Assembly (NCBI RefSeq): GCF_006547065.1
Contig: NZ_CP041243.1
Coordinates: 1,565,001 to 1,629,000 of the forward strand
Reading direction: 5' to 3'
DNA from: Brevundimonas sp. M20
GTDB lineage: Bacteria; Pseudomonadota; Alphaproteobacteria; Caulobacterales; Caulobacteraceae
DNA: 64,000 nt
Shown: positions 1-64,000 of the stretch, one piece after another
How positions within the stretch are numbered: the stretch's first letter is position 1
Layout of the letters: each line of letters starts with the position of its first letter
Translations under genes and position numbers: made by a program
The notes under the pieces: generated by a model
The model's input: the letters and a program-made list of their open reading frames with translations, nothing else
Told to the model about the DNA's origin: nothing
Database searches by the model: none

Positions 1-120
1 TACCGGTGGCTGGTGAAGAACGCCGGGCGTTTCGGCTTCGTACCCTATGTTTACGAGCCTTGGCATTGGGAGTGGGTCAGTCCGACCGGCGGCTATGTCG
101 GGCCGCCTCCACCGACCTGA
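1..120 (+). CDS. M15-family D-Ala-D-Ala carboxypeptidase, C-terminal end only
   Basis: The window opens inside a reading frame of 40 codons that ends at TGA 118-120. The visible peptide contains a run [11 protein letters not shown] followed by WHWEW. The EPWHWEW ending is the hallmark of the VanY/DacB-like M15 zinc peptidases, in which this histidine is a zinc ligand. Family members cut the terminal D-Ala of peptidoglycan stem peptides in the periplasm. The TGA overlaps the ATG of the next gene by one base (TGATG), which suggests translational coupling. The rest of the protein, including the signal peptide and the first zinc ligands, lies outside the window. Confidence 0.75.
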
Positions 121-575
121 TGCGCCCGTTGACGCCCGGCGAGATCGAACTGGCCCGCGAGGCGTTCGGGGAGACGCTGGACTATCCGCCGATCCGCTTC
201 CTGCCGTCGCCCTGGCCTTTTGATCGCGCCTTCGTGCCGGGTCGCTGGTTCGGGCGGGACTGGATCGTCTGGCCCAAGGCGACCTTGGTGGCCGATCTGT
301 CGACAGCGCCGCTGAAGCTTCAGTCGACCTTCATCCATGAGCTCACTCATGTGTGGCAGGCCCAGCGAGGCGTGAACCTGCTGACCGCCAAGCTGCGGGC
401 GGGCGACAGCGACGCCAGCTATGCCTATCCCCTTGCCGACGACTGTGACTGGGACCATCTCAACATCGAACAGCAGGCCATGGTGATCGAGCACCGGTTC
501 CGTCTGTCGCATGGGTTGGGCGCGCCCGCGGACAAGGCCTTCTACGACCGGGTTTGTCCCATTCATCACCACTGA
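120..575 (+). CDS. Small HExxH-containing protein of unknown role
   Basis: A 151-residue protein starting at the ATG that overlaps the preceding stop. Residues 73-77 read HELTH, a gluzincin-type zinc-binding and catalytic motif, in the stretch FIHELTHVWQAQRG. Similar short alphaproteobacterial proteins are often annotated 'vgr related protein', a name without functional support. There is no signal peptide or membrane segment. The one-base overlap with an M15 cell-wall peptidase gene suggests joint translation and perhaps an envelope-related role, but this is inference. A longer frame runs back to position 6, but that part overlaps the M15 reading frame and is unlikely to be translated. Confidence 0.7.
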   Translation: MRPLTPGEIELAREAFGETLDYPPIRFLPSPWPFDRAFVPGRWFGRDWIVWPKATLVADLSTAPLKLQSTFIHELTHVWQAQRGVNLLTAKLRAGDSDASYAYPLADDCDWDHLNIEQQAMVIEHRFRLSHGLGAPADKAFYDRVCPIHHH

Positions 576-659
576 ATTTGCTTCAGCCTCTTGCGCGGGC
601 GCCCGCATCATCCGAAATAAGCACTGCAACTGTTGCTTATGTCTTTCAGGAGATGGCCG

Positions 660-1262
660 ATGGCCCGCGTTCTGGTTCTCTATCATTCGACCTATGGCCA
701 TATCGAAACCATGGCTGAAGCCGTCGCTGAAGGCGCGGGCTCGGTCGAAGGCGTGACTGTCGATATCAAGCGCGTGCCGGAAACCGTGCCGGAAGAACTG
801 GCCAAGGCCTCGCACTACAAGCTCGACCAGAAGGCTCCGATCGCCAGGATCGACGACCTGAAGGACTATGACGCAATCATCATCGGCGCCGGCACCCGTT
901 TCGGTTCGGCCGCGTCGCAGATGCGGGCCTTTCTGGATCAGGCCGGCGGGCTCTGGTTCACCGGCGCGCTGATCGGGAAGGTGGGCGGCGCTTTCACCGC
1001 CAGCGCCACCCAGCACGGCGGTCAGGAAACGACCTTCCAGGGCCTGCACAACTTCTTCATGCACCACGGCATGCCGGTGGTGGGTCTGCCCTATTCCTAT
1101 CAGGCCATGATGACGCTGGACTCGGTCGAGGGCGGGTCTCCCTACGGCGCCACCACGATCACCGCCGGCGACGGTTCGCGTCAGCCGAGCGAGATTGAAC
1201 TGGGCGGCGCCCGGTTCCAGGGCAAGCACATTGCCGAACTGGCGAAGAAGCTGCACGGGTAA
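660..1262 (+). CDS. wrbA: NAD(P)H:quinone oxidoreductase WrbA
   Basis: A 200-residue flavodoxin-fold protein. It reduces quinones by two electrons with FMN and NAD(P)H in the cytoplasm, which avoids semiquinone radicals. The N-terminus [14 protein letters not shown] is the FMN phosphate loop. [19 protein letters not shown] and [13 protein letters not shown] are typical WrbA segments, as is the following [14 protein letters not shown]. Length matches the family (about 198-200). The start at 660 was chosen because AGGAG lies about 8 bases upstream; an upstream in-frame ATG at 633 would add nine non-conserved residues. The next gene begins 4 bases after the stop. Confidence 0.95.
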
Positions 1263-1266
1263 GACA

Positions 1267-2022
1267 ATGCGCCAGCCGGCGATCTTCTTCGGGCACGGCT
1301 CTCCGATGAATGCTCTGGGCGGTCCCTATGCGGACGCCTGGCGTGCTCTGGGCGAGGCTGTGGGCAAGCCGAAGGGCGTGGTCATGATCTCGGCTCACTG
1401 GGAAACCGGCGGGCTGGGCGTGACGGCGCAGGCCAAACCGGAAACCATCCATGATTTCGGCGGCTTCCCTGCTGAACTGCATGCGATGCAGTATCCGGCG
1501 CCGGGATCGCCGGACCTCGCCGCGCGGGTGTCGGAGCTGACCGGGGCCGTCCAGACCGATCAATGGGGGCTGGATCACGGTACATGGTCCGTTCTGGCCC
1601 ACGTGTGGCCCGAGGCCGATGTACCGGTCGTGCAGCTTTCGCTGAACCGTCGGCTGACCCCGCGGGAACACTATGATCTCGCCAAGCGGCTGGCGCCGTT
1701 GCGGGACGAGGGTGTCATCATCGCCGGGTCCGGTGATTTCGTGCACAACCTGCGGACTTGGAAGCGTGCTGGCGGCGAGCCCTACGGGTGGGCCGGTCAC
1801 TTCAATGAGGCGGTGAAGGCCGCCTTCATGCGCGGAGATGACGACGCCCTGATCGACTGGGTCAATCTGGCCGAGGACGCCCAGCTGAGCGTGCCGACGG
1901 ATGAGCATTATCTCCCGCTGCTCTACATCGCCGCCCAGCGCGCGCCGGGCGACGATGTGAGCTTCTTCAACGACGTCATCGAGGGTGGATCAATCTCGAT
2001 GACAGGGGTTCGTATCGGCTGA
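1267..2022 (+). CDS. ygiD: LigB-type extradiol ring-cleavage dioxygenase (YgiD/DODA-like)
   Basis: A 251-residue protein of the class III extradiol dioxygenase family. Members open catechol-type rings with non-haem metal; the E. coli relative YgiD acts on L-DOPA. Visible signatures are FFGHGSPMNAL at the N-terminus, VVMISAHWE, LDHGTWSVLAHVWP and GSGDFVHNLR, which carry the metal-binding and catalytic histidines. The natural substrate cannot be told from the sequence. It starts 4 bases after wrbA, so the two quinone/catechol enzymes are probably co-transcribed. The stop TGA abuts the reverse-strand stop of doxX (2022/2023), so the genes converge with no spacer. Confidence 0.88.
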   Translation: MRQPAIFFGHGSPMNALGGPYADAWRALGEAVGKPKGVVMISAHWETGGLGVTAQAKPETIHDFGGFPAELHAMQYPAPGSPDLAARVSELTGAVQTDQWGLDHGTWSVLAHVWPEADVPVVQLSLNRRLTPREHYDLAKRLAPLRDEGVIIAGSGDFVHNLRTWKRAGGEPYGWAGHFNEAVKAAFMRGDDDALIDWVNLAEDAQLSVPTDEHYLPLLYIAAQRAPGDDVSFFNDVIEGGSISMTGVRIG

Positions 2023-2421
2023 TCAGCCGCCCTTCTTCTGCATGGCGGCGTCGACCGACCACGGGCCGGCGCCCGCCGCGGCGAAGAACAGCCAGACGAA
2101 GCAATACAGGGCGATGGTCTCGCCACCGTTCAGGATCGGGAACGCGCCGCTCTTGGCGTGGACAAGCCAATAGCCGACGGCGCAGAAACCGGACGCCAGG
2201 AAGGCGACCGGACGGGTGAACAGGCCCAGCACCAGCAGGGCGCCGAAGACCAGTTCCAATGGGCCCGAGAGGCCGGCGAGGCTGAGGCCCGGCGCGGGTA
2301 CGTCCGGCACGGCCGGGAAGCCCAGCACCTTGGCGGTGCCGTGGCAGAGGAACATCAGCCCCGCCGCGATACGCAGAACGCTGAGCAACTGCGGTTGGTA
2401 CGCAGACAGTTTGTTGAACAT
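2023..2421 (-). CDS. DoxX family membrane protein
   Basis: A 132-residue protein with four hydrophobic segments, at roughly residues 14-30, 48-68, 72-88 and 102-120. The first segment carries LRIAAGLMFLCHGTAKV, the usual DoxX start, followed by GLSGPLELVFGALLVLGLFTRP. DoxX proteins are inner-membrane proteins of poorly defined function, sometimes linked to thiosulfate:quinone oxidation or redox stress. The adjoining wrbA and dioxygenase genes also deal with quinones, but they are on the opposite strand. Length is normal for the family. Confidence 0.88.
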   Translation of the reverse strand: MFNKLSAYQPQLLSVLRIAAGLMFLCHGTAKVLGFPAVPDVPAPGLSLAGLSGPLELVFGALLVLGLFTRPVAFLASGFCAVGYWLVHAKSGAFPILNGGETIALYCFVWLFFAAAGAGPWSVDAAMQKKGG

Positions 2422-2499
2422 GAAACCCTCCCTCTCTTGTCAGAGGTGGGCACTGTGGGCCGGAGTCGGCCCGTCGCACAATGTTCTGCGTGGCCGGGG

Positions 2500-4053
2500 T
2501 CAGGCGGCCTTGTCGAGTTCGGCCATCTGCTGGATGGCGACATAGTCAGTCTTGCCTGTTCCCAGCACCGGCACGTCATCGACGCGCAGGATCTTCTTCG
2601 GCACGGCCAACTCAGGCGCGCCGTGCTCGCGCGCCCATTCGGTCATGCTGGCGACATCGGCGTCCTTGCGGTCGGTGACCAACACCAGCTTCTCGCCCTT
2701 GCGGCTATCGGGGATCGAGACGACAGCGTGACGGGCGTCGGGCCAGACCGCGCTGGCCAGCCCCTCGACGGCGGTCAGGGAGACCATCTCGCCACCGATC
2801 TTGGCGAAGCGCTTCACCCGGCCGAGGATCTCGATGTAGCCTTCGTCATCAATGGCGACGATGTCGCCCGTGTCGTGCCAGCCGTTCTCCAGCGGCTCGA
2901 TCTTGCGCGGGTCTTCAGGCGACAGATAGCCTTCCATCACATTCGGGCCGCGCAGGTAGAGACGACCGCCTTCGGCGATGCCGGGGACCTCGTCCAGCCG
3001 CCATTCCATGCCGGGCAGGATCTGGCCGACCGAGCCGGGACGGTTGCGGTCCGGATGATTCACGGCCACCACCGGCGCCGCTTCGGTTGCGCCATAGCCT
3101 TCCAGCAGTTTCAGACCGTGGAAGCGGGTGTTGAACAGGTGGTGGGTTTCATCGCGCACCCGTTCGGCCCCGGCGACGACGAACTGCAGGCTGTCGAAGT
3201 CGTCGGGTCCCGCCACGCGGGCGTACTGGTTCAGGAAGGTGTCCGTCGCGAACAGGATCGAGGCCTTCACCTGCGGGATCAATTCGACGATCTGCTTGGC
3301 GTGCAGCGGGGAGGGATACTGGAAGGCCTTCATCCCCTGCAGCAGGGGCAACAGGACGCCGCCGGTCAGGCCGAAGCAGTGGAAGGTCGGCAGCGGGTTG
3401 AACATCACCCACTCCGGCTTCAGGTTGATGTGCTGGGCCACCTGACGGCAGTTGGCGACCAGATTGGACTGGCTCAGCACCACGCCTTTCGGCGCGCCGA
3501 AGCTGCCGGAGGTGAACAGCACCACGCCCGGACCCGACGGATCGGTCTTCACGCGGAAGCGCCTGGGCATCATTCCAGCCGCGAGGCCGTACAGCTTGTC
3601 CTGCAGGCCGATGGTGGCGCGCACGTCGTCCAGCCAGACGATCTCGGCGGCAGTCTCGATGTCGGCGATCAGCTCTTCCAGCTTGGCCTGCTGGATGAAG
3701 CGGCGGGCCGTCAGGACCTTCTTTACGCCTGCGGCGGCCAGCGCCGCCTTGATGTTCCGCTCACCCGCCGTGAAGTTGATCATCACCGGCACCCGGCCGT
3801 GCGCGTGCAGGCCGTAGAAGGTGACCACCACGCCCATGCTCGACGGCAACAGGATGCCGACACGCTCTTCCAGCGCTGTCATCGCCGCGATCTTGCGGCC
3901 GAGCACGAAGGCGGCGCGGATCAGGCCGGTGTAGGTGAGGGGCTTGCGGTCCTGGTCCTCCAGGATTTCCTTGTCGCCAAAGGTCTCGCGCGCGGCGATC
4001 AGGGCGTCGAAAATGCCTTCTTCGCCGATCGTGGCTTCAAGCGGTACGCGCAA
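2500..4053 (-). CDS. Aas-like acyl-[ACP] synthetase (AMP-binding)
   Basis: A 517-residue adenylate-forming enzyme that activates a fatty acid with ATP. The nucleotide loop LFTSGSFGAPKGVVL lies at about residues 179-194, EGYGATEAAPVV near 320, and the hinge GRVKRFAKIGGEMVSL near 420. The last motif and YGATE-AAPVVAVN closely match the C-terminal half of E. coli Aas, the 2-acylglycerophosphoethanolamine acyltransferase/acyl-ACP synthetase. The PlsC-type acyltransferase half and the transporter half of Aas fusions are both absent, so it probably only loads fatty acids onto ACP or CoA for membrane repair. The gene is divergent from lipA across about 176 bases. Confidence 0.85.
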   Translation of the reverse strand: MRVPLEATIGEEGIFDALIAARETFGDKEILEDQDRKPLTYTGLIRAAFVLGRKIAAMTALEERVGILLPSSMGVVVTFYGLHAHGRVPVMINFTAGERNIKAALAAAGVKKVLTARRFIQQAKLEELIADIETAAEIVWLDDVRATIGLQDKLYGLAAGMMPRRFRVKTDPSGPGVVLFTSGSFGAPKGVVLSQSNLVANCRQVAQHINLKPEWVMFNPLPTFHCFGLTGGVLLPLLQGMKAFQYPSPLHAKQIVELIPQVKASILFATDTFLNQYARVAGPDDFDSLQFVVAGAERVRDETHHLFNTRFHGLKLLEGYGATEAAPVVAVNHPDRNRPGSVGQILPGMEWRLDEVPGIAEGGRLYLRGPNVMEGYLSPEDPRKIEPLENGWHDTGDIVAIDDEGYIEILGRVKRFAKIGGEMVSLTAVEGLASAVWPDARHAVVSIPDSRKGEKLVLVTDRKDADVASMTEWAREHGAPELAVPKKILRVDDVPVLGTGKTDYVAIQQMAELDKAA

Positions 4054-4229
4054 AACTCAGTCCTCCGTCGACGCGTTGTGCCCGCGCCCGTGCTTTTGAA
4101 CCGGGGAAACTAGTGCGGGGCGCTTCCAATGAAAAGATGCGTTACCTTGCGTGAGGTTCCCTCGCGCCTTGCCTTCGCCGCGCGGAAATACGACATACCG
4201 CCTTCAAGCCTCCGGAGCCCGAGCCCGCC

Positions 4230-5192
4230 TTGGTCACCCTGATCGACACGTTGAAGAAGACGCCGTCCGAACTGCGTCACCCGGAAAAGCAGAACCGTCC
4301 GGAAACGGCTGTTCTGAAAAAGCCGGATTGGCTTCGGGTGAAAGCGCCCGGGTCAGGCCAGTACAATGCGACCAAGGACATCGTCCGCTCCAAGGGGCTG
4401 GTGACGGTCTGTGAAGAGGCGGCCTGCCCGAACATCGGTGAGTGCTGGAGCCAGAAGCACGCCACGCTCATGATCATGGGCGACACCTGCACGCGGGCCT
4501 GCGCCTTCTGCAATGTGAAGACCGGGCTGCCGCAACCGCTGGACCCGGAAGAGCCGGGCAAGGTCGGTCTGGCCGTCTCCCAGATGGGCCTGAACCACGT
4601 CGTCATCACCTCGGTGGACCGCGACGACGTGTCTGACGGCGGCGCCGCCCACTTTGCTGAAGTGGTGCGTCAGATTCGTATTCAGGCCCCTGACACCACC
4701 ATCGAGATTCTGACGCCCGACTTCCTGCGCAAGGACGGGGCGGCGGCGGTGATGATCGACGCCAAGCCTGACGTCTTCAATCACAACCTCGAGACCGTTC
4801 CGCGCCTGTATCTGAAGATCAGGCCGGGCGCCCGCTACTTCCACTCGCTGCGTCTGCTGCAGATGGTCAAGGAGCGCGACCCCAACCAGTTCACCAAGTC
4901 CGGCATCATGGTCGGCCTGGGCGAGACCAAGGAAGAGGTCATGCAGGTGATGGACGATATGCGGTCCGCCGGAGTCGACTTCATCACCATCGGCCAGTAC
5001 CTGCAGCCGACCCGCAAGCATGCGGCCATCGAACGGTTTGTCACTCCGGAAGAGTTCAAGGCCTATGAGGCGATCGCACGCGCCAAGGGCTTCCTGATGG
5101 TGTCCGCCAGCCCGCTGACCCGCAGCTCCCACCATGCGGGCGACGACTTCGCCCGGCTGAAGGCGGCGCGTCTGGCTCAGACTGGGCGCTGA
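4230..5192 (+). CDS. lipA: Lipoyl synthase
   Basis: A 320-residue radical SAM enzyme that inserts two sulfurs into octanoylated lipoyl domains. Two 4Fe-4S sets are visible: the auxiliary set C61-x4-C66-x5-C72 ([12 protein letters not shown]) and the radical-SAM set C87-x3-C91-x2-C94 ([10 protein letters not shown]). The family signature ending [10 protein letters not shown] is near the C-terminus. The only plausible start is TTG at 4230, with GGAG 13 bases upstream; no in-frame ATG occurs before the cysteines. Its products are needed by the lipoyl domains of PdhB and PdhC encoded at 11.8-14.8 kb. The next gene follows after 7 bases. Confidence 0.96.
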
Positions 5193-5199
5193 GCCCCGC

Positions 5200-5655
5200 T
5201 TGGCCGTTCACCGCGTTACGAAAATCCTGCCTTATCAGCCGGATCAGCTCGCCGAGCTGGTGGCGGATGTGAAGGCCTATCCGGCCTTCGTGAAGTGGGT
5301 GACCGGCATGCGGGTGTGGAACCCGCGTGAGGAGCGACCCGGCGTGACCGTGGTGGATGCGGAGGCGTCGGTCGGCTTTTCCTTCCTGACCGAGCGTTTC
5401 TCGACGTGGGTTCGGCATGACCGCAATGCGCCTATGGTTGAGGTCGGCCTGTTGCGGGGGCCGTTCCGGCACCTGAAGAACCGCTGGCAGTTCTTCCCTG
5501 ACGAAAAGGGGACGCGGGTCGAGTTCATGATCGACTTCGCCTTTGCCAATCCGCTCCTCAACGGCATGCTGCAGGCGAACTTCGACCGCGCGGTCTCGGC
5601 CCTGATGAGCAGCTTTGAGGCCGAGGCGGCGCGCAGGTACGGGCAGCAGGCATGA
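5200..5655 (+). CDS. COQ10/RatA-family START-domain protein
   Basis: A 151-residue SRPBCC-fold protein beginning HRVTKILPYQPDQLAELVADVKAY, the standard COQ10/PF03364 start. Alphaproteobacterial members bind ubiquinone-like lipids and are thought to chaperone coenzyme Q; the E. coli homologue was named RatA, but toxin activity should not be assumed here. The start is TTG at 5200, 7 bases after lipA; no better start is visible. The lipA-coq10 pairing is common in this class. The final codons overlap the next gene in an ATGA junction at 5652-5655. Confidence 0.87.
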   Translation: MAVHRVTKILPYQPDQLAELVADVKAYPAFVKWVTGMRVWNPREERPGVTVVDAEASVGFSFLTERFSTWVRHDRNAPMVEVGLLRGPFRHLKNRWQFFPDEKGTRVEFMIDFAFANPLLNGMLQANFDRAVSALMSSFEAEAARRYGQQA

Positions 5656-6764
5656 GCTTTGACTTCGACGCGACGGTAGTGGGGGCCGGCGCGGTCGGTC
5701 TGGCGTGCGGCCGCGCGCTGGCGAAGCGGGGGCTGTCGGTGCTGGTGCTTGAGAAGGAACCGCACATCGGTCAGGGCGTCTCTTCGCGCAACAGCGAGGT
5801 CATCCACGGCGGGCTCTATTATCCTACGGGCTCGCTGAAGGCGCGGTTCTGTGTCGAGGGGCGGCGGGCGCTCTACGCCTTTCTGGACAGCCACAAGGTC
5901 GACTATCGCAAATGCGGCAAGCTGGTCGTGGCGACCGAAGAGGCCGAGGTCGAGCGGATCGAGACCATCTTCCAGCAGGCCACCGCCAATGGCGTCGAGG
6001 GACTGGAGCACCTGACCGGCGCGCAGGCGCGGGCCATGGAGCCGGGACTGAACGCCCATGCGGCCATCCTGTCGCCGGAGAGCGGCCTGTTCGCCAGTCA
6101 TGACTATATGCTGGCCTTGCAAGGCGAGATCGAGGACGAGGGTGGATCGGTGGTGTTGTCCACTCCGTTCGAGCGTGCCGAGCCTCTGCCGGGTGGCGGC
6201 TTCCGGATCGTCGCGGGCGGGGAGGGCGGGGCGGCCCTGACCACAGGCCTGCTTGTGACCGCGCCGGGTCTGGGCGCGCAGGCTGTGGCGGCCCGCATCG
6301 AAGGCTATCCGGCGGACCGCATCCCCAAGGGGCATTTCGGCAAGGGAGTCTATTTCCGCCTGACCGGCAAGGCGCCGTTTGAACGACTGGTCTATCCGCC
6401 GCCCATTCCCGGCGCGCTGGGCACCCACTACCGCAAGGATCTGGGCGGACAGGCGGTGTTTGGACCGGACCTCGTCTATGTCGAGACCGAGGACTATTCG
6501 GTCGATCCGTCCAAGGCGTCGGAGTTCGAACACTACATCCGGCGGTTCTGGCCCGGTCTGCCGGAGGGCGGGCTGACCCCCGACTACGCCGGCATCCGGC
6601 CCAAACTGCATGGCAAGGGCGAGCCGCAGCCGGACTTCCAGCTGCGCGACCGTGAGGACCATGGCATCGACGGTCTGGTGGCTCTGTTCGGCATCGAGAG
6701 CCCGGGCCTGACCAGTTCGCTGGCGATCGGCGAGGCCGTGGCGGACAGGGTGACGCGTGACTGA
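5652..6764 (+). CDS. FAD-dependent oxidoreductase, L-2-hydroxyglutarate dehydrogenase type
   Basis: A 370-residue DAO-family flavoprotein. The N-terminal Rossmann loop GAGAVGLACGRALAKRG and LVLEKEPHIGQG bind FAD. SSRNSEVIHGGLYYPTGSLKA is the signature seen in LhgO/L2HGDH, which oxidises L-2-hydroxyglutarate and passes electrons to quinone. The C-terminal GLVALFGIESPGLTSSLAIGE is the conserved FAD-binding end of this family. Length is slightly shorter than E. coli LhgO (about 400). It overlaps the upstream COQ10-like gene by 4 bases and the downstream GNAT gene by 8. Substrate is inferred from the family only. Confidence 0.82.
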   Translation: MSFDFDATVVGAGAVGLACGRALAKRGLSVLVLEKEPHIGQGVSSRNSEVIHGGLYYPTGSLKARFCVEGRRALYAFLDSHKVDYRKCGKLVVATEEAEVERIETIFQQATANGVEGLEHLTGAQARAMEPGLNAHAAILSPESGLFASHDYMLALQGEIEDEGGSVVLSTPFERAEPLPGGGFRIVAGGEGGAALTTGLLVTAPGLGAQAVAARIEGYPADRIPKGHFGKGVYFRLTGKAPFERLVYPPPIPGALGTHYRKDLGGQAVFGPDLVYVETEDYSVDPSKASEFEHYIRRFWPGLPEGGLTPDYAGIRPKLHGKGEPQPDFQLRDREDHGIDGLVALFGIESPGLTSSLAIGEAVADRVTRD

Positions 6765-7290
6765 ACTGATGATCCGGGATGCGGTCGCTTCGGATATTCC
6801 CGCCCTCCATGCCCTGATCGAGAGCGCCTATCGCGGTGAGGCTTCGCGCGCGGGCTGGACGACCGAGGCGGACCTGCTGGACGGCCAACGCACCGACGCC
6901 GAGGAGCTGGCCTCCATTCTCTCCGATCCGGACCAGGGCCTGCTGACGGCATGGGACGGCGATACCCTTGTGGGCTGTATCCTGATTGCGCGACGCGAGG
7001 CAGGGGTCGGCTATTTCGGCATGCTTTCGGTCAGGCCGAAGCTTCAGAACGCCGGGCTGGGGCGACGCCTGATCGCGACCGCTGAGCACACCATGGCCGA
7101 GAGGTTCGCCGCGCAACGTGTCCGCATCTCGGTCATCCCGCAAAGGGTCGCCCTGATCGCCTGGTACCAGAGGCTGGGCTACACGGCGACCGGTGAGACC
7201 TTGCCTTTCCCCTATGGAGACACACGGTTTGGCCTGCCGAAGCGGGATGACCTGAGCTTTATCGTGATGGAACGACACCTCAGCGTCTGA
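6757..7290 (+). CDS. GNAT family N-acetyltransferase
   Basis: A 177-residue acetyltransferase starting at GTG 6757 inside the end of the FAD oxidoreductase gene. It opens IRDAVASDIPALHALIESAYRG, typical of GNAT fold strand 1 and helix 1. The acetyl-CoA loop is the stretch LSVRPKLQNAGLGRRLI near residues 89-105 (Q/R-x-x-G-x-G/A). The substrate cannot be predicted. The coupling with three upstream genes (lipA, coq10, FAD enzyme) suggests one transcript. Confidence 0.82.
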   Translation: MTELMIRDAVASDIPALHALIESAYRGEASRAGWTTEADLLDGQRTDAEELASILSDPDQGLLTAWDGDTLVGCILIARREAGVGYFGMLSVRPKLQNAGLGRRLIATAEHTMAERFAAQRVRISVIPQRVALIAWYQRLGYTATGETLPFPYGDTRFGLPKRDDLSFIVMERHLSV

Positions 7291-7331
7291 CGACGGGATT
7301 GACAGCACGAAGGGCGAGCCTGAATTCGCGG

Positions 7332-7850
7332 ATGATGGATATCGTCACGCCCCGACTGAGGCTCCGCCCGGCCCGTTCCGAAGATCTTGCGGCGGTTCAC
7401 GCGGTGTTGTCGCAGCCGGAGGCGACCCGGTGGTGGTCCACGCCACCCCACGAGTCGCCTGAAACGACCGCCGTCTGGCTGGATAGCATGATCGCGGGAA
7501 ATGATTCGGGTCTGGACCTGCTGATCGAGCGAGATGGCGTGGTGATCGGCAAGGCAGGGTTCTGGCGCCCGCCGGAAATCGGCTACATTCTGCATCCGGA
7601 TCACTGGGGACAGGGATTGGCGACCGAAGCGATCACGGCGGTGCTTGATCGCATGTTCGCGTTGACGGAATTCGATGAGGCCGTTGCGGACGTCGACCCG
7701 GAGAATGCGCCGTCCCTGCGTTTGCTGGAAAAGCTGGGCTTCCGGCGGACAGGCTTCGAGGCCGCGACGGTGAATGTGGGCGGGGTGTGGAAGGACAGTG
7801 TTTATCTGTCGCTTTCGCGAACGGACTGGGCTCGTCGTTCCGAGACTTGA
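7332..7850 (+). CDS. GNAT acetyltransferase, RimJ/RimL type
   Basis: A 172-residue protein starting [20 protein letters not shown], the classic opening of the RimJ/RimL N-acetyltransferase subfamily. The CoA loop is in [17 protein letters not shown] near residue 90, followed by [23 protein letters not shown], where Asn and the LEKLGF block are conserved. Two adjacent ATGs at 7332 and 7335 are possible starts; a TTG at 7299 would add 11 unconserved residues. Its function may be modification of a protein N-terminus or a small amine; the sequence does not decide. Confidence 0.83.
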
Positions 7851-7975
7851 AATCGCCAGCGGGTTCATGCATAAGCCCGCGCTCGCAAGGCGGCTCCCCC
7901 TTTTTTCAGGGACATGGGGCCGCCGCTATTGTTTTCGCGCCCTCATCGGCGCCCGACCAGAAGATTGAGACGGAC

Positions 7976-8158
7976 ATGGCCGTTCCGAAGCGCAAAGTAT
8001 CGCCCTCGCGTCGCAACATGCGCCGCGCCCACGACGCCCTGGGGACCAACTCCTACGTCGAGGACAAGGACACCGGCGAGCTGAAGCGCCCGCACCACAT
8101 TGACCTGAAGACCGGCACCTACCGCGGCCGTCAGGTTCTGACGCCGAAGGAAGACTAG
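7976..8158 (+). CDS. rpmF: 50S ribosomal protein L32
   Basis: A 60-residue basic protein starting [20 protein letters not shown], which is unmistakably L32 of alphaproteobacteria. Length is normal. Unlike many bacterial L32 proteins it has no zinc-binding cysteine pairs, as is usual in this class. It is followed 40 bases downstream by a strong intrinsic terminator, so it ends its transcript. The often-linked plsX gene is not adjacent here. Confidence 0.97.
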
Positions 8159-8198
8159 TCTTCTGAGGTCGCCGGCTTCGGTCGGATGAAAGATTTTA

Positions 8199-8228
8199 AC
8201 GGCGCGCGAGGTCATCGCGCGCCGTTTT
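8199..8228 (+). terminator. Intrinsic terminator after rpmF
   Basis: Perfect 11-bp inverted repeat ACGGCGCGCGA (8199-8209) and TCGCGCGCCGT (8215-8225) with a 5-base loop, followed by TTTT. It is placed 40 bases after the rpmF stop. Confidence 0.88.
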
Positions 8229-8267
8229 CGTGCGTTTATGGCTCCAGGAAACCCCCTGGAGGCCTTT

Positions 8268-8882
8268 ATGATCCGCCGACTTCTGCTGACCGCCGCTGCT
8301 CTGGCTGTCGCCGCCTGCAATGCCCCGCAGGAGCCCGCCGCCGCGCCTGAACCCGCTCCGGCTCCCGCGTCGCAGACGCCGACCCCGCCCGTCGGCGCTG
8401 ATGTGCTCACCGCGAATGGCTTCGGTCCGCTGCGGATCGGCATGACCCGCGCCGAGGTCGAAGCGGCTCTTGGGCCGGACGCCAACCCGAATGCCGTTGG
8501 TGGCGCAGATCCGGACGCTTGCGACATCTTCCATCCCGCCCGGGCGCCGGAAGGGCTGCAGGTCATGCTGGAGCGCGGCGTGCTGACGAGCATCTGGCTG
8601 GTTCGCGGTTCGCCCGTGAAAACGCAGGAAGGTTACGGCATCGGTGACGACGCGGAGCGGTTGAAGGCGAACTACGGCAGCGCCGCCGCCTTCAGTCCTC
8701 ACAAATACGTCGAAGCGCCGGCCGGCTATCTGACGACCTGGCCCGGAAATGGCCGCCTGCTGAACACCTATGTCGAGGACCCGGCAGCGCGCGGTATGGT
8801 GTTCGAGATCGGCAAGGACGGCAAGGTCGCCTCGATCGCCGCCGGTGGTCCGTCCATCCAGTACGTTGAGGGCTGTGCCTGA
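8268..8882 (+). CDS. Lipoprotein of unknown function
   Basis: A 204-residue protein with a signal peptide of about 16 residues and a lipobox ending LAVAAC at Cys17, so it should be lipidated and sorted by the Lol system. Residues 20-40 are an Ala/Pro/Glu-rich linker. The folded part begins GFGPLRIGMTRAEVEAALG, a pattern found in several small secreted proteins, and has Cys near residue 83 and at the C-terminal end (VEGCA), which may form a disulfide. The ATG at 8268 was chosen because the lipobox spacing is then normal; an in-frame ATG at 8238 would add ten residues before the signal. No function is recognised. Confidence 0.75.
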   Translation: MIRRLLLTAAALAVAACNAPQEPAAAPEPAPAPASQTPTPPVGADVLTANGFGPLRIGMTRAEVEAALGPDANPNAVGGADPDACDIFHPARAPEGLQVMLERGVLTSIWLVRGSPVKTQEGYGIGDDAERLKANYGSAAAFSPHKYVEAPAGYLTTWPGNGRLLNTYVEDPAARGMVFEIGKDGKVASIAAGGPSIQYVEGCA

Positions 8883-8890
8883 CCGGGAGC

Positions 8891-8914
8891 GGGGCAGGGC
8901 TCTTTCCTTGCCCC
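8891..8914. other. GC-rich hairpin before eno
   Basis: GGGGCA and TGCCCC pair across about 12 bases, with an inner GG/CC pair, between the lipoprotein stop and the eno start. No T-run follows on either strand, so it is at best a weak terminator for the lipoprotein gene or a structure in the eno leader. Confidence 0.35.
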
Positions 8915-8934
8915 GTCGCCCTCGGGCGGGCTAA

Positions 8935-10251
<1,317 letters not shown>

Positions 10252-10364
10252 AGGTCGCGGATGGCGTGGCGACGGCCGTAGATTCTACGGCCAAGCTACG
10301 GTTCGTTAGGGCTTTTCGGTCATAACTCGTTGACTGCGAGTTTGCGCTCAGAAGGAGCGGTCGA

Positions 10365-10694
10365 ATGCCTGAACGGATGAAGCCCTACGTCCCCTCATGT
10401 GTCCTGCTTTTGCTGATCGCCTATCTGGGCGTTCAGGCCCTTACGGGCGAGCGGGGTTTGCTGAGTGGCGGCGAGCGCGATGATCTGCTGGTGCGCCGTG
10501 AGGCCCAACTGGCCGATATTCTTGAGCAAAAGCAGGATCTGGAAGTGCGCGTTCGCTATCTGCGGAACGGCAGTCTTTCGCGTGACCTGCTCGAAGAGCG
10601 CGCCCGGGCGGTTCTGGGCTTTGCGGACCCTCGCGACTACGTGATCCGTGTGACGGCTCCGGCTGCCCGGAACGTCAAGCCGCATAACTCGTGA
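10365..10694 (+). CDS. ftsB: FtsB/DivIC-type septum formation initiator
   Basis: A 109-residue bitopic protein. A short cytoplasmic tail is followed by a membrane helix at about residues 9-25 (VPSCVLLLLIAYLGVQAL), then a periplasmic coiled coil from about 38 to 70 rich in Leu, Glu and Arg. The coil ends with the family block LLEERARAVLGFADPRDYVI. FtsB bridges FtsL and FtsQ in the divisome. Position directly after eno is the same as in many proteobacteria and supports the call. A GAAGGAG-like site lies about 8 bases before the ATG. Confidence 0.88.
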   Translation: MPERMKPYVPSCVLLLLIAYLGVQALTGERGLLSGGERDDLLVRREAQLADILEQKQDLEVRVRYLRNGSLSRDLLEERARAVLGFADPRDYVIRVTAPAARNVKPHNS

Positions 10695-10808
10695 ACTTTG
10701 GTTACAGCTTCACAGGGTCGCTTTGCGTTTCTGGATCGAAGGCTGCTAAAGCCCCTTTCCGTAACGACAAGCGTCCCTGCCTAGCGGGGTCCCACCGGGA
10801 GATCACGG

Positions 10809-11828
10809 ATGGCGAAAGCCCCCGCCGCGAAGGCTGAATCAAGGAAACTTCCCAACACCCCGACGGCCTCGAAAGAGGACCTCCTGCGGTTCTACCGCGA
10901 GATGGTCCTGATCCGCCGTTTCGAGGAGCGTGCGGGGCAACTCTACGGCATGGGTCTGATCGGCGGCTTCTGCCACCTGTACATCGGCCAGGAGGCGGTG
11001 GCGGTGGGCGTTCAGGAGAGCGTCAAGCCGGGCCACGACAAGATCATCACCGGATACCGTGACCACGGCCACATGCTGGCCGCCGGCATGGACCCGAAGG
11101 AAGTCATGGCCGAACTGACCGGCCGTATCGGCGGCTCGTCCAAGGGCAAGGGCGGCTCGATGCACATGTTCGACGTGCCGACCGGCTTCTATGGCGGCCA
11201 CGGCATCGTCGGCGCCCAGGTGGCGCTCGGCACGGGCCTGGCCTTTGCCGGCAAGTACCGCGGCGACGACTCTGTGGCCTTTGTCTATTTCGGCGATGGC
11301 GCCTCGAACCAGGGTCAGGTGTACGAGAGCTTCAACATGGCCCAGCTGTGGAAGCTGCCGGCCATCTACATCATCGAGAACAACCAGTACGCCATGGGCA
11401 CGAGCATCGAGCGCTCCTCGTCCACGACCGAGCTGTATAACCGCGGGGCCAGCTTCGGCATCCCGGGTGAGCAGGTTGACGGCATGGATGTGCTCGCGGT
11501 CCGCGACGCGGTGGCCCGCGCGGTAAAGCGTGCCCGCGAGGGCGGCGGCCCGTTCATCCTTGAGGTGAAGACCTATCGCTACCGGGGGCACTCGATGTCG
11601 GACCCGGCCAAGTACCGCACCAAGGAAGAGGTTGATGAGGTCAAGAAGACCCGCGACCCGATCGATCACGTCAAGATGCTGCTCGAGCAGGCCAAGGCGA
11701 CCGAAGATGAGCTGAAGGCCATCGACAACGAGATCAAGGCGATCGTCGCCGAAGCTGTTCAATTCGCCCAAGAGAGCCCGGAGCCCGATCCGTCCGAGCT
11801 CTACACTGACGTCTACGTGGAGGCCTGA
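10809..11828 (+). CDS. pdhA: Pyruvate dehydrogenase E1 component, alpha subunit
   Basis: A 339-residue thiamine-diphosphate enzyme subunit of the alpha2beta2 E1 type. The ThDP-Mg motif is FGDGASNQGQVYESFN, ending with ENNQYAMGTS. GGSMHMFD, GGHGIVGAQVALGTG and the phosphorylation-loop-like YRYRGHSMSDPAKYRTKEE are all present. It decarboxylates pyruvate and passes the acetyl group to the lipoyl domain. The ATG at 10809 has GGGAG about 9 bases upstream. It heads the operon; the next gene starts 3 bases after its stop. Confidence 0.97.
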   Translation: MAKAPAAKAESRKLPNTPTASKEDLLRFYREMVLIRRFEERAGQLYGMGLIGGFCHLYIGQEAVAVGVQESVKPGHDKIITGYRDHGHMLAAGMDPKEVMAELTGRIGGSSKGKGGSMHMFDVPTGFYGGHGIVGAQVALGTGLAFAGKYRGDDSVAFVYFGDGASNQGQVYESFNMAQLWKLPAIYIIENNQYAMGTSIERSSSTTELYNRGASFGIPGEQVDGMDVLAVRDAVARAVKRAREGGGPFILEVKTYRYRGHSMSDPAKYRTKEEVDEVKKTRDPIDHVKMLLEQAKATEDELKAIDNEIKAIVAEAVQFAQESPEPDPSELYTDVYVEA

Positions 11829-11831
11829 TCC

Positions 11832-13223
11832 GTGACCGACATTCTGATGCCGGCGCTGTCCCCCACGATGGAAGAGGGCACGCTGACCAAATGGCACATC
11901 AAGGCCGGAGACGTCGTTTCCGCAGGTCAGGTGATCGCCGAGATCGAAACCGACAAGGCCACGATGGAAGTCGAGGCGGTGGACGAGGGCGAAGTGCTCG
12001 AAATCCTCGTCGCCGAAGGCTCCGAGAACGTGAAGGTCAACACCCCGATCGCCCGTCTGGCGGGCGAGGACGCGCCGACGATTTCGAAGACGGATTCGAC
12101 TGCGAATTCGGCTACGGAAAGTGCGACGACGGATAAACGGGATACGGCCTCCGACGCCTCCGGCGAGCCGGAGAAGAAGGCCGCCCCCGTCACTGCTGTT
12201 CCGACGGTCGAGCTGAAGGATCCGGAAATCCCGGCCGACGCCAAGGTGGTCAAGACCACCATCCGCGACGCCCTGCGCGACGCGATGGCCGAGGAAATGC
12301 GCCGGGACGACAAGGTCTTCCTGATCGGCGAGGAAGTCGCCCAGTACCAGGGCGCCTACAAGGTCAGCCGCGAGCTGTTGCAGGAGTTCGGTGACCAGCG
12401 CGTCGTCGATACCCCGATCACCGAGCACGGCTTCGCCGGCCTCGGCGTCGGCGCCGCCATGGCGGGGCTGAAGCCGATCGTCGAGTTCATGACGTTCAAC
12501 TTCGCGATGCAGGCGATCGACCACATCATCAACTCGGCCGCCAAGACGCTGTATATGTCGGGCGGTCAGATCAAGGCGCCGATCGTCTTCCGCGGCCCGA
12601 ACGGCGCCGCGTCGCGCGTGGCGGCCCAGCACAGTCAGGACTATTCGGCCTGGTACGCGCAGGTCCCGGGCCTGAAGGTCATCGCGCCGTACGACGCCGC
12701 TGACGCCAAGGGGCTGCTGAAGGCGGCCATCCGCGACCCGAACCCGGTCGTCTTCCTCGAGCACGAGATGATGTACGGCCTTGAGTTCGACGTGCCGGAA
12801 GTCGAGGACTATGTCCTGCCCATCGGCAAGGCCAAGGTCCGCCGCGAGGGCACGGACGTCACCATCACGGCGCACAGCCGCATGGTCGGTTTCGCCCTTC
12901 AGGCCGCCGAGCAACTGGCGGGCGAAGGTATCTCGGTCGAGGTCGTCGACCTGCGCACCCTGCGTCCGCTGGACCACGAGACCATCGTCAACAGCGTCAA
13001 GAAGACCAACCGTCTGGTCTCGGCCGAAGAGGGCTGGGGTCCGATGGGCGTCGGCGCCGAGGTCGTGGCCCGGGTGATCGAGCATGCGTTCGACTACCTC
13101 GACGCGCCGCCGCTGCGCGTGCACCAGGAAGACGTGCCGCTGCCCTATGCCGCCAATCTGGAAGCCCTCTCGCTGCCGGGCGTGGACAAGATCATCAAGG
13201 CCGTGAAGCAGGTGATGGCATGA
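11832..13223 (+). CDS. pdhB: Pyruvate dehydrogenase E1 component, beta subunit with lipoyl domain
   Basis: A 463-residue protein in three parts. Residues 1-78 form a lipoyl domain with the target lysine in [11 protein letters not shown]. Residues 80-135 are a linker rich in Thr, Ser, Ala and Asp. Residues 140-463 form the E1 beta transketolase-like domain, with [17 protein letters not shown] and [12 protein letters not shown]. An N-terminal lipoyl domain on E1 beta is a known feature of many alphaproteobacteria. The start is GTG at 11832. The stop overlaps the next gene's ATG by 4 bases (ATGA). Lipoate attachment depends on LipA, encoded at 4.2 kb. Confidence 0.97.
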
Positions 13224-13537
13224 GCGAACCCAACGAATTCGCGCTGAGCACCCCGGACAGCGTTGCCGAGGACGCGGAAGCCGTCGAGATCATCCGCATG
13301 TGGTGGTCCAAGGGGGAGCCGGTCATGTCGGTGAAGCCCGCCTTCAACGATCCGGCCCAGTTCGGCCAACTGCTGGCCATCGCAGCCCGGCACATGGCCC
13401 ACGGCTATGCCGTGCGTCACGGCCACAATGAGAAGGAGGCGTACAACCGCATCCTTCAGGGGCTGAGCGACACCATCAAGGCCAACAACGTACAGACCGT
13501 CACCGAGTCGGTTGCGCCGTCGCGAGGTGTGCAATGA
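13220..13537 (+). CDS. DUF5076-domain protein inside the pdh operon
   Basis: A 105-residue soluble protein, overlapping pdhB by 4 bases and pdhC by 4 bases (both ATGA). The conserved region is [21 protein letters not shown] followed by [19 protein letters not shown], which I recognise as DUF5076. No catalytic motif is visible. Being tightly embedded between the E1 beta and E2 genes suggests expression in fixed ratio with the complex and a possible assembly or regulatory role; this is inference, as the family has no assigned function that I know of. Confidence 0.85.
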
Positions 13538-14808
13538 CCGACATCCTGATGCCCGCCCTGTCTCCGACCATGGAGGAGGGCGTTCTCTCCAAGTGGCACG
13601 TGAAGGCCGGGGATGTGGTCAAGGCCGGTGATGTCATCGCCGAGATCGAAACCGACAAGGCCACGATGGAAGTCGAGGCCGTGGACGAGGGCGAGATCAC
13701 CGACATCCTCGTGGCCGAAGGGACCGAGGGCGTGAAGGTCAACACGCCGATCGCCCGCCTGAAGGACGAGGGCGGCGCTGCCGCGCCTGCGCCCAAGGCT
13801 GACGCACCGAAGGCTGCTGAGACGCCGAAGGCTGAAGCCGCCAAGGCCGAGGCTCCGAAGGCCGCCGCGGCTCCGGCTCCGGCCGCCAAGGCTGCTGACG
13901 GCGGACGTCTGTTCGCCTCGCCGCTGGCTCGCCGTCTGGCGGCCCAGGCGGGTTTGGACCTGTCGTCGGTCAAGGGCACCGGCCCGCATGGCCGTATCGT
14001 CAAGCGTGACGTCGAGTCTGCAGGCAAGGGCGGCGCCAAGTCCGCTCCGGCGACGACTGCCGCTTCGGGCATCGCTTCGCGTCCCGTCCAGTCGCTGGCC
14101 CAGATGGGCATTCCGGACGGCAGCTATGACCTGATCCCGCTGGACGGCATGAAGAAGGCCATCGCCCGGCGCATGGTCGAATCGATCCAGCAGGTGCCGC
14201 ACTTCCCGCTGTTCATCGATGTCGAGCTGGACGCCCTGCTGGCGGCCCGCGCGAAGATCAATGCGCTGCTCGAGAAGGACGGCGTGAAGGTCTCGGTCAA
14301 CGACTTCGTCATCAAGGCCGCCGCCATGGCCCTGAAGGCGGTGCCGGAAGCCAACGCCAGCTACACGCCGGAAGGCATCGCCATGCACCACAACGCCGAT
14401 GTGGCGATGGCTGTGGCGATCGACGGCGGCCTGATCACCCCGATCATCCGCAAGGCCGAGCTGAAGTCGCTGTCGCAGATCGCCACCGAGTCCAAGGACC
14501 TGGCCAAGCGCGCCCGCGACCGCAAGCTGAAGCCGGAAGAGTTCCAGGGCGGCACCTTCTCGGTGTCCAATCTGGGCATGTTCGGCATCAAGCAGTTCTC
14601 GTCGATCATCAACGAGCCGCAAGGCGCGATCATGAGCGTCGGCGCGGGCGAGCAACGTCCGGTCGTCAAGAACGGCCAACTGGCCGTCGCTACTGTCATG
14701 ACGGTGACGATGACCTGCGATCACCGCGTCGTCGACGGCGCGACGGGCGCCCGCTTCCTGCAGGCGTTCAAGCCGTTGATCGAAGATCCCGTAACGATGC
14801 TGGCGTAG
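13534..14808 (+). CDS. pdhC: Dihydrolipoyllysine acetyltransferase, E2 of pyruvate dehydrogenase
   Basis: A 424-residue protein. Residues 1-78 are a lipoyl domain, with the lysine in [11 protein letters not shown]; its first 75 residues nearly repeat the PdhB lipoyl domain. Residues 85-120 are an Ala/Pro/Lys-rich swinging linker. Residues 127-165 are the subunit-binding domain ([16 protein letters not shown]). From about 200 to the end is the acyltransferase core, ending with the catalytic stretch [17 protein letters not shown], which contains the HxxxDG histidine and aspartate. It transfers acetyl from lipoamide to CoA. Confidence 0.97.
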
Positions 14809-14822
14809 AGCGAGGGCAGGGC

Positions 14823-15302
14823 ATGACCTCGGTCTATGACTTCACCGCCACCGGGATCGACGGGACCGAGGTTCCGTTGTCCCGGTTCGCGGGGAAGGCC
14901 CTGCTGATCGTCAACGTCGCCTCGCGCTGCGGCTACACCCCGCAATACGCCGGGCTCGAGGCCTTGTCCCGCGAACTGGCCGGCCGGCCCTTCGCGGTGC
15001 TGGGGTTTCCCTGCAACCAGTTCGGGGCGCAGGAGCCGGGGAGGGCGGATGAAATCGCCAGCTTCTGTTCCACGACCTACGGCGTCGATTTTCCGATGTT
15101 CGACAAGATCGAGGTCAACGGTCCTAACCGGCACCCACTCTTCGACTGGTTGACCCGCCAGAAGAAGGGCCTGCTGGGCTCGCGTAATGTGAAGTGGAAC
15201 TTCACCAAATTCCTGACCGACCGGGAGGGCAGGGTGGTCGCCCGCTACGCGCCCCAGGTCGAACCCCGGGCCATCAAGGCCGACATTGAGAAGTTGATCT
15301 GA
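14823..15302 (+). CDS. Glutathione peroxidase (cysteine type)
   Basis: A 159-residue thiol peroxidase. The peroxidatic Cys is in NVASRCGYTPQYAGLE, the Gln of the catalytic tetrad in GFPCNQFGAQEPG, and the Trp-Asn pair in VKWNFTKFL. Bacterial members of this size often use thioredoxin rather than glutathione. It lies between pdhC (14 bases upstream) and lpdA (2 bases downstream), so it is probably co-transcribed with the pyruvate dehydrogenase complex, whose E3 subunit can generate peroxide. That link is inference. Confidence 0.92.
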   Translation: MTSVYDFTATGIDGTEVPLSRFAGKALLIVNVASRCGYTPQYAGLEALSRELAGRPFAVLGFPCNQFGAQEPGRADEIASFCSTTYGVDFPMFDKIEVNGPNRHPLFDWLTRQKKGLLGSRNVKWNFTKFLTDREGRVVARYAPQVEPRAIKADIEKLI

Positions 15303-15304
15303 CC

Positions 15305-16711
15305 ATGGCTGCTGAATTCGATCTCGTCATCATCGGTTCGGGCCCGGGCGGCTACGTCGCCGCCATCCGCGCCTCGCAACTGGGCCAGAAGGTCGCCATC
15401 GTCGAGCGCGAGTCGCTGGGCGGCATCTGCCTGAACTGGGGTTGTATCCCGACCAAGGCCCTGCTGAAGTCCGGTGAGAAGTACGAGAGCCTGTCGCACC
15501 TGAAGGAATACGGCCTGTCGGCGACCGGTGCGTCGTTCGACTTCGACGCCATCATCCAGCGCTCGCGCGGCGTCGCGGCGACGATGAACAAGGGCGTCGC
15601 CTTCCTGATGAAGAAGCACAAGGTCGAGGTGATCGAGGGCACGGCCAAGCTGGAGAAGGCCGCAGGAACGCCGAAGGTCGTCGTGGCCCTGAAGGCCGGC
15701 GGTTCGCGCACCGTCGAGGCGAAGAACGTCATGCTGGCCGTCGGCGCCCGCGCCCGCGCCTTGCCGCAGATCGGTCTGGAAGCTGATGGCGACAAGATCT
15801 GGGCCTATCGCGACGCCCTGGCGCCGAAGAAACTGCCCAAGACCTTCGTGGTCATCGGCTCGGGCGCCATTGGTCTGGAATTCGCCAGCTTCTACCGTGC
15901 CTTGGGCTCGGAAGTTACGGTTGTGGAAGCGGTTGACCGCATCATGCCGGTCGAGGACGAGGAGATCTCCAAGGCCGCCCAACGGGCGCTGGAGAAGCGC
16001 GGTATCAAATTCCGCGTCGGCGCCAAGGTGACCAAGGTTTCCAAAGCCGCCTCGGGTGTGAAGGTCGATGTCGAGATCGGCGGCAAGGCCGAGGCGCTTG
16101 AAGCCGAGGTCTGCATCTCGGCTGTGGGCATCACCGCCAATACGGACGGCATCGGTCTGGAGGCCCTGGGCGTCGAACTGGACCGCGGCCACATCAAGAT
16201 CGACAGCCACTGCCAGACCAATGTGAAGGGCGTTTTCGCCATCGGCGACTGCGCCGGCGCGCCCTGGCTGGCGCACAAGGCCTCGCACGAGGGCATCCAC
16301 GCCGCCGAATACATCGCCGGTTTCAAGACTCCGAACGTCGTCTCGCCGATCGCGGGCTGCACCTACACCCAGCCGCAGGTCGCCTCTGTCGGCGTGACCG
16401 AGCAGGCTGCCCGCGCCGAGAAGCGGGAGGTCAAGGTCGGCCGCTTCCCGTTCAAGGTGAACGGCAAGGCCGTGGCCGCCGGCGAGACCGAGGGCTTCGT
16501 GAAGACCATCTTCGATGCGAAGACCGGCGCCCTGATCGGCGCCCACATGATCGGTCACGAAGTCACCGAGATGATCCAGGGCTACGTCACCGCCATCACC
16601 ATGGAAGCGACGGAAGAGGACATGCACGGCATCGTTTATCCGCACCCGACCATGTCGGAGGCCATGCATGAGGCCCAGCTCGACGCCTACGGCCGCATGC
16701 TGCACATGTGA
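15305..16711 (+). CDS. lpdA: Dihydrolipoyl dehydrogenase, E3
   Basis: A 468-residue flavoprotein disulfide reductase. The FAD loop is GSGPGGYVAAIRASQLG, the redox-active disulfide is in GGICLNWGCIPTKALL (C-x4-C), and the NAD loop is VIGSGAIGLEFASFYRALG. The C-terminal interface motif HPTMSEAMHEA carries the catalytic His-Glu. It reoxidises the dihydrolipoyl arms of E2. It starts 2 bases after the peroxidase gene and closes the operon, followed by a hairpin. Confidence 0.97.
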   Translation: MAAEFDLVIIGSGPGGYVAAIRASQLGQKVAIVERESLGGICLNWGCIPTKALLKSGEKYESLSHLKEYGLSATGASFDFDAIIQRSRGVAATMNKGVAFLMKKHKVEVIEGTAKLEKAAGTPKVVVALKAGGSRTVEAKNVMLAVGARARALPQIGLEADGDKIWAYRDALAPKKLPKTFVVIGSGAIGLEFASFYRALGSEVTVVEAVDRIMPVEDEEISKAAQRALEKRGIKFRVGAKVTKVSKAASGVKVDVEIGGKAEALEAEVCISAVGITANTDGIGLEALGVELDRGHIKIDSHCQTNVKGVFAIGDCAGAPWLAHKASHEGIHAAEYIAGFKTPNVVSPIAGCTYTQPQVASVGVTEQAARAEKREVKVGRFPFKVNGKAVAAGETEGFVKTIFDAKTGALIGAHMIGHEVTEMIQGYVTAITMEATEEDMHGIVYPHPTMSEAMHEAQLDAYGRMLHM

Positions 16712-16712
16712 T

Positions 16713-16734
16713 GCTGACGGGGAAGGGCGTCAGC
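16713..16734. terminator. Hairpin at the convergent lpdA/DUF3606 junction
   Basis: GCTGACG (16713-16719) pairs with CGTCAGC (16728-16734) around an 8-base G-rich loop, just after the lpdA stop and overlapping the last codons of the opposing gene. The downstream plus-strand sequence GCTTCTTCC is only moderately T-rich, so termination is plausible but not strong. Confidence 0.45.
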
Positions 16735-16912
16735 GCTTCTTCCCCAGCTCCGCCGCGATGTCCCTGGTCATCCGGCCGACCTTGCGGTGGGCCGTGGTGA
16801 TCTGGTCACGAGTGACGCCCCAGCGCTTCATCCAGTATTCGACGGACTGTCGCTCGGACAGGTCGATCCGGTCCTTGTCGATAAAGCCGCGCTTGTCTTT
16901 CAGACCCGCCAT
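16730..16912 (-). CDS. DUF3606 small protein
   Basis: A 60-residue charged protein. The pattern DRIDLSERQSVEYWMKRWGVTRDQITTA matches DUF3606, a family of small proteobacterial proteins in which a helix-turn-helix-like segment spans about residues 20-50. Function is unknown; some members are stress-induced. It converges with lpdA. Upstream lie about 237 bases without a convincing gene, with an AT-rich patch near 17040-17075. Confidence 0.8.
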   Translation of the reverse strand: MAGLKDKRGFIDKDRIDLSERQSVEYWMKRWGVTRDQITTAHRKVGRMTRDIAAELGKKR

Positions 16913-17149
16913 GTTCGCACCTCTGTTGGGCGGACAGGCTTACGCTGATGCTGAGCCTCAGTGAAGTTTCTCACGCGACCCGGGGGGGATGTCGGCCGGA
17001 GAAGCAGGGCTGTCTCAAACTGCAGTCCGTTTAATCGCCTAAGATATATTATGCGAAATGAGATGTGGCTGGTTTTGTGTCGCTATGCAGCCTGAGACGA
17101 CTTTTCAATGATTTGTCGCGATTTTCTCTCTCGAACAGAGAGGATGCGT

Positions 17150-18019
17150 TCAGCCCTTCGGCTTGCGATCCTGCAGACGCGCTGCGAGGCTTGAGGTGTC
17201 CCAGCGGGCGCCGCCCATGGCCTGGACCTCGGAATAGAACTGATCGACCAGCGCCGTCAGGGCCAGATGGCTGCCGTTGGCGCGGGCTTCGTCCAGCACC
17301 AGGCCCAGATCCTTGCGCATCCAGTCGACGGCGAAGCCGAAATCGAACTCGCCCCTGGCCATGGTCTTCCAGCGGTTTTCCATCTGCCACGACTGGGCCG
17401 CACCCTTGGAGATGGCGTCCAGCACGGCGTCGGTGTCCAGATCAGCCGACTGGGCGAAATGCACGGCCTCGGCCAGACCCTGAACGACGCCGGCGATGCA
17501 GATCTGGTTGGCCATCTTGGTTAACTGGCCGGCGCCGGACGGCCCCATGTGTTTGATGGCCTTCGAGTAGCTCATCAAGGCGGTCTCAACCCGCGCCAGA
17601 GCCGCTGCATCGCCACCGGCCATGACGCTGAGCTGGCCGTTCTCGGCGCCGGCCTGACCACCGGAGACAGGGGCGTCGATGAAGAAGGCCCCCTGCCCCG
17701 CCGCCAGCGCCGCCATTTCGCGCGCCACCTTCGCCGAAGTCGTGGTGTGGTCGATGATCACCGCGCCTGTCGCCAGATGCGGCAGGGCCTCGGTCACGAC
17801 CTGACGGACATCGTCGTCATTGCCGACGCACAGGATAAACAGCTCGGCGGCTTTGGCGGCTTCGGCCACGGTCGCCGCGAAGGCGCCGCCGTTCGCTTCG
17901 GCCCAGGCGCGGGCCTTGTCCGGCGAGCGGTTGTAGCCGGTGACCGGATAACCGGCCTTGATCAGGTGGCGCGCCATCGGGGCGCCCATGACGCCGAGGC
18001 CTGCGAAAGCGGCCTTCAT
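17150..18019 (-). CDS. NAD(P)-dependent beta-hydroxyacid dehydrogenase (MmsB/GarR family)
   Basis: A 289-residue enzyme with the N-terminal nucleotide loop FAGLGVMGAPMARHLIKAGY, the substrate-binding block DAPVSGGQAGAENGQLSVMAGG near residue 120, and the catalytic Lys in SGAGQLTKMANQ near 168. The family includes 3-hydroxyisobutyrate dehydrogenase and tartronate semialdehyde reductase; which substrate is used is not clear. The ATG at 18019 overlaps the TGA of the upstream flavin reductase gene (TGATG), and this start removes a longer unconserved extension. Confidence 0.87.
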   Translation of the reverse strand: MKAAFAGLGVMGAPMARHLIKAGYPVTGYNRSPDKARAWAEANGGAFAATVAEAAKAAELFILCVGNDDDVRQVVTEALPHLATGAVIIDHTTTSAKVAREMAALAAGQGAFFIDAPVSGGQAGAENGQLSVMAGGDAAALARVETALMSYSKAIKHMGPSGAGQLTKMANQICIAGVVQGLAEAVHFAQSADLDTDAVLDAISKGAAQSWQMENRWKTMARGEFDFGFAVDWMRKDLGLVLDEARANGSHLALTALVDQFYSEVQAMGGARWDTSSLAARLQDRKPKG

Positions 18020-18519
18020 CAGTCTGCTCCCAGTGACCCGTAGCGGCCGCGCCAGAAGGTCAGGGCGTCGCCTTCGGCGGTCGACCAGGCTTCGACGCGG
18101 CCGACGATGACCATGTGGTCGCCCATCTGGATCCGGTCGTGCACCGCGCATTCGAACCGGGCCAGCGCCTCCGGCAGGCACGGCGGGCCGTCGGGGCGGC
18201 GTTCGAACTCATGCGGTTCCAGCAAGGCGACGCCGCGGGCGAAGCGCACCGCCTTGTCCAGGTCCTCGGCCGGCAGGATGTGCACGGCGAAACGGTCGGC
18301 GGCGGCGAAGACCGGCCACCGTTCCGAGCGCTCGTCGATGCACCACAGCAGCAGGCGCGGTTCCAGCGAGACCGAGGTGAAGGAGTTGATGGTCAGGCCC
18401 AGCGGCCCCTGCGGGCTGTCGGCCGTCACGACGCAGACGCCGGTCGCGAATGAGCCCAGCGCCCGGCGGTAGGCGCGGGTTTCATCGGTTGGATGTTCGG
18501 GCGGCGGTTCGAGCGTCAC
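18019..18519 (-). CDS. Flavin reductase family protein
   Basis: A 166-residue FMN-binding split-barrel protein with RRALGSFATGVCVVTADSPQGPLGLTINSFTSVSLEPRLLLWCID, the standard opening of the HpaC/ActVB-like family. Such enzymes supply reduced flavin to two-component monooxygenases. Start is GTG at 18519. The gene is coupled to the downstream dehydrogenase by a one-base stop/start overlap. No monooxygenase partner is visible in the window. Confidence 0.88.
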   Translation of the reverse strand: MTLEPPPEHPTDETRAYRRALGSFATGVCVVTADSPQGPLGLTINSFTSVSLEPRLLLWCIDERSERWPVFAAADRFAVHILPAEDLDKAVRFARGVALLEPHEFERRPDGPPCLPEALARFECAVHDRIQMGDHMVIVGRVEAWSTAEGDALTFWRGRYGSLGAD

Positions 18520-18645
18520 CAGACGGACCTACGGTCCCCGGCGCGGCAAAACAAGCGCGGTGTGCGTGAGATCGAATATGGGAAACGTCGCCTTAACCCT
18601 GTTGTCCCATGTTCGGACAGTTTCGCGCGCTGAAGGCCCCTCCCC

Positions 18646-19548
18646 ATGTCCATGAGTGATCGTCCGATCCTCATCAAGAAGATCAAGAAGGGCGGCCATG
18701 ACGGCCACCACGGCGGCGCCTGGAAGGTCGCATACGCCGACTTCGTGACCGCGATGATGGCCTTCTTCCTGCTGATGTGGCTGATCAACACGACTGATCC
18801 GGAACAGAAGCGCGGCATCGCCGAGTATTTCGCGCCGGCCAGCGTGTCGGCGACGACCTCGGGCTCGGGCGGTATTCTGGGCGGGACGGCGCTCGGCGAT
18901 GACGGCTCGAAGTCGTCGGGCACCAATTCGGTGATCACCCAGCTGGCGCCGGAATCGCCGCAGGACCCGTCGCAGCAGGCCGGGCAGAGCTCGGACCTGA
19001 CCGGCGCAAGCGAGCAACAGCTCCGCGATGAGATCGCCCGTCGCGAGTCGGCTGATTTCGCCTCGGCCGCCGAATCCCTGCGTCAGGCCATGCAGTCGAT
19101 GCCGGAGCTGGCGGAGCTGTCGAAGCAGCTGATCATCGACCAGACGCCGGAAGGCCTGCGTATCCAGCTGGTGGATCAGGAAGGGCGTTCGATGTTCGAC
19201 CAGAACTCGGCCCGTCCGAACGCCCGCGCCCAGATCCTGCTGCGGGCCGTGGCCCGGGTGATCAACCAGCTGCCGAACCGGATTTCGGTAACCGGCCACA
19301 CCTCGGCGGCGCCGGGATCGAACCGGGCCACGGGCCCCAATGATTGGGCGCTCTCGTCAGAGCGGGCCAATGCTTCGCGGCTGGTGCTCCAGGCCGCGGG
19401 CGTCGATCCGGACCGGGTCTATCAGGTCTCGGGCAAGGCGGGCTCCGATCCGCTTTACCCCGATGATCCGACGCTGGCGGGCAACCGCCGGATCGCCATC
19501 GTGCTGTTGCGCGAGGCGCCTGTCCTGCCGACGGACACCAGCCTGTGA
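18646..19548 (+). CDS. motB: Flagellar motor stator protein MotB
   Basis: A 300-residue inner-membrane protein. After a basic tail with KKIKKGGHDGHHGGAWK comes a single membrane helix at about residues 28-48; Asp of YADFVTAMMAFFLLMW is the proton-carrying residue. The periplasmic part has a linker rich in Ser and Gly, then an OmpA/MotB peptidoglycan-binding domain with RISVTGHTSAAP and LSSERANASRLVL. It anchors the stator to the wall. motA is not adjacent, as in other Caulobacterales where motA and motB are separate. Two Met codons (18646, 18652) are possible starts. Confidence 0.95.
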   Translation: MSMSDRPILIKKIKKGGHDGHHGGAWKVAYADFVTAMMAFFLLMWLINTTDPEQKRGIAEYFAPASVSATTSGSGGILGGTALGDDGSKSSGTNSVITQLAPESPQDPSQQAGQSSDLTGASEQQLRDEIARRESADFASAAESLRQAMQSMPELAELSKQLIIDQTPEGLRIQLVDQEGRSMFDQNSARPNARAQILLRAVARVINQLPNRISVTGHTSAAPGSNRATGPNDWALSSERANASRLVLQAAGVDPDRVYQVSGKAGSDPLYPDDPTLAGNRRIAIVLLREAPVLPTDTSL

Positions 19549-19675
19549 CCGGCCGCCTGTCGCGCCGGGTTCGGGCGACGGGCGAACGGGCTTGCGCCCC
19601 GCTGCAATGCGGCGCCAGATACGGGAATGAGTGGTTCGCCGGAATTCGGGCGTGTTCGGGTGCGGAGATGACTCC

Positions 19676-20437
19676 GTGACCTTCGTTCCGCAGCGACAGC
19701 TTCGCTTCTACATGACCTCGGTGGCGCCCTGCCCCTATCTGCCCGGCCAGACCGAGCGGAAGGTGTTCGCCAACCTGCCGTTCAGCGACGGCGCCCACGT
19801 CAATGACGAGCTGACCCAGGCGGGGTTCCGGCGCAGCCAGAACATCGCCTACCGCCCGGCATGCGAGGCCTGCGAAGCCTGCGTTTCGGTGCGAGTGCCG
19901 GTGGGCGGGTTCGCCTTTTCACGCTCCCAGCGGCGTATTCTGAGGCGCAACGACGACCTGTCGCGCGATCTGGTCGAGGCCGAGGCGACGGCGGAGCAGT
20001 TCGAGCTGCTGCGCCGCTATCTCGGCGCCCGGCATGCCGAGGGCGGTATGAACGGCATGGGCTGGGCCGACTATGTCGCCATGGTCGAGGATACGGCCGT
20101 GCGGACCCATCTGATCGAATATCGCCTGCCGTCGCCGGACGGCGGGCCGGGTGATCTGGTCGGCGTCTGTCTGACCGACCTGCTCTCGGACGGGCTGTCG
20201 ATGGTCTACAGCTTCTTCGATCCGGCGCTGGAGGACCGCAGTCCCGGCCGGTTCGCCATTCTTGACCATATCCGTCAGGCGAATGCGGTGGGCCTGCCCT
20301 ATCTGTACCTCGGCTACTGGGTCCGGGGGTCGCAGAAGATGGACTACAAGGCCTCGTTCCGGCCCATGGAGCAATTGACCCGCTTCGGCTGGCAGCGGAT
20401 GTCGGATCAGCCTGTCGAGGGCACCGAGGTCGAATAG
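19676..20437 (+). CDS. bpt: Aspartate/glutamate leucyltransferase
   Basis: A 253-residue aminoacyl-tRNA-protein transferase that attaches Leu to N-terminal Asp or Glu, marking proteins for ClpAP. The sequence VPQRQLRFYMTS, then SVAPCPYLPGQTERKVFANL and the Cys-rich PACEACEACVSVRVPV, are diagnostic. The C-terminal half has GVCLTDLLSDGLSMVYSFFDP and LPYLYLGYWVRGSQKMDYKA. GTG at 19676 was chosen because GGAG lies 8 bases upstream and the N-terminus then matches family length. Its 3' end overlaps htpX tail-to-tail by 31 bases. Confidence 0.92.
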   Translation: MTFVPQRQLRFYMTSVAPCPYLPGQTERKVFANLPFSDGAHVNDELTQAGFRRSQNIAYRPACEACEACVSVRVPVGGFAFSRSQRRILRRNDDLSRDLVEAEATAEQFELLRRYLGARHAEGGMNGMGWADYVAMVEDTAVRTHLIEYRLPSPDGGPGDLVGVCLTDLLSDGLSMVYSFFDPALEDRSPGRFAILDHIRQANAVGLPYLYLGYWVRGSQKMDYKASFRPMEQLTRFGWQRMSDQPVEGTEVE

Positions 20438-21441
20438 CCGGGGGACGCCGCCAGGGCCTCGCCTGACCAGGGGCCGGGGTCCCGCCCTCCCCCGAACTTC
20501 ACCAGGGCCTCGATGCGCTTCTGGATCGGCGGATGGCTGGCGAACAGGCCTTCGAGACCCACGCCGTCCGGCTGGTTGTCGAGGAACAGCTGCTGGACCT
20601 CATCCGGCCCCTTCAGGCTGGACCGGCCGTCAACCTTGCGCAGGGCCGAGATCATGGCGTCGGGGTTCTTGGTCAGTTCGACCGCGCCGGCGTCGGCCAC
20701 GAACTCGCGGGTCCGGGACAGCATCATGCGAATGACGATGGCCAGGGCGAAGCCGACCACGGCGAAGCCGATGCCGATCAGGATCAGCGGCATGGCGTTC
20801 TTGTTGTCCTCCCGGCGGCGACCGGCGCCGGAGTAGAGCAGACCCCGGAAGACCATCTCGGCGATGACGCTGATGATGCCCGCGAAGATGCTGGCGATCA
20901 TCATGGTCCGCACGTCCTTGTTGATGACGTGGGTCAGTTCGTGGGCCAGCACCGCCTCAAGCTCATCGCGGTTCAGGGTCTGGACCAGCCCGCGCGTAAC
21001 GGTGACGCTGTACTGGCCCTCGTGCAGGCCCGAGGCGAAGGCGTTGAGGCTGTCGCTGTCGATGACGCGCAGGGTCGGGGTCCGCAGACCCCGAGAAATG
21101 GCGAGGTTTTCCAGAAGGTTATAGAGTTCCGGCTCTGTCCGGCGCTCGACCTTTCGGGCGCCGGTCAGCATGTCGATCATCGTCTGGCTGCCGAAGTAGG
21201 CGATGGCGAACCAGAGGCCGGCGATGACGAAGGCCGCGGGCACGGTGAAGCCCAGCCACGACGCGGCCAGCGCCATGTCGTCAACGAGCCCCTTGCCCGT
21301 TCCCGGCAGGACGCCCATCCCCATCAGGACCAGCTGCACCCCGTACAGGATGAAGCCCACCAGAATAGGGAAGGTCGCCAGCAGCAGGATCGACCGGGTG
21401 TTATTCGCCCAGATGTGGGTCTGGAGCCCGACGGCGCCCAT
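20407..21441 (-). CDS. HtpX-like M48 membrane metalloprotease
   Basis: A 344-residue protein with two N-terminal membrane segments (about 17-45 and 62-85), the zinc motif HELTH at residues 167-171 and the third ligand Glu246 in TREFVADAGAVELT, plus two further membrane segments at 180-202 and 218-240. M48 proteases degrade damaged inner-membrane proteins. The gene follows lemA by 9 bases, a common pairing of LemA with an M48 protease. The coding end overlaps bpt on the other strand. Confidence 0.92.
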   Translation of the reverse strand: MGAVGLQTHIWANNTRSILLLATFPILVGFILYGVQLVLMGMGVLPGTGKGLVDDMALAASWLGFTVPAAFVIAGLWFAIAYFGSQTMIDMLTGARKVERRTEPELYNLLENLAISRGLRTPTLRVIDSDSLNAFASGLHEGQYSVTVTRGLVQTLNRDELEAVLAHELTHVINKDVRTMMIASIFAGIISVIAEMVFRGLLYSGAGRRREDNKNAMPLILIGIGFAVVGFALAIVIRMMLSRTREFVADAGAVELTKNPDAMISALRKVDGRSSLKGPDEVQQLFLDNQPDGVGLEGLFASHPPIQKRIEALVKFGGGRDPGPWSGEALAASPGYSTSVPSTG

Positions 21442-21450
21442 GATCGCGAC

Positions 21451-22020
21451 TTAGAACTTCACCTGCGGCGGCGCGGCGTTCAGCGCGGCGCGCTCACCCT
21501 CGCCCACGTCGAAGAAGGGCTTGTCCGAGCCGAAGCCGAACAGACCGGCGAACAGGATGGTCGGGAACTGACGACGGACGGCGTTGAACTCGCCCACGGC
21601 GCTGTTGAAGAAGCGACGGGCGGCGGCCAGCTTGTTCTCGATGTCCGACAGTTCGGCCGAGAGTTGCTGGAAATTGGTGTTGGCCTTCAGGTCCGGATAG
21701 GCCTCGGACACCGCGAACAGGCGGCCCAGGGCGCCGGTCAGCATGTTCTCGGCCTGCACCTTGTCGTTGACCGAGGTGGCGCCGGCGGCGGCGGCGCGGG
21801 CCTGGGTCACGGCGTCCAGGGTGCCGCGCTCGTGCGTGGCGTAGCCCTTCACCGTCTCGACGAGGTTCGGAATCAGGTCCTGACGCTGCTTCAGCTGGAC
21901 GTCGATGTCCGCGAACGACTGGTCGGCGCGTTGATCCAGCGCGACCAGCTTGTTGTAGCCGCCGATGGCGATGAACAGCAGCACGACGACGATGACGCCG
22001 ATGATGATCCAGGTGATCAT
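21451..22020 (-). CDS. lemA: LemA family protein
   Basis: A 189-residue protein with one N-terminal membrane helix (about residues 2-20, WIIIGVIVVVLLFIAIGGYN) followed by the family block DVQLKQRQDLIPNLVETVKGYA and an alpha-helical body ending in a short tail. Role is unknown; LemA proteins frequently lie next to M48 proteases as here. The ATG at 22020 is preceded by GGAG at 7 bases; a TTG four codons earlier was rejected because it would place the ribosome binding site inside the gene. Confidence 0.92.
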   Translation of the reverse strand: MITWIIIGVIVVVLLFIAIGGYNKLVALDQRADQSFADIDVQLKQRQDLIPNLVETVKGYATHERGTLDAVTQARAAAAGATSVNDKVQAENMLTGALGRLFAVSEAYPDLKANTNFQQLSAELSDIENKLAAARRFFNSAVGEFNAVRRQFPTILFAGLFGFGSDKPFFDVGEGERAALNAAPPQVKF

Positions 22021-22110
22021 TTCATTCTCCAACCGACCGGAGGCCCGGTCCTTCCGTGATTATCGCGCGACAGGGCCGCGCTTGATAATGAAATCGGCGT
22101 CACCCGTCGT

Positions 22111-24324
22111 TCAGCGGAACTTCCGCATGCCGCGCGGGCCCTGACGGCCGGCCTGGGCGCGCTTGCCCAGCCAGTCCTTCCAGTCCGGCCAGTTGCGACG
22201 GCGACCGCCGCCGTCGGCCCATTCCGGCCCCTGTTCGGCGTTGAAGACGGTGACATCGACCAGACCGCCCTGTTTGAAATTCTGCAGCTTCACGCCCTTG
22301 CCGCGGCCCATTTCGGGCAGTTCGGCCAGCGGGAAGATCAACGCCTTGATGTTCTCGCCGATGGTGGCGATGTGATCGCCCGCCGGAGATTGAGGCACGC
22401 GCAGGGCCGCGAGAAGCTCGCCGTTCAGCACCTGTTTGCCGCCGCGCTTCTGGGCCAGCAGGTCGTCTTCCGGCGCGATGAAGCCGTAGCCGGCCTTCGA
22501 GGCGATCAGCAGCTTGCCGCCCGGCTGGTGGGCCAGCAGGTTGATGATCTCGGCCTTCTCGTCCAGCTCGATCATCAGGCGCAGCGGCTCGCCATGGCCG
22601 CGCCCGGAGGCCAGCTTGTCGGCGCCGACGGTGAAAATGCGGCCGTCGGAGGCCGCGACCAGCAGTTTGTCGGTCGTCCAGGCGGGCACCAGGAAGGCCA
22701 GGCTGTCGCCTTCCTTGAACTTCAGTTCCGACGGGTCCTCGACCTTGCCCTTGGCGGCGCGGATCCAGCCGCGCTCCGACAGGATGACGGTGATCGCCTC
22801 GCGCGGAATGAAGGCTTCGGGGGCGACGAAGGCGGAGGTGTCCACGGCTTCGGCGATGGTGGTGCGACGCGGCGAGATCAGGGCCTTGCGAACGGCTTCG
22901 AGGTCCTTGCCGATCTGCTTCCACTGCTTGGCTGGCGAGGTCGAAAGTGATTGCAGGGTGGCAAGTTCTTCCGACAGTTCCTTGAATTCGTTTTCAATCG
23001 CCATCTCCTCGATGCGCGCCAGCTGACGCAGCCGGGTGTCGAGGATGTAGTCGGACTGCATCTCGGTCAGGCCGAAGCGGGCGATCAGGACGGCCTTGGG
23101 CTGTTCCTCTTCGCGGACGATGCGAATGACCTCGTCGAGGTTGAGGAAGACGATCCGCAGACCTTCCAGAAGATGCAGGCGCTTCTCGACGCGCTCGATC
23201 CGCCATTGGGCGCGTCGGATCAGAACTTCCTGACGGTGATCGAGGAAGGCGCGCAGACAGGCCTTCAGACCCAGAACGCGGGGCGTTCCGGTGCCGTCCA
23301 GAACGTTCATATTGATGGGGAAGCGGACTTCCAGGTCAGAAAGCTTGAACAGGCTTTCCATAAGAACTTCAGGCTCTACGGTCCGGGTCTTTGGCTCGAG
23401 GATCAGGCGAATGTCCTCCGCCGACTCGTCGCGTACATCGCCCAGCAGAGGGGCCTTCTTGTTCTCGATGAGGTCGGCCAGCGCCTCGATCAGGCGCGAC
23501 TTCTGCACCTGATACGGAATCTCGGTGATGATGATGCGCCAGACGCCGCGGCCCAAATCCTCGGTCTCCCAGCGGGCGCGCAGGCGCACCCCGCCCCGGC
23601 CTGTCTCATAGGCATCGAGGATGGAGGCGTGCCCCTCAACCGACACGCCGCCCGTCGGGAAGTCCGGTCCCGGCACGCGGGTGACCAGTTCCTCGGTCGT
23701 CGCATCGGGGTTTTCGAGCAGCAGGTGGCAGGCGTCGATCAGTTCGCCGACGTTGTGCGGCGGGATCGAGGTCGCCATGCCGACCGCGATGCCCGACGAA
23801 CCGTTGGCCAGCAGGTTCGGGAAACCTGCGGGCAGGACGACCGGCTCCTCGTCCTGATCATCGTAGGTGGGACGGAAGTCGACGGCGTTCTGGTCGATGC
23901 CCTCCATCAACAGGACGGCGGCGGGCGTCAGCTTGCACTCGGTGTAGCGCATGGCCGCGGCGCTATCGCCGTCGATGTTGCCGAAATTGCCCTGACCGTC
24001 GACCAGCGGATAGCGCTGGGAGAAGTCCTGGGCGAGGCGGACCAGGGCGTCATAGATCGAGGCGTCGCCGTGCGGGTGATAGCCGCCCATGACCTCGCCG
24101 ACGACCTTGGCGCATTTGCGCGCGGCCGCCTGCGGGTTCAGCCGCATCTGGTGCATGGCGTACATGATCCGGCGGTGCACCGGCTTGAATCCGTCGCGCA
24201 CGTCCGGGAGGGCCCGGTTGGTGATGGTCGACAGGGCGTAGGCGAGGTAGCGCCTGGACAGCGCGTCGCCCATCGGCTCGTCAACGATGCGGCCGCCCTC
24301 GGGCGGAGGCGTATGAATGCTCAT
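22111..24324 (-). CDS. parC: DNA topoisomerase IV subunit A
   Basis: A 737-residue type II topoisomerase subunit. The winged-helix active site is [13 protein letters not shown] with the DNA-attacking Tyr127; upstream are [17 protein letters not shown] and [17 protein letters not shown], which contain the quinolone-region positions. The tower and coiled coil fill residues 150-490, and the C-terminal pinwheel domain begins near 500. Length (737) fits ParC rather than GyrA (about 900). It unlinks replicated chromosomes. parE is not in the window. Confidence 0.95.
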
Positions 24325-24387
24325 GGGGTCCGAATCGGCAATCTGAGCCCGGAAGTCTAGCGGTCAGAGTCCGGTCCGGTTCGAATT

Positions 24388-24414
24388 TAGCGGACATAGC
24401 GGACATATCGGACC
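24388..24414. repeat. Three 9-bp direct repeats upstream of parC
   Basis: TAGCGGACA at 24388-24396, an identical copy at 24397-24405, and TATCGGACC at 24406-24414 (two differences). They lie about 65-90 bases upstream of the parC start, in the 112-base gap after the preceding gene. They may be a regulator binding array or a chance microrepeat. Confidence 0.6.
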
Positions 24415-24436
24415 CTGTGTCCACAGCCGGATGCGT

Positions 24437-24952
24437 TCACCCGTCCTCCTGTTCGTCGGGCGGCGAGTGCTCATGCATCATTTCCGCCCGGATGTAGTCG
24501 GCGTCCCGGTAGACCACCCCGGTCAGGTCGGCGCGGCGGTCGCGCAGATCTGTGGTTAGACGCGCCACGCGGAGCCAGGCCGCCGTCTGGACCGGTCCAT
24601 CCAGGGCTGCGCACTCGGCCGCCCGTCGGAAAGCGAAGCGGGCGAGTTCGGTGACGTCAGGGGTGAACAGCAGGTCATGGAGGTCCTGTCTGTTCAGATC
24701 ATCGATCTGCGCCAAGGCGGGATAGACCTGTTCTTCCTGTCCCCGCTGGTCGCGGGGACGAGGACGCAGGGCCTCGGTGTCGGCGTCGCGCCGCCAGTTC
24801 TCCAGCGCGGCGCGGCGGCGAATGCTGCGGTCCGCGAGGTCATAGCGCTCAGCCAGAAGCAGGGTGGAAGCGCCAGCGCAGTAGTCATGGCGAATAGCGG
24901 TCCAGACGTCTTCCGGGCGGTGGGTGCGGTTGATGCAGGGGGGCTGTGTCAT
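24437..24952 (-). CDS. Hypothetical protein with N-terminal HTH-like segment
   Basis: A 171-residue protein. Residues 10-50 (EDVWTAIRHDYCAGASTLLLAERYDLADRS in outline, then IRRRAALENWRRDAD) resemble helix-turn-helix regions that read 'when stimulus, scan sequence' in small terminase or transposase-like proteins. The rest is helical and acidic, ending HSPPDEQEDG. No enzyme motif is visible. It points toward parC from 112 bases upstream on the same strand. The ATG at 24952 was chosen over an in-frame start at 25012 because the latter adds 20 residues of low-complexity, unmatched sequence. DNA binding is inferred, not established. Confidence 0.6.
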   Translation of the reverse strand: MTQPPCINRTHRPEDVWTAIRHDYCAGASTLLLAERYDLADRSIRRRAALENWRRDADTEALRPRPRDQRGQEEQVYPALAQIDDLNRQDLHDLLFTPDVTELARFAFRRAAECAALDGPVQTAAWLRVARLTTDLRDRRADLTGVVYRDADYIRAEMMHEHSPPDEQEDG

Positions 24953-25116
24953 GTCTTGTATTTTCGCCTCTGTCGGAGGCGTGCGAGGCAAATGGCGAAC
25001 TGTAAAAAACAACGCCCTGACAATGCTGAATTTCTTCGCACAAATTCGGCTGAACTTTTGTCGGTGGCTGGCTCCAAGGCGGGCATTGCCTATGTGGGAA
25101 GCAACGGAGTTTCGTC

Positions 25117-26196
25117 ATGCAGACCGCCCTCACCCGCCGACTGAACCTGCGCCATCCGATTATCCAGGCGCCGATGGCGGGCACCTCGACGCCGGAGATG
25201 GCGGCGGCGGTGACGGAGGCCGGCGGGCTGGGCTCCATCGCCATCGGTTCGGTGGGCGTGGACGAGGCGCGGGCCGCGATCCGCAAGACCCGGGCGCTGA
25301 CCGGCGGGCCGTTCAACGTCAACGTCTTCTGCCATGATCCCGTCGAAGCCGATCCGGCGCGCAACGCCGACTGGATCGACAGCCTGAAGCCGTGGTTCGC
25401 GGCCTTCGGCGCCGAGCCGCCAGTCGAGCTGAAGAACATCTATCGCAGCTTCCGCGTGGACGACGCGGCGCTGGCCCTGCTGATCGAGGAACGGCCCGCC
25501 GTGGTCAGCTTTCATTTCGGCCTGCCGGACGCGGCGCGGATCGCGGCGCTGAAGGCGGCGGGGATCGTGCTGCTGGCCACTGCGACCTCGCCGCAGGAAG
25601 GGCGCGCGGTTCAGGGGGCGGGCATCGACATGGTGATCGCGCAGGGCGTCGAGGCGGGCGGGCATCGGGGGGTGTTCGATCCGGCGGACGATCCCCGCTT
25701 CGCCACCCTGCCCCTGACCCGGCTTTTGTCGACGGCGCTGGACATTCCGGTGATCGCGGCGGGCGGGATCATGGACGGCGCGGGCGTGGCGGCGGCGCTG
25801 GCGCTGGGCGCGGCGGGGGCTCAACTGGGCACCGCCTTCGTCGCGTGCCCGGAAAGCGCGGCGGGCGCAACCTATCGGGCGAAGCTGGCCGGAGCGGATG
25901 CGGGACGCACACGGGTCAGCGCGGCCATCTCGGGGCGACCCGCGCGGGGGCTGGAGAATGACTTCATGCGCCGCGCCGACGAGGGCCGGATCGCGCCCTA
26001 TCCGTTCGCCTATGACATCGGCAAGGCGCTGAACGCGGCGGCCACGGCGGCGGGCGATACGGGCTATATGCCCAACTGGGCCGGTCAGGGCGCGCCGTTG
26101 AGCCGGGCGATGCCGGCGGAGGCCCTCGTTGAGACGCTGGTCCGGGAGACGCGTCAGGCGCTGGGCCGCATGGGCGATCTGCGTGCCCAGGAATGA
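25117..26196 (+). CDS. Nitronate monooxygenase (2-nitropropane dioxygenase family)
   Basis: A 359-residue FMN-dependent TIM-barrel enzyme that oxidises alkyl nitronates such as propionate-3-nitronate. Signatures: LRHPIIQAPMAGTSTPEMAAAVTEAGGLGSIA at the N-terminus (FMN phosphate and barrel strand 1), AQGVEAGGHRGVF with the catalytic-region His, and AAGGIMDGAGVAAALALGAAGAQLGTAFV with the phosphate-binding loop. The class I enzyme pattern fits. The natural role is usually detoxification. A 164-base leader precedes it, divergent from the HTH-like gene. Confidence 0.9.
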   Translation: MQTALTRRLNLRHPIIQAPMAGTSTPEMAAAVTEAGGLGSIAIGSVGVDEARAAIRKTRALTGGPFNVNVFCHDPVEADPARNADWIDSLKPWFAAFGAEPPVELKNIYRSFRVDDAALALLIEERPAVVSFHFGLPDAARIAALKAAGIVLLATATSPQEGRAVQGAGIDMVIAQGVEAGGHRGVFDPADDPRFATLPLTRLLSTALDIPVIAAGGIMDGAGVAAALALGAAGAQLGTAFVACPESAAGATYRAKLAGADAGRTRVSAAISGRPARGLENDFMRRADEGRIAPYPFAYDIGKALNAAATAAGDTGYMPNWAGQGAPLSRAMPAEALVETLVRETRQALGRMGDLRAQE

Positions 26197-26251
26197 TCCG
26201 GACCGCCCCGTCGACGTATCCGGACTGTAGCCGCATCGGAAAGGCCCTCGC

Positions 26252-27979
26252 ATGATCCTGTTCCTGCTCTCCTATCTGGCCGGCGCCCTGACCATCGTCA
26301 GCCCCTGCATCCTGCCCGTTCTGCCATTCGTCTTCGCCCGCGCCGACCGTCCTTTCATGCGCAACGGCTTTCCGTTGCTGGCCGGGATGGCGGTCACCTT
26401 CGCCGGCGTCGCCACCCTCGCGGCGTTGGGCGGAGGATGGGCGGTGCGGGCCAATGAGGTCGGGCGCTGGATCGCTCTGGCCGTGATGGCCGTGCTGGGC
26501 CTGAGTCTTCTGGTTCCGGCCCTCGGCGACCGGCTGATGCGGCCTTTCGTGAGCATGGGGTCATGGCTGACCGACCGGGTGGAGACCCGATCGGGCGACG
26601 AGGGCGACGTGCGCGCGTCCCTGCTGCTGGGCGTGGCGACCGGCCTGCTGTGGGCGCCCTGCGCCGGGCCGATCCTGGGCGTGATCCTGACCGGCGCGGC
26701 CTTGCAGGGGGCGGGCGTGGGATCGACCGTTCTGCTGCTGGCCTATGCGGCGGGGGCGGCGACGTCCCTGGCCCTGGCCCTGCTGACCGGCGGGCGGGTG
26801 TTCAGGGCGATGAAAGGCGCGCTGGGGGCCGGGGAATGGCTGAGGCGCGGTCTGGGGGCGCTTGTGCTGGTCGGGGTCGCCGCCATCGCCCTGGGGCTCG
26901 ACACCGGGCTGCTGACCCGCATCTCCGCCGCCGGAACCGCCCGGATCGAACAGACCCTGCTGACGTCCATCGGTCGCGGCGTGCCGCTGAACCGTGCGCC
27001 GGAGGATGTGAGCGATCTGCCCGTCGAGGGCGTCATGCCGCCGCTGAGCGGGGCGACGACCTGGATCAACTCCCCGCCCCTGACGACCGGGCAGCTGCGC
27101 GGGAAGGTCGTGCTCGTCGATTTCTGGACCTATTCCTGCATCAACTGCCTGCGTTCCATTCCCTATGTGAAGGCGTGGGAGGAGAAGTACCGGGAACAGG
27201 GGCTGGTCGTGATCGGCGTCCACACGCCCGAGTTCGCCTTCGAGAAGTCCGAGACCAATGTCCGTCAGAACATCGAGCGGCTGGGCGTGAACTATCCGGT
27301 CGCGATGGACAATGACTTCGCCATCTGGCGCGCGTTCCGGAACAACTACTGGCCCGCCCACTATTTCATTGATGCACAAGGCCGCATCCGCCACCACCAT
27401 TTCGGCGAGGGGGATTACGAGGGGTCGGAGCGGGTCATCCAGCAGTTGCTGAAGGAGGCCGGCGCACAGGTCGAAGGCGGCACGGTGCGGGTCGAGGGCG
27501 CGGGCGCCGCCGCCCCCGCCGATTTCGCGCGCATCGCCTCGCCCGAGACCTATGTCGGCTATGCCCGGGCGGAGAATTTCCGCTCGCCCGGCGGATTCGC
27601 CCGGGATGTGGTGAAGGACTATGTCGCCCGGCCGCTGTCACTGAACGAATGGAGCCTGGCGGGGCGCTGGCGGGTGACGGACGAGCATGCCGACCTGCGG
27701 GCCGCCGGGGGACGCGTCGCCTTCCGCTTCCGGGCGCGGGATCTGCATCTGGTCATGGGACCGGGCGCGACCGGCGCCTCGCCCCGCTTCCGGGTCCGGA
27801 TCGACGGCCAGCCGCCGCGCGGGGACGCAGGGGCGGACATCAATGCCGAAGGGCTGGGTCGGATCGAGAGCGAACGACTGTATCAGCTGGTTCGGCAGTC
27901 GGGAGAGGTGCGGGAGCGGGTGTTCGAGATCGAGTTTCTCGATCCCGGCGCGCAGGTCTTCGCCTTCACCTTCGGCTAG
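26252..27979 (+). CDS. DipZ-type CcdA-thioredoxin fusion protein
   Basis: A 575-residue protein in three parts. Residues 1-230 are a CcdA/DsbD-like membrane domain starting LSYLAGALTIVSPCILPVLP, with its Cys14-like residue and a second Cys in LWAPCAGPILGV; both move electrons across the membrane. Residues 270-420 are a thioredoxin-like domain with the active site C296-I-N-C299 in WTYSCINCLRSIPY. From about 430 to the end is a beta-rich module seen in Mycobacterium DipZ, often described as carbohydrate-binding-like. It should carry reducing power to periplasmic thiols. The gene stands alone between the monooxygenase and recO. Confidence 0.88.
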   Translation: MILFLLSYLAGALTIVSPCILPVLPFVFARADRPFMRNGFPLLAGMAVTFAGVATLAALGGGWAVRANEVGRWIALAVMAVLGLSLLVPALGDRLMRPFVSMGSWLTDRVETRSGDEGDVRASLLLGVATGLLWAPCAGPILGVILTGAALQGAGVGSTVLLLAYAAGAATSLALALLTGGRVFRAMKGALGAGEWLRRGLGALVLVGVAAIALGLDTGLLTRISAAGTARIEQTLLTSIGRGVPLNRAPEDVSDLPVEGVMPPLSGATTWINSPPLTTGQLRGKVVLVDFWTYSCINCLRSIPYVKAWEEKYREQGLVVIGVHTPEFAFEKSETNVRQNIERLGVNYPVAMDNDFAIWRAFRNNYWPAHYFIDAQGRIRHHHFGEGDYEGSERVIQQLLKEAGAQVEGGTVRVEGAGAAAPADFARIASPETYVGYARAENFRSPGGFARDVVKDYVARPLSLNEWSLAGRWRVTDEHADLRAAGGRVAFRFRARDLHLVMGPGATGASPRFRVRIDGQPPRGDAGADINAEGLGRIESERLYQLVRQSGEVRERVFEIEFLDPGAQVFAFTFG

Positions 27980-27982
27980 CGC

Positions 27983-28714
27983 CTAGAGCCGCCCGGACTG
28001 GCGCAGCTTGTCGATCATCCAGACCCGGGCGGGCGGCAGGGGGCGGTCCAGCGGGTGGAAGACGAACTGTTCGAGGAAGTGGCCGGTCAGGTCGAAGCCG
28101 TCGCCGATGTCGCCGTCGGCCAGACCCGCCTGGGCGCCCAGCATGAAGGGCGGCAGCTTCAGCAGCTTTCCGGCGTAGGGCTCGCCCGCCTCGCGGCTGA
28201 CGGCGCGGCCGGTGCGGGGGCTGACCCAGCACAGGTCGTCGGTCGAGCCGGTGGCGGCGCAGCGGCTGAGATCCAGGCCGAAGCCGAGATCCTCCAGCAG
28301 CCCCGCCTCGAACCGGACGAAGACGGCGGGCCAGACGTCCGGGAGGATGAAGGCGCCCATCAGCGCCTCGAAAGCGAGGAAGGCGCCGGGGTGCGGCTCG
28401 CGCTCCGGCAGGGCGCCCTGCGCCACCGCGGCGGCGGCGGCCAGACCGGTCAGGGCCATGGGGTCATCGAACAGGGCGCTGGGCCCCTCGCCCACCGGCT
28501 CCAGACGCGCCGTGCCCAGATGCTCGCTGGTGCGGGCGCGGACCTCGGCCACGACCCGGGCGCCGGGCTGCAGAAAGGGCTTCATCTTGCGCGAGGCGCC
28601 GCCCGCGACATAGGCCGCGCGCCGCCCCTGCCCCTCGGTCAGCAGATCGACCACCACGCCGGTGTCGCCATGGGCGCGGGCGGAAAGGACGAAGGCGTCT
28701 TCGGTGAAGTCCAT
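27983..28714 (-). CDS. recO: DNA repair protein RecO
   Basis: A 243-residue protein. The OB-fold N-terminus is DFTEDAFVLSARAHGDTGVVVDLLTEGQGR followed by AAYVAGGASRKMKPFLQPG, typical of RecO. The C-terminal helical part includes FEAGLLEDLGFGLDLSRCAATG with the family Cys; the paired zinc-finger cysteines found in some RecO proteins are incomplete. RecO works with RecR to load RecA on SSB-coated single strands. It converges with the DipZ-type gene (3-base gap). Confidence 0.93.
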   Translation of the reverse strand: MDFTEDAFVLSARAHGDTGVVVDLLTEGQGRRAAYVAGGASRKMKPFLQPGARVVAEVRARTSEHLGTARLEPVGEGPSALFDDPMALTGLAAAAAVAQGALPEREPHPGAFLAFEALMGAFILPDVWPAVFVRFEAGLLEDLGFGLDLSRCAATGSTDDLCWVSPRTGRAVSREAGEPYAGKLLKLPPFMLGAQAGLADGDIGDGFDLTGHFLEQFVFHPLDRPLPPARVWMIDKLRQSGRL

Positions 28715-28841
28715 GAGGGTTGCTTTAGCCTGCGGAACGTCCGGGGAACAGCCGCCGGATTATCCAGAAAGCTCCGCGCCTTGTCGGCGGCTGTCCCGAT
28801 GGGCTACGGTCAGGGCGTACAGAGTTCGCCGGGGGGCGTTT

Positions 28842-29720
28842 GTGACCGATTTTCCGACCTCGAATTCCCGACGCAAGAAGCGCGGGCCGACGGGCTTCGC
28901 CGGGCCGGTGTTCGGGGCGATCGCCGTCTTCCTGTGGGCCTTCATCTTCTCGGTCAGCCAGTCCTTCACCAAGGTGACGGGCACGGCCAACATGCCGGTC
29001 GATCTGGCGCTGGGCGTCGGCGTGGGTCTGGTCGGCGGCCTGCTGGGCGCGGCGCTGGTCTGGGCGCTGCTGTATTTCGTGCTGGGACGCAGGCACACCT
29101 CCGGCGGCCTGACGCTGCTGGCGATCCTGGCGGGGATCGCGGTGGTCGGCGCCGTGCCCGCCTCCGGCTTCCGCGTGGTCGGGGCCGGGATGATGGCCGA
29201 ACAGAAGGCCATGGATGAGGTCCGCCAGCGCGTCGAGGCGCGCCGGGAGGCGCTGTCCGACCGGATGTGGGACGAGCGCGCGGCCATCGTTCAGGAGGAC
29301 TTCTTCGAATCCGGCGCTCTGGCCGAGCGGGGCGGTCTGGCCCGCGCCCGCGGCAAGGTCCGTGACCTGCGCGAGATGATGGTCAAGGCGCAGGCGGACG
29401 ATGAGCAACTGCGCGTCCAGGCCCGCGCCGAGATCGGTCAACTGCCCGTGTCCGGCCCCCGTCGTGCACAGATGCTCAGGGCGTTCGAGCAGGGCGTCGC
29501 CAGCGAGAAGGAAGACACCCAAGTCAGTCTTGAACTCAGCACCATGATGTTCGACGAGATGGACGCTCAGCTCGATATTCTGGAGCGCCGTCGCTGGGTG
29601 GTGGAGTACGGCCAGATCGCTTTCACCAGCCTGTCGGACATGAACGACTTCAACACCCGGGCCCGCCGGATTCAGGAGATTTCGGCGGAGCTGGACGCGA
29701 TGGCCCGGCGTCGGCCGTGA
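28842..29720 (+). CDS. Two-pass membrane protein with long coiled coil, unknown function
   Basis: A 292-residue protein. A basic N-terminus (SNSRRKKRG) precedes membrane helices at about residues 20-38, 48-72 and 82-105 (the last two flank GRRHTSGG). Residues 115-285 are highly charged and helical (EVRQRVEARREALSDRMWDE, LREMMVKAQADDEQLRV), suggesting a coiled coil in one compartment. The start is GTG at 28842, chosen because it removes a stretch overlapping the recO promoter. No family is recognised. It reads away from recO. Confidence 0.6.
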   Translation: MTDFPTSNSRRKKRGPTGFAGPVFGAIAVFLWAFIFSVSQSFTKVTGTANMPVDLALGVGVGLVGGLLGAALVWALLYFVLGRRHTSGGLTLLAILAGIAVVGAVPASGFRVVGAGMMAEQKAMDEVRQRVEARREALSDRMWDERAAIVQEDFFESGALAERGGLARARGKVRDLREMMVKAQADDEQLRVQARAEIGQLPVSGPRRAQMLRAFEQGVASEKEDTQVSLELSTMMFDEMDAQLDILERRRWVVEYGQIAFTSLSDMNDFNTRARRIQEISAELDAMARRRP

Positions 29721-29736
29721 TCCGTCGCTGACCTGC

Positions 29737-29752
29737 TTTTTTTTGGGGGGGG
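29737..29752. repeat. Homopolymer tract T8-G8 between convergent genes
   Basis: Eight T followed by eight G, ending right at the reverse-strand stop codon TAG (29753-29755). It is non-coding in both flanking genes. It could vary in length by slippage. Confidence 0.9.
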
Positions 29753-30232
29753 CTAGTTCTCGCCGCCCACCACCTCGACTACGGCGCGCGCCTTGTCGTT
29801 GGGGATGGTGAAGCTGAGGACGTACTGTTCGATCTTCCAGCCGTCTTCGGTCAGGCGCAGCACGCCGGAGCCGCGGGTGACGCCGTAGCTGGCGTTGTCC
29901 AGCACCTCGTCAAACCAGGCGAGGCAGCGGCAGTCGATGGGCGCGATGGTGATGACCCGGTCGCGAGGGGTGTAGGTCCAGCCGCGCCCCTGAGCGAAGT
30001 AGGGCTCGGTATAGGCGCGGAACTCCGCCAGCGACCAACGCTCGGTCGCATCCGTGCCGATGAAGCGGGCGTCGGGCGTGAACAGGGCGAAATAGGCGGT
30101 AGTGTCCGCGGCGGTCGATGCGACGTTCAACTGGTCCAGCACCTCACCGATCTCGGCCTGCGCATCCTGCGCCTGCACGGCGGGGGCGCTCAGCAGGGTC
30201 AGGGCGGCTGCGGCGACGGCGATGGCTTTCAT
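29753..30232 (-). CDS. Secreted SnoaL/NTF2-like protein
   Basis: A 159-residue protein. The first 21 residues are a Sec signal peptide (KAIAVAAAALTLLSAPAVQAQ, cleavage likely after AQA). The mature part has the NTF2-like pattern of an N-terminal helix (IGEVLDQLNVASTAADTTAYFALF), then FTPDARFIGTDATERWS and a beta-rich C-terminal half with GWKIEQYVLSF. Such SnoaL_3-type proteins have no fixed activity. The ATG at 30232 was preferred because the signal peptide then starts properly. No obvious operon partner. Confidence 0.7.
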   Translation of the reverse strand: MKAIAVAAAALTLLSAPAVQAQDAQAEIGEVLDQLNVASTAADTTAYFALFTPDARFIGTDATERWSLAEFRAYTEPYFAQGRGWTYTPRDRVITIAPIDCRCLAWFDEVLDNASYGVTRGSGVLRLTEDGWKIEQYVLSFTIPNDKARAVVEVVGGEN

Positions 30233-30446
30233 GGTTCGATCTCCCCTTGTGCCGTACATGATTACCCCTCCCCGTCCGATTGTCGCGTGCGAACACAGGC
30301 ATCATCGCCATTGCGCTCACCCCGGTTGTCGCGAAGCACGGGAGCCGCATCTCCCGCCGGAGGCCCGTATGGGCGCCGGCGGTTCAAAAGACCGGCTCGA
30401 TGCGTGCGTAAGCGCCGAGGCCCCTCGCGGGTGGTCTCGATCTTTA

Positions 30447-30502
30447 TTTAACCTGATGGTTGACAATGAGGTGCATCGGGCGCATTTAACTTATCGGTTA
30501 TA
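30447..30502 (+). promoter_or_regulatory. Promoter with two ArsR-type operator-like sites
   Basis: A -35 box TTGACA (30460-30465) is followed by a 17-18-base spacer and a -10-like ATTTAA (30484-30489). Two related sites, TTTAAC-N6-GTT at 30447-30461 (AACCTGATGGTT) and at 30485-30499 (AACTTATCGGTT), are spaced 38 bases apart; the first touches the -35, the second overlaps the -10 and start. This placement suits autorepression by the downstream ArsR-family protein. The remainder of 30233-30446 contains no recognised gene. Confidence 0.55.
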
Positions 30503-30516
30503 TATAAAGACGCCTG

Positions 30517-30867
30517 ATGGACACCGACCTTCTCTCTGCCCGTTTCGCCGCCCTGGCTGATCCGACCCGTCGGGCCATCCTCGCGCGGCTGACCGAAGGC
30601 GAAGCGAGCGTGAACCAGCTCGCCGAGCCGTTCGACATGAGCCTTCCGGCCGTGTCGAAGCATCTCAAGGTGCTGGAGAAGGCCGGGCTGATCAGCCGGG
30701 GCAAGGAAGCCCAATGGCGTCCCGCGCGCCTCGAACCGGAAGCGTTGAAGACCGTCGCCGACTGGCTTGAGCACTATCGCCGGTACTGGGAGGCCAGCTT
30801 CGACCGCCTCGACGCCTACCTCCAGAAAATCCAGAAGGGAGACTCCTCCAATGGCCCAGGACACTGA
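30517..30867 (+). CDS. ArsR-family winged-helix regulator
   Basis: A 116-residue regulator. DLLSARFAALADPTRRAILARL and EGEASVNQLAEPFDMSLPAVSKHLKVLEKAGLISR form the winged helix, with recognition helix LPAVSKHLKVLE. No metal-binding cysteine pairs of the arsenic or zinc sensors are present, so it is of the group linked to SRPBCC proteins. Its 3' end overlaps the next SRPBCC gene by 17 bases, which indicates a coupled operon. It probably controls its own promoter at 30447-30502. Confidence 0.9.
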   Translation: MDTDLLSARFAALADPTRRAILARLTEGEASVNQLAEPFDMSLPAVSKHLKVLEKAGLISRGKEAQWRPARLEPEALKTVADWLEHYRRYWEASFDRLDAYLQKIQKGDSSNGPGH

Positions 30868-31354
30868 AAACAATCCCTGTCACACCGACGGCGAGGCGCA
30901 TGAGCACGCCCTGACCCTGCGTCGCGTGATCGATGCGACGCCCGAACAGATCTGGAAGGCGTGGATGACGCCGGAAATTCTGCAGCAGTGGTTCGTGCCG
31001 CGTCCGTGGACCCTGTCGGACGTGAAGATCGACCCGCGTCCGGGCGGGGTGTTCAACTTCGTCATGCATGGCCCGGACGGCGAAACCATGCCCAACCGCG
31101 GCATCTTCCTGCACGTCGAGCCGGGCAAGCGCTGGATCACGACCGACGCCCTGACACCGGACTGGAAGCCCGCCGGACAGCCGTTCATGGTGGGGACCGT
31201 CGAACTGACCCCGACCGCCGACGGTCGGACCGAATATGTCGCCACCGCCCGGCACTGGAACGCCGAGACGATGAAACAGCACGAGGCCATGGGCTTCCAC
31301 GAAGGCTGGGGGACCTGCGCCGATCAGCTGGCCGAACTGCTGAAGACCCACTGA
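30851..31354 (+). CDS. SRPBCC (AHSA1-like) protein
   Basis: A 167-residue START/Bet v 1-fold protein. A polar N-terminus is followed by LTLRRVIDATPEQIWKAWMTPEILQQWFVP, the usual AHSA1 domain start, and the end MGFHEGWGTCADQLAEL. These proteins bind hydrophobic ligands in a deep pocket. Start is the ATG at 30851, inside the arsR gene in another frame, with GGGAGACTCC upstream. Role in this operon is not known. Confidence 0.85.
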   Translation: MAQDTENNPCHTDGEAHEHALTLRRVIDATPEQIWKAWMTPEILQQWFVPRPWTLSDVKIDPRPGGVFNFVMHGPDGETMPNRGIFLHVEPGKRWITTDALTPDWKPAGQPFMVGTVELTPTADGRTEYVATARHWNAETMKQHEAMGFHEGWGTCADQLAELLKTH

Positions 31355-31370
31355 GCGAGCGGACGCCTCC

Positions 31371-31847
31371 ATGAGCCTGACACAAGCCGAGACGTCCCGC
31401 CCGACCCTGAACATGCGACGCGTGTTCGATGCGCCCCGTGCGCTGGTCTGGCGGGCGTGGACCAATCCGGAAGCGATGGTCCTGTGGCTGGGTCCGGTCG
31501 AGTGGCCGGCGGTCAGCGTGACCCAGGACCTGCGGGTCGGCGGCGAATGGAGGGCCTGCCTGCGTTCGCCGGATACCGGGCAGGACCTCTGGCAGGGTGG
31601 CGTCTATCGCGAGATCGCGCCGCCCGAGCGGCTGGTCTTCACCTTCAAATGGGACGAGTCCCACGAGGACGGGCCGCCGGTCGACACGCTGGTCACCATG
31701 GTCCTGACCGAGACAGAGGACGGGCGCACCCGGATGGACTTCACCCACGAGGGCCTGAAGTCCGAACAGAGCCTGACCGGCCACAAGCATGGCTGGAACA
31801 GCACCGCTGACCGGCTGGAGGCCTGGCTGGCGGCCAACAAGAGCTGA
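31371..31847 (+). CDS. SRPBCC (AHSA1-like) protein, second copy
   Basis: A 158-residue protein related to the preceding one. It begins LNMRRVFDAPRALVWRAWTNPEAMVLWLGP and ends SEQSLTGHKHGWNSTADRLEAWL, the same fold and ends, indicating an old tandem duplication. It starts 16 bases after the previous stop. Paired SRPBCC genes behind an ArsR regulator are a common arrangement; ligand unknown. Confidence 0.85.
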   Translation: MSLTQAETSRPTLNMRRVFDAPRALVWRAWTNPEAMVLWLGPVEWPAVSVTQDLRVGGEWRACLRSPDTGQDLWQGGVYREIAPPERLVFTFKWDESHEDGPPVDTLVTMVLTETEDGRTRMDFTHEGLKSEQSLTGHKHGWNSTADRLEAWLAANKS

Positions 31848-31871
31848 CAAGAACCACAGGGAGAGACGACC

Positions 31872-32315
31872 ATGAAGATCGTGACGAGCCTGAGTTTCAA
31901 GGGAGAATGCCGCGAGGCGTTCGATTTCTACGCCAAGGTTTTGGGCGGCAAGGTGACGGCAGCCTATCCGTTCGGCGATGGACCGCCGGACATGCCCGTG
32001 GACGCGAAATACAAGGATTGGCTGATGCATTGCTGGCTGGATGTCGGCGACCAGTCGATCATGGGCGCGGACATTCCGCCGGAGTTCGGCCCGAACATCG
32101 ACAAGCCGAAGAACGGCTTTGACGTCACCCTGCACACCGGGGACGCAGCCCAGGCGAAGGCGTGGTTCGACGCCCTGTCGGAGGGCGGCGCGGTGCATAT
32201 GCCTTTTGGCGAAACCTTCTGGTCGCCGGGCTACGGTAATCTGGTCGACCGGTTCGGCATCCCGTGGATGGTCAACACGATCCCGGCCGAGGGATGGGCG
32301 CCTTCGGCGGCCTGA
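31872..32315 (+). CDS. VOC family protein (PhnB-like)
   Basis: A 147-residue protein of two beta-alpha-beta-beta-beta modules. SLSFKGECREAFDFYAKVLGGKV and the end GFDVTLHTGDAAQAKAWFDAL...GGAVHMPFGETFWSPGYGNLVDRFGIPWMVN follow the PhnB/glyoxalase pattern. It may bind a metal or small molecule; no catalysis is proven for such members. AGGGAGAG lies upstream of the ATG. It is the last intact gene of the ArsR operon and is followed by a terminator. Confidence 0.87.
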   Translation: MKIVTSLSFKGECREAFDFYAKVLGGKVTAAYPFGDGPPDMPVDAKYKDWLMHCWLDVGDQSIMGADIPPEFGPNIDKPKNGFDVTLHTGDAAQAKAWFDALSEGGAVHMPFGETFWSPGYGNLVDRFGIPWMVNTIPAEGWAPSAA

Positions 32316-32329
32316 CAAGGGATGCAACA

Positions 32330-32354
32330 GGGCCGCCCCAGTGGGCGGCCCTTT
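32330..32354 (+). terminator. Intrinsic terminator after the VOC gene
   Basis: Perfect 9-bp stem GGGCCGCCC (32330-32338) and GGGCGGCCC (32343-32351) with loop CAGT, followed by TTT. It separates the ArsR operon from the broken RibD-like gene 15 bases further on. Confidence 0.8.
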
Positions 32355-32368
32355 GATCGCGGAGACCG

Positions 32369-33037
32369 ATGATGCGCACGATCCGACTGGCCAGCTTCAT
32401 CTCCATCGACGGCGTCATGCAGGGACCGGGCGGTCCGCAGGAGGACACGACCGGGGGCTTCGCCTTCGGCGGCTAGGTCTGGCCTCATTTTGATGAGGCG
32501 GCGGGCGGCCTGATGGGCGAGGCCATGGGCGACGGCTACGACCTGCTGCTGGGGCGGCGGACATATGAAATCTTCGCCGCCTACTGGCCGACCATGGACG
32601 ATGAGATCGGCCGCACTTTCAACGCCATCAACAAATACGTCGCCGCCGGGCCTGACACGCCGATGACCTGGGCTCACAGCCACCGGCTGGAGGGGGATGT
32701 GGTCGAGGCTGTGCGGGCGCTCAAGGCGACGGACGGGCGTGACCTGTTGATCCAGGGGTCCAGCGAGCTGGTGCAGACCTTGCTGGCGGAGGGGCTGATC
32801 GACGAACTGGCCACCCTCACCTTCCCGATCATGCTGGGGCGCGGCAAGCGACTGTTCGACGGGTCAGCGAGCCCGCGCAGCTGGGCGCTGGAAAAGAGCG
32901 TTCAATCCGCGACCGGCGTGGTCGTGAATCGCTACCGGCTGGCGGGCGATGTTGAGACCGGCAGCTTCGCCGAACAGGAGCCCGGCCCCGCCGAACTGGC
33001 GCGCCGGGACCGGTGGGCGCGCGAGGATCGTGGCTAG
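32369..33037 (+). pseudogene. RibD-C/dihydrofolate-reductase-like gene interrupted by an amber codon
   Basis: One frame of 223 codons encodes a dihydrofolate-reductase-like protein of the YyaP/YwjB group: start [19 protein letters not shown], then LLLGRRTYEIFAAYWP, DLLIQGSSELVQTLL and LIDELATLTFPIMLGRGKRLF. Codon 36 is TAG (32474-32476) in the context GGFAFGG-stop-VWPHFDEA, where related proteins have Trp (TGG), so a single G-to-A change explains it. Translation could restart at ATG 32513, losing the first 48 residues including a beta strand of the fold. No other disruption is seen, so the mutation looks recent, unless the base call is wrong. Confidence 0.8.
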
Positions 33038-34263
33038 CGGGCGACCGTTCTGGGGAAATCCCGGCCCAGGGCCTCGGCCATGCCTTGCTGGGACAGCAGG
33101 AAGACCGCTTCGCGCTGGTGGTAGTTGTTGGACAGGACGATGACGGTCACATCCTGATCCGGCTGATAGGTCATCAGATTGCGGAAACCGGACCAACTTC
33201 CGGTGTGGAATATCTGGTTGTCCTCGAATTCGGGCCGAACCTGCCGCCCCAGCGCCTTCTCATAGATGCCGTAGCCCCAGAGCCGACGGGGCTTGCCACG
33301 CTCGTCGGGCGTGTCTTGCGGCGCGTGATCGGCGATCATCTGGCGATAGCTGTCCGGCGACAGGACATGGCCGTGGTGCAGGGCGCGCTGCCAGATCAGC
33401 AGGTCGTCCAGCGTCGAATACAGGGCGCCCGCCGCGTAGACGATGCTGACGTTGGCGTTCGGTTGCGGCGTCACGCCCCCGGCCAGATTGGCGTAGCCCA
33501 TGGCCATGTCGGCGCCGCCGTCGTCATAACCTGTGTCGGTCATGCCCAACGGCCTGAAGAAGGCCTGCTGAAGATAGTCATGCAGACCCATGCCGGTGAT
33601 CTTTTCGACCACGGCGCCCAGCAGGTTGAAGCCCGCGTTGTCGTACCGAACCTTCGTGCCCGGCGCGAACTGGAGGCCGTAGCGCATGGAATCCGCAGTC
33701 AGTTCCTCCGGCGTTGCGGGGGTCACACGGCGCAGGCCCCAGCCCGGTCGGGCCATCAGGTCCGGGATGCCGGAAGTGTGGGACAGCAGATGGTGTAGCC
33801 GGATCGGCGCCCAGGCCGCGGGACATGGCTGGATGTATTTGCAGACCGGGTCGTTGACCGACAGCCTGCCCTCGTCCTGCAGGCGCAGGATGGCGGCGGC
33901 GGTGAACTGCTTGCTGACGGAGGCCAGGCGGAAACGGGTGTTCAGCGCCATCGGCTTGTCGAGGCTGCGGTTCGCCCAGCCGTGAACCTGACGGAACAGA
34001 ACCTCGTCACCCTTGGCGACCAGAACGCCGCCGCTGAACTGGCCGGAGGCGCCCCAGCGGTCCAGTTGCGCCTTCAGGTCCGGCAGACGCTCCACCACCT
34101 CGACCGGCGGACGGGGCGGCAGGGGATCAGGCGCGGCCTCGGCGATCTGCGGCGTGCGCACCGTACCCCAGGCGATCAGCCCGATGACGGTGAGCAGCAG
34201 CAGAGCCAGAAAGCCGAGAGCCAGCCGGGGATGGTTCCCGGCGCGACGGGGGACGTTGAACAC
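33034..34263 (-). CDS. Serine hydrolase, class C beta-lactamase/PBP-like
   Basis: A 409-residue protein anchored by one membrane helix at about residues 14-33. The penicillin-binding fold motifs are S115-V-S-K118 (FRLASVSKQF), Y207-D-N209 (VRYDNAGFNLLG) and HTGSW near 372. The central LHHLLSHTSGIPDL is typical of the class C/esterase group. It could be a D-aminopeptidase, esterase or peptidoglycan hydrolase; the motif set does not show real beta-lactamase activity. Its stop overlaps the stop of the broken gene by 4 bases. era follows upstream with a 13-base gap. Confidence 0.85.
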   Translation of the reverse strand: MFNVPRRAGNHPRLALGFLALLLLTVIGLIAWGTVRTPQIAEAAPDPLPPRPPVEVVERLPDLKAQLDRWGASGQFSGGVLVAKGDEVLFRQVHGWANRSLDKPMALNTRFRLASVSKQFTAAAILRLQDEGRLSVNDPVCKYIQPCPAAWAPIRLHHLLSHTSGIPDLMARPGWGLRRVTPATPEELTADSMRYGLQFAPGTKVRYDNAGFNLLGAVVEKITGMGLHDYLQQAFFRPLGMTDTGYDDGGADMAMGYANLAGGVTPQPNANVSIVYAAGALYSTLDDLLIWQRALHHGHVLSPDSYRQMIADHAPQDTPDERGKPRRLWGYGIYEKALGRQVRPEFEDNQIFHTGSWSGFRNLMTYQPDQDVTVIVLSNNYHQREAVFLLSQQGMAEALGRDFPRTVAR

Positions 34264-34276
34264 CGAACGCGAACTC

Positions 34277-35224
34277 TTAGACGTCGTAGTCCAGCCCGAA
34301 CTGGGCGTAGAGGGCGCGGCTGTCCTGCCATTTGGGGTCGACCTTCACGGTCAGGAACAGGTGCACCTGCCGGTCCAGCAGTTCGTTCAGTTCCTCTCGC
34401 GCCTTCTGGCCGATCCATTTCAGGGTCTGGCCGCCCTTGCCCAGCACGATGGGGCGCTGGCTTTCGCGCTCCACATAGATGGTCTGCTCGATCCGGACCG
34501 ATCCGTCGGCGCGGTCCTCGAACGAGGTGGTCTCGACCGCCGCCGAATAGGGCAGTTCCTCGTGGACGCGCAGGTAGACCTTCTCGCGGGTGATTTCGGC
34601 GGCCAGAACGCGCATTGGCACGTCGGCGGACTGGTCCTCGGGATAGAGCCACGGTCCGGCGGGCATGGCCTCGGCCAACCGCTTGCCCAGATCGTCCACG
34701 CCGTCGCCGCTGAGGGCCGAGATCATGAAGACCTCGCTGTAGACGCCCGTCTCATACAGCGAATGCGACAGGGCCAGCAGGGTGTCGCGGCGCATGCCGT
34801 CGATCTTGTTCAGCGTCAGGATGACCTGCTTTCCGGCCTCCTTGAGCGCGGCGATGATGGTCTCGGTGTCCTCGGCCGAGCGGCGGTCAGCGGCCGTGCC
34901 GTCCTTGCCTTCGGCGGCGATGTGCGAGGCCGCGTCGATCAGGTGGACGACCACGTCCGCGTCATCGGCGCCGCCCCAGGCCGAGGCGACCATAGCGCGG
35001 TCCAGACGGCGGCGCGGGCTGAAGATGCCGGGGGTGTCGACCAGCACGATCTGGGCGTCGCCGTAGATGGCGATGCCGCGCACCGGGAAGCGCGTGGTCT
35101 GCACCTTCTGGGTGACGATCGAGACCTTGGTCCCGGTCAGGCGATTGACCAGCGTGGACTTGCCCGCGTTGGGAGCGCCGATGATGGCGGCGAAGCCGGC
35201 ATGCTGGTTCTGGAGATCGGTCAA
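34277..35224 (-). CDS. era: GTPase Era
   Basis: A 315-residue Ras-like GTPase with G1 GAPNAGKSTLVNRLTG, G3 DTPGI and G4 TLNKID, and the C-terminal KH domain including ERESQRPIVLGKGGQTLKWIG, which binds the 3' end of 16S rRNA. Era matures the 30S subunit. It starts at TTG 35224, sharing 4 bases with the end of rnc; no better start is visible. rnc-era coupling is widely conserved. Confidence 0.95.
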   Translation of the reverse strand: MTDLQNQHAGFAAIIGAPNAGKSTLVNRLTGTKVSIVTQKVQTTRFPVRGIAIYGDAQIVLVDTPGIFSPRRRLDRAMVASAWGGADDADVVVHLIDAASHIAAEGKDGTAADRRSAEDTETIIAALKEAGKQVILTLNKIDGMRRDTLLALSHSLYETGVYSEVFMISALSGDGVDDLGKRLAEAMPAGPWLYPEDQSADVPMRVLAAEITREKVYLRVHEELPYSAAVETTSFEDRADGSVRIEQTIYVERESQRPIVLGKGGQTLKWIGQKAREELNELLDRQVHLFLTVKVDPKWQDSRALYAQFGLDYDV

Positions 35225-35937
35225 ATCACGCCTTCACGTTGGAGAAGGGCCGTCGCGGCCGCTTTCTCCGCGTCCTGACGTGATCGCCCCTGTGCGGTCA
35301 AGGGCGGATATCCGGCTACGCTTGCTTCGACCGTGAATGTCGGGGCGTGGTCCGAGCCTGTTCGCTCGACAATTCGGTAGGTCGGAAGCGCCCGCCCCTG
35401 CCCCAGCGCCCACTCCTGAAGCGCGGATTTGGGGTTGGTCAGGGCCTTTTTTGGGGTGGCCGCGAACTCGGGCTGCCACGCGTGGTCGAAGACCTGCCGG
35501 GCCGCCTCGATCCCGCCGTCCAGCCAGACGGCGGCGAGGATGGCCTCCATGGCGTCGCCCAGAACGCCCTCACGGCGGCGCCCGCCCTGTTTCGCTTCGC
35601 CCGGCGACAGGCGCATGGCGGGGCCGACATCCAGCCGTTCGGCGACGCGGGCGCAAGCGGCCTTGTCGACAAGGGCGTGCAGGCGGGCGGACATGTCGCC
35701 CTCGTCGGCCTCGGGGAAATCGCGCATCAGTCGGTCGGCGACCAGCAGACCCAGCACCCGGTCGCCCAGGAACTCCATCCGCTGATTGTCGATGAAAGGC
35801 CGGCCGCGCGCATCACGCTCGGCGCCCTCGCCCACGCTGGCGTGGGTCAGGGCCTGCTCCAGCAGGCTCCGATCCCTGAAGTCATGGCCGAGGTTGCGCG
35901 TGAGCGCACGAACAGCCTCGGCCCGTCTGTCTGTCAT
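35221..35937 (-). CDS. rnc: Ribonuclease III
   Basis: A 238-residue double-strand RNA endonuclease. The signature is DNQRMEFLGDRVLGLLVADRL near residue 50 (usually NERLEFLGD), with catalytic Glu and Asp, and the second acid pair in GVLGDAMEAILAAVWLDGG. The dsRNA-binding domain occupies about 160-235 (KSALQEWALGQGRALPTY to DAEKAAATALL). It processes rRNA and mRNA. The ATG at 35937 overlaps the lepB stop (TGATG); an in-frame extension upstream lies inside lepB and was rejected. Confidence 0.95.
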   Translation of the reverse strand: MTDRRAEAVRALTRNLGHDFRDRSLLEQALTHASVGEGAERDARGRPFIDNQRMEFLGDRVLGLLVADRLMRDFPEADEGDMSARLHALVDKAACARVAERLDVGPAMRLSPGEAKQGGRRREGVLGDAMEAILAAVWLDGGIEAARQVFDHAWQPEFAATPKKALTNPKSALQEWALGQGRALPTYRIVERTGSDHAPTFTVEASVAGYPPLTAQGRSRQDAEKAAATALLQREGVI

Positions 35938-37307
35938 CAGTTCAGGACTTTGAACCAGCGGCTCAGGCGGACCTTGGAGAACCAGCTGACCGGGTTGCCG
36001 AAGGAGGCGCCCTCGTTCCACGAGAACAGGATGATCTCGGCCTTGCCAATCAGGTTCTCGGCCGGGACCAGCCCCACGCCGCCTTGGGCGGGATCAACGC
36101 GGCTGTCGCTCGAGTTGTCCCGGTTGTCGCCCATCATGAAGTAGTAGCCGGCGGGAATTTCGAACACCGGGGTGTTGTCCAGTTCGTTGCCCGGACCGAA
36201 GTCCTGGACACGGAAGGTTTTGGAGCCGTCCGGGAAGGTCTCTTCCAGCTGAATGACCGGCAGGCCGTAGAGGTTGGTCACGTCCGCGTTGGTCAGGACC
36301 ACGTCGCGCACCGGCTGGCCGTTGATGTTCAGGACGTTGTTGACCATCTGGATGCGGTCGCCGGGCAGGCCGATCAGGCGCTTGATGTAGTCGGTGCTGT
36401 TGTTGCTCGGCAGCTTGAAGACGACGATGTCGCCGCGCTTGGGCGCATTGCTGACGAACGGCAGTTCGATCCGGCCGTCAAAGATGTCCGGGCTGCCGAT
36501 GATCGAGTGCTTCGAATACCCGTAGGACCATTTCGACACGACGATGTAGTCGCCCTGATAGAGGTTGGGCTCCATCGAGGCGGACGGAATGGTGAAGGGC
36601 TGGAACAGCAGGATCCGCAGGACCAGGGCGATGAACAGGGCCACGGCGATGGTCTTGGCGATCTCCCACAGCTCGCCCAGTAAGCCTTGCGACTGCTTCT
36701 TCGCCTTTCTGTCCTTCTTGCCGCGCGCATAGACGGGGGTCGTATCGACGTCCTCGAAGGGGGCGTCGCCCGCGTCGCTCCAGATCGGGCGCTTCTGTTC
36801 CGTGCTGGCCGCGACAGCGGCGGCGCCCGCAACGGCGGCGGCGGTGGCAGTGGTCTCGGGGACGCTGGAGCCCTCGTGGACGGGCTCTTCGTGGACAGGC
36901 TCGATGTGCGCCGGTTCCTCGACGGCTTCCACCGGAGCCGCGGGCGCCTCGTGCACGATCTCTTCGGCGACGGGCGCCGGCTCGTGAGTTTCGGCCGGAG
37001 AGTCGCCGGGCGTGTCCTCGACGACAGCGGCCGCCTCGACCGGAGCGGCTTCGGCAGGCGCGTCCTCGTGAGTCACCTGCTCTGCGGCAGGCGCGTCGTG
37101 GGCTTCGATCGGAGCGTGAGTCTCTTCAGACACGACCCCGGCTTCAGCGGGGGGCTCCCCCTGCGCGGCGTCGGAGGTCGGCGCCTGGTCCGCGTGGTCG
37201 TGCGCTTGCGCTGCGGCTTCCGGCGCGGCGTGACCGTCGTGGCCGTGCGCGGCGTCATGCGCGCCGTCGGCGGCGTGGTCGTCGTGCGGCTTGTGTTCGT
37301 CGCTCAT
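35937..37307 (-). CDS. lepB: Signal peptidase I with long His/Glu/Ala-rich N-terminal extension
   Basis: A 456-residue protein, much longer than usual (about 250-320). Residues 1-200 are an Ala, Glu, Pro, His and Asp-rich, probably disordered region with many EAPAE/AHDH-like tracts. A single membrane helix spans about 216-235. The catalytic core follows: Ser244 in IPSASMEPNL, general-base Lys309 in TDYIKRLIGLPGD, and MGDNRDNSSDSR near 410. It cleaves signal peptides of exported proteins at the outer face of the inner membrane. The ATG at 37307 was chosen; an upstream frame start at 37352 lies in the non-conserved leader. It is followed by rnc and era, one-base overlap. Confidence 0.92.
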   Translation of the reverse strand: MSDEHKPHDDHAADGAHDAAHGHDGHAAPEAAAQAHDHADQAPTSDAAQGEPPAEAGVVSEETHAPIEAHDAPAAEQVTHEDAPAEAAPVEAAAVVEDTPGDSPAETHEPAPVAEEIVHEAPAAPVEAVEEPAHIEPVHEEPVHEGSSVPETTATAAAVAGAAAVAASTEQKRPIWSDAGDAPFEDVDTTPVYARGKKDRKAKKQSQGLLGELWEIAKTIAVALFIALVLRILLFQPFTIPSASMEPNLYQGDYIVVSKWSYGYSKHSIIGSPDIFDGRIELPFVSNAPKRGDIVVFKLPSNNSTDYIKRLIGLPGDRIQMVNNVLNINGQPVRDVVLTNADVTNLYGLPVIQLEETFPDGSKTFRVQDFGPGNELDNTPVFEIPAGYYFMMGDNRDNSSDSRVDPAQGGVGLVPAENLIGKAEIILFSWNEGASFGNPVSWFSKVRLSRWFKVLN

Positions 37308-37325
37308 GTGAACCCTGTCCCCCAG

Positions 37326-37357
37326 CCGCTTTGCGCGGTTTTCAGCGGGCAAAGCGG
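37326..37357. other. 9-bp inverted repeat between acpS and lepB
   Basis: CCGCTTTGC (37326-37334) and GCAAAGCGG (37349-37357) are exact complements around a 14-base loop. The site lies in the only gap of this minus-strand gene group (37308-37367) and has no T-run, so it may be an attenuator-like or RNA-processing hairpin, or an operator. Confidence 0.45.
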
Positions 37358-37367
37358 TATAACGTGA

Positions 37368-37769
37368 TTAAGCGACGGGCAAGGCTTCGATGACCACGAA
37401 AGCCAAGGCGTAAGGGTGTTCGTCGCTGAGAGTGAGATGGATACGGACTTCATGTCCGGGGGGCGTCATACGGGCCAGACGCTCGGCTGCCGGACCGGTC
37501 AGGGCGAGGGTCGGCTGGCCGGAGGGCAGGTTCACCACCCCCATGTCGCGCCAGTACACATCCGAACGCATGCCGGTGCCCAGCGCCTTGGCGCAGGCTT
37601 CCTTGGCGGCGAACCGCTTGGCGTAGCTCCACGACGGGTCCGGCTTGCGGTCCGAACGGGTGCGTTCCAACGGCGTGAAGCAGCGCTCCTTGAAGCGTTC
37701 GCCATAGCGGTCGAGCGTGTCCTGGATACGCCGGATATCCGACAGGTCCGCGCCGACGCCGAGAATCAT
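37368..37769 (-). CDS. acpS: Holo-[acyl-carrier-protein] synthase
   Basis: A 133-residue 4'-phosphopantetheinyl transferase that activates ACP. The family signature [23 protein letters not shown] carries the metal-binding Asp, and [19 protein letters not shown] the second set of conserved residues (Glu, Lys). Length is typical. The start overlaps the pdxJ end by 4 bases, so both are translated together. Confidence 0.95.
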
Positions 37770-38533
37770 GCCGCCGTTCCGATCCCACGCGCCTGATCCA
37801 TCAGATCGCGCATCCTGCTGATCGCCGGTCCCAGACCGACGAAGATGGCCTCACCGATCAGGAAGTGGCCGATGTTCAGTTCCACGATCTCGGGGATTTC
37901 CGCGACCGGAATGACGGTGTCGTAGTCGATGCCGTGTCCGGCGTGGACTTCGAGCCCCAGAGCGGAGGCCTGCGCCGCGCCGGCGCGCAGGGCGGCCAGC
38001 TCCGCTTTGGCCTCTTCCTCGCGGCCCTCGCGCACGGCGTCGCAGAAGGCGCCGGTGTGCAACTCAACCACGGCCGCGCCGGTGCTGTGCGCGGCGGCGA
38101 TCTGCGCGGCGTCCGCGCCGATGAACAGGGAGACGCGCGATCCGGCTTCGGTGAGCTGGCGCACGACCGGCGTGATCCAGTTGTGGCCGCCGACGACGTC
38201 CAGACCGCCCTCGGTCGTCCGTTCCTCGCGCTTCTCCGGCACCAGACAGACGGCGTGCGGGCGGTGATGCAGGGCGATGGCCAGCATCTCCTGCGTGACG
38301 GCCATCTCGAGGTTCAGCGGGCGCGACTGGCTGCGCAGCACCGCTGAGAGGCTGTCGATGTCGCTGTCCGAGATGTGGCGGCGATCCTCGCGCAGGTGGG
38401 CGGTGATGCCGTCGGCGCCGGCGATCAGGGCGTCCTGCGCCGCGCGTACCGGGTCGGGCGCCAGGCCGCCGCGCGCGTTCCGCACGGTCGCGACATGGTC
38501 AATGTTGACGCCCAGCCGGACCCGTTCGCTCAT
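37766..38533 (-). CDS. pdxJ: Pyridoxine 5'-phosphate synthase
   Basis: A 255-residue TIM-barrel enzyme joining 1-deoxyxylulose-5-phosphate and 3-amino-2-oxopropyl phosphate to make pyridoxine phosphate. Signatures: [17 protein letters not shown] at the N-terminus, [19 protein letters not shown] (substrate-binding Arg and His), and [32 protein letters not shown] near the end. Operon position with acpS is common in proteobacteria. It starts 4 bases after pyrE. Confidence 0.96.
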
Positions 38534-38537
38534 TCAA

Positions 38538-39125
38538 TCAGCCTTTCGACAGACGACGGCTGCCCGGGTCTTCCACCGGAATGGCGGCCAGTTCCGGCGG
38601 CAGGGCGTCAGCGGGGTAAGCGGGCACGTCCAGCGTCGCCAGGGCGATCAGGGGCACGCCGACATCGGCGCGGCCGCCCGAGCGGTCCACGATGCAGGCG
38701 GCGGCGACGACTTCACCGCCCGCGGCATTGATCGCGGCGATGCACTCGCGCGAGCTCAGGCCCGTGGTGACGATGTCCTCGACCATGACGACCTTCTGGC
38801 CGGGTTCGACGTGGAAACCGCGCCGCAATTTGAATTCGCCGTCCACCCGCTCGACGTACATCGAGGGGACCTTCAGCCAGCGGGCGGTCTCGTAACCGGG
38901 GATGATGCCCCCGACCGCGGGCGAGATGGCCACGTCCACCGGGCCGACGGCAGCGACGATCTTCTCCGCCAACGCCTTGCACAGGCGGGCGCAGCGCTCC
39001 GCGTCCATGAAGACCAGGTTTTTCTGCAGGAACGTCGGACTGTGCAGGCCGGACGACAGGACGAAGTGGCCTTCGCGCAGGGCGCCGGCGTCGCGGAATT
39101 CGGAGAGAACGTCTTCGGAGGTCAT
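38538..39125 (-). CDS. pyrE: Orotate phosphoribosyltransferase
   Basis: A 195-residue enzyme that makes orotidine-5'-phosphate from orotate and PRPP. The PRPP loop is [20 protein letters not shown] near residue 115, and the substrate stretch [17 protein letters not shown] lies near 30, with [15 protein letters not shown] in between. The C-terminal part extends a little beyond the short E. coli form. The start is ATG at 39125, 9 bases after the LOG gene. Confidence 0.95.
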
Positions 39126-39134
39126 GTGCGTCCC

Positions 39135-39953
39135 CTACTCCGTCACGGCCTCGCTTTGAAGGGCCGGTTGATGCGGATCGGTGCGGTTTTCGCCGCCGGG
39201 GTTCAGGCCGCGGGCCAGAAGCTCGGCCCAGGCGCCTTCGGCGTCCTCGGCGAAGCTGATCAGTTCAAGGTCGGCGGGCGCGACCATGCCGTGCTCCACC
39301 AGGGCGTCAAAGCCGACAACGGCCTTCCAGTAGGCCTCGTCCACCAGCACGATCGGGATCGCCCGTTCCTTGCCGGTCTGGCGCAGGGTGAGGATTTCAA
39401 ACAGCTCGTCGAAGGTGCCGAACCCACCCGGGAAGACCACCAGCGCGTTGGCGCGCATGGCGAAATGCATCTTGCGCATGGCGAAGTAGTGGAAGCGGAA
39501 CGTCAGCTCCGGCGTCGACCACGGGTTCGGCTCCTGCTCGTGCGGCAGGGTGATGTTGAAGCCGATGGAGGGCGCGCCGACATCGTGTGCGCCCCGGTTG
39601 GCCGCACCCATGATTCCCGGTCCGCCGCCGGTGGCGACGACGTTGTCACGTGGATGGCCGACATCGCCGCGCATGGCGCCGCCCCGCTCGGAGGCGATAC
39701 GGCCGAACTTGCGGGCCTCTGCGTACCAGCGGGCATGGTTGGGGCCGGCGTCTTCGCCCACGCGGGCGCTGCCGAACACCACGATGGTCGAGCGCACGCC
39801 CCAGGCCTTCAGCGCCTGCTCGGCCTTCTCGTACTCCATCAGGAAGCGCGTGCCGCGCATGGCTTCGCTGAGCACGAAGTCCTGATCGAGGGCGGCGAGA
39901 CGGTAGGAGGGCGACGCCATCTGGGCGGCGTTCAGGGGACGCTCTTCACTCAT
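39135..39953 (-). CDS. LOG-family protein (Rossmann nucleotide hydrolase)
   Basis: A 272-residue protein with the LOG motifs: VVATGGGPGIMGAANRGAH in the middle, and VVFPGGFGTFDELFEILTLRQTGK near residue 175, the PGGxGTxxE phosphoribohydrolase motif. Family members release the base from nucleoside-5'-monophosphates (cytokinin-type or AMP). The N-terminal 90 residues with SYRLAALDQDFVLSEAMRGTRFLMEYEKAEQAL resemble the bacterial type II subgroup. It starts after a 9-base gap from the next gene upstream. Confidence 0.85.
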   Translation of the reverse strand: MSEERPLNAAQMASPSYRLAALDQDFVLSEAMRGTRFLMEYEKAEQALKAWGVRSTIVVFGSARVGEDAGPNHARWYAEARKFGRIASERGGAMRGDVGHPRDNVVATGGGPGIMGAANRGAHDVGAPSIGFNITLPHEQEPNPWSTPELTFRFHYFAMRKMHFAMRANALVVFPGGFGTFDELFEILTLRQTGKERAIPIVLVDEAYWKAVVGFDALVEHGMVAPADLELISFAEDAEGAWAELLARGLNPGGENRTDPHQPALQSEAVTE

Positions 39954-39962
39954 CTTAGTTGG

Positions 39963-40481
39963 CTATCCAACTCGTAGGACTATTGGCGCATCCGTCGGCG
40001 TGGTGGAAACCTTGGGCGTGGGAATCAAGGGAACGCCATGGCAAATCTGATGGCCGCCAGCGAACAGGATAGCGATTCCGCAGATCGCAAAAAATATGTA
40101 CATCGCCTGAAAAAGCTGTCCATACGTCATCTGATCTGTGGCGGCAGTATCTGCGATCTCGCAAAGCAATATCTTATCGTTTTTGCTGGCTATGGAGATG
40201 CGTTTTTGCTCATACCGAAGGGCGTTCTCGCCAATTTTTACTAGTTTTCGAACTCGCCTTTCTAGTTTATAAAAAATGAACGTTAGAAATACGACGCCTG
40301 TTCCAGCAAGAATAGCCATCAATACAAGTTGTTCTTTAATGGCCAGCCCAGCGGCAGCTAAAAGAGCTGTCTGAAGCACGATAAAGAAGTTGATGTTCTG
40401 CATGCGTTGGGCGGCGTGCAGGGCAAACCAATCCCAAGCATGCTTGGCCGCTTCGTCAGTGATACTTTTCTTACCGATCAC
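39963..40481 (-). CDS. Low-GC membrane protein coupled to rsh
   Basis: A 172-residue protein with three hydrophobic helices at about 30-48, 53-72 and 124-145, and a charged, helical cytoplasmic loop between the second and third (KLERRVRKLVKIGENALRYEQKR). The N-terminal HAWDWFALHAAQRMQNINFFIV pattern recurs in small integral membrane proteins of unknown role found in variable genome islands. Base composition is clearly AT-richer than its neighbours, and codon use differs, which suggests transfer. The start GTG at 40481 overlaps the rsh stop TGA (GTGA), so it would be translated by coupling. Function unknown. Confidence 0.65.
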   Translation of the reverse strand: MIGKKSITDEAAKHAWDWFALHAAQRMQNINFFIVLQTALLAAAGLAIKEQLVLMAILAGTGVVFLTFIFYKLERRVRKLVKIGENALRYEQKRISIASKNDKILLCEIADTAATDQMTYGQLFQAMYIFFAICGIAILFAGGHQICHGVPLIPTPKVSTTPTDAPIVLRVG

Positions 40482-42634
40482 CCGCGGGCGCGCTCCACAG
40501 ACTCAACAGACGGATTGGCGCGCAGGGCGGCCATGATCATGGTGGCGTGGCGGGCGTCCTCGACCTCGACGTCGATCTCCACGTCGAAGAAGTCCTGCTG
40601 CCGATGGCTCATGACCAGGTTCAGGATATTGCCGCCGGCCTCGCCGATCAGGGTGGCGACCTGCCCCAGCACGCCGGGCGCGTTCTTGATGGTCGCGCGC
40701 AGACGGGCGGCGGCGACGGCGCCCTGTTCGGCCTGTGGGGTCCATTGCAGATCCTGCCAGACGGAATCGTCGTCGGCGAAGTCCGCCAGACGCTGGCAGT
40801 CGATGGTGTGCACGGTCAGGCCGACATCCGGTTCCATGATGCCGACGATGCGGTCGCCCGGCACCGGCGAGCAGCACTGGCCGAAGTGGATGCTGACGCC
40901 CGGCGTCAGGCCGCCGCCGCGCACGAACAGGCGGGCCTGATCGTCGGCGATCCGTTTGCGGTCCGGCCCGGCCTTCAGGCGGCCCTTCAGGGCCGGGAAC
41001 AGGGTTTCGCCGACCTTGGCCGCCGACAGACGCCCCTTGCCGATGGCCTCGAACAGATCGTCTTCCGAAGCGACGGCCAGGGTTTCCAGCGCGGGCTTCA
41101 GCGACACCTCGTCCATCGCCTTGCCGGCGCGGGACAGGGTCTGTTCCAGCGTGGCGCGGCCCAGTTTCTGGAATTCACCGCGCTCGGAGGTGCGGATGTG
41201 GCGCCGGATAGCCGAGCGGGCGCGGCCGGTGACGGTCAGTGAGCGCCAGTCGACGGGAATCTCGCGTTTGGCGCCGCGGATGATCTCGACCACGTCGCCG
41301 TTCTGGAGCTGGGTCCGCATCGGCTTCAGTTCGCCGTTGACCTTCACCCCGACGGCGGAATCGCCGACCTCGGTGTGAACTGCATAGGCGAAGTCCAGCG
41401 GCATGCCGCCGCGCGGCAGGGTGATCAGCGAGCCCTTCGGCGTGAAGACGAAGACCTGATCCAGATACATCTCGAGCTTGGCGTGCTCGACCCAGTCCTC
41501 GCCGCCCTCGCCATGCTCGATGACCTGCACGAGGTGGCGCAGGTTCTGCAGCGGGTCGCGGCCGCCGTCGGCCTCCATGGCTTCCTTGTCGAAACCATAG
41601 GATTTGTTCTTGTAGGCCCAGTGCGCGGCCACGCCGTCCTCGGCCACGCGGTCCATGGCTTCGGTGCGGATCTGCATCTCGATGCGCAGGCCGCCCGGCC
41701 CGACGATGGTGGTGTGAAGGGAGCGGTAGTTGTTCGACTTGGGCGTCGAGATGAAGTCCTTGAACCGCTCGGGCACCATCGGCCAGGCGCGGTGGATGAC
41801 GCCCAGGGCGCGATAGCAGTCGTCCTCCGCTTCGACGATGACGCGGAAGCCGTAGATGTCGGACAGGGACGAGAAGCCGACCGACTTGCGCTGCAGCTTG
41901 CGCCAGATCGAGTACGGCGTCTTCTGGCGGCCCAGAACGCGGGCCGTGACGCCGGCTTCGGCCAGCACCCGCTCGACCTCGCGCGACACGCCGTCGATGG
42001 CGCGGCCGTGCTCCAGCTTCAGCGCCTCCAGACGGCGCTCGATGGCGGTGCGGGCGGTCGGGTTCAGATGCTCGAACGCCAGTTCTTCCAGCTCGGACGC
42101 GATCGAGTGGATGCCGATGGAACGGCCCAGCGGGGCATAGACTTCCAGGGTCTCGCGACTGATACGCTCGCGCTTCTCGGGCTTCACATACTGGAGCGTC
42201 CGCATGTTGTGCAGACGGTCGGCCAACTTGACCAGCAGGACGCGGACGTCACGGCTGATGGCGAGGATGAATTTGCGAAGGTTCTCGGCCTGACGTGTGT
42301 GTTCGGCCTGAAGCTCGAGGCGCGACAGCTTGGTCACGCCTTCAACGAGAACCGCGACCTCTTCGCCGAACATCTGGGCGATGTCGTCGCGGGTGGCCGA
42401 GGTGTCCTCGACCACGTCGTGCAGCAGGGCCGTGACGATGGTGGCGGTGTCCAGCCGGTAGTCCGTCAGGATGCCCGCGACCTGGATCGGATGAGCGAAA
42501 TACGGATCACCCGAGGCCCGCAGCTGCGAGCCGTGCATCTTCATCGCATAGACGTAGGCGCGGTTGAGAAGGTTCTCGTCCGCGGTCGGGTCATAGGCGC
42601 GAACGGCTTCGACCAGTTCGAACTGGCGCAACAC
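40478..42634 (-). CDS. rsh: Bifunctional (p)ppGpp synthetase/hydrolase Rsh
   Basis: A 718-residue RelA/SpoT homologue. The HD hydrolase domain has ALLHDVVEDTSATRDD near residue 70; the synthetase domain has FRVIVEAEDDCYRALGVIH and YRSLHTTIVGPGG; the TGS domain starts VFVFTPKGSLITLPRG near 392; a Zn-finger/CC region and C-terminal ACT domain complete it. The single Rsh of alphaproteobacteria both makes and degrades the alarmone. Start is GTG at 42634. Upstream is rpoZ, as in many proteobacteria. Confidence 0.95.
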   Translation of the reverse strand: MLRQFELVEAVRAYDPTADENLLNRAYVYAMKMHGSQLRASGDPYFAHPIQVAGILTDYRLDTATIVTALLHDVVEDTSATRDDIAQMFGEEVAVLVEGVTKLSRLELQAEHTRQAENLRKFILAISRDVRVLLVKLADRLHNMRTLQYVKPEKRERISRETLEVYAPLGRSIGIHSIASELEELAFEHLNPTARTAIERRLEALKLEHGRAIDGVSREVERVLAEAGVTARVLGRQKTPYSIWRKLQRKSVGFSSLSDIYGFRVIVEAEDDCYRALGVIHRAWPMVPERFKDFISTPKSNNYRSLHTTIVGPGGLRIEMQIRTEAMDRVAEDGVAAHWAYKNKSYGFDKEAMEADGGRDPLQNLRHLVQVIEHGEGGEDWVEHAKLEMYLDQVFVFTPKGSLITLPRGGMPLDFAYAVHTEVGDSAVGVKVNGELKPMRTQLQNGDVVEIIRGAKREIPVDWRSLTVTGRARSAIRRHIRTSERGEFQKLGRATLEQTLSRAGKAMDEVSLKPALETLAVASEDDLFEAIGKGRLSAAKVGETLFPALKGRLKAGPDRKRIADDQARLFVRGGGLTPGVSIHFGQCCSPVPGDRIVGIMEPDVGLTVHTIDCQRLADFADDDSVWQDLQWTPQAEQGAVAAARLRATIKNAPGVLGQVATLIGEAGGNILNLVMSHRQQDFFDVEIDVEVEDARHATMIMAALRANPSVESVERARG

Positions 42635-42762
42635 CTTGCTTCGAACGGGCTCCGGGGTCTTTACCGGAGCCGCGCCGTCAGGGTCGTTCAGATTGGCAGC
42701 TTCAGGGGGCGGCGCGGACTGCCGCGCCGGCAGGATGGTGATACCGTTGGCGGGATCGGCCG

Positions 42763-43122
42763 TCAGTATCGCTCCTCCTGCCCGCCGTCGCGGTCGCTTT
42801 GCAGCGCGCGGATCAGCTCGGCTTCAGCCATGTTCATGTGCTGCGGCTCGGCCAGAAGGGCGACGGTCTCGGCCTCGTCCTCGGCTTCGGTGCGCTCATC
42901 AACGCGTTGCAGCGTGGTGATGATGTTCTCTTGCAGCTCGTCCGGGATGACCGTGTCATCGGCCAGTTCGCGCAAGGCGACGACCGGGTTCTTGTCGTTA
43001 TCGCGGTCGATCGTCAGGGCGGCGCCGTTTGCGATGTTGCGGGCGCGGTGACCGGCCAGCAGAACCAGACCAAAGCGGTTCGGCACCTTTTCGATGCAAT
43101 CTTCGACAGTGACGCGGGCCAT
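42763..43122 (-). CDS. rpoZ: DNA-directed RNA polymerase omega subunit
   Basis: A 119-residue protein starting [29 protein letters not shown], the conserved omega opening, with a C-terminal acidic tail ([15 protein letters not shown] and further) as in alphaproteobacteria. Omega aids assembly of beta' and ppGpp response. The ATG at 43122 was chosen because the preceding in-frame leader is not conserved. It sits 128 bases before rsh, consistent with a shared stringent-response unit. Confidence 0.95.
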
Positions 43123-43221
43123 GAATTTCCTCGGACGCGGGATAGAACCGCGCAAAATATAGATTTGGACCTGTTTGTGCAACGCCACATGGGCGTATTT
43201 TGGGCGATAAGCCCTTGATGA

Positions 43222-43761
43222 TCAGGGCGTCGGACGGGCGTCCCGGCCGACATCGGCGGTTCTCGCCAGTTCCGCGGCGCGGCGGCCTGACTCCGGTTCG
43301 ATCCAGTCCGGCGCGATCTCCGCCAGCGGCCCCATGACGAACAGGCGCTGGCGCGCGCGCGGATGCGGCAGGATCAGGCCATCCAGATCGCCGGTCAGGC
43401 GGCCATAGGCGATCAGGTCCAGATCCAGGGTGCGTGGCGCATTGGCCACGGACCTCTGGCGGCCGAAGGCGTCCTCGATGCGGCCGAGCGCGGCCATCAG
43501 GGCGTGGGCGTCGTGGTCGGTACGCACGATGACCACCCCGTTCAGGAACGGCGGATCGGTCGGGTCCGGCCAGGCGGCCGAACTCCACCAGGACGAGCGG
43601 GCGACGATGTCGATACCCTCCGTTCGAAACCGGGCCAGCGCCGCCTCCAGCGCTTCACGGCAATCGCGCCAGGCCCCCTTGTCATTGCAGCCGAGGGCGA
43701 CGATCACAGCGGTGTCCGGATCAGGCTCGCCGTCTATTTCGACGGGGAGCTGGACGCCCAT
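43222..43761 (-). CDS. folK: HPPK, 2-amino-4-hydroxy-6-hydroxymethyldihydropteridine pyrophosphokinase
   Basis: A 179-residue folate-pathway kinase. It opens with AVIVALGCNDKGAWRDCREAL, the HPPK start, and contains WPDPTDPPFLNGVVIVRTD, FGRQRSVANAPRTLDLDLIAYG (the metal-binding DLD) and LPHPRARQRLFVMGPLAEIAPDW, all diagnostic. The start at 43761 has GAGG about 5 bases upstream; an alternative ATG at 43782 overlaps the opposite gene's start by a CATG palindrome. It uses ATP to pyrophosphorylate 6-hydroxymethyl-dihydropterin. Confidence 0.93.
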   Translation of the reverse strand: MGVQLPVEIDGEPDPDTAVIVALGCNDKGAWRDCREALEAALARFRTEGIDIVARSSWWSSAAWPDPTDPPFLNGVVIVRTDHDAHALMAALGRIEDAFGRQRSVANAPRTLDLDLIAYGRLTGDLDGLILPHPRARQRLFVMGPLAEIAPDWIEPESGRRAAELARTADVGRDARPTP

Positions 43762-43780
43762 TTCCTCGGAGCCCTTTTCC

Positions 43781-44338
43781 ATGACGCCCAATCCCGCTGA
43801 CCGCACCGCCCTGTTCATCGACGGCGCCAATCTCTACTCCGCCGCCAAGGCGCTGAATACAGACCTCGATTTTCGCAAGCTGGTCGAGATGTATCGCGCG
43901 AAGGGCGATCTGGTTCGGGCCCTGTATTACACCGCCGTGGTCGAGGGTGAGGAGTTCTCGCCGATCAAGCCGTTGGTCGACTGGCTGGACTACAACGGCT
44001 TCACGGTCGTGAAGAAGCCGGTGAAGCGCTTCACTGACGCCCAGGGTCATACGCGAACCAAGGGCAATATGGACATCGAGATCGCCGTCGACATGCTGGA
44101 GCTGGCGGCGAGGCTGGACCACGTCGTGCTGTTCTCCGGCGATGGGGACTTCCGGCGTCTGGTGCAGGCGGTGCAGGCCAAGGGGGTGAAGGTCACCGTC
44201 GTTTCGACCGTGAAGAGCCAGCCGCCCCAGATCGCCGATGAACTGCGCCGTCAGGCCGACGCCTTCGTGGACCTGATCGACCTGCTGGGCGAGATCGGAC
44301 GCCCCCGGCATTCGGGTGGAGCGCCCTTGCGGGACTAA
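43781..44338 (+). CDS. LabA-like NYN-domain protein
   Basis: A 185-residue PIN-like nuclease-fold protein. ADRTALFIDGANLYSAAKAL holds the first acidic residue, GNMDIEIAVDMLELA the second, and HVVLFSGDGDFRRLVQAVQAKGVKV the last, giving the typical NYN acidic site; such proteins may be RNases. STVKSQPPQIADELRRQADAFVDL ends the domain. The ATG at 43781 faces folK, with only 19 bases from the chosen folK start, so its promoter must lie inside folK. Substrate unknown. Confidence 0.85.
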   Translation: MTPNPADRTALFIDGANLYSAAKALNTDLDFRKLVEMYRAKGDLVRALYYTAVVEGEEFSPIKPLVDWLDYNGFTVVKKPVKRFTDAQGHTRTKGNMDIEIAVDMLELAARLDHVVLFSGDGDFRRLVQAVQAKGVKVTVVSTVKSQPPQIADELRRQADAFVDLIDLLGEIGRPRHSGGAPLRD

Positions 44339-44458
44339 CGAGAGGGGATCGCGCCTGTGGCACCGGCGCCACGGGAATCAGACGCCGAAAAACCTCGCTC
44401 AGCGAGCGTGGAACGGCGGACGGTCGGTTACGTTGATCGCGCAGCTTTGGAGGCTGTC

Positions 44459-44653
44459 ATGATCAGGGGCAACGGGGTCTTCTCCCCCCGCGAACGGAGA
44501 ACCGCAATCATCGCACTGCTGGGCGCCGCCGCGATCGCGGCCGGCGGGATCGTGCTGCAACCGATGATCAAGCCGTCGCTCGGTCCCGGCGGCGCGGACG
44601 CCTACAGTTCCGCGCCGGCGCAGGGCGTTATGGACGCCGTGCCGCTCGGCTGA
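44459..44653 (+). CDS. 64-residue single-pass membrane protein
   Basis: Starts at ATG 44459 with GGAG 7 bases upstream. A basic head (SPRERR) precedes a membrane helix at about residues 16-32 (AIIALLGAAAIAAGGIVL), then a polar tail. No family recognised. An in-frame GTG at 44357 would add 34 residues but lacks a ribosome site and was not used. It follows the NYN gene by 120 bases. Confidence 0.6.
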   Translation: MIRGNGVFSPRERRTAIIALLGAAAIAAGGIVLQPMIKPSLGPGGADAYSSAPAQGVMDAVPLG

Positions 44654-44680
44654 CCCTTGGGCTGAACCTTGCGCCGATCA

Positions 44681-44745
44681 GCGGTGCGCCCGGATCGAAA
44701 TCCCGGCGCACCGCCGCGTGAACGCTCCCAGGAGGCGGGGGCGCT
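44681..44745. other. Two GC-rich hairpins in the convergent gap before smpB
   Basis: GCGGTGCGCC (44681-44690) pairs with GGCGCACCGC (44705-44714), with an inner GGAT/ATCC pair (44692-44695, 44700-44703) and a CGAA tetraloop. About 3 bases later GTGAACGCTCC and GGGGCGCTCAC pair imperfectly. The gap 44654-44827 separates convergent genes. No U-run follows, so these may end transcription in a factor-dependent way or protect 3' ends. Confidence 0.5.
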
Positions 44746-44827
44746 CACTGATTTCAACGTTATCCTGATCGGCTCGGGGCGAGGATGCGGCGTTATCGCG
44801 CGCGACATTCCGTCCGCTCGGAGGCGC

Positions 44828-45298
44828 TCAGCCCCGTTCCTTCATCAGCCGCGCCTTGTCGCGTTGCCAGTCGCGTTCGGCGCTGGCCTCACGCTTGTCG
44901 TGCAGCTTCTTGCCCTTGGCCAGCGCGATCTCGATCTTCGCCTTGCCCGCCTCGTTCAGATACAGCCGGACCGGAATGATGGTCTGGCCGTCGCGCTGGA
45001 CGGCGCCGATGAACTTGTCGATCTGCTTGCGGTGCAGCAGCAGCTTCCGGTGGCGGCGCGGCTCGTGGTTGAAGCGATTGGCCTGCTTGTAGGGCGGGAT
45101 GTCAGCGTTCACGAGAACGATCTCCCTGCCCTCCACCGCCGCGTAGGATTCAGCGATATTGGCCCGGCCGTCGCGCAACGCCTTGATCTCGGTTCCGAGC
45201 AGGGCGATGCCCGCCTCGGTGTAGTCCTCGAGGAAGTAGTCGAACCTGGCGCGCCGGTTCTCGGCCAGCACCTTCATCTTGGGTTTCTCGGAGGCCAT
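44828..45298 (-). CDS. smpB: SsrA-binding protein SmpB
   Basis: A 156-residue tmRNA-binding protein. [49 protein letters not shown] is the OB-fold core, and the basic tail [22 protein letters not shown] is characteristic. It brings tmRNA to stalled ribosomes. The ssrA gene itself is not in the window. It lies downstream of dapA with a 15-base gap, and the pair dapA-smpB is frequent in alphaproteobacteria. Confidence 0.96.
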
Positions 45299-45313
45299 GA
45301 GCCCTTCTTGTCC

Positions 45314-46195
45314 TTACAGTCCGGCGTCCGCCATCGCGCGGTCAATCGCGGGCTTCACGGCGTCGGCGGTCGGCGCCAGCGGAAGGCGGACCTCCTCGGT
45401 GCAGAAGCCCAGACGTGACAGGGCGTATTTGGAGGGCGACGGCGAATTGTCCAGGAACAGGCCCTTGTGCAGTCCGATCAACCGGTCCTGCCACTGGCGC
45501 GCCGTTGCGTAGTCGCCCGACTGCGCCGCGTTGTGCAGGGCGACCATGCCTTCCGGCGCGACGTTCGAGGTGACCGAGATCACCCCGACGCCGCCGTGGG
45601 CATGATAGCCGAGGTAGCTGGGGTCATCGCCCGAGATCAGGTCGAACTGGCCGTCGATATGGGCGCGCATCCAGCTGATCCGCGACAGGTCGCCGGTGGC
45701 GTCCTTGATGCCGACGATGTTCGGATGGACGGCCAGACGGGCGACGGTCTCATTGGCAAGGTCCACGCCGGTGCGTCCCGGCACGTTGTACAGCAGGACC
45801 GGCAGCTGGACGGCTTCGGCGATAGCCTCGAAATGGGCGGCCAGACCGGCTTGGGAGGGTCGGTTGTAGTAGGGCGTCACCACCAGGGCGCCGTCGGCGC
45901 CGACGGTCTTGGCATGACGCACCAGATCAATGGCCTTGTCGGTGGACGAGGCGCCGGCGCCGGCGATCACCCGCACGCGACCGGCCGCGACCTGAACGCA
46001 CAGTTCGACAACCCGTTGATGTTCCTCCGGATGCAGGGAAGCGCTCTCTCCGGTCGTGCCCATGGGCACCACGCCGTGAACTCCGGCGGCGATCTGGCGT
46101 TCGAGCAGCGTCGTGAAGGCGGCTTCGTCCACCTTTCCGTCACGAAGTGGTGTGATCAGGGCGGTGATCACGCCCTTGAACAAGGGGGCGGTCAT
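45314..46195 (-). CDS. dapA: 4-hydroxy-tetrahydrodipicolinate synthase
   Basis: A 293-residue TIM-barrel aldolase condensing pyruvate with aspartate semialdehyde in lysine and peptidoglycan synthesis. [21 protein letters not shown] is the N-terminal signature, [14 protein letters not shown] holds the conserved Tyr and Arg, and [14 protein letters not shown] the Schiff-base Lys. Length is typical. It diverges from the lytic transglycosylase gene across about 95 bases. Confidence 0.96.
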
Positions 46196-46289
46196 TGAAA
46201 CGATGGTCCTGCGTGGAGTTGGGCGGTAGTCGCCTGAATATGAAGCGCCGGAGGGTAGGTTGCCGGTTCGGCGACCGCAACCGCGACGA

Positions 46290-48401
46290 ATGGGAATCGG
46301 ACACGGAATGATCGGAATCAGTCTCGCGGCCGTACTGGCTCTTTCTCCCGCGCCGGAAGTCCTGCTGTCGCAGGAAGTGCCCTACTACGCCTCCACCCCC
46401 GTCAATCCGGCCAGCAACCAGCCGCGCACGCTGAACGATCAGGACACCGCGCTTTTCCGTCAGGGACTGGCCGCCGCCCGTGCGCGTGACGTGTCCGGCG
46501 CCCGCGCGGCCATGGCCCGGATCGGAGATCCGGCCGCCCGCAAGCTGGTGGAATGGGCGCTGCTGGACACCTCGGCAGACGCGATGTCATGGGGCGACCT
46601 GTCGGACGTGAACACCCGTTTCGCCGGATGGCCCCGCGCCGACAGCCGCCGTCAGGCCGTCGAGCGCGCGCTGGATCGCGCCTATGCCGGGCCGGACGCC
46701 GCCATCGCCCTGTTCAGCCGGGACGCCCCGACCACGGTGCAGGGTGCCATTGTTCTGGCGGAGGCGCTGGATCAGCGTGGCCGCGGCGACGAGGCGCGTC
46801 GTCTGATCAAGGACTGGTGGCGGACCCGCACCTTCGACGCGGACCAGCAGGCCCGCGTTCTGGCTCGTTGGGGCTCGACCCTGACGCAGGACGATCACGA
46901 GACCCGGCTGAACATGCTTCTGCTCGGACCACATGGACCCGCGACCCGGGCCATGGTGACCATGGTTTCGCCCGAGCGGCAGACGGTGGCCAATGCCGTT
47001 ATGGCTCTGCGAACCGCCTACAGTCCCGACGCCATCGTCGCCGGACTGACCCCGTCGCAGGCGATCGAGCCCGCCGTCGTGCTGGAGCGCGTTCGCATCC
47101 TGCGTTCGCAGAATCGTCAGTCCGAGGCCTTCCCGATCCTCCGTTACCTGCCCACTGCGCCGTCCTCGACAGATGCCCAGAACACCCTGTGGGCCGAGCG
47201 ACGGAACTATTATCTCGACGCCTTGCAGGCCCGGAACTGGCAGGCGGCCTATGACGCCTTCAACGGCCACGGCTTCCCCGGCGGCGACCGCAAGGTGGAC
47301 GCCGAGTTCTTCGCCGGTTGGGTTGCGCTGGTGAAGCTGAACGATCCGGCGCGGGCGGCGCAGCATTTCGAGGTTCTGCGCCAGACCTCGTCCACCCCGA
47401 TCACCCAGGGGCGAGCGCTTTACTGGCTGGGCCGCGCCGCCGAGGCGCAGGGCAACACGCCGTCAGCGGTCGAGTACTACCGCTCGGGATCGCGCCACTT
47501 CCAGACCTTCTACGGCCAGCTGGCCGCCGAGAAGGCCGGACAGCGCAGCATCACCCTGCCCGCCGACCCCGTTCCGTCCGACGCCGACCGCGCCGCGTTC
47601 GAGCGCAACGAGGTCGTGCGCGCCTGGCGCATTCTGGGCGAGACCGGCGAGGCCAGCCTGTTCCGCGTCTTCGCCTACCAGCTGGACGATGACGTTCCGA
47701 ACATCGAACAACTGGCCCTCATGATGGATACGTCGCGAGGCTATGGCGAAGGCTTCACGGCCATGATGATCGGGCGCGCCGCCAGCCAGCGCGGCTATCT
47801 GCTGCCCGAGCGCCAGTATCCGATCCGCATTCCGCCGGTCGTGCCGGGCGCCGCGCCGCAGGAGTTCACCCAGGCGATCACCCGTCAGGAATCCAGCTTC
47901 GATCCCCGCGCCCGGTCGCACGCCAATGCGCGTGGCATGATGCAGTTCCTGCCCGCCACGGGGCGTGGCGTGGCGCGGCAGTTGGGCCTGCCCTTCTCGG
48001 ACGAGCGGCTCTACGACGCCGACTTCAACATGACGCTGGGCAGCTTCCACCTCGGCGACCTGATGAACAATTTCAACGGGTCGATGCTGCTGACGACGGT
48101 GGCCTACAATGCCGGTCCGGCGCGGCCGCCGCAGTGGGTGGCGCGGTGCGGCGATCCGCGCGCGGGCTCGGTCGATCCGGTCGACTTCATCGAGTGCGCG
48201 CCCTTCACCGAGACCCGCAACTACATGATGCGGGTCATGGAGAATATGTCGATCTACAAGGCCCGGCTGAACGGCGGCACGGCGCCGCTGACCCTGTCGG
48301 ACGATCTGCGTCGTGGCGTTCCGCGCGGGCCGCAAGCCTATTCGGCCGTGGACGGCGAGGAACCTTACCGGACGCCGGAGCCCGATCCTTCGGGCGAGTG
48401 A
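46290..48401 (+). CDS. slt: Soluble lytic murein transglycosylase (Slt70 family)
   Basis: A 703-residue periplasmic protein with a signal-peptide-like start ([21 protein letters not shown]) and a long helical superhelical domain (about 80-540). The C-terminal catalytic domain contains [30 protein letters not shown] near 530-560, with catalytic Glu in QESSFDP. It cleaves peptidoglycan to 1,6-anhydro-muropeptides. Start is uncertain: ATG 46290 or 46308. The 3' end overlaps the ABC transporter ATPase gene by 37 bases tail-to-tail. Confidence 0.92.
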
Positions 48402-49147
48402 CGCAGGCTGGACAGTAGCGGGCCATACGGCCCGTCGATCCAGTGGGCGTTCAGGCCGAAGACAGTCTTCATAACCTCTGGCGTCAACGCCTTCAGCGGC
48501 GAGGCGTCGGCGACCACCTGCCCTTCGTGCAGGACGATGACCCGGTCGGCGTAGCGGGCCGCCAGCGTAAGGTCGTGCAGGCTGAGCAGGACGGCCTGCC
48601 CTGCCCTCGCTCTGGCCCGCACTCGTTCCAGCACCAGAAGCTGGGCGTCGGGGTCCAGTCCGGCGACCGGTTCATCGGCCAGCAGCCCCTTCGCCCCCGT
48701 CGCCAGAGCCCGCGCAAGCAGCACGCGCGCCCTTTCCCCGCCGGACATTTCTGCCACGCCGCGGTCCGCCAGATGGGCGGCTTCAACCTCGGCCAGCGCC
48801 GCGTGCGCCGCCGCCAATGCCTTGTCGCCGGACAGAAAAGGCGCACCGAGCGCGGCGACCTCGACGGCGGGCAGGTTCCAAGCGATCCGCCCTTCCTGGG
48901 GCAGATAGGCAAGCCGCTCCGCCCGTTCACGGGCCGACAGCCGGGGCAGGTCCGTTCCGTCCAGCCGCGCGCTCCCGCCCGTCAGCCGAAGCAGGCCTGC
49001 GAGGGCGCGAATGACGCTGGACTTGCCCGCGCCGTTCGGACCGACGATCGCCACCAGCTCTCCGGTCGCCACCGAGAGAGTGACGGTCTTCAAGACCTCA
49101 CGCCCGCCAAGGGCTGCGGTCGCGTCGATCAGTTGCAGGGCGCTCAC
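48365..49147 (-). CDS. ABC transporter ATP-binding protein, BtuD/FhuC type
   Basis: A 260-residue ATPase with Walker A AIVGPNGAGKSSVIRAL, the signature EMSGGERARVLLARAL and Walker B GLLADEPVAGLDPDAQ. Together with the FecCD-like permease and the BtuF-like binding protein it forms a type II importer for a cobalamin, haem or siderophore-like compound. The start is GTG at 49147, in the GTGA overlap with the permease stop; the longer in-frame region upstream was rejected because it lies in the permease gene. Confidence 0.9.
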   Translation of the reverse strand: MSALQLIDATAALGGREVLKTVTLSVATGELVAIVGPNGAGKSSVIRALAGLLRLTGGSARLDGTDLPRLSARERAERLAYLPQEGRIAWNLPAVEVAALGAPFLSGDKALAAAHAALAEVEAAHLADRGVAEMSGGERARVLLARALATGAKGLLADEPVAGLDPDAQLLVLERVRARARAGQAVLLSLHDLTLAARYADRVIVLHEGQVVADASPLKALTPEVMKTVFGLNAHWIDGPYGPLLSSLRHSPEGSGSGVR

Positions 49148-50124
49148 AGCCGCCACTCCCGCGCCGCGCGCCAGGCGATCAGGGCGAACAGAGGCGCGCC
49201 GACCAGGGCGGTGAAGACCCCCAGCTTGAGCTCCTGATCCGTCGGCGTGATCCGGGCCAGAAGATCCGCGCCAATCAGCATCAGGCCGCCCGCCAGCGCC
49301 GCCGGGAGGAGCAGCCGCGCCGGGTCGCCTCTCACCGTGGCGCGCACCAGATGGGGCGCGGCCAGTCCGACGAAACCTATGACGCCGGACACCGCCACCG
49401 CCGCCCCGGTCGCCAGCGCCGCCGCCAGCAGAGCCAAGAGACGCAGCCGGGCCATCGGCAGGCCCGAGGTTCGGGCCGTTTCGTCCCCGAGGCTGAGCAT
49501 CTTCAGGCCGGGCGCGGCCACAACGGATAGACCGGCCGAAACGGCGAGGACCGGCGCCACCCACAGGACGTCGATCCAGCTGCGGTTCTGCACCGAGCCA
49601 AGCAGCCAGCTCATCACCTCCGCCGAGGCGATGGGCGATGGCGACAGGTTGAAGATGAGCGCCGTCGCGGCGCCCGCGAAACTGGACAGGGCGACGCCGA
49701 ACAGGATCAGGGCCTCCGGCGACCGCACCCGGCTGGAAAACAGGATCAGCAGGCCGCCCGCCAGACCTGCTCCGATCAGGGCCGAGACCTCGACCGCGCC
49801 GGGAACGGCGGCCGCGCCCATCACGATGGCGCTGGCGGCGCCGAAGGCGGCCAAGGCCGATACGCCGAGGACGCCGGGATCGGCCAGCGGATTGCGCAAC
49901 AGGCCCTGCATCACGGCGCCCGACAGGCCCAGGGCCGCCCCGACCAGCAAGGCGGTCACGGCGCGGGGCGCCCGCACGGCCCACAGCACTTCGCCGGGGG
50001 CTGACGCGGGATCAGCGAAGGCCTGCCCGAACTGGGTGGCGGTCAGCGCGCTCTCGCCGAAACTGACGGCGAGGATCAGGGCGACGATGATGGTCGCCGC
50101 GAGGATAAGGATCAGACGGTTCAC
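49144..50124 (-). CDS. FecCD-family ABC permease
   Basis: A 326-residue permease with about nine hydrophobic helices starting LILILAATIIVALILAVSF. Typical blocks are RAPRAVTALLVGAALGLSGAVMQGLLRNPLADPGVLGVS and GVIGFVGLAAPHLVRATVRGDPARLLLPAALAGG. The start is GTG at 50124, overlapping the binding-protein stop by 4 bases. It forms a dimer with BtuD-like ATPase; the cargo is not determined by sequence. Confidence 0.93.
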   Translation of the reverse strand: MNRLILILAATIIVALILAVSFGESALTATQFGQAFADPASAPGEVLWAVRAPRAVTALLVGAALGLSGAVMQGLLRNPLADPGVLGVSALAAFGAASAIVMGAAAVPGAVEVSALIGAGLAGGLLILFSSRVRSPEALILFGVALSSFAGAATALIFNLSPSPIASAEVMSWLLGSVQNRSWIDVLWVAPVLAVSAGLSVVAAPGLKMLSLGDETARTSGLPMARLRLLALLAAALATGAAVAVSGVIGFVGLAAPHLVRATVRGDPARLLLPAALAGGLMLIGADLLARITPTDQELKLGVFTALVGAPLFALIAWRAAREWRL

Positions 50125-50918
50125 GCCGCGCCGTCTCTCAACATTGCCGCCGCATCGGCGGCGAACCATGCCGGACAGGTCAGGGTAGCGGCCGGGAGCT
50201 TGGCGGCGACCTTGCCCCGGGCCGCCTCACGGACGACGGGGTGGCGGCCGGGGCCGCGCCAGTCCGCCCGGGACTGGTCGAAGAAACCCAGCACGAACCG
50301 CACGGGCGGGAACAGGGCGATGCGCTCGACGCTCACCGGATTGAAGTAGGGCTTGTCCGCGGCGTTGCGGTAGCCGGCGGCGCGGAAGATCGCGTCGATC
50401 AGGGTTTCCTTGCCCGCCGTGAAGCCGCCGGGCGTCAGGTAGAGGGCCGTGGGGTGCTCCGGCGCCGTCGGCGCGGCCTGCGCCAGCCGGGCGTTCATTC
50501 GGGCGATCAGGGCCTCGCCGCGCATCTCGGCGTCCAGCGCCTGTGCGACCGCGCGGATGTTGGCGCGGATTCCGTCGAAGTCCGTGGCGTCTGCGATGAC
50601 GACGGTGGCCGTTCCGCGATCCTCAAGTCGGTTCAACAGGCGCGGCTCTCCGCCCCAGTAGCGCACCACGACATCGGGCTGGAAGGCGACGGCGGCTTCA
50701 AGCGTCGGGCGGACCCGCGCCCTGCCCTTCGCGGCTTCCCGGAGCCAGGAATCGGGATCGTCAGCGCGGGGCGACAGGGCCAGGTCCGCGTCGGGACGCA
50801 GGGCCAGCACATATTGGTCCGCACACTGATCCAGCGACAGGATACGCGTCGGCCCCGCCTCCGCGGGGCCGGTCATGATCATCAGCCCCGTGGCGGCGAT
50901 GGCCGCCCGCCGGATCAA
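50121..50918 (-). CDS. BtuF-like substrate-binding protein
   Basis: A 265-residue periplasmic protein with a signal peptide (residues 1-21, ending AEAG) and the TroA/BtuF fold: ILSLDQCADQYVLALRPDADLAL at the start, FQPDVVVRYWGGEPRLLNRLED, and TPGGFTAGKETLIDAIFRAAGYRN. The start is TTG at 50918, overlapping the TetR gene by 4 bases. It should hand its ligand to the FecCD/BtuD pair. No cobalamin or other riboswitch is visible ahead of the group, and no TonB receptor gene is nearby. Confidence 0.87.
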   Translation of the reverse strand: MIRRAAIAATGLMIMTGPAEAGPTRILSLDQCADQYVLALRPDADLALSPRADDPDSWLREAAKGRARVRPTLEAAVAFQPDVVVRYWGGEPRLLNRLEDRGTATVVIADATDFDGIRANIRAVAQALDAEMRGEALIARMNARLAQAAPTAPEHPTALYLTPGGFTAGKETLIDAIFRAAGYRNAADKPYFNPVSVERIALFPPVRFVLGFFDQSRADWRGPGRHPVVREAARGKVAAKLPAATLTCPAWFAADAAAMLRDGAA

Positions 50919-51568
50919 GACTTGAGCAGGCCCGCGAACAGACCCTCCAGCAGGGTCCGGACCAGCTCCTCCCGGTCAACCCAATCGAAATAGGGCTTGG
51001 CGATCATCAGCGAAATCACGCCGTGGCCGCCCGCCCAGAAGGCCTGGGCGGTCGTGCGGGCGTCGCTCTTCAGCCGCCCGGCGGACTCCAGTTCCTGAAT
51101 GACTTCCAGGAAGGCGCCGAACAGTTCTCCGCCCATCGTCTGGGCCGCGTCCTGGGCGCCCTCGCGCAGCTCGGACGGCCGGGTCATATAGACCAGCCGG
51201 TAGGCGTTCGGGTTGTGGAAGCCGAAATCGACATAGGCGCGCATCATCTTGCGCATGCGTTGCTCGGGCGAACCGGCCTCGGCGAGGGCTTCCCGATTGG
51301 CCTTCAGCAGGGACTCGAACGCCTGTCGGCAGATCTCCTGAAGGATTTCGCCCTTGTCGGCGAAATGCATGTAGAGGGCGGTCGAGGACAGGCCGACTTC
51401 ATCCGCGATCTTGCGAATGGTCGCGCCCTCATAGCCCAGTTCGACGAAGATGCGTTCGGCGGCGGCGAGAATCTCGGCGCGCCGTTCATGGCCCTCGCCC
51501 TTGGGCTTGCGGGCGGATTTGGCGGTGGCTGTGGTGGCTGGCACGCGCGACTCCGAAGGTCTGCCCAC
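50915..51568 (-). CDS. TetR/AcrR-family regulator
   Basis: A 217-residue repressor. After a basic tail with SARKPKGEGHERRAEIL, the HTH is FVELGYEGATIRKIADEVGLSSTALYMHFADKGEIL at about 40-75. The C-terminal ligand domain includes NPNAYRLVYMTRPSELREGAQD and the TetR_C-type end GLFAGLLKS. It heads the minus-strand unit and overlaps the binding-protein gene by 4 bases, so it likely controls the importer or its own transcript. Start is GTG at 51568. Confidence 0.87.
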   Translation of the reverse strand: MGRPSESRVPATTATAKSARKPKGEGHERRAEILAAAERIFVELGYEGATIRKIADEVGLSSTALYMHFADKGEILQEICRQAFESLLKANREALAEAGSPEQRMRKMMRAYVDFGFHNPNAYRLVYMTRPSELREGAQDAAQTMGGELFGAFLEVIQELESAGRLKSDARTTAQAFWAGGHGVISLMIAKPYFDWVDREELVRTLLEGLFAGLLKS

Positions 51569-51632
51569 TGAATAGCGACATTCTCTTCCTCACGCCAAGC
51601 AGTTGCAAAGTCGCGCAACCTGACGTTAACTT

Positions 51633-53114
51633 TTGCGTGTGGGGCTGTATACGCACATCGAAAACGGGAAATTGGGCGGCGAGTCCCCGTCTGGCGGGCT
51701 TCCGCGCGACCAGAGCGCCGCCCGTCGCGGCCTGTCCCTGTTTCAGTGGAGCGTGGGCGCCGTCGTGCTGCTGTTGGTGGTCTGGGTCGCCCGCAACGCC
51801 TCTCGCGCGCTGTTCGATCAGGCCGCCGCGGTCGCCGGCGTCGGCTTCCTGGGCGTCGCCGGGTGGCGATGTCTTCTGGTGGTCGTCGGCTCGAAGCGGA
51901 CTCCCGTTCCGGCGGCTCCGGACATCTGGCCGCGCTACACCATCCTCGCCGCCCTCTATGACGAGGCGGAGGTGGTGGGACAGTTGATCGCGCGTCTGGC
52001 CGTTCTCGACTATCCGGCAGATCGGCTGCAGGGATTTCTGGTTCTGGAGGCGCGGGACGTCGCGACCATAGCCGCCGCCCGCGCCGCGCCGAAGCCGGAC
52101 TGGCTGGAGGTCTTCATCGCGCCGCCGGGCGAGCCGAAGACCAAGCCGCGCGCCCTGAACTGCGCCATGCCCTTCGTCACCGGCGATCTGCTGACCATCT
52201 ATGACGCCGAGGATGCGCCGGACCCCGGCCAGTTGAGGGAAGCCGCGTCGCGGTTCGTGGCTGAGGGCGACGGGCGACTGGCCTGCCTGCAGGCGCCGCT
52301 TCGGGTCCGCGCCCCGGACGGATCAACCACGCCCTTCATTGATCGGCAGTTCGCCGCCGAATACGCCAGCCTGTTCGAGACCACCCTGCCCGGCATGGCC
52401 CGGCTGGGGCTGCCCTTCCCGCTCGGCGGCACCAGCAATCACTTCCGCGTGGATGTGCTCCGCGCGGTCGGGGGATGGGACTCCTGGAACGTCACCGAGG
52501 ATGCCGACCTGGGGTTCCGTCTCTGGCGCCGCGGCTGGAGGCTGGGCGTCATGAACCGGCCGACGTGGGAGACCCCGCCGGGGGCGCTGTATGACTGGCT
52601 GCCCCAGCGCACGCGCTGGCTGAAGGGCTATATGCAGACGTGGGGCGTGCACACGCGAAACCCACTTGCGCTCGGGCCGAGGGGGCTAATTTCACTGTGC
52701 GTGACGCTAGGCGTGGGTCTGGCTTCGGCGGCGCTCTATGGGCCGACGTTGTCGTGGGTGGCGGCGTCTGTGCTGGTGGCGCTGGCGGCGGGCCTGCCGC
52801 CGGAAACCTCGCAGTTGGCGCTCAGCGTTCTCGTGCTGGGCGCGGCGACCGCCTGGCTGTCGTGCAAGGTCGGCGCACGGCGGGCGGGCATAGCCTATGG
52901 TCCGTGGGACATGATCCGTGCGCCGATCTACTGGTGCCTGCTCAGTCTGGCGTTCAGCCATGCGCTTTGGCGGCTGCTGATCGAGCCCTTCAGGTGGGAC
53001 AAGACCCGGCATCGGCTGGAGGTCGCGCCCCCGGCGGATGACGCCGCGCTGGACGAAACGGCCCTGCCCGGCCTATCAGCGGCCCATGTCGCCACGCCTG
53101 AACCCATCGCCTGA
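51633..53114 (+). CDS. Membrane-bound family 2 glycosyltransferase
   Basis: A 493-residue GT2 enzyme. Membrane helices lie at about 35-53 and 63-85; the GT-A domain begins PRYTILAALYDEAEVVGQLI near 100, with DAED at 191-194 (DxD), the general-base region TEDADLGFRLWRRG near 290, and QRTRWLKGYMQTWG (QxxRW) near 330. More membrane helices follow from 355 on. This D, DxD, D, QxxRW set marks processive or polysaccharide synthases. The start TTG at 51633 is uncertain. Its 3' end overlaps the next gene by 29 bases. Confidence 0.85.
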   Translation: MRVGLYTHIENGKLGGESPSGGLPRDQSAARRGLSLFQWSVGAVVLLLVVWVARNASRALFDQAAAVAGVGFLGVAGWRCLLVVVGSKRTPVPAAPDIWPRYTILAALYDEAEVVGQLIARLAVLDYPADRLQGFLVLEARDVATIAAARAAPKPDWLEVFIAPPGEPKTKPRALNCAMPFVTGDLLTIYDAEDAPDPGQLREAASRFVAEGDGRLACLQAPLRVRAPDGSTTPFIDRQFAAEYASLFETTLPGMARLGLPFPLGGTSNHFRVDVLRAVGGWDSWNVTEDADLGFRLWRRGWRLGVMNRPTWETPPGALYDWLPQRTRWLKGYMQTWGVHTRNPLALGPRGLISLCVTLGVGLASAALYGPTLSWVAASVLVALAAGLPPETSQLALSVLVLGAATAWLSCKVGARRAGIAYGPWDMIRAPIYWCLLSLAFSHALWRLLIEPFRWDKTRHRLEVAPPADDAALDETALPGLSAAHVATPEPIA

Positions 53115-54000
53115 AACGCTCTTTACCCGGGGGTGGCAGGACTACGCCCTGCTGGACAGCGGCAACGGGCTGAAGCTTGAGCGCTACGGCCGCTTCACCG
53201 TGGTACGGCCCGAGCCCCAGTGCTTCTGGTCGCCGCGGGATCCCGCGGCCTTCGAGAGGGCCGACGCCACCTTCGCCCCGCAGGCGCAGGACGAGGACGA
53301 CGACGGCCGCTGGCGCTTCGCCGGCAAGCCGGTCGAGACCTTCCCGCTGGCCTGGCGCGATGTGCGCTTCACCGGCCGCTTCACGCCCTTCCGCCACCTT
53401 GCCTTCTTCCCCGAGCAGGCAGCGAACTGGGAGTGGCTGGATGCGCGGGTGCGGACCCTGAAACGCCCGAAGGTGCTGAACCTGTTCGGCTATACCGGCG
53501 TGGCTTCTCTGGCCTGTTCGGCGGCGGGCGCAGAGGTGACCCATGTGGACGCTTCAAAGAAGTCCGTCGCCTATGCTCGTGAGAACGCCGAGCAGTCGGG
53601 ACTGGCCGACCGTCCGATCCGCTGGATCGTCGAGGACTGCCGCAAATATGTGGCGCGCGAGGTGCGTCGCGGTGTGAAGTATGACGGCATCATTCTGGAC
53701 CCGCCCAAGTACGGGCGCGGGCCGACCGGCGAGGTCTGGCGGCTGTTCGAGGATCTGCCGGGCCTGCTGAAGGATTGCGCCGCCCTGCTGTCGGACGATG
53801 CGTCCTTCCTTTTGCTGAACGCCTATGCCGCCCGCATCTCGGGCCTGTCTCTGGCCCACATGATGGCGGAAGCCACGGCGGACCGGGGCGGCGTCATCGA
53901 CTGGGGCGAGCTGGCGCTGGCTGAGCACGGCAATGACGGAAGGGCCATCGGCCTGAGCTTCTTCGCCCGATGGAGCAAGGATGGAGGGAACGGGCAATGA
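53086..54000 (+). CDS. SAM-dependent methyltransferase, RlmI/RlmK-like
   Basis: A 304-residue protein. Residues 130-160 carry FRHLAFFPEQAANWEWLD, the SAM motif VLNLFGYTGVASLACSAAGAEVTHVDASKKSV follows near 140-170, and the catalytic-type motif ILDPPKYGRGPTGEVW near 220. The DPPKYG motif and YTGVASL pattern are as in rRNA cytosine-C5 methyltransferases of the PF10672 group. Target base unknown. The ATG at 53086 lies within the glycosyltransferase's last codons, in another frame, and it is coupled to the TrmH-like gene by an ATGA overlap. Confidence 0.83.
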   Translation: MSPRLNPSPETLFTRGWQDYALLDSGNGLKLERYGRFTVVRPEPQCFWSPRDPAAFERADATFAPQAQDEDDDGRWRFAGKPVETFPLAWRDVRFTGRFTPFRHLAFFPEQAANWEWLDARVRTLKRPKVLNLFGYTGVASLACSAAGAEVTHVDASKKSVAYARENAEQSGLADRPIRWIVEDCRKYVAREVRRGVKYDGIILDPPKYGRGPTGEVWRLFEDLPGLLKDCAALLSDDASFLLLNAYAARISGLSLAHMMAEATADRGGVIDWGELALAEHGNDGRAIGLSFFARWSKDGGNGQ

Positions 54001-54794
54001 GCGACCGCCTGATCACCTCCCTGACCAATGAGACGGTCAAGGCCGTGCGCGCGCTGAACATGCGCAAGGAGCGCGAGACCACGGGTCGCTTCCTGGCGGA
54101 GGGGCTGAAGTTCATCGGCGAGGCTCTGGATCAGGGCCAGACGCCGAAGCTGCTGCTGGTCGGGATGGAGGCGCGGGAGCATCCGCTGCTGGAGCGCGCC
54201 AAGGCCGAGACGCGCAAGGCGGGCGGCGAGGTGATCGTGGTCACCCATCCGATCCTCGAGAAGATCAGCCGCCGGGACAACCCGCAGACCGTGCTGGGCG
54301 TTTTCGAGCAGGTCTATACGCCGCTGTCGGCTATCAACCCGAAGAGCGCGCCCTGCTGGGTGGCGCTGGAGCAAGTGCGGGATCCGGGCAATCTGGGCAC
54401 TATCATCCGCACCGCCGATGCGGCGGGCTGTGGCGGGGTGATCCTGATCGACGACTGCGTGGACCCCTACTCCACTGAGGCGGTGCGGGCGACCATGGGT
54501 TCGGTCTTCGCCGTGGCGATCGCGAAGGCGACGACGGCCGGGTTCATAGCCTGGCGGCAGTCCTGGCCGGGCAGCGTGATCGGCACCCGTCTGGACGCGA
54601 CCCACGGCTATCGCGACGCGGCGATTCAGCATCCTGCCCTCATTCTGATGGGCAATGAGCAGGCGGGGCTGACCGATACGCTCGCGGCCGCCTGTGATGT
54701 GAACGTCAAGATTCCCATGCGCGGTCGGGCCGACAGCCTGAACCTGGCCATCGCCACAGGCGTGATGGTCTATGCGGTGACTGACGCCGCCTGA
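53997..54794 (+). CDS. TrmH/SpoU-family RNA 2'-O-methyltransferase
   Basis: A 265-residue protein. The N-terminal substrate-binding domain starts ITSLTNETVKAVRALNMRKERETTGRFLAEG. The SPOUT knot motifs are ALEQVRDPGNLGTIIRTADAAG, ILMGNEQAGL and IPMRGRADSLNLAIATGVMVYAV, which bind SAM in the trefoil knot. The class includes RlmB and TsnR. The start is ATG 53997, overlapping the upstream methyltransferase stop by 4 bases. Confidence 0.9.
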   Translation: MSDRLITSLTNETVKAVRALNMRKERETTGRFLAEGLKFIGEALDQGQTPKLLLVGMEAREHPLLERAKAETRKAGGEVIVVTHPILEKISRRDNPQTVLGVFEQVYTPLSAINPKSAPCWVALEQVRDPGNLGTIIRTADAAGCGGVILIDDCVDPYSTEAVRATMGSVFAVAIAKATTAGFIAWRQSWPGSVIGTRLDATHGYRDAAIQHPALILMGNEQAGLTDTLAAACDVNVKIPMRGRADSLNLAIATGVMVYAVTDAA

Positions 54795-54857
54795 GGCCGC
54801 CCGAAGGTGACGGGAGATTCACTTGCCCGGACGACGGGACGGGTGAAGCTTCGGCGC

Positions 54858-56012
54858 ATGCGCTTACTCCTGCTCCTCACCGCCCTCCTGCCCTTCGCGG
54901 GGTCCGTTCAGGCCCAGACGACGGACCTGACGCCGGAGGCGTACCGGGCCGACGCCCTGTCGGTCGAAGGGCTGGTGAACCGCCAGTACGCCTATCTGGA
55001 TCGCTTCCCTGACGGGGTCATGCCGATGACCGAGGCCCTGCGGGCGGAGGCCTCGGCGGTACACGACCGGTCCAGCCTGTTGCGCTATCTCGAGCATGCG
55101 CTCACGGCGCTGGCGGACCATCATGCGATCACCGGCAGCTCGTTCCGTGACAGCTGGGCGCTGGTTCCCAGCTACGCGGACCTGTGGGTCGAGCGGGAGG
55201 GCGAGGTCTGGCGGATCACCGCCGTGCGTGAAGGCTCCCCGGCCGAGGCGGCGGGTGTAAGGGCCGGCGAGACGCTGGACGCGGTCGGCGGGGTCGTCAC
55301 GACCGAGGCGGTGCGCGCCTTCTGGAGCGAGATCGGACTGACGCCGGGCGGCGAGCGGGACGGCTATGCGGCGCGGGTGCTGGCGGCGGGGCGGCGGGAT
55401 CGACCGCGTGACCTGACCATCTCGGGGCGGCGACTGACCCTGCCCAATCTCTACACGGTCAGCGCGGGCGACCGGCCGCCGGTGACGGTGACCGAGGCCG
55501 GAGACCGGCTGACGATCCGGTTCAATGACTCGCTGGGGAACAACGACACGGTCGCGGCCTTTGACGCGGCCATGGCGCGGGCCCGTCCTGGGCAGACCGT
55601 GGTGCTGGACCTGACCGACACGGCGAGCGGCGGCAATACGGTGGTGGCGCGGGGCGTGATGGGCTGGTTCGTCAGCGAGGCCCGGCCCTATCAGATCCAC
55701 AACCTGCCCGCCGAGGCGCGGGAGACCGGGGTGCCGCGCCAGTGGGTCGAGCAGGTCCTGCCCCGGGCGGGCAAGCGGTTTGAGGGGCGGGTCGTGGTGC
55801 GCGTGGGGCGCTGGACCGGCAGCATGGGCGAAGGGCTGGCGGTCGGGATGGATGCGCTGGGCGCGCGGGTTGAGGGGGACCGGATGGCGGGCCTTCTTGG
55901 AGCTATCTACGACCTGCGGCTGGAGAACTCCGGGCTGGCCATCAAGATCCCTGTGGAGCGGCTCCATGCCGTGGACGGGACACCCCGGGAGGCCTTCGTT
56001 CCGGTCCGCTGA
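54858..56012 (+). CDS. Secreted PDZ-S41-like protein
   Basis: A 384-residue protein with a signal peptide (LLLLLTALLPFAGSVQAQ), a helical N-terminal part (DALSVEGLVNRQYAYLDRFPDG), a PDZ-like segment (ITAVREGSPAEAAGVRAGETLDAVGG) near residue 140 and a C-terminal S41-like fold with VVLDLTDTASGGNTV and RWTGSMGEGLAVGMDALGA, where the Ser of SMGEG sits where S41 peptidases hold the nucleophile. The usual Lys partner is not clearly visible, so proteolysis is uncertain. ATG at 54858 was chosen by signal peptide placement. Confidence 0.72.
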   Translation: MRLLLLLTALLPFAGSVQAQTTDLTPEAYRADALSVEGLVNRQYAYLDRFPDGVMPMTEALRAEASAVHDRSSLLRYLEHALTALADHHAITGSSFRDSWALVPSYADLWVEREGEVWRITAVREGSPAEAAGVRAGETLDAVGGVVTTEAVRAFWSEIGLTPGGERDGYAARVLAAGRRDRPRDLTISGRRLTLPNLYTVSAGDRPPVTVTEAGDRLTIRFNDSLGNNDTVAAFDAAMARARPGQTVVLDLTDTASGGNTVVARGVMGWFVSEARPYQIHNLPAEARETGVPRQWVEQVLPRAGKRFEGRVVVRVGRWTGSMGEGLAVGMDALGARVEGDRMAGLLGAIYDLRLENSGLAIKIPVERLHAVDGTPREAFVPVR

Positions 56013-56467
56013 TCACTCCGCCGGCAGGGTGTAGTCCAGGACGTAGCGGTGCTCGCCGTCAGCGATGGTCAGGTGGAAGACGCCGACGAGGCCCTCCAGC
56101 GCGCCCGTGCCCGAGCCGGGGACGACGGTGATGGACAGGTCCTGCGCGCCGCGATCCATGATCCCCCGATGGACCAGAAGGAAGGTCCCCTCATGGCCGT
56201 CGAGGGCGCCGCGCACCCGCTCCATGGCGACATAGGCGCCCGACTGGTTCGGGCCCATGGAGCCGAGCATCTCGCCCTCCCCGGTTCCGGTGAGGCCGCC
56301 GTGGAAGGTCTTGGACAGGGTCATGCGGCCGTGAAGGTCCGCCGCCGCGCCCTCGGCGGGCGGGACCGGTGTGATGGAGACGGTGAACGTTCCGCTGGCC
56401 TGATGGGACACGGGGGCCTCCTGTGGGGCGATGGCAAGGCTGACGGCGGCGAGGATGGACGCCAGCA

Positions 56468-56468
<1 letters not shown>
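56013..56468 (-). CDS. DUF3224-family protein
   Basis: A 151-residue beta-rich protein with a short hydrophobic N-terminus that may be a signal peptide (LASILAAVSLAIAPQEAP). The DUF3224 pattern is ASGTFTVSITPVPP, LSKTFHGGLTGTGEGEMLGS, YVAMERVRGALDGHEGTFLLVHRG and LEGLVGVFHLTI. Function unknown. The ATG at 56468 overlaps the dnaE stop (TGATG); a GTG one codon earlier is equally possible. It converges without spacer with the S41-like gene. Confidence 0.8.
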
Positions 56469-59965
<3,497 letters not shown>

Positions 59966-60089
59966 CCGTCCATGGTGAACCGAGTCTCACATCCTGGTCG
60001 CCGGAAACACCGGAAAGCGACGCGGGGCGGATGTGACCGGGGATGGCCTGTGGACCGGCGCCGGGCGGACCTCGTCGCGCCGGGCGGAT

Positions 60090-60116
60090 GTGCACTCAAT
60101 TATTTTTTGAGTGCAC
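60090..60116. promoter_or_regulatory. Perfect 10-bp inverted repeat upstream of dnaE
   Basis: GTGCACTCAA (60090-60099) and TTGAGTGCAC (60107-60116) around a 7-base T-rich loop. It lies 125-150 bases before the dnaE start and 18 bases after the stop of the small membrane peptide gene. It may be the terminator of the short gene or an operator; no T-run lies beyond the stem on the minus strand. Confidence 0.6.
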
Positions 60117-60133
60117 TTTAGTGGCCTTTTCGA

Positions 60134-60229
60134 TCAGGCGGCGGGGAGCAGCAGGACCGCCTGCCAGACCAGCAGCACGAAACCGGCGCACGACGCCAAT
60201 GACAGACACTCCCGAACCCAACGCGCCAT
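60134..60229 (-). CDS. 31-residue membrane peptide under LexA control, SidA-like candidate
   Basis: Frame of 31 codons from ATG 60229 to TGA 60134-60136. The peptide begins MARWVRECLSLA, then a hydrophobic helix of about 18 residues (SCAGFVLLVWQAVLLLPA), with a basic/acidic head (RWVRE) toward the cytoplasm. The ribosome binding site GGGAGG (60235-60240) lies 5 bases before the ATG. A -35 TTGACG (60283-60288), 17-base spacer and -10 TAGAAC (60260-60265) lie upstream, overlapped by two LexA boxes. Known: in Caulobacter a 29-residue inner-membrane peptide, SidA, is SOS-induced and blocks division through FtsW/FtsN. Identity with SidA is inferred from size, topology and control, not from alignment. 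Confidence 0.7.
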   Translation of the reverse strand: MARWVRECLSLASCAGFVLLVWQAVLLLPAA

Positions 60230-60248
60230 GACGGCCTCCCGGATATAT

Positions 60249-60281
60249 GTTCTTGTTGTGTTCTATGTTCTTGTTATGTTC
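60249..60281 (-). promoter_or_regulatory. Two tandem LexA (SOS) boxes with promoter
   Basis: GTTC-N7-GTTC occurs at 60249-60263 and again at 60267-60281, the alphaproteobacterial LexA box form (GAAC-N7-GAAC on the minus strand). The boxes cover the -10 (60260-60265) and the spacer to -35 TTGACG (60283-60288), exactly where repression would be tight. The two boxes are 18-base direct repeats with few differences. Expected to control the 31-residue peptide. Confidence 0.85.
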
Positions 60282-60295
60282 ACGTCAAGGGGTCG

Positions 60296-61117
60296 TCAGT
60301 TCCGATTGTTCCCGAAGGCGCCACGCGTGAGCAGGATAGTCTTCCAAAAACCCTCGCGATCCAGAATCGTCTGATCAGGCGTGGCGACCGGGCGGTGCTC
60401 GAGAAGGGCGAACCGGAAAGCCTTGCGTACATAGTCGAGGTTCGGGTTCGTCACGAGTTGGCGAAGTTCCGCGTTGTTGCCGTGCCCGGTTGCGGCGTAT
60501 TCGCACCACCGCGACCAGACACCGCCTTGCCCATACGCCGAGCCGACATAGCGTTTCCCCGTCAGAACGTCGGAGATCAGGTAGATGCCCTTGATGCTGC
60601 TGAGGGCCGCCATCCAATCAGCCCGTCCTGTGCGCGCCAGATTTTCAAGTTCGGCGAAAGACAGGTCGATACCGTCGAAACCCGGGAATGCGCGACCGCT
60701 GTAGGGCTCTGCCAGCACCTCAGACACCTGCATGAGCGGATAGTGGTTTTCAAAGTTCAACCGGACAGAACGGTCTCGGTAAGGATGTCTGATCTTCAAT
60801 CGGCCGATGAATGCGGATCCCTCGGCGGAGCGGGAGACCACATACTGATCAGCCTTGCGGTCAAGAACATCGAAGATGCCCGTGAATAGCCAGATGTCGG
60901 GCTCATGATAGAAGCGAGCGAGCGAGAAGATGCGTGGGCGATTGAACTCGTCCCGAGCTGGTCTGTATTCCTGCCATGTCTGATAATCCGCCGGGCTGTT
61001 CACCCACACGTCCAGCGGCTCATGCTGCCGGTTCCACCGCGAGAAGTGGATCTTGAAGGTGGCCGGCGCCGCCAGCGGCCAGATGTCAGACAGAAGGATG
61101 GGCGCCGAGACGCCCAT
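60296..61117 (-). CDS. GIY-YIG nuclease-domain protein
   Basis: A 273-residue protein. The C-terminal third holds a GIY-YIG domain: KGIYLISDVLTGKRYVGSAYG near residue 180, then GVWSRWCEYAATGHGNNAEL and later FRFALLEHRPVATPDQTILDREGFWKTIL, with the catalytic-site Glu in DREGFWK. The first 170 residues are of unknown fold (WEYR/FHEPDIWLF). This architecture is found in stand-alone, often patchily distributed proteins. The ATG at 61117 overlaps the lolD stop (TGATG). AT content is higher than in lolD or dnaE. Confidence 0.75.
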   Translation of the reverse strand: MGVSAPILLSDIWPLAAPATFKIHFSRWNRQHEPLDVWVNSPADYQTWQEYRPARDEFNRPRIFSLARFYHEPDIWLFTGIFDVLDRKADQYVVSRSAEGSAFIGRLKIRHPYRDRSVRLNFENHYPLMQVSEVLAEPYSGRAFPGFDGIDLSFAELENLARTGRADWMAALSSIKGIYLISDVLTGKRYVGSAYGQGGVWSRWCEYAATGHGNNAELRQLVTNPNLDYVRKAFRFALLEHRPVATPDQTILDREGFWKTILLTRGAFGNNRN

Positions 61118-61830
61118 CAATAAGCGTGGGCTTCCGCCGGACGCTCTTCCAGGTGCCCGTCCTTGATGGCGAAGACGCGGTCCATGTGGCCGGCCAGTTC
61201 CATGTTGTGGGTGGCGATCAGGGCGGCGACGCCGGTGGATTTCACCACGTCGTGCAGGGCCTCGAACACGGTCTGGCTGGTGGCCGGGTCGAGGTTGCCG
61301 GTCGGCTCGTCGGCCAGAAGCAGGCGCGGACGGTTGGCCAGGGCGCGGGCCACGGCGACGCGCTGACGCTCGCCGCCCGACATTTGTGACGGCTGGTGGG
61401 TCAGGCGGTCGCCGAGGCCGAGGGCGGTCAGAAGCTCCTCGGCGCGGGCGCGGGCGTCGGCCTGTTTCCAGCCGGCGATGCGCAGCGGCAGGGCCACGTT
61501 ATCGCGGGCGTCGAACTCGGGCAGCAGGTGGTGGAACTGATAGACGAAGCCGATGCGGTCCAGACGGATGTGGGTCCGCTGGCGGTCGCTGAGGGCGGCC
61601 ACGGCTTCCCCGTCGATCTTCACCTCGCCCTCGGTCGGATGCTCCAGCAGGCCCGCGGCGTGCAGGAGGCTGGACTTGCCCGAGCCGGAGGGGCCGATCA
61701 GGCCGACGATCTCGCCGGGCATGATGTCGAGATCGACGCCGCGCAGGACGGTCAGGCCGCCGGCCGCGGTGTCGTAGGTGCGGGTCAGGCCGCGCACCGA
61801 AAGGACGGGAGCCACGGTCGTCTTACTCAT
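61117..61830 (-). CDS. lolD: Lipoprotein-releasing ABC transporter ATPase LolD
   Basis: A 237-residue ATPase. Walker A is GLIGPSGSGKSSLLHAAG, the signature QMSGGERQRVAVARAL and Walker B LLLADEPTGNLDPATS. The neighbouring permease confirms a LolD role: it powers release of lipoproteins from the inner membrane. It overlaps lolC by 8 bases. The start is ATG at 61830. Confidence 0.95.
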   Translation of the reverse strand: MSKTTVAPVLSVRGLTRTYDTAAGGLTVLRGVDLDIMPGEIVGLIGPSGSGKSSLLHAAGLLEHPTEGEVKIDGEAVAALSDRQRTHIRLDRIGFVYQFHHLLPEFDARDNVALPLRIAGWKQADARARAEELLTALGLGDRLTHQPSQMSGGERQRVAVARALANRPRLLLADEPTGNLDPATSQTVFEALHDVVKSTGVAALIATHNMELAGHMDRVFAIKDGHLEERPAEAHAY

Positions 61831-63142
61831 AACGGAGGGCCTCGACCGGATCGAGCTTGGCGGCCTGCCAGGACGGGATCAGTCCGGCGACGCAGCTCAT
61901 GAAGAAGGACCAGACGGTGACCCAGAAGACGTCGACCGGATCGACCAGGGCCGGGACGGCGTCCAGCATATAGACGTCGGCGTCGAAGAGCTTGGTCTGG
62001 AAGACAAACTCCAGGAAATGCTGGATCGAGCCGATGTTCAGGCAGAACAGCAGGCCGAGCAGCAGGCCGGTCAGGGTGCCCGCCACGCCGATCATGGCGC
62101 CGGACAGGAAGAAGATCCGCAGCATGGACGACTGGCTGGCGCCCACGGTGCGCAGGATGGCGATGTCGCGCGTCTTGTTCTTCACCAGCATGACGATGCC
62201 GGAGATGATGTTCAGCGCGGCGATGGCGACGACGAGGCCCAGGATGATGCTCATGGCCGCCCGCTCGACCTTCAGCGCGCCCCAGAAGGCGGCGAGGCGG
62301 TCGCGCCAGTCGGTGACGACGCCGGTCTGACCGACGGCGCGCTGGACGGGCAGGCGCATGGATTCGACGCGGTCAGGCTGGTCGATCTTCAGCTCGATCA
62401 CGTCCCAGACGGAATCCTTGCCGTAGAACAGCTGGGCCTGTTCCAGCGGCATGAAGATGAAAGCCTGATCGAAGTCCGTCGTGCCGGAGCTGAACACGCC
62501 GCCGACGCGGTAGGTCTTCTCCAGCCCGCCCAGATTGCCGAAGGCGCTGGAGGCGCCGGTGGGCGAATACAGGGTGATGGGATCGCCGATGCGAAGACCC
62601 AACCCCTCGGCCAGCGCCTTGCCGATCAGGACGTTGTCGCCGCCGAACTCGCCCCGGCCGAAGCTGCGGATCGCCTCGGGCGTCTCTTCGAGGCTCTCGT
62701 AGACGTATTGCATGGAGGGCAGGTCGCCGGGGGCGACGCCGCGCACGATGGCGCCCGTCGTGGCCCCGCCCGCGCGGACGATGCTCTGGTCATTGGTCAT
62801 CGGGGTGACGAAGGCGACGCCCGGGACGGCCTTCAGACGAGCGACTGCCGCGTCCCGCTCGGGCGAGTTCAGCAGGTCGCCGGACACATACATATGCCCG
62901 TTGAACGACAGCATGCGGTCCAGCAGCGTCGCCCGGAAGCCGGCCATGATGCTCATCACCGTGATCAGCGCCATCACGGCCAGCGCGATGGCGACGTAGG
63001 AGATGATGGCGATCAGGGCGATGCCGCCCTCCTTGCGCTTGGCGCGAAGGTAGCGGAGGGCCAGTCCGATCTCCCAGGCGGAGAAGGGACCGGCGGGCTT
63101 CGTCGGCTTCGTCGGCTGGGCGGCCGGCGTGGCGTTGGTCAT
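61823..63142 (-). CDS. lolC: Lipoprotein-releasing permease LolC/E type
   Basis: A 439-residue FtsX/LolC-like permease. N-terminal [21 protein letters not shown] is followed by a first membrane helix at about 40-62, a large periplasmic domain to about 290, and three more helices at about 295-325, 345-375 and 395-420. Only one such permease is visible here, so LolC/E may be a homodimer, the arrangement also called LolF in some bacteria. It overlaps proS and lolD at both ends. Confidence 0.92.
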
Positions 63143-64000
63143 CCGATGAGCCTCGAAATGGCTTCGTCCAGCGGCAGGGTCAGTTTCTCGCCGGTGGCGC
63201 GGCGCTTCAGTTCGACCACGCCGTCCGCCAGACCCTTGGGCCCGATGGTCAGCTGCCAGGGCACGCCGATCAGGTCGGCGGTGGCGAACTTGCCGCCCGG
63301 ACGTTCGTCGGTGTCGTCGTAGAGGACGTCCTTGCCCGCGGCCTCGAGGCGGTGAACGGCCTCCTCACAGGCGGTCGAGACGGCTTCGTCATTGGCGCGC
63401 AGGTTGATGACCACCACGTCGAACGGGGCCACGGCGTCCGGCCAGATGATTCCGCCCGCGTCGTGGCTGGCCTCGATGATAGCGCCGAGCAGGCGCGACA
63501 CGCCGACGCCGTAGCTGCCCATGTGAACCGGGGCTTCCTTGCCGTCCGGACCCTGGACGTTGGCCTTCATGGCGGCGGAGTATTTGGTGCCGAAGTAGAA
63601 GATGTGGCCGACCTCGATGCCGCGGGCCGAGAGCCGGTCGCCCTCGGCGGTTCCGGCCTCGAAGGCCGCCGCGTCGTGCATTTCCTCGGTGGCGGCGTAC
63701 AGGGCGGTGCGTTCGTCGAAGACGGCCTGCACGGCCTCGGGGCTGAAGTCGTGGCCGGGCGCGGGCATCTCGACCAGCTTGCGGTCGCAGAAGACCTCGC
63801 TCTCGCCGGTCTCGGCCAGAACGATGAACTCGTGCGACAGGTCGCCGCCGATGGGGCCGGTGTCGGCGCGCATCGGAACGGCTTTCAGCCCGATGCGGGC
63901 GAAGGTGTTCAGATAGGCCGCGAACATGCGGTTGTAAGCGACGCGGGCGGCGGCCTCGTCGATGTCGAACGAATAGGCGTCCTTCATCAGGAACTCGCGG
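63139..64000 (-). CDS. proS: Prolyl-tRNA synthetase, 5' end beyond the window
   Basis: The C-terminal 286 residues or so of a class II synthetase. Visible: [15 protein letters not shown] at the edge (motif 2 region, bacterial type), [23 protein letters not shown] near the middle (motif 3 with Arg), and the anticodon-binding domain from about [14 protein letters not shown] to the end. This is the short, alphaproteobacterial ProS without an editing insert in the visible part. It overlaps lolC by 4 bases. The gene continues past 64000. Confidence 0.93.

Follow-up and report, generated by a model that had tools for sequence, protein, structure and literature searches.

The 64,000-nucleotide stretch of the Brevundimonas sp. 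M20 chromosome analysed here (the window) encodes, just upstream of dnaE, a 31-residue membrane peptide that is very probably, as judged from sequence, an orthologue of Caulobacter SidA. The best explanation of the locus as a whole, to which we give a probability of roughly 0.87, is that it holds sidA as found in a Brevundimonas-like bacterium of the Caulobacteraceae, the product of which would be a LexA-repressed brake on the FtsW/I/N complex. SidA belongs to those SOS division inhibitors whose reported target is the septal wall-synthesis complex and not FtsZ. Since SidA itself is already known, the added value of this work lies in a family-wide map of sidA, a gap in its annotation and a conserved paired operator; the family-wide occurrence of paired, predicted LexA boxes is what appears to be new.

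Table 1. Features of the sidA locus and its surroundings (window coordinates).
Feature	Position	Strand	Remarks
sidA coding sequence, 31 residues (MARWVRECLSLASCAGFVLLVWQAVLLLPAA)	60134..60229	-	ATG at 60229, stop ends at 60134; probable orthologue of Caulobacter SidA
Ribosome-binding site GGGAGG	60235..60240	-	five bases before the ATG; read from sequence
Gene-proximal LexA box (predicted)	60249..60263	-	on the gene strand GAAC-N7-GAAC; shares bases with the -10 element
-10 element TAGAAC	60260..60265	-	last four bases are a LexA half-site
Gene-distal LexA box (predicted)	60267..60281	-	GAAC-N7-GAAC on the gene strand; within the promoter spacer
-35 element TTGACG	60283..60288	-	17-base spacer to the -10 element; read from sequence and promoter comparison
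dnaE, replicative DNA polymerase III alpha	56468..59965	-	NF004226, 1428.8 bits (cut-off 1002); marks the sidA locus in the family
Inverted repeat, perfect, 10 bp	60090..60116		GTGCACTCAA-N7-TTGAGTGCAC; between sidA and dnaE
274-codon frame	60296..61120	-	TTG start; between lolD and the sidA promoter
lolD-type ABC ATPase	61117..61830	-	upstream neighbour; best match TIGR02211, 260.7 bits, below the cut-off of 307.75

The start codon, the ribosome-binding site, the promoter TTGACG-17-TAGAAC and the two GTTC-N7-GTTC boxes that an earlier note had read from this DNA were all recovered at the same positions (Table 1). The gene-proximal box spans four of the six bases of the -10 element and eleven bases downstream of it. 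The note's description of a short, single membrane helix with a charged head is borne out as well, the Kyte-Doolittle hydropathy over residues 10-28 being 2.09, compared with 2.08 for the Caulobacter vibrioides peptide. A sigma-70 scan of positions 59900-60400, which uses an E. coli-type consensus, listed no promoter, and a terminator scan of the same region listed none.

The earlier note had left two options, a Brevundimonas SidA or an independent equivalent. The first is favoured, because the locus upstream of dnaE is the same as in named C. vibrioides, intermediate homologues occur throughout the family and the profiles match each other. Pairwise BLASTP of the window peptide against the C. 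vibrioides peptide gave no alignment at E <=100, and profile comparison was used instead; the proposed alignment with Caulobacter SidA, for which C. vibrioides served here, thus succeeded between profiles and failed between single sequences. In hhalign, a profile of 24 chosen own-genus peptides matched one of 10 Caulobacter peptides at 98% (E 1.9e-13, 28 columns). An HMM built from Caulobacter only ranked the frame first of the 1400 frames of the window (E 1.3e-4, the next being 3.3), and none of 20000 residue shuffles of the peptide reached its score. The same HMM scored 43 own-genus peptides between 4.0 and 35.0 (median 21.4), so that the weakest of them lie near noise. A DNA pattern scan returned 12 stretches, including C. 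vibrioides OR37 and DSM 9893; the DSM 9893 record contains one of the loci compared (L063, within L151), with the peptide upstream of the dnaE start and on one strand with it. SidA of C. crescentus/vibrioides and the window peptide have in common a single helix of 28-31 residues, an R-x-x-R-E/D head, a LexA-box promoter and the position upstream of dnaE. They differ in length (29 versus 31 residues), in the core, which is GFVWMMCT (F-V-W-M-M-C) in Caulobacter and GFVLLVWQ (F-V-L-L-V-W) in the window, and in the boxes, two perfect ones 18 bases apart in the window against one exact and two one-mismatch boxes in DSM 9893.

This orthology by position and profile also bears on whether the peptide might be a membrane toxin induced in the SOS response, like TisB or DinQ, depolarising the membrane and not acting on the divisome. 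TisB acts on the membrane itself and has an antisense RNA. DinQ, likewise reported to act on the membrane and to have an antisense RNA, is a toxic single-helix SOS peptide (PMC3567139). Both E. coli peptides, compared here by description, share with ours the size class, the single tiny helix and LexA control; given the orthology to SidA, we nevertheless regard a toxin of this kind as quite improbable.

The only model that the window peptide matches is NF033228, the NCBIfam model for SidA, with 16.0 bits against a cut-off of 35. This model would not name the peptide, which is therefore not filed under NF033228 and is called an orthologue by locus and profile only, whereas the C. vibrioides DSM 9893 peptide passes with 69.9 bits. 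The earlier suggestion that the peptide is too short for standard annotation does not hold: a model of just 29 positions exists, and it is divergence that keeps the peptide below the cut-off. In the genome-wide scan the best G000 match to the model lies elsewhere, not at sidA. The cut-off is passed in 87 of 149 genomes of the family, but in just 1 of 24 of the genus itself (G185, 36.4 bits), which amounts to an annotation gap. A literature search on SidA and Brevundimonas, which did not cover the 2011 SidA paper, found only work on HigX.

A protein search covered 101 genomes, 61 of them from the genus itself, and 60 of these 61 have a related frame, with a best E of <=0.0057 and no internal stops; the sole genome without a match, G025, is 70% complete. 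For the whole family, the N-terminus of DnaE was used as a probe, giving matches in 143 of 149 genomes and none in six, and the DNA upstream was examined for 110 of the 143 (30 loci from the search and 80 fetched). At 108 of the 110 Caulobacteraceae loci, and in 19 of 21 genera, this DNA holds a SidA-type frame oriented like dnaE, as scored by an HMM whose 20 seed peptides come nearly all from these same loci. As read by the script, 104 of the 108 peptides have 28-31 residues; the four others are due to start-codon picking. At L125 and L129 the start was placed too far downstream, and the frames of L066 and L072 were shortened manually so as to begin at the conserved start codon. The lowest HMM scores, with E down to only 1.6e-4, belong to genus g30, in whose peptides (L126 and L136 among them) HN (LHN, IHN or VHN) replaces the R-E/D head; the promoters of L126 and L136 have three boxes each. 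SidA was not found upstream of dnaE at L140 (genus g32) and L123 (genus g33), the single locus examined in each genus, and neither genus gave a match above the NF033228 cut-off; sidA has probably been lost in both.

Among 200 genomes of the order, of which those lacking a match are listed in part, 41 of 42 matches belong to the same family, and a weak match in G337 (E 0.004), inside a 260-residue frame, was taken as chance. The 289 genomes of the class gave only three members of the genus and one weak match, of 16 residues in G387, which was likewise taken as chance. With the window peptide as sole query, tblastn found no match at E 1 in phages and plasmids, a set from which near-identical records are possibly absent. 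SidA therefore looks like a Caulobacteraceae gene, since the searches of the order, the class, and phages and plasmids gave matches only within the family, apart from the chance ones. Second copies were also seen. A Caulobacter genome of genus g38 has another SidA-like frame of 37 residues (L211, G121:C3:313600-316700; E 2.4e-9), on a contig different from that of dnaE and with no LexA box apparent within the preceding 90 bases. L212 (G005:C128), from an assembly that is 66% complete, is likewise an additional SidA; it is diverged, carries a pair of one-mismatch boxes of its own (GAAC...CAAC twice, 18 apart) and is either a true paralogue or a contaminant.

Pooling 822 non-independent own-genus pairs over codons 1-28 gives a pN/pS of 0.37 in the sidA frame, versus 0.98 after a shift of one base and 2.62 after a shift of two. 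In the comparison with the closest relative, G058, the same codons show five synonymous and two nonsynonymous differences. The frame is open in all of 43 own-genus genomes, the +1 frame in 9 and the +2 frame in 41; because of this last count, openness alone says little. The substitution pattern indicates that the sidA frame is under purifying selection as a protein. Among 29 aligned peptides V18 never varies and at least 90% retain M1 and F17, and within the genus R3, S10, S13, C14, G16 and W22 are conserved in addition.

Such selection at the amino-acid level, acting on a membrane helix, speaks against a LexA-controlled leader peptide that would regulate dnaE through translation or read-through and so couple the polymerase level to DNA damage. 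The constancy with which sidA stays beside dnaE on one strand, at 108 of the 110 loci, which span 19 of the 21 genera, would fit such a leader; yet the gap between sidA and the beginning of the dnaE match ranges from about -2 to 295 bases, the homology is to SidA, a trans-acting inhibitor, and the word dnaE is absent from the main text of one Caulobacter SOS regulon paper, so that we hold this explanation to be very improbable. That the frame, with only 31 codons in GC-rich DNA, arose by chance beside a genuine LexA-controlled dnaE promoter is hardly credible, being already contradicted by its presence in 60 of 61 own-genus genomes, by the codon-level constraint and by the homology across genera.

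If the peptide is SidA, its promoter should be under LexA control. Single GTTC-N7-GTTC boxes are not beyond chance in the 64 kb (4, against a shuffled mean of 1.72, with four or more in 13 of 100 shuffles); an exact pair 18 bases apart is unique within the window. The consensus reported for Caulobacter LexA is (T/A)TGTTC-N6-TGTTC (PMC13384398), and both boxes fit WTGTTC-N6-TGTTC, a pattern that has seven sites in the 3.3-Mb genome, two of them the sidA pair, and none in the reversed-pattern control. Among the other sites, one adjoins ssb, another a radical-SAM gene of DNA repair type (545.1 bits against a cut-off of 343.5) and a third a weak match to imuA (27.4 bits against a cut-off of 150); the remaining two lie by an extensin-like gene and in a stretch without an assigned gene. 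The exact-box search covered 100 of its 116 sites. The genome has a lexA gene (181.2 bits, cut-off 110.95), directly upstream of which lies a GTTC-N7-GTTC box. The gene-distal box agrees in every letter with the 15-mer that PMC12700426 gives for two SOS genes of C. crescentus. A LexA operator is thus predicted in the sidA promoter.

The double box reaches further than the earlier note supposed and is no Brevundimonas speciality. The comparison that the note proposed, of the same locus upstream of dnaE in other Caulobacterales, found both the frame and the paired boxes conserved, not absent. Pairs 15-26 bases apart in which neither box has more than one mismatch are present in 124 of 129 promoters (43 from the genus and 86 others; mean 0.1 in shuffles that preserve base composition only) and in 18 of the 19 genera in which sidA was found. 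Within the genus, two exact boxes occur in 23 of 43 promoters and two boxes with at most one mismatch each in 42; these 43 are the promoters with loci given, from 72 own-genus genomes found, and for that reason favour close relatives. Among seven further, more diverged own-genus promoters, six have the pair, again with no more than one mismatch in either box, and the seventh, that of G024, has only one box. An alignment on the pair took in 41 own-genus promoters and excluded those of G198 and G232, whose boxes have a spacing other than 18. All 41 have GAAC as the first half-site; the second reads GAAC in 23, CAAC in 13, GAAT in 4 and AAAC in 1, the third, which is part of the -10 element, GAAC in 40, with TAGAAC likewise in 40. 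For the fourth, 33 promoters have GAAC and 8 have CAAC. In the genus, the -10 hexamer would thus double as half of a LexA site. The 22 loci of genus g38, which holds the named Caulobacter records, have no exact pair, and all have a pair at up to one mismatch per box, with three or more boxes in 10; one-mismatch sites may not all bind LexA.

In a literature search we found no paper on tandem LexA boxes in alphaproteobacteria. According to PMC12700426, about 97% of Caulobacter SOS promoters have one box, sidA is an early SOS gene with reporter expression higher than that of uvrA, and box properties do not predict the timing of induction. The tighter repression that the earlier note expected of dual boxes is therefore something that we infer; box properties failed to predict timing in Caulobacter. 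At what we would call even odds, the sidA promoter is an ancestral LexA double lock conserved in the Caulobacteraceae, with sites mostly 16-18 apart within the -35/-10 region, which would set the division brake apart, keep an inhibitor that is harmful when leaky silent yet early-firing as soon as LexA declines, and be tuned by half-site variants such as CAAC and GAAT.

The surroundings of the promoter and of the gene show two further features. The 274-codon frame has a weak match to the group I intron endonuclease model TIGR01453 (16.5 bits, cut-off 56.05) and no Pfam match, matches only loci of its own genome among those compared, and does not occur between lolD and sidA in G058, a close relative; it is apparently a lineage-specific insertion abutting the sidA promoter. 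The inverted repeat, at which no T-run terminator was found, has four copies in the genome with near-identical loops and does not occur within 87 bases downstream of sidA in any of five relatives compared; it is possibly an operator or a small repeat element.

The sequence itself speaks for the gene with its ribosome-binding site, the predicted operator and promoter, the conservation and the orthology; induction, topology, the FtsW target and division arrest are drawn by analogy with Caulobacter SidA. In undamaged cells, LexA on both boxes would block RNA polymerase at the -35/-10 region. RecA filaments formed upon damage would trigger self-cleavage of LexA, the promoter would open and the 31-residue peptide would be made. 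It would then insert in the inner membrane with its positive head in the cytoplasm and hold the FtsW/I/N septal wall-synthesis complex inactive until the damage is repaired. In Caulobacter, LexA cleavage is reported to release sidA, and SidA to interact with FtsW and keep FtsW/I/N inactive (PMC4211646). Deleting sidA from a Caulobacter lexA mutant is reported to result in a loss of filamentation (PMC12700426). AlphaFold models place SidA on TM7 of FtsW with low confidence (PMC13396833). For the FtsW suppressor positions A31, F145 and A246 named in PMC4211646, no numbering offset within +/-25 brings A, F and A to these places in C. vibrioides FtsW.

Other small membrane proteins are known to stop division, and we liken them to SidA by description. 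DidA of C. crescentus is also a small membrane division inhibitor acting on FtsW/I/N, but it is reported to have 71 residues, to be SOS-independent and to bind FtsN (PMC4211646). YneA, SosA and ChiZ of Gram-positive bacteria and mycobacteria are likewise damage-induced membrane proteins that stop late division and are reported or predicted to bind FtsW; they differ in having other extracellular parts, LysM in the case of YneA and ChiZ (PMC13396833).

The presence of SidA in 19 of the 21 Caulobacteraceae genera examined provides an alignment of diverged natural variants, each of which can be tested against its own FtsW, and the probable losses in genera g32 and g33 offer natural material for asking how division is checked in these genera. 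The conserved paired operator makes the link between operator architecture and the leakiness of a harmful gene directly testable. If the double lock is true, sidA would stand out against the SOS promoters of Caulobacter, roughly 97% of which are reported to have one box.
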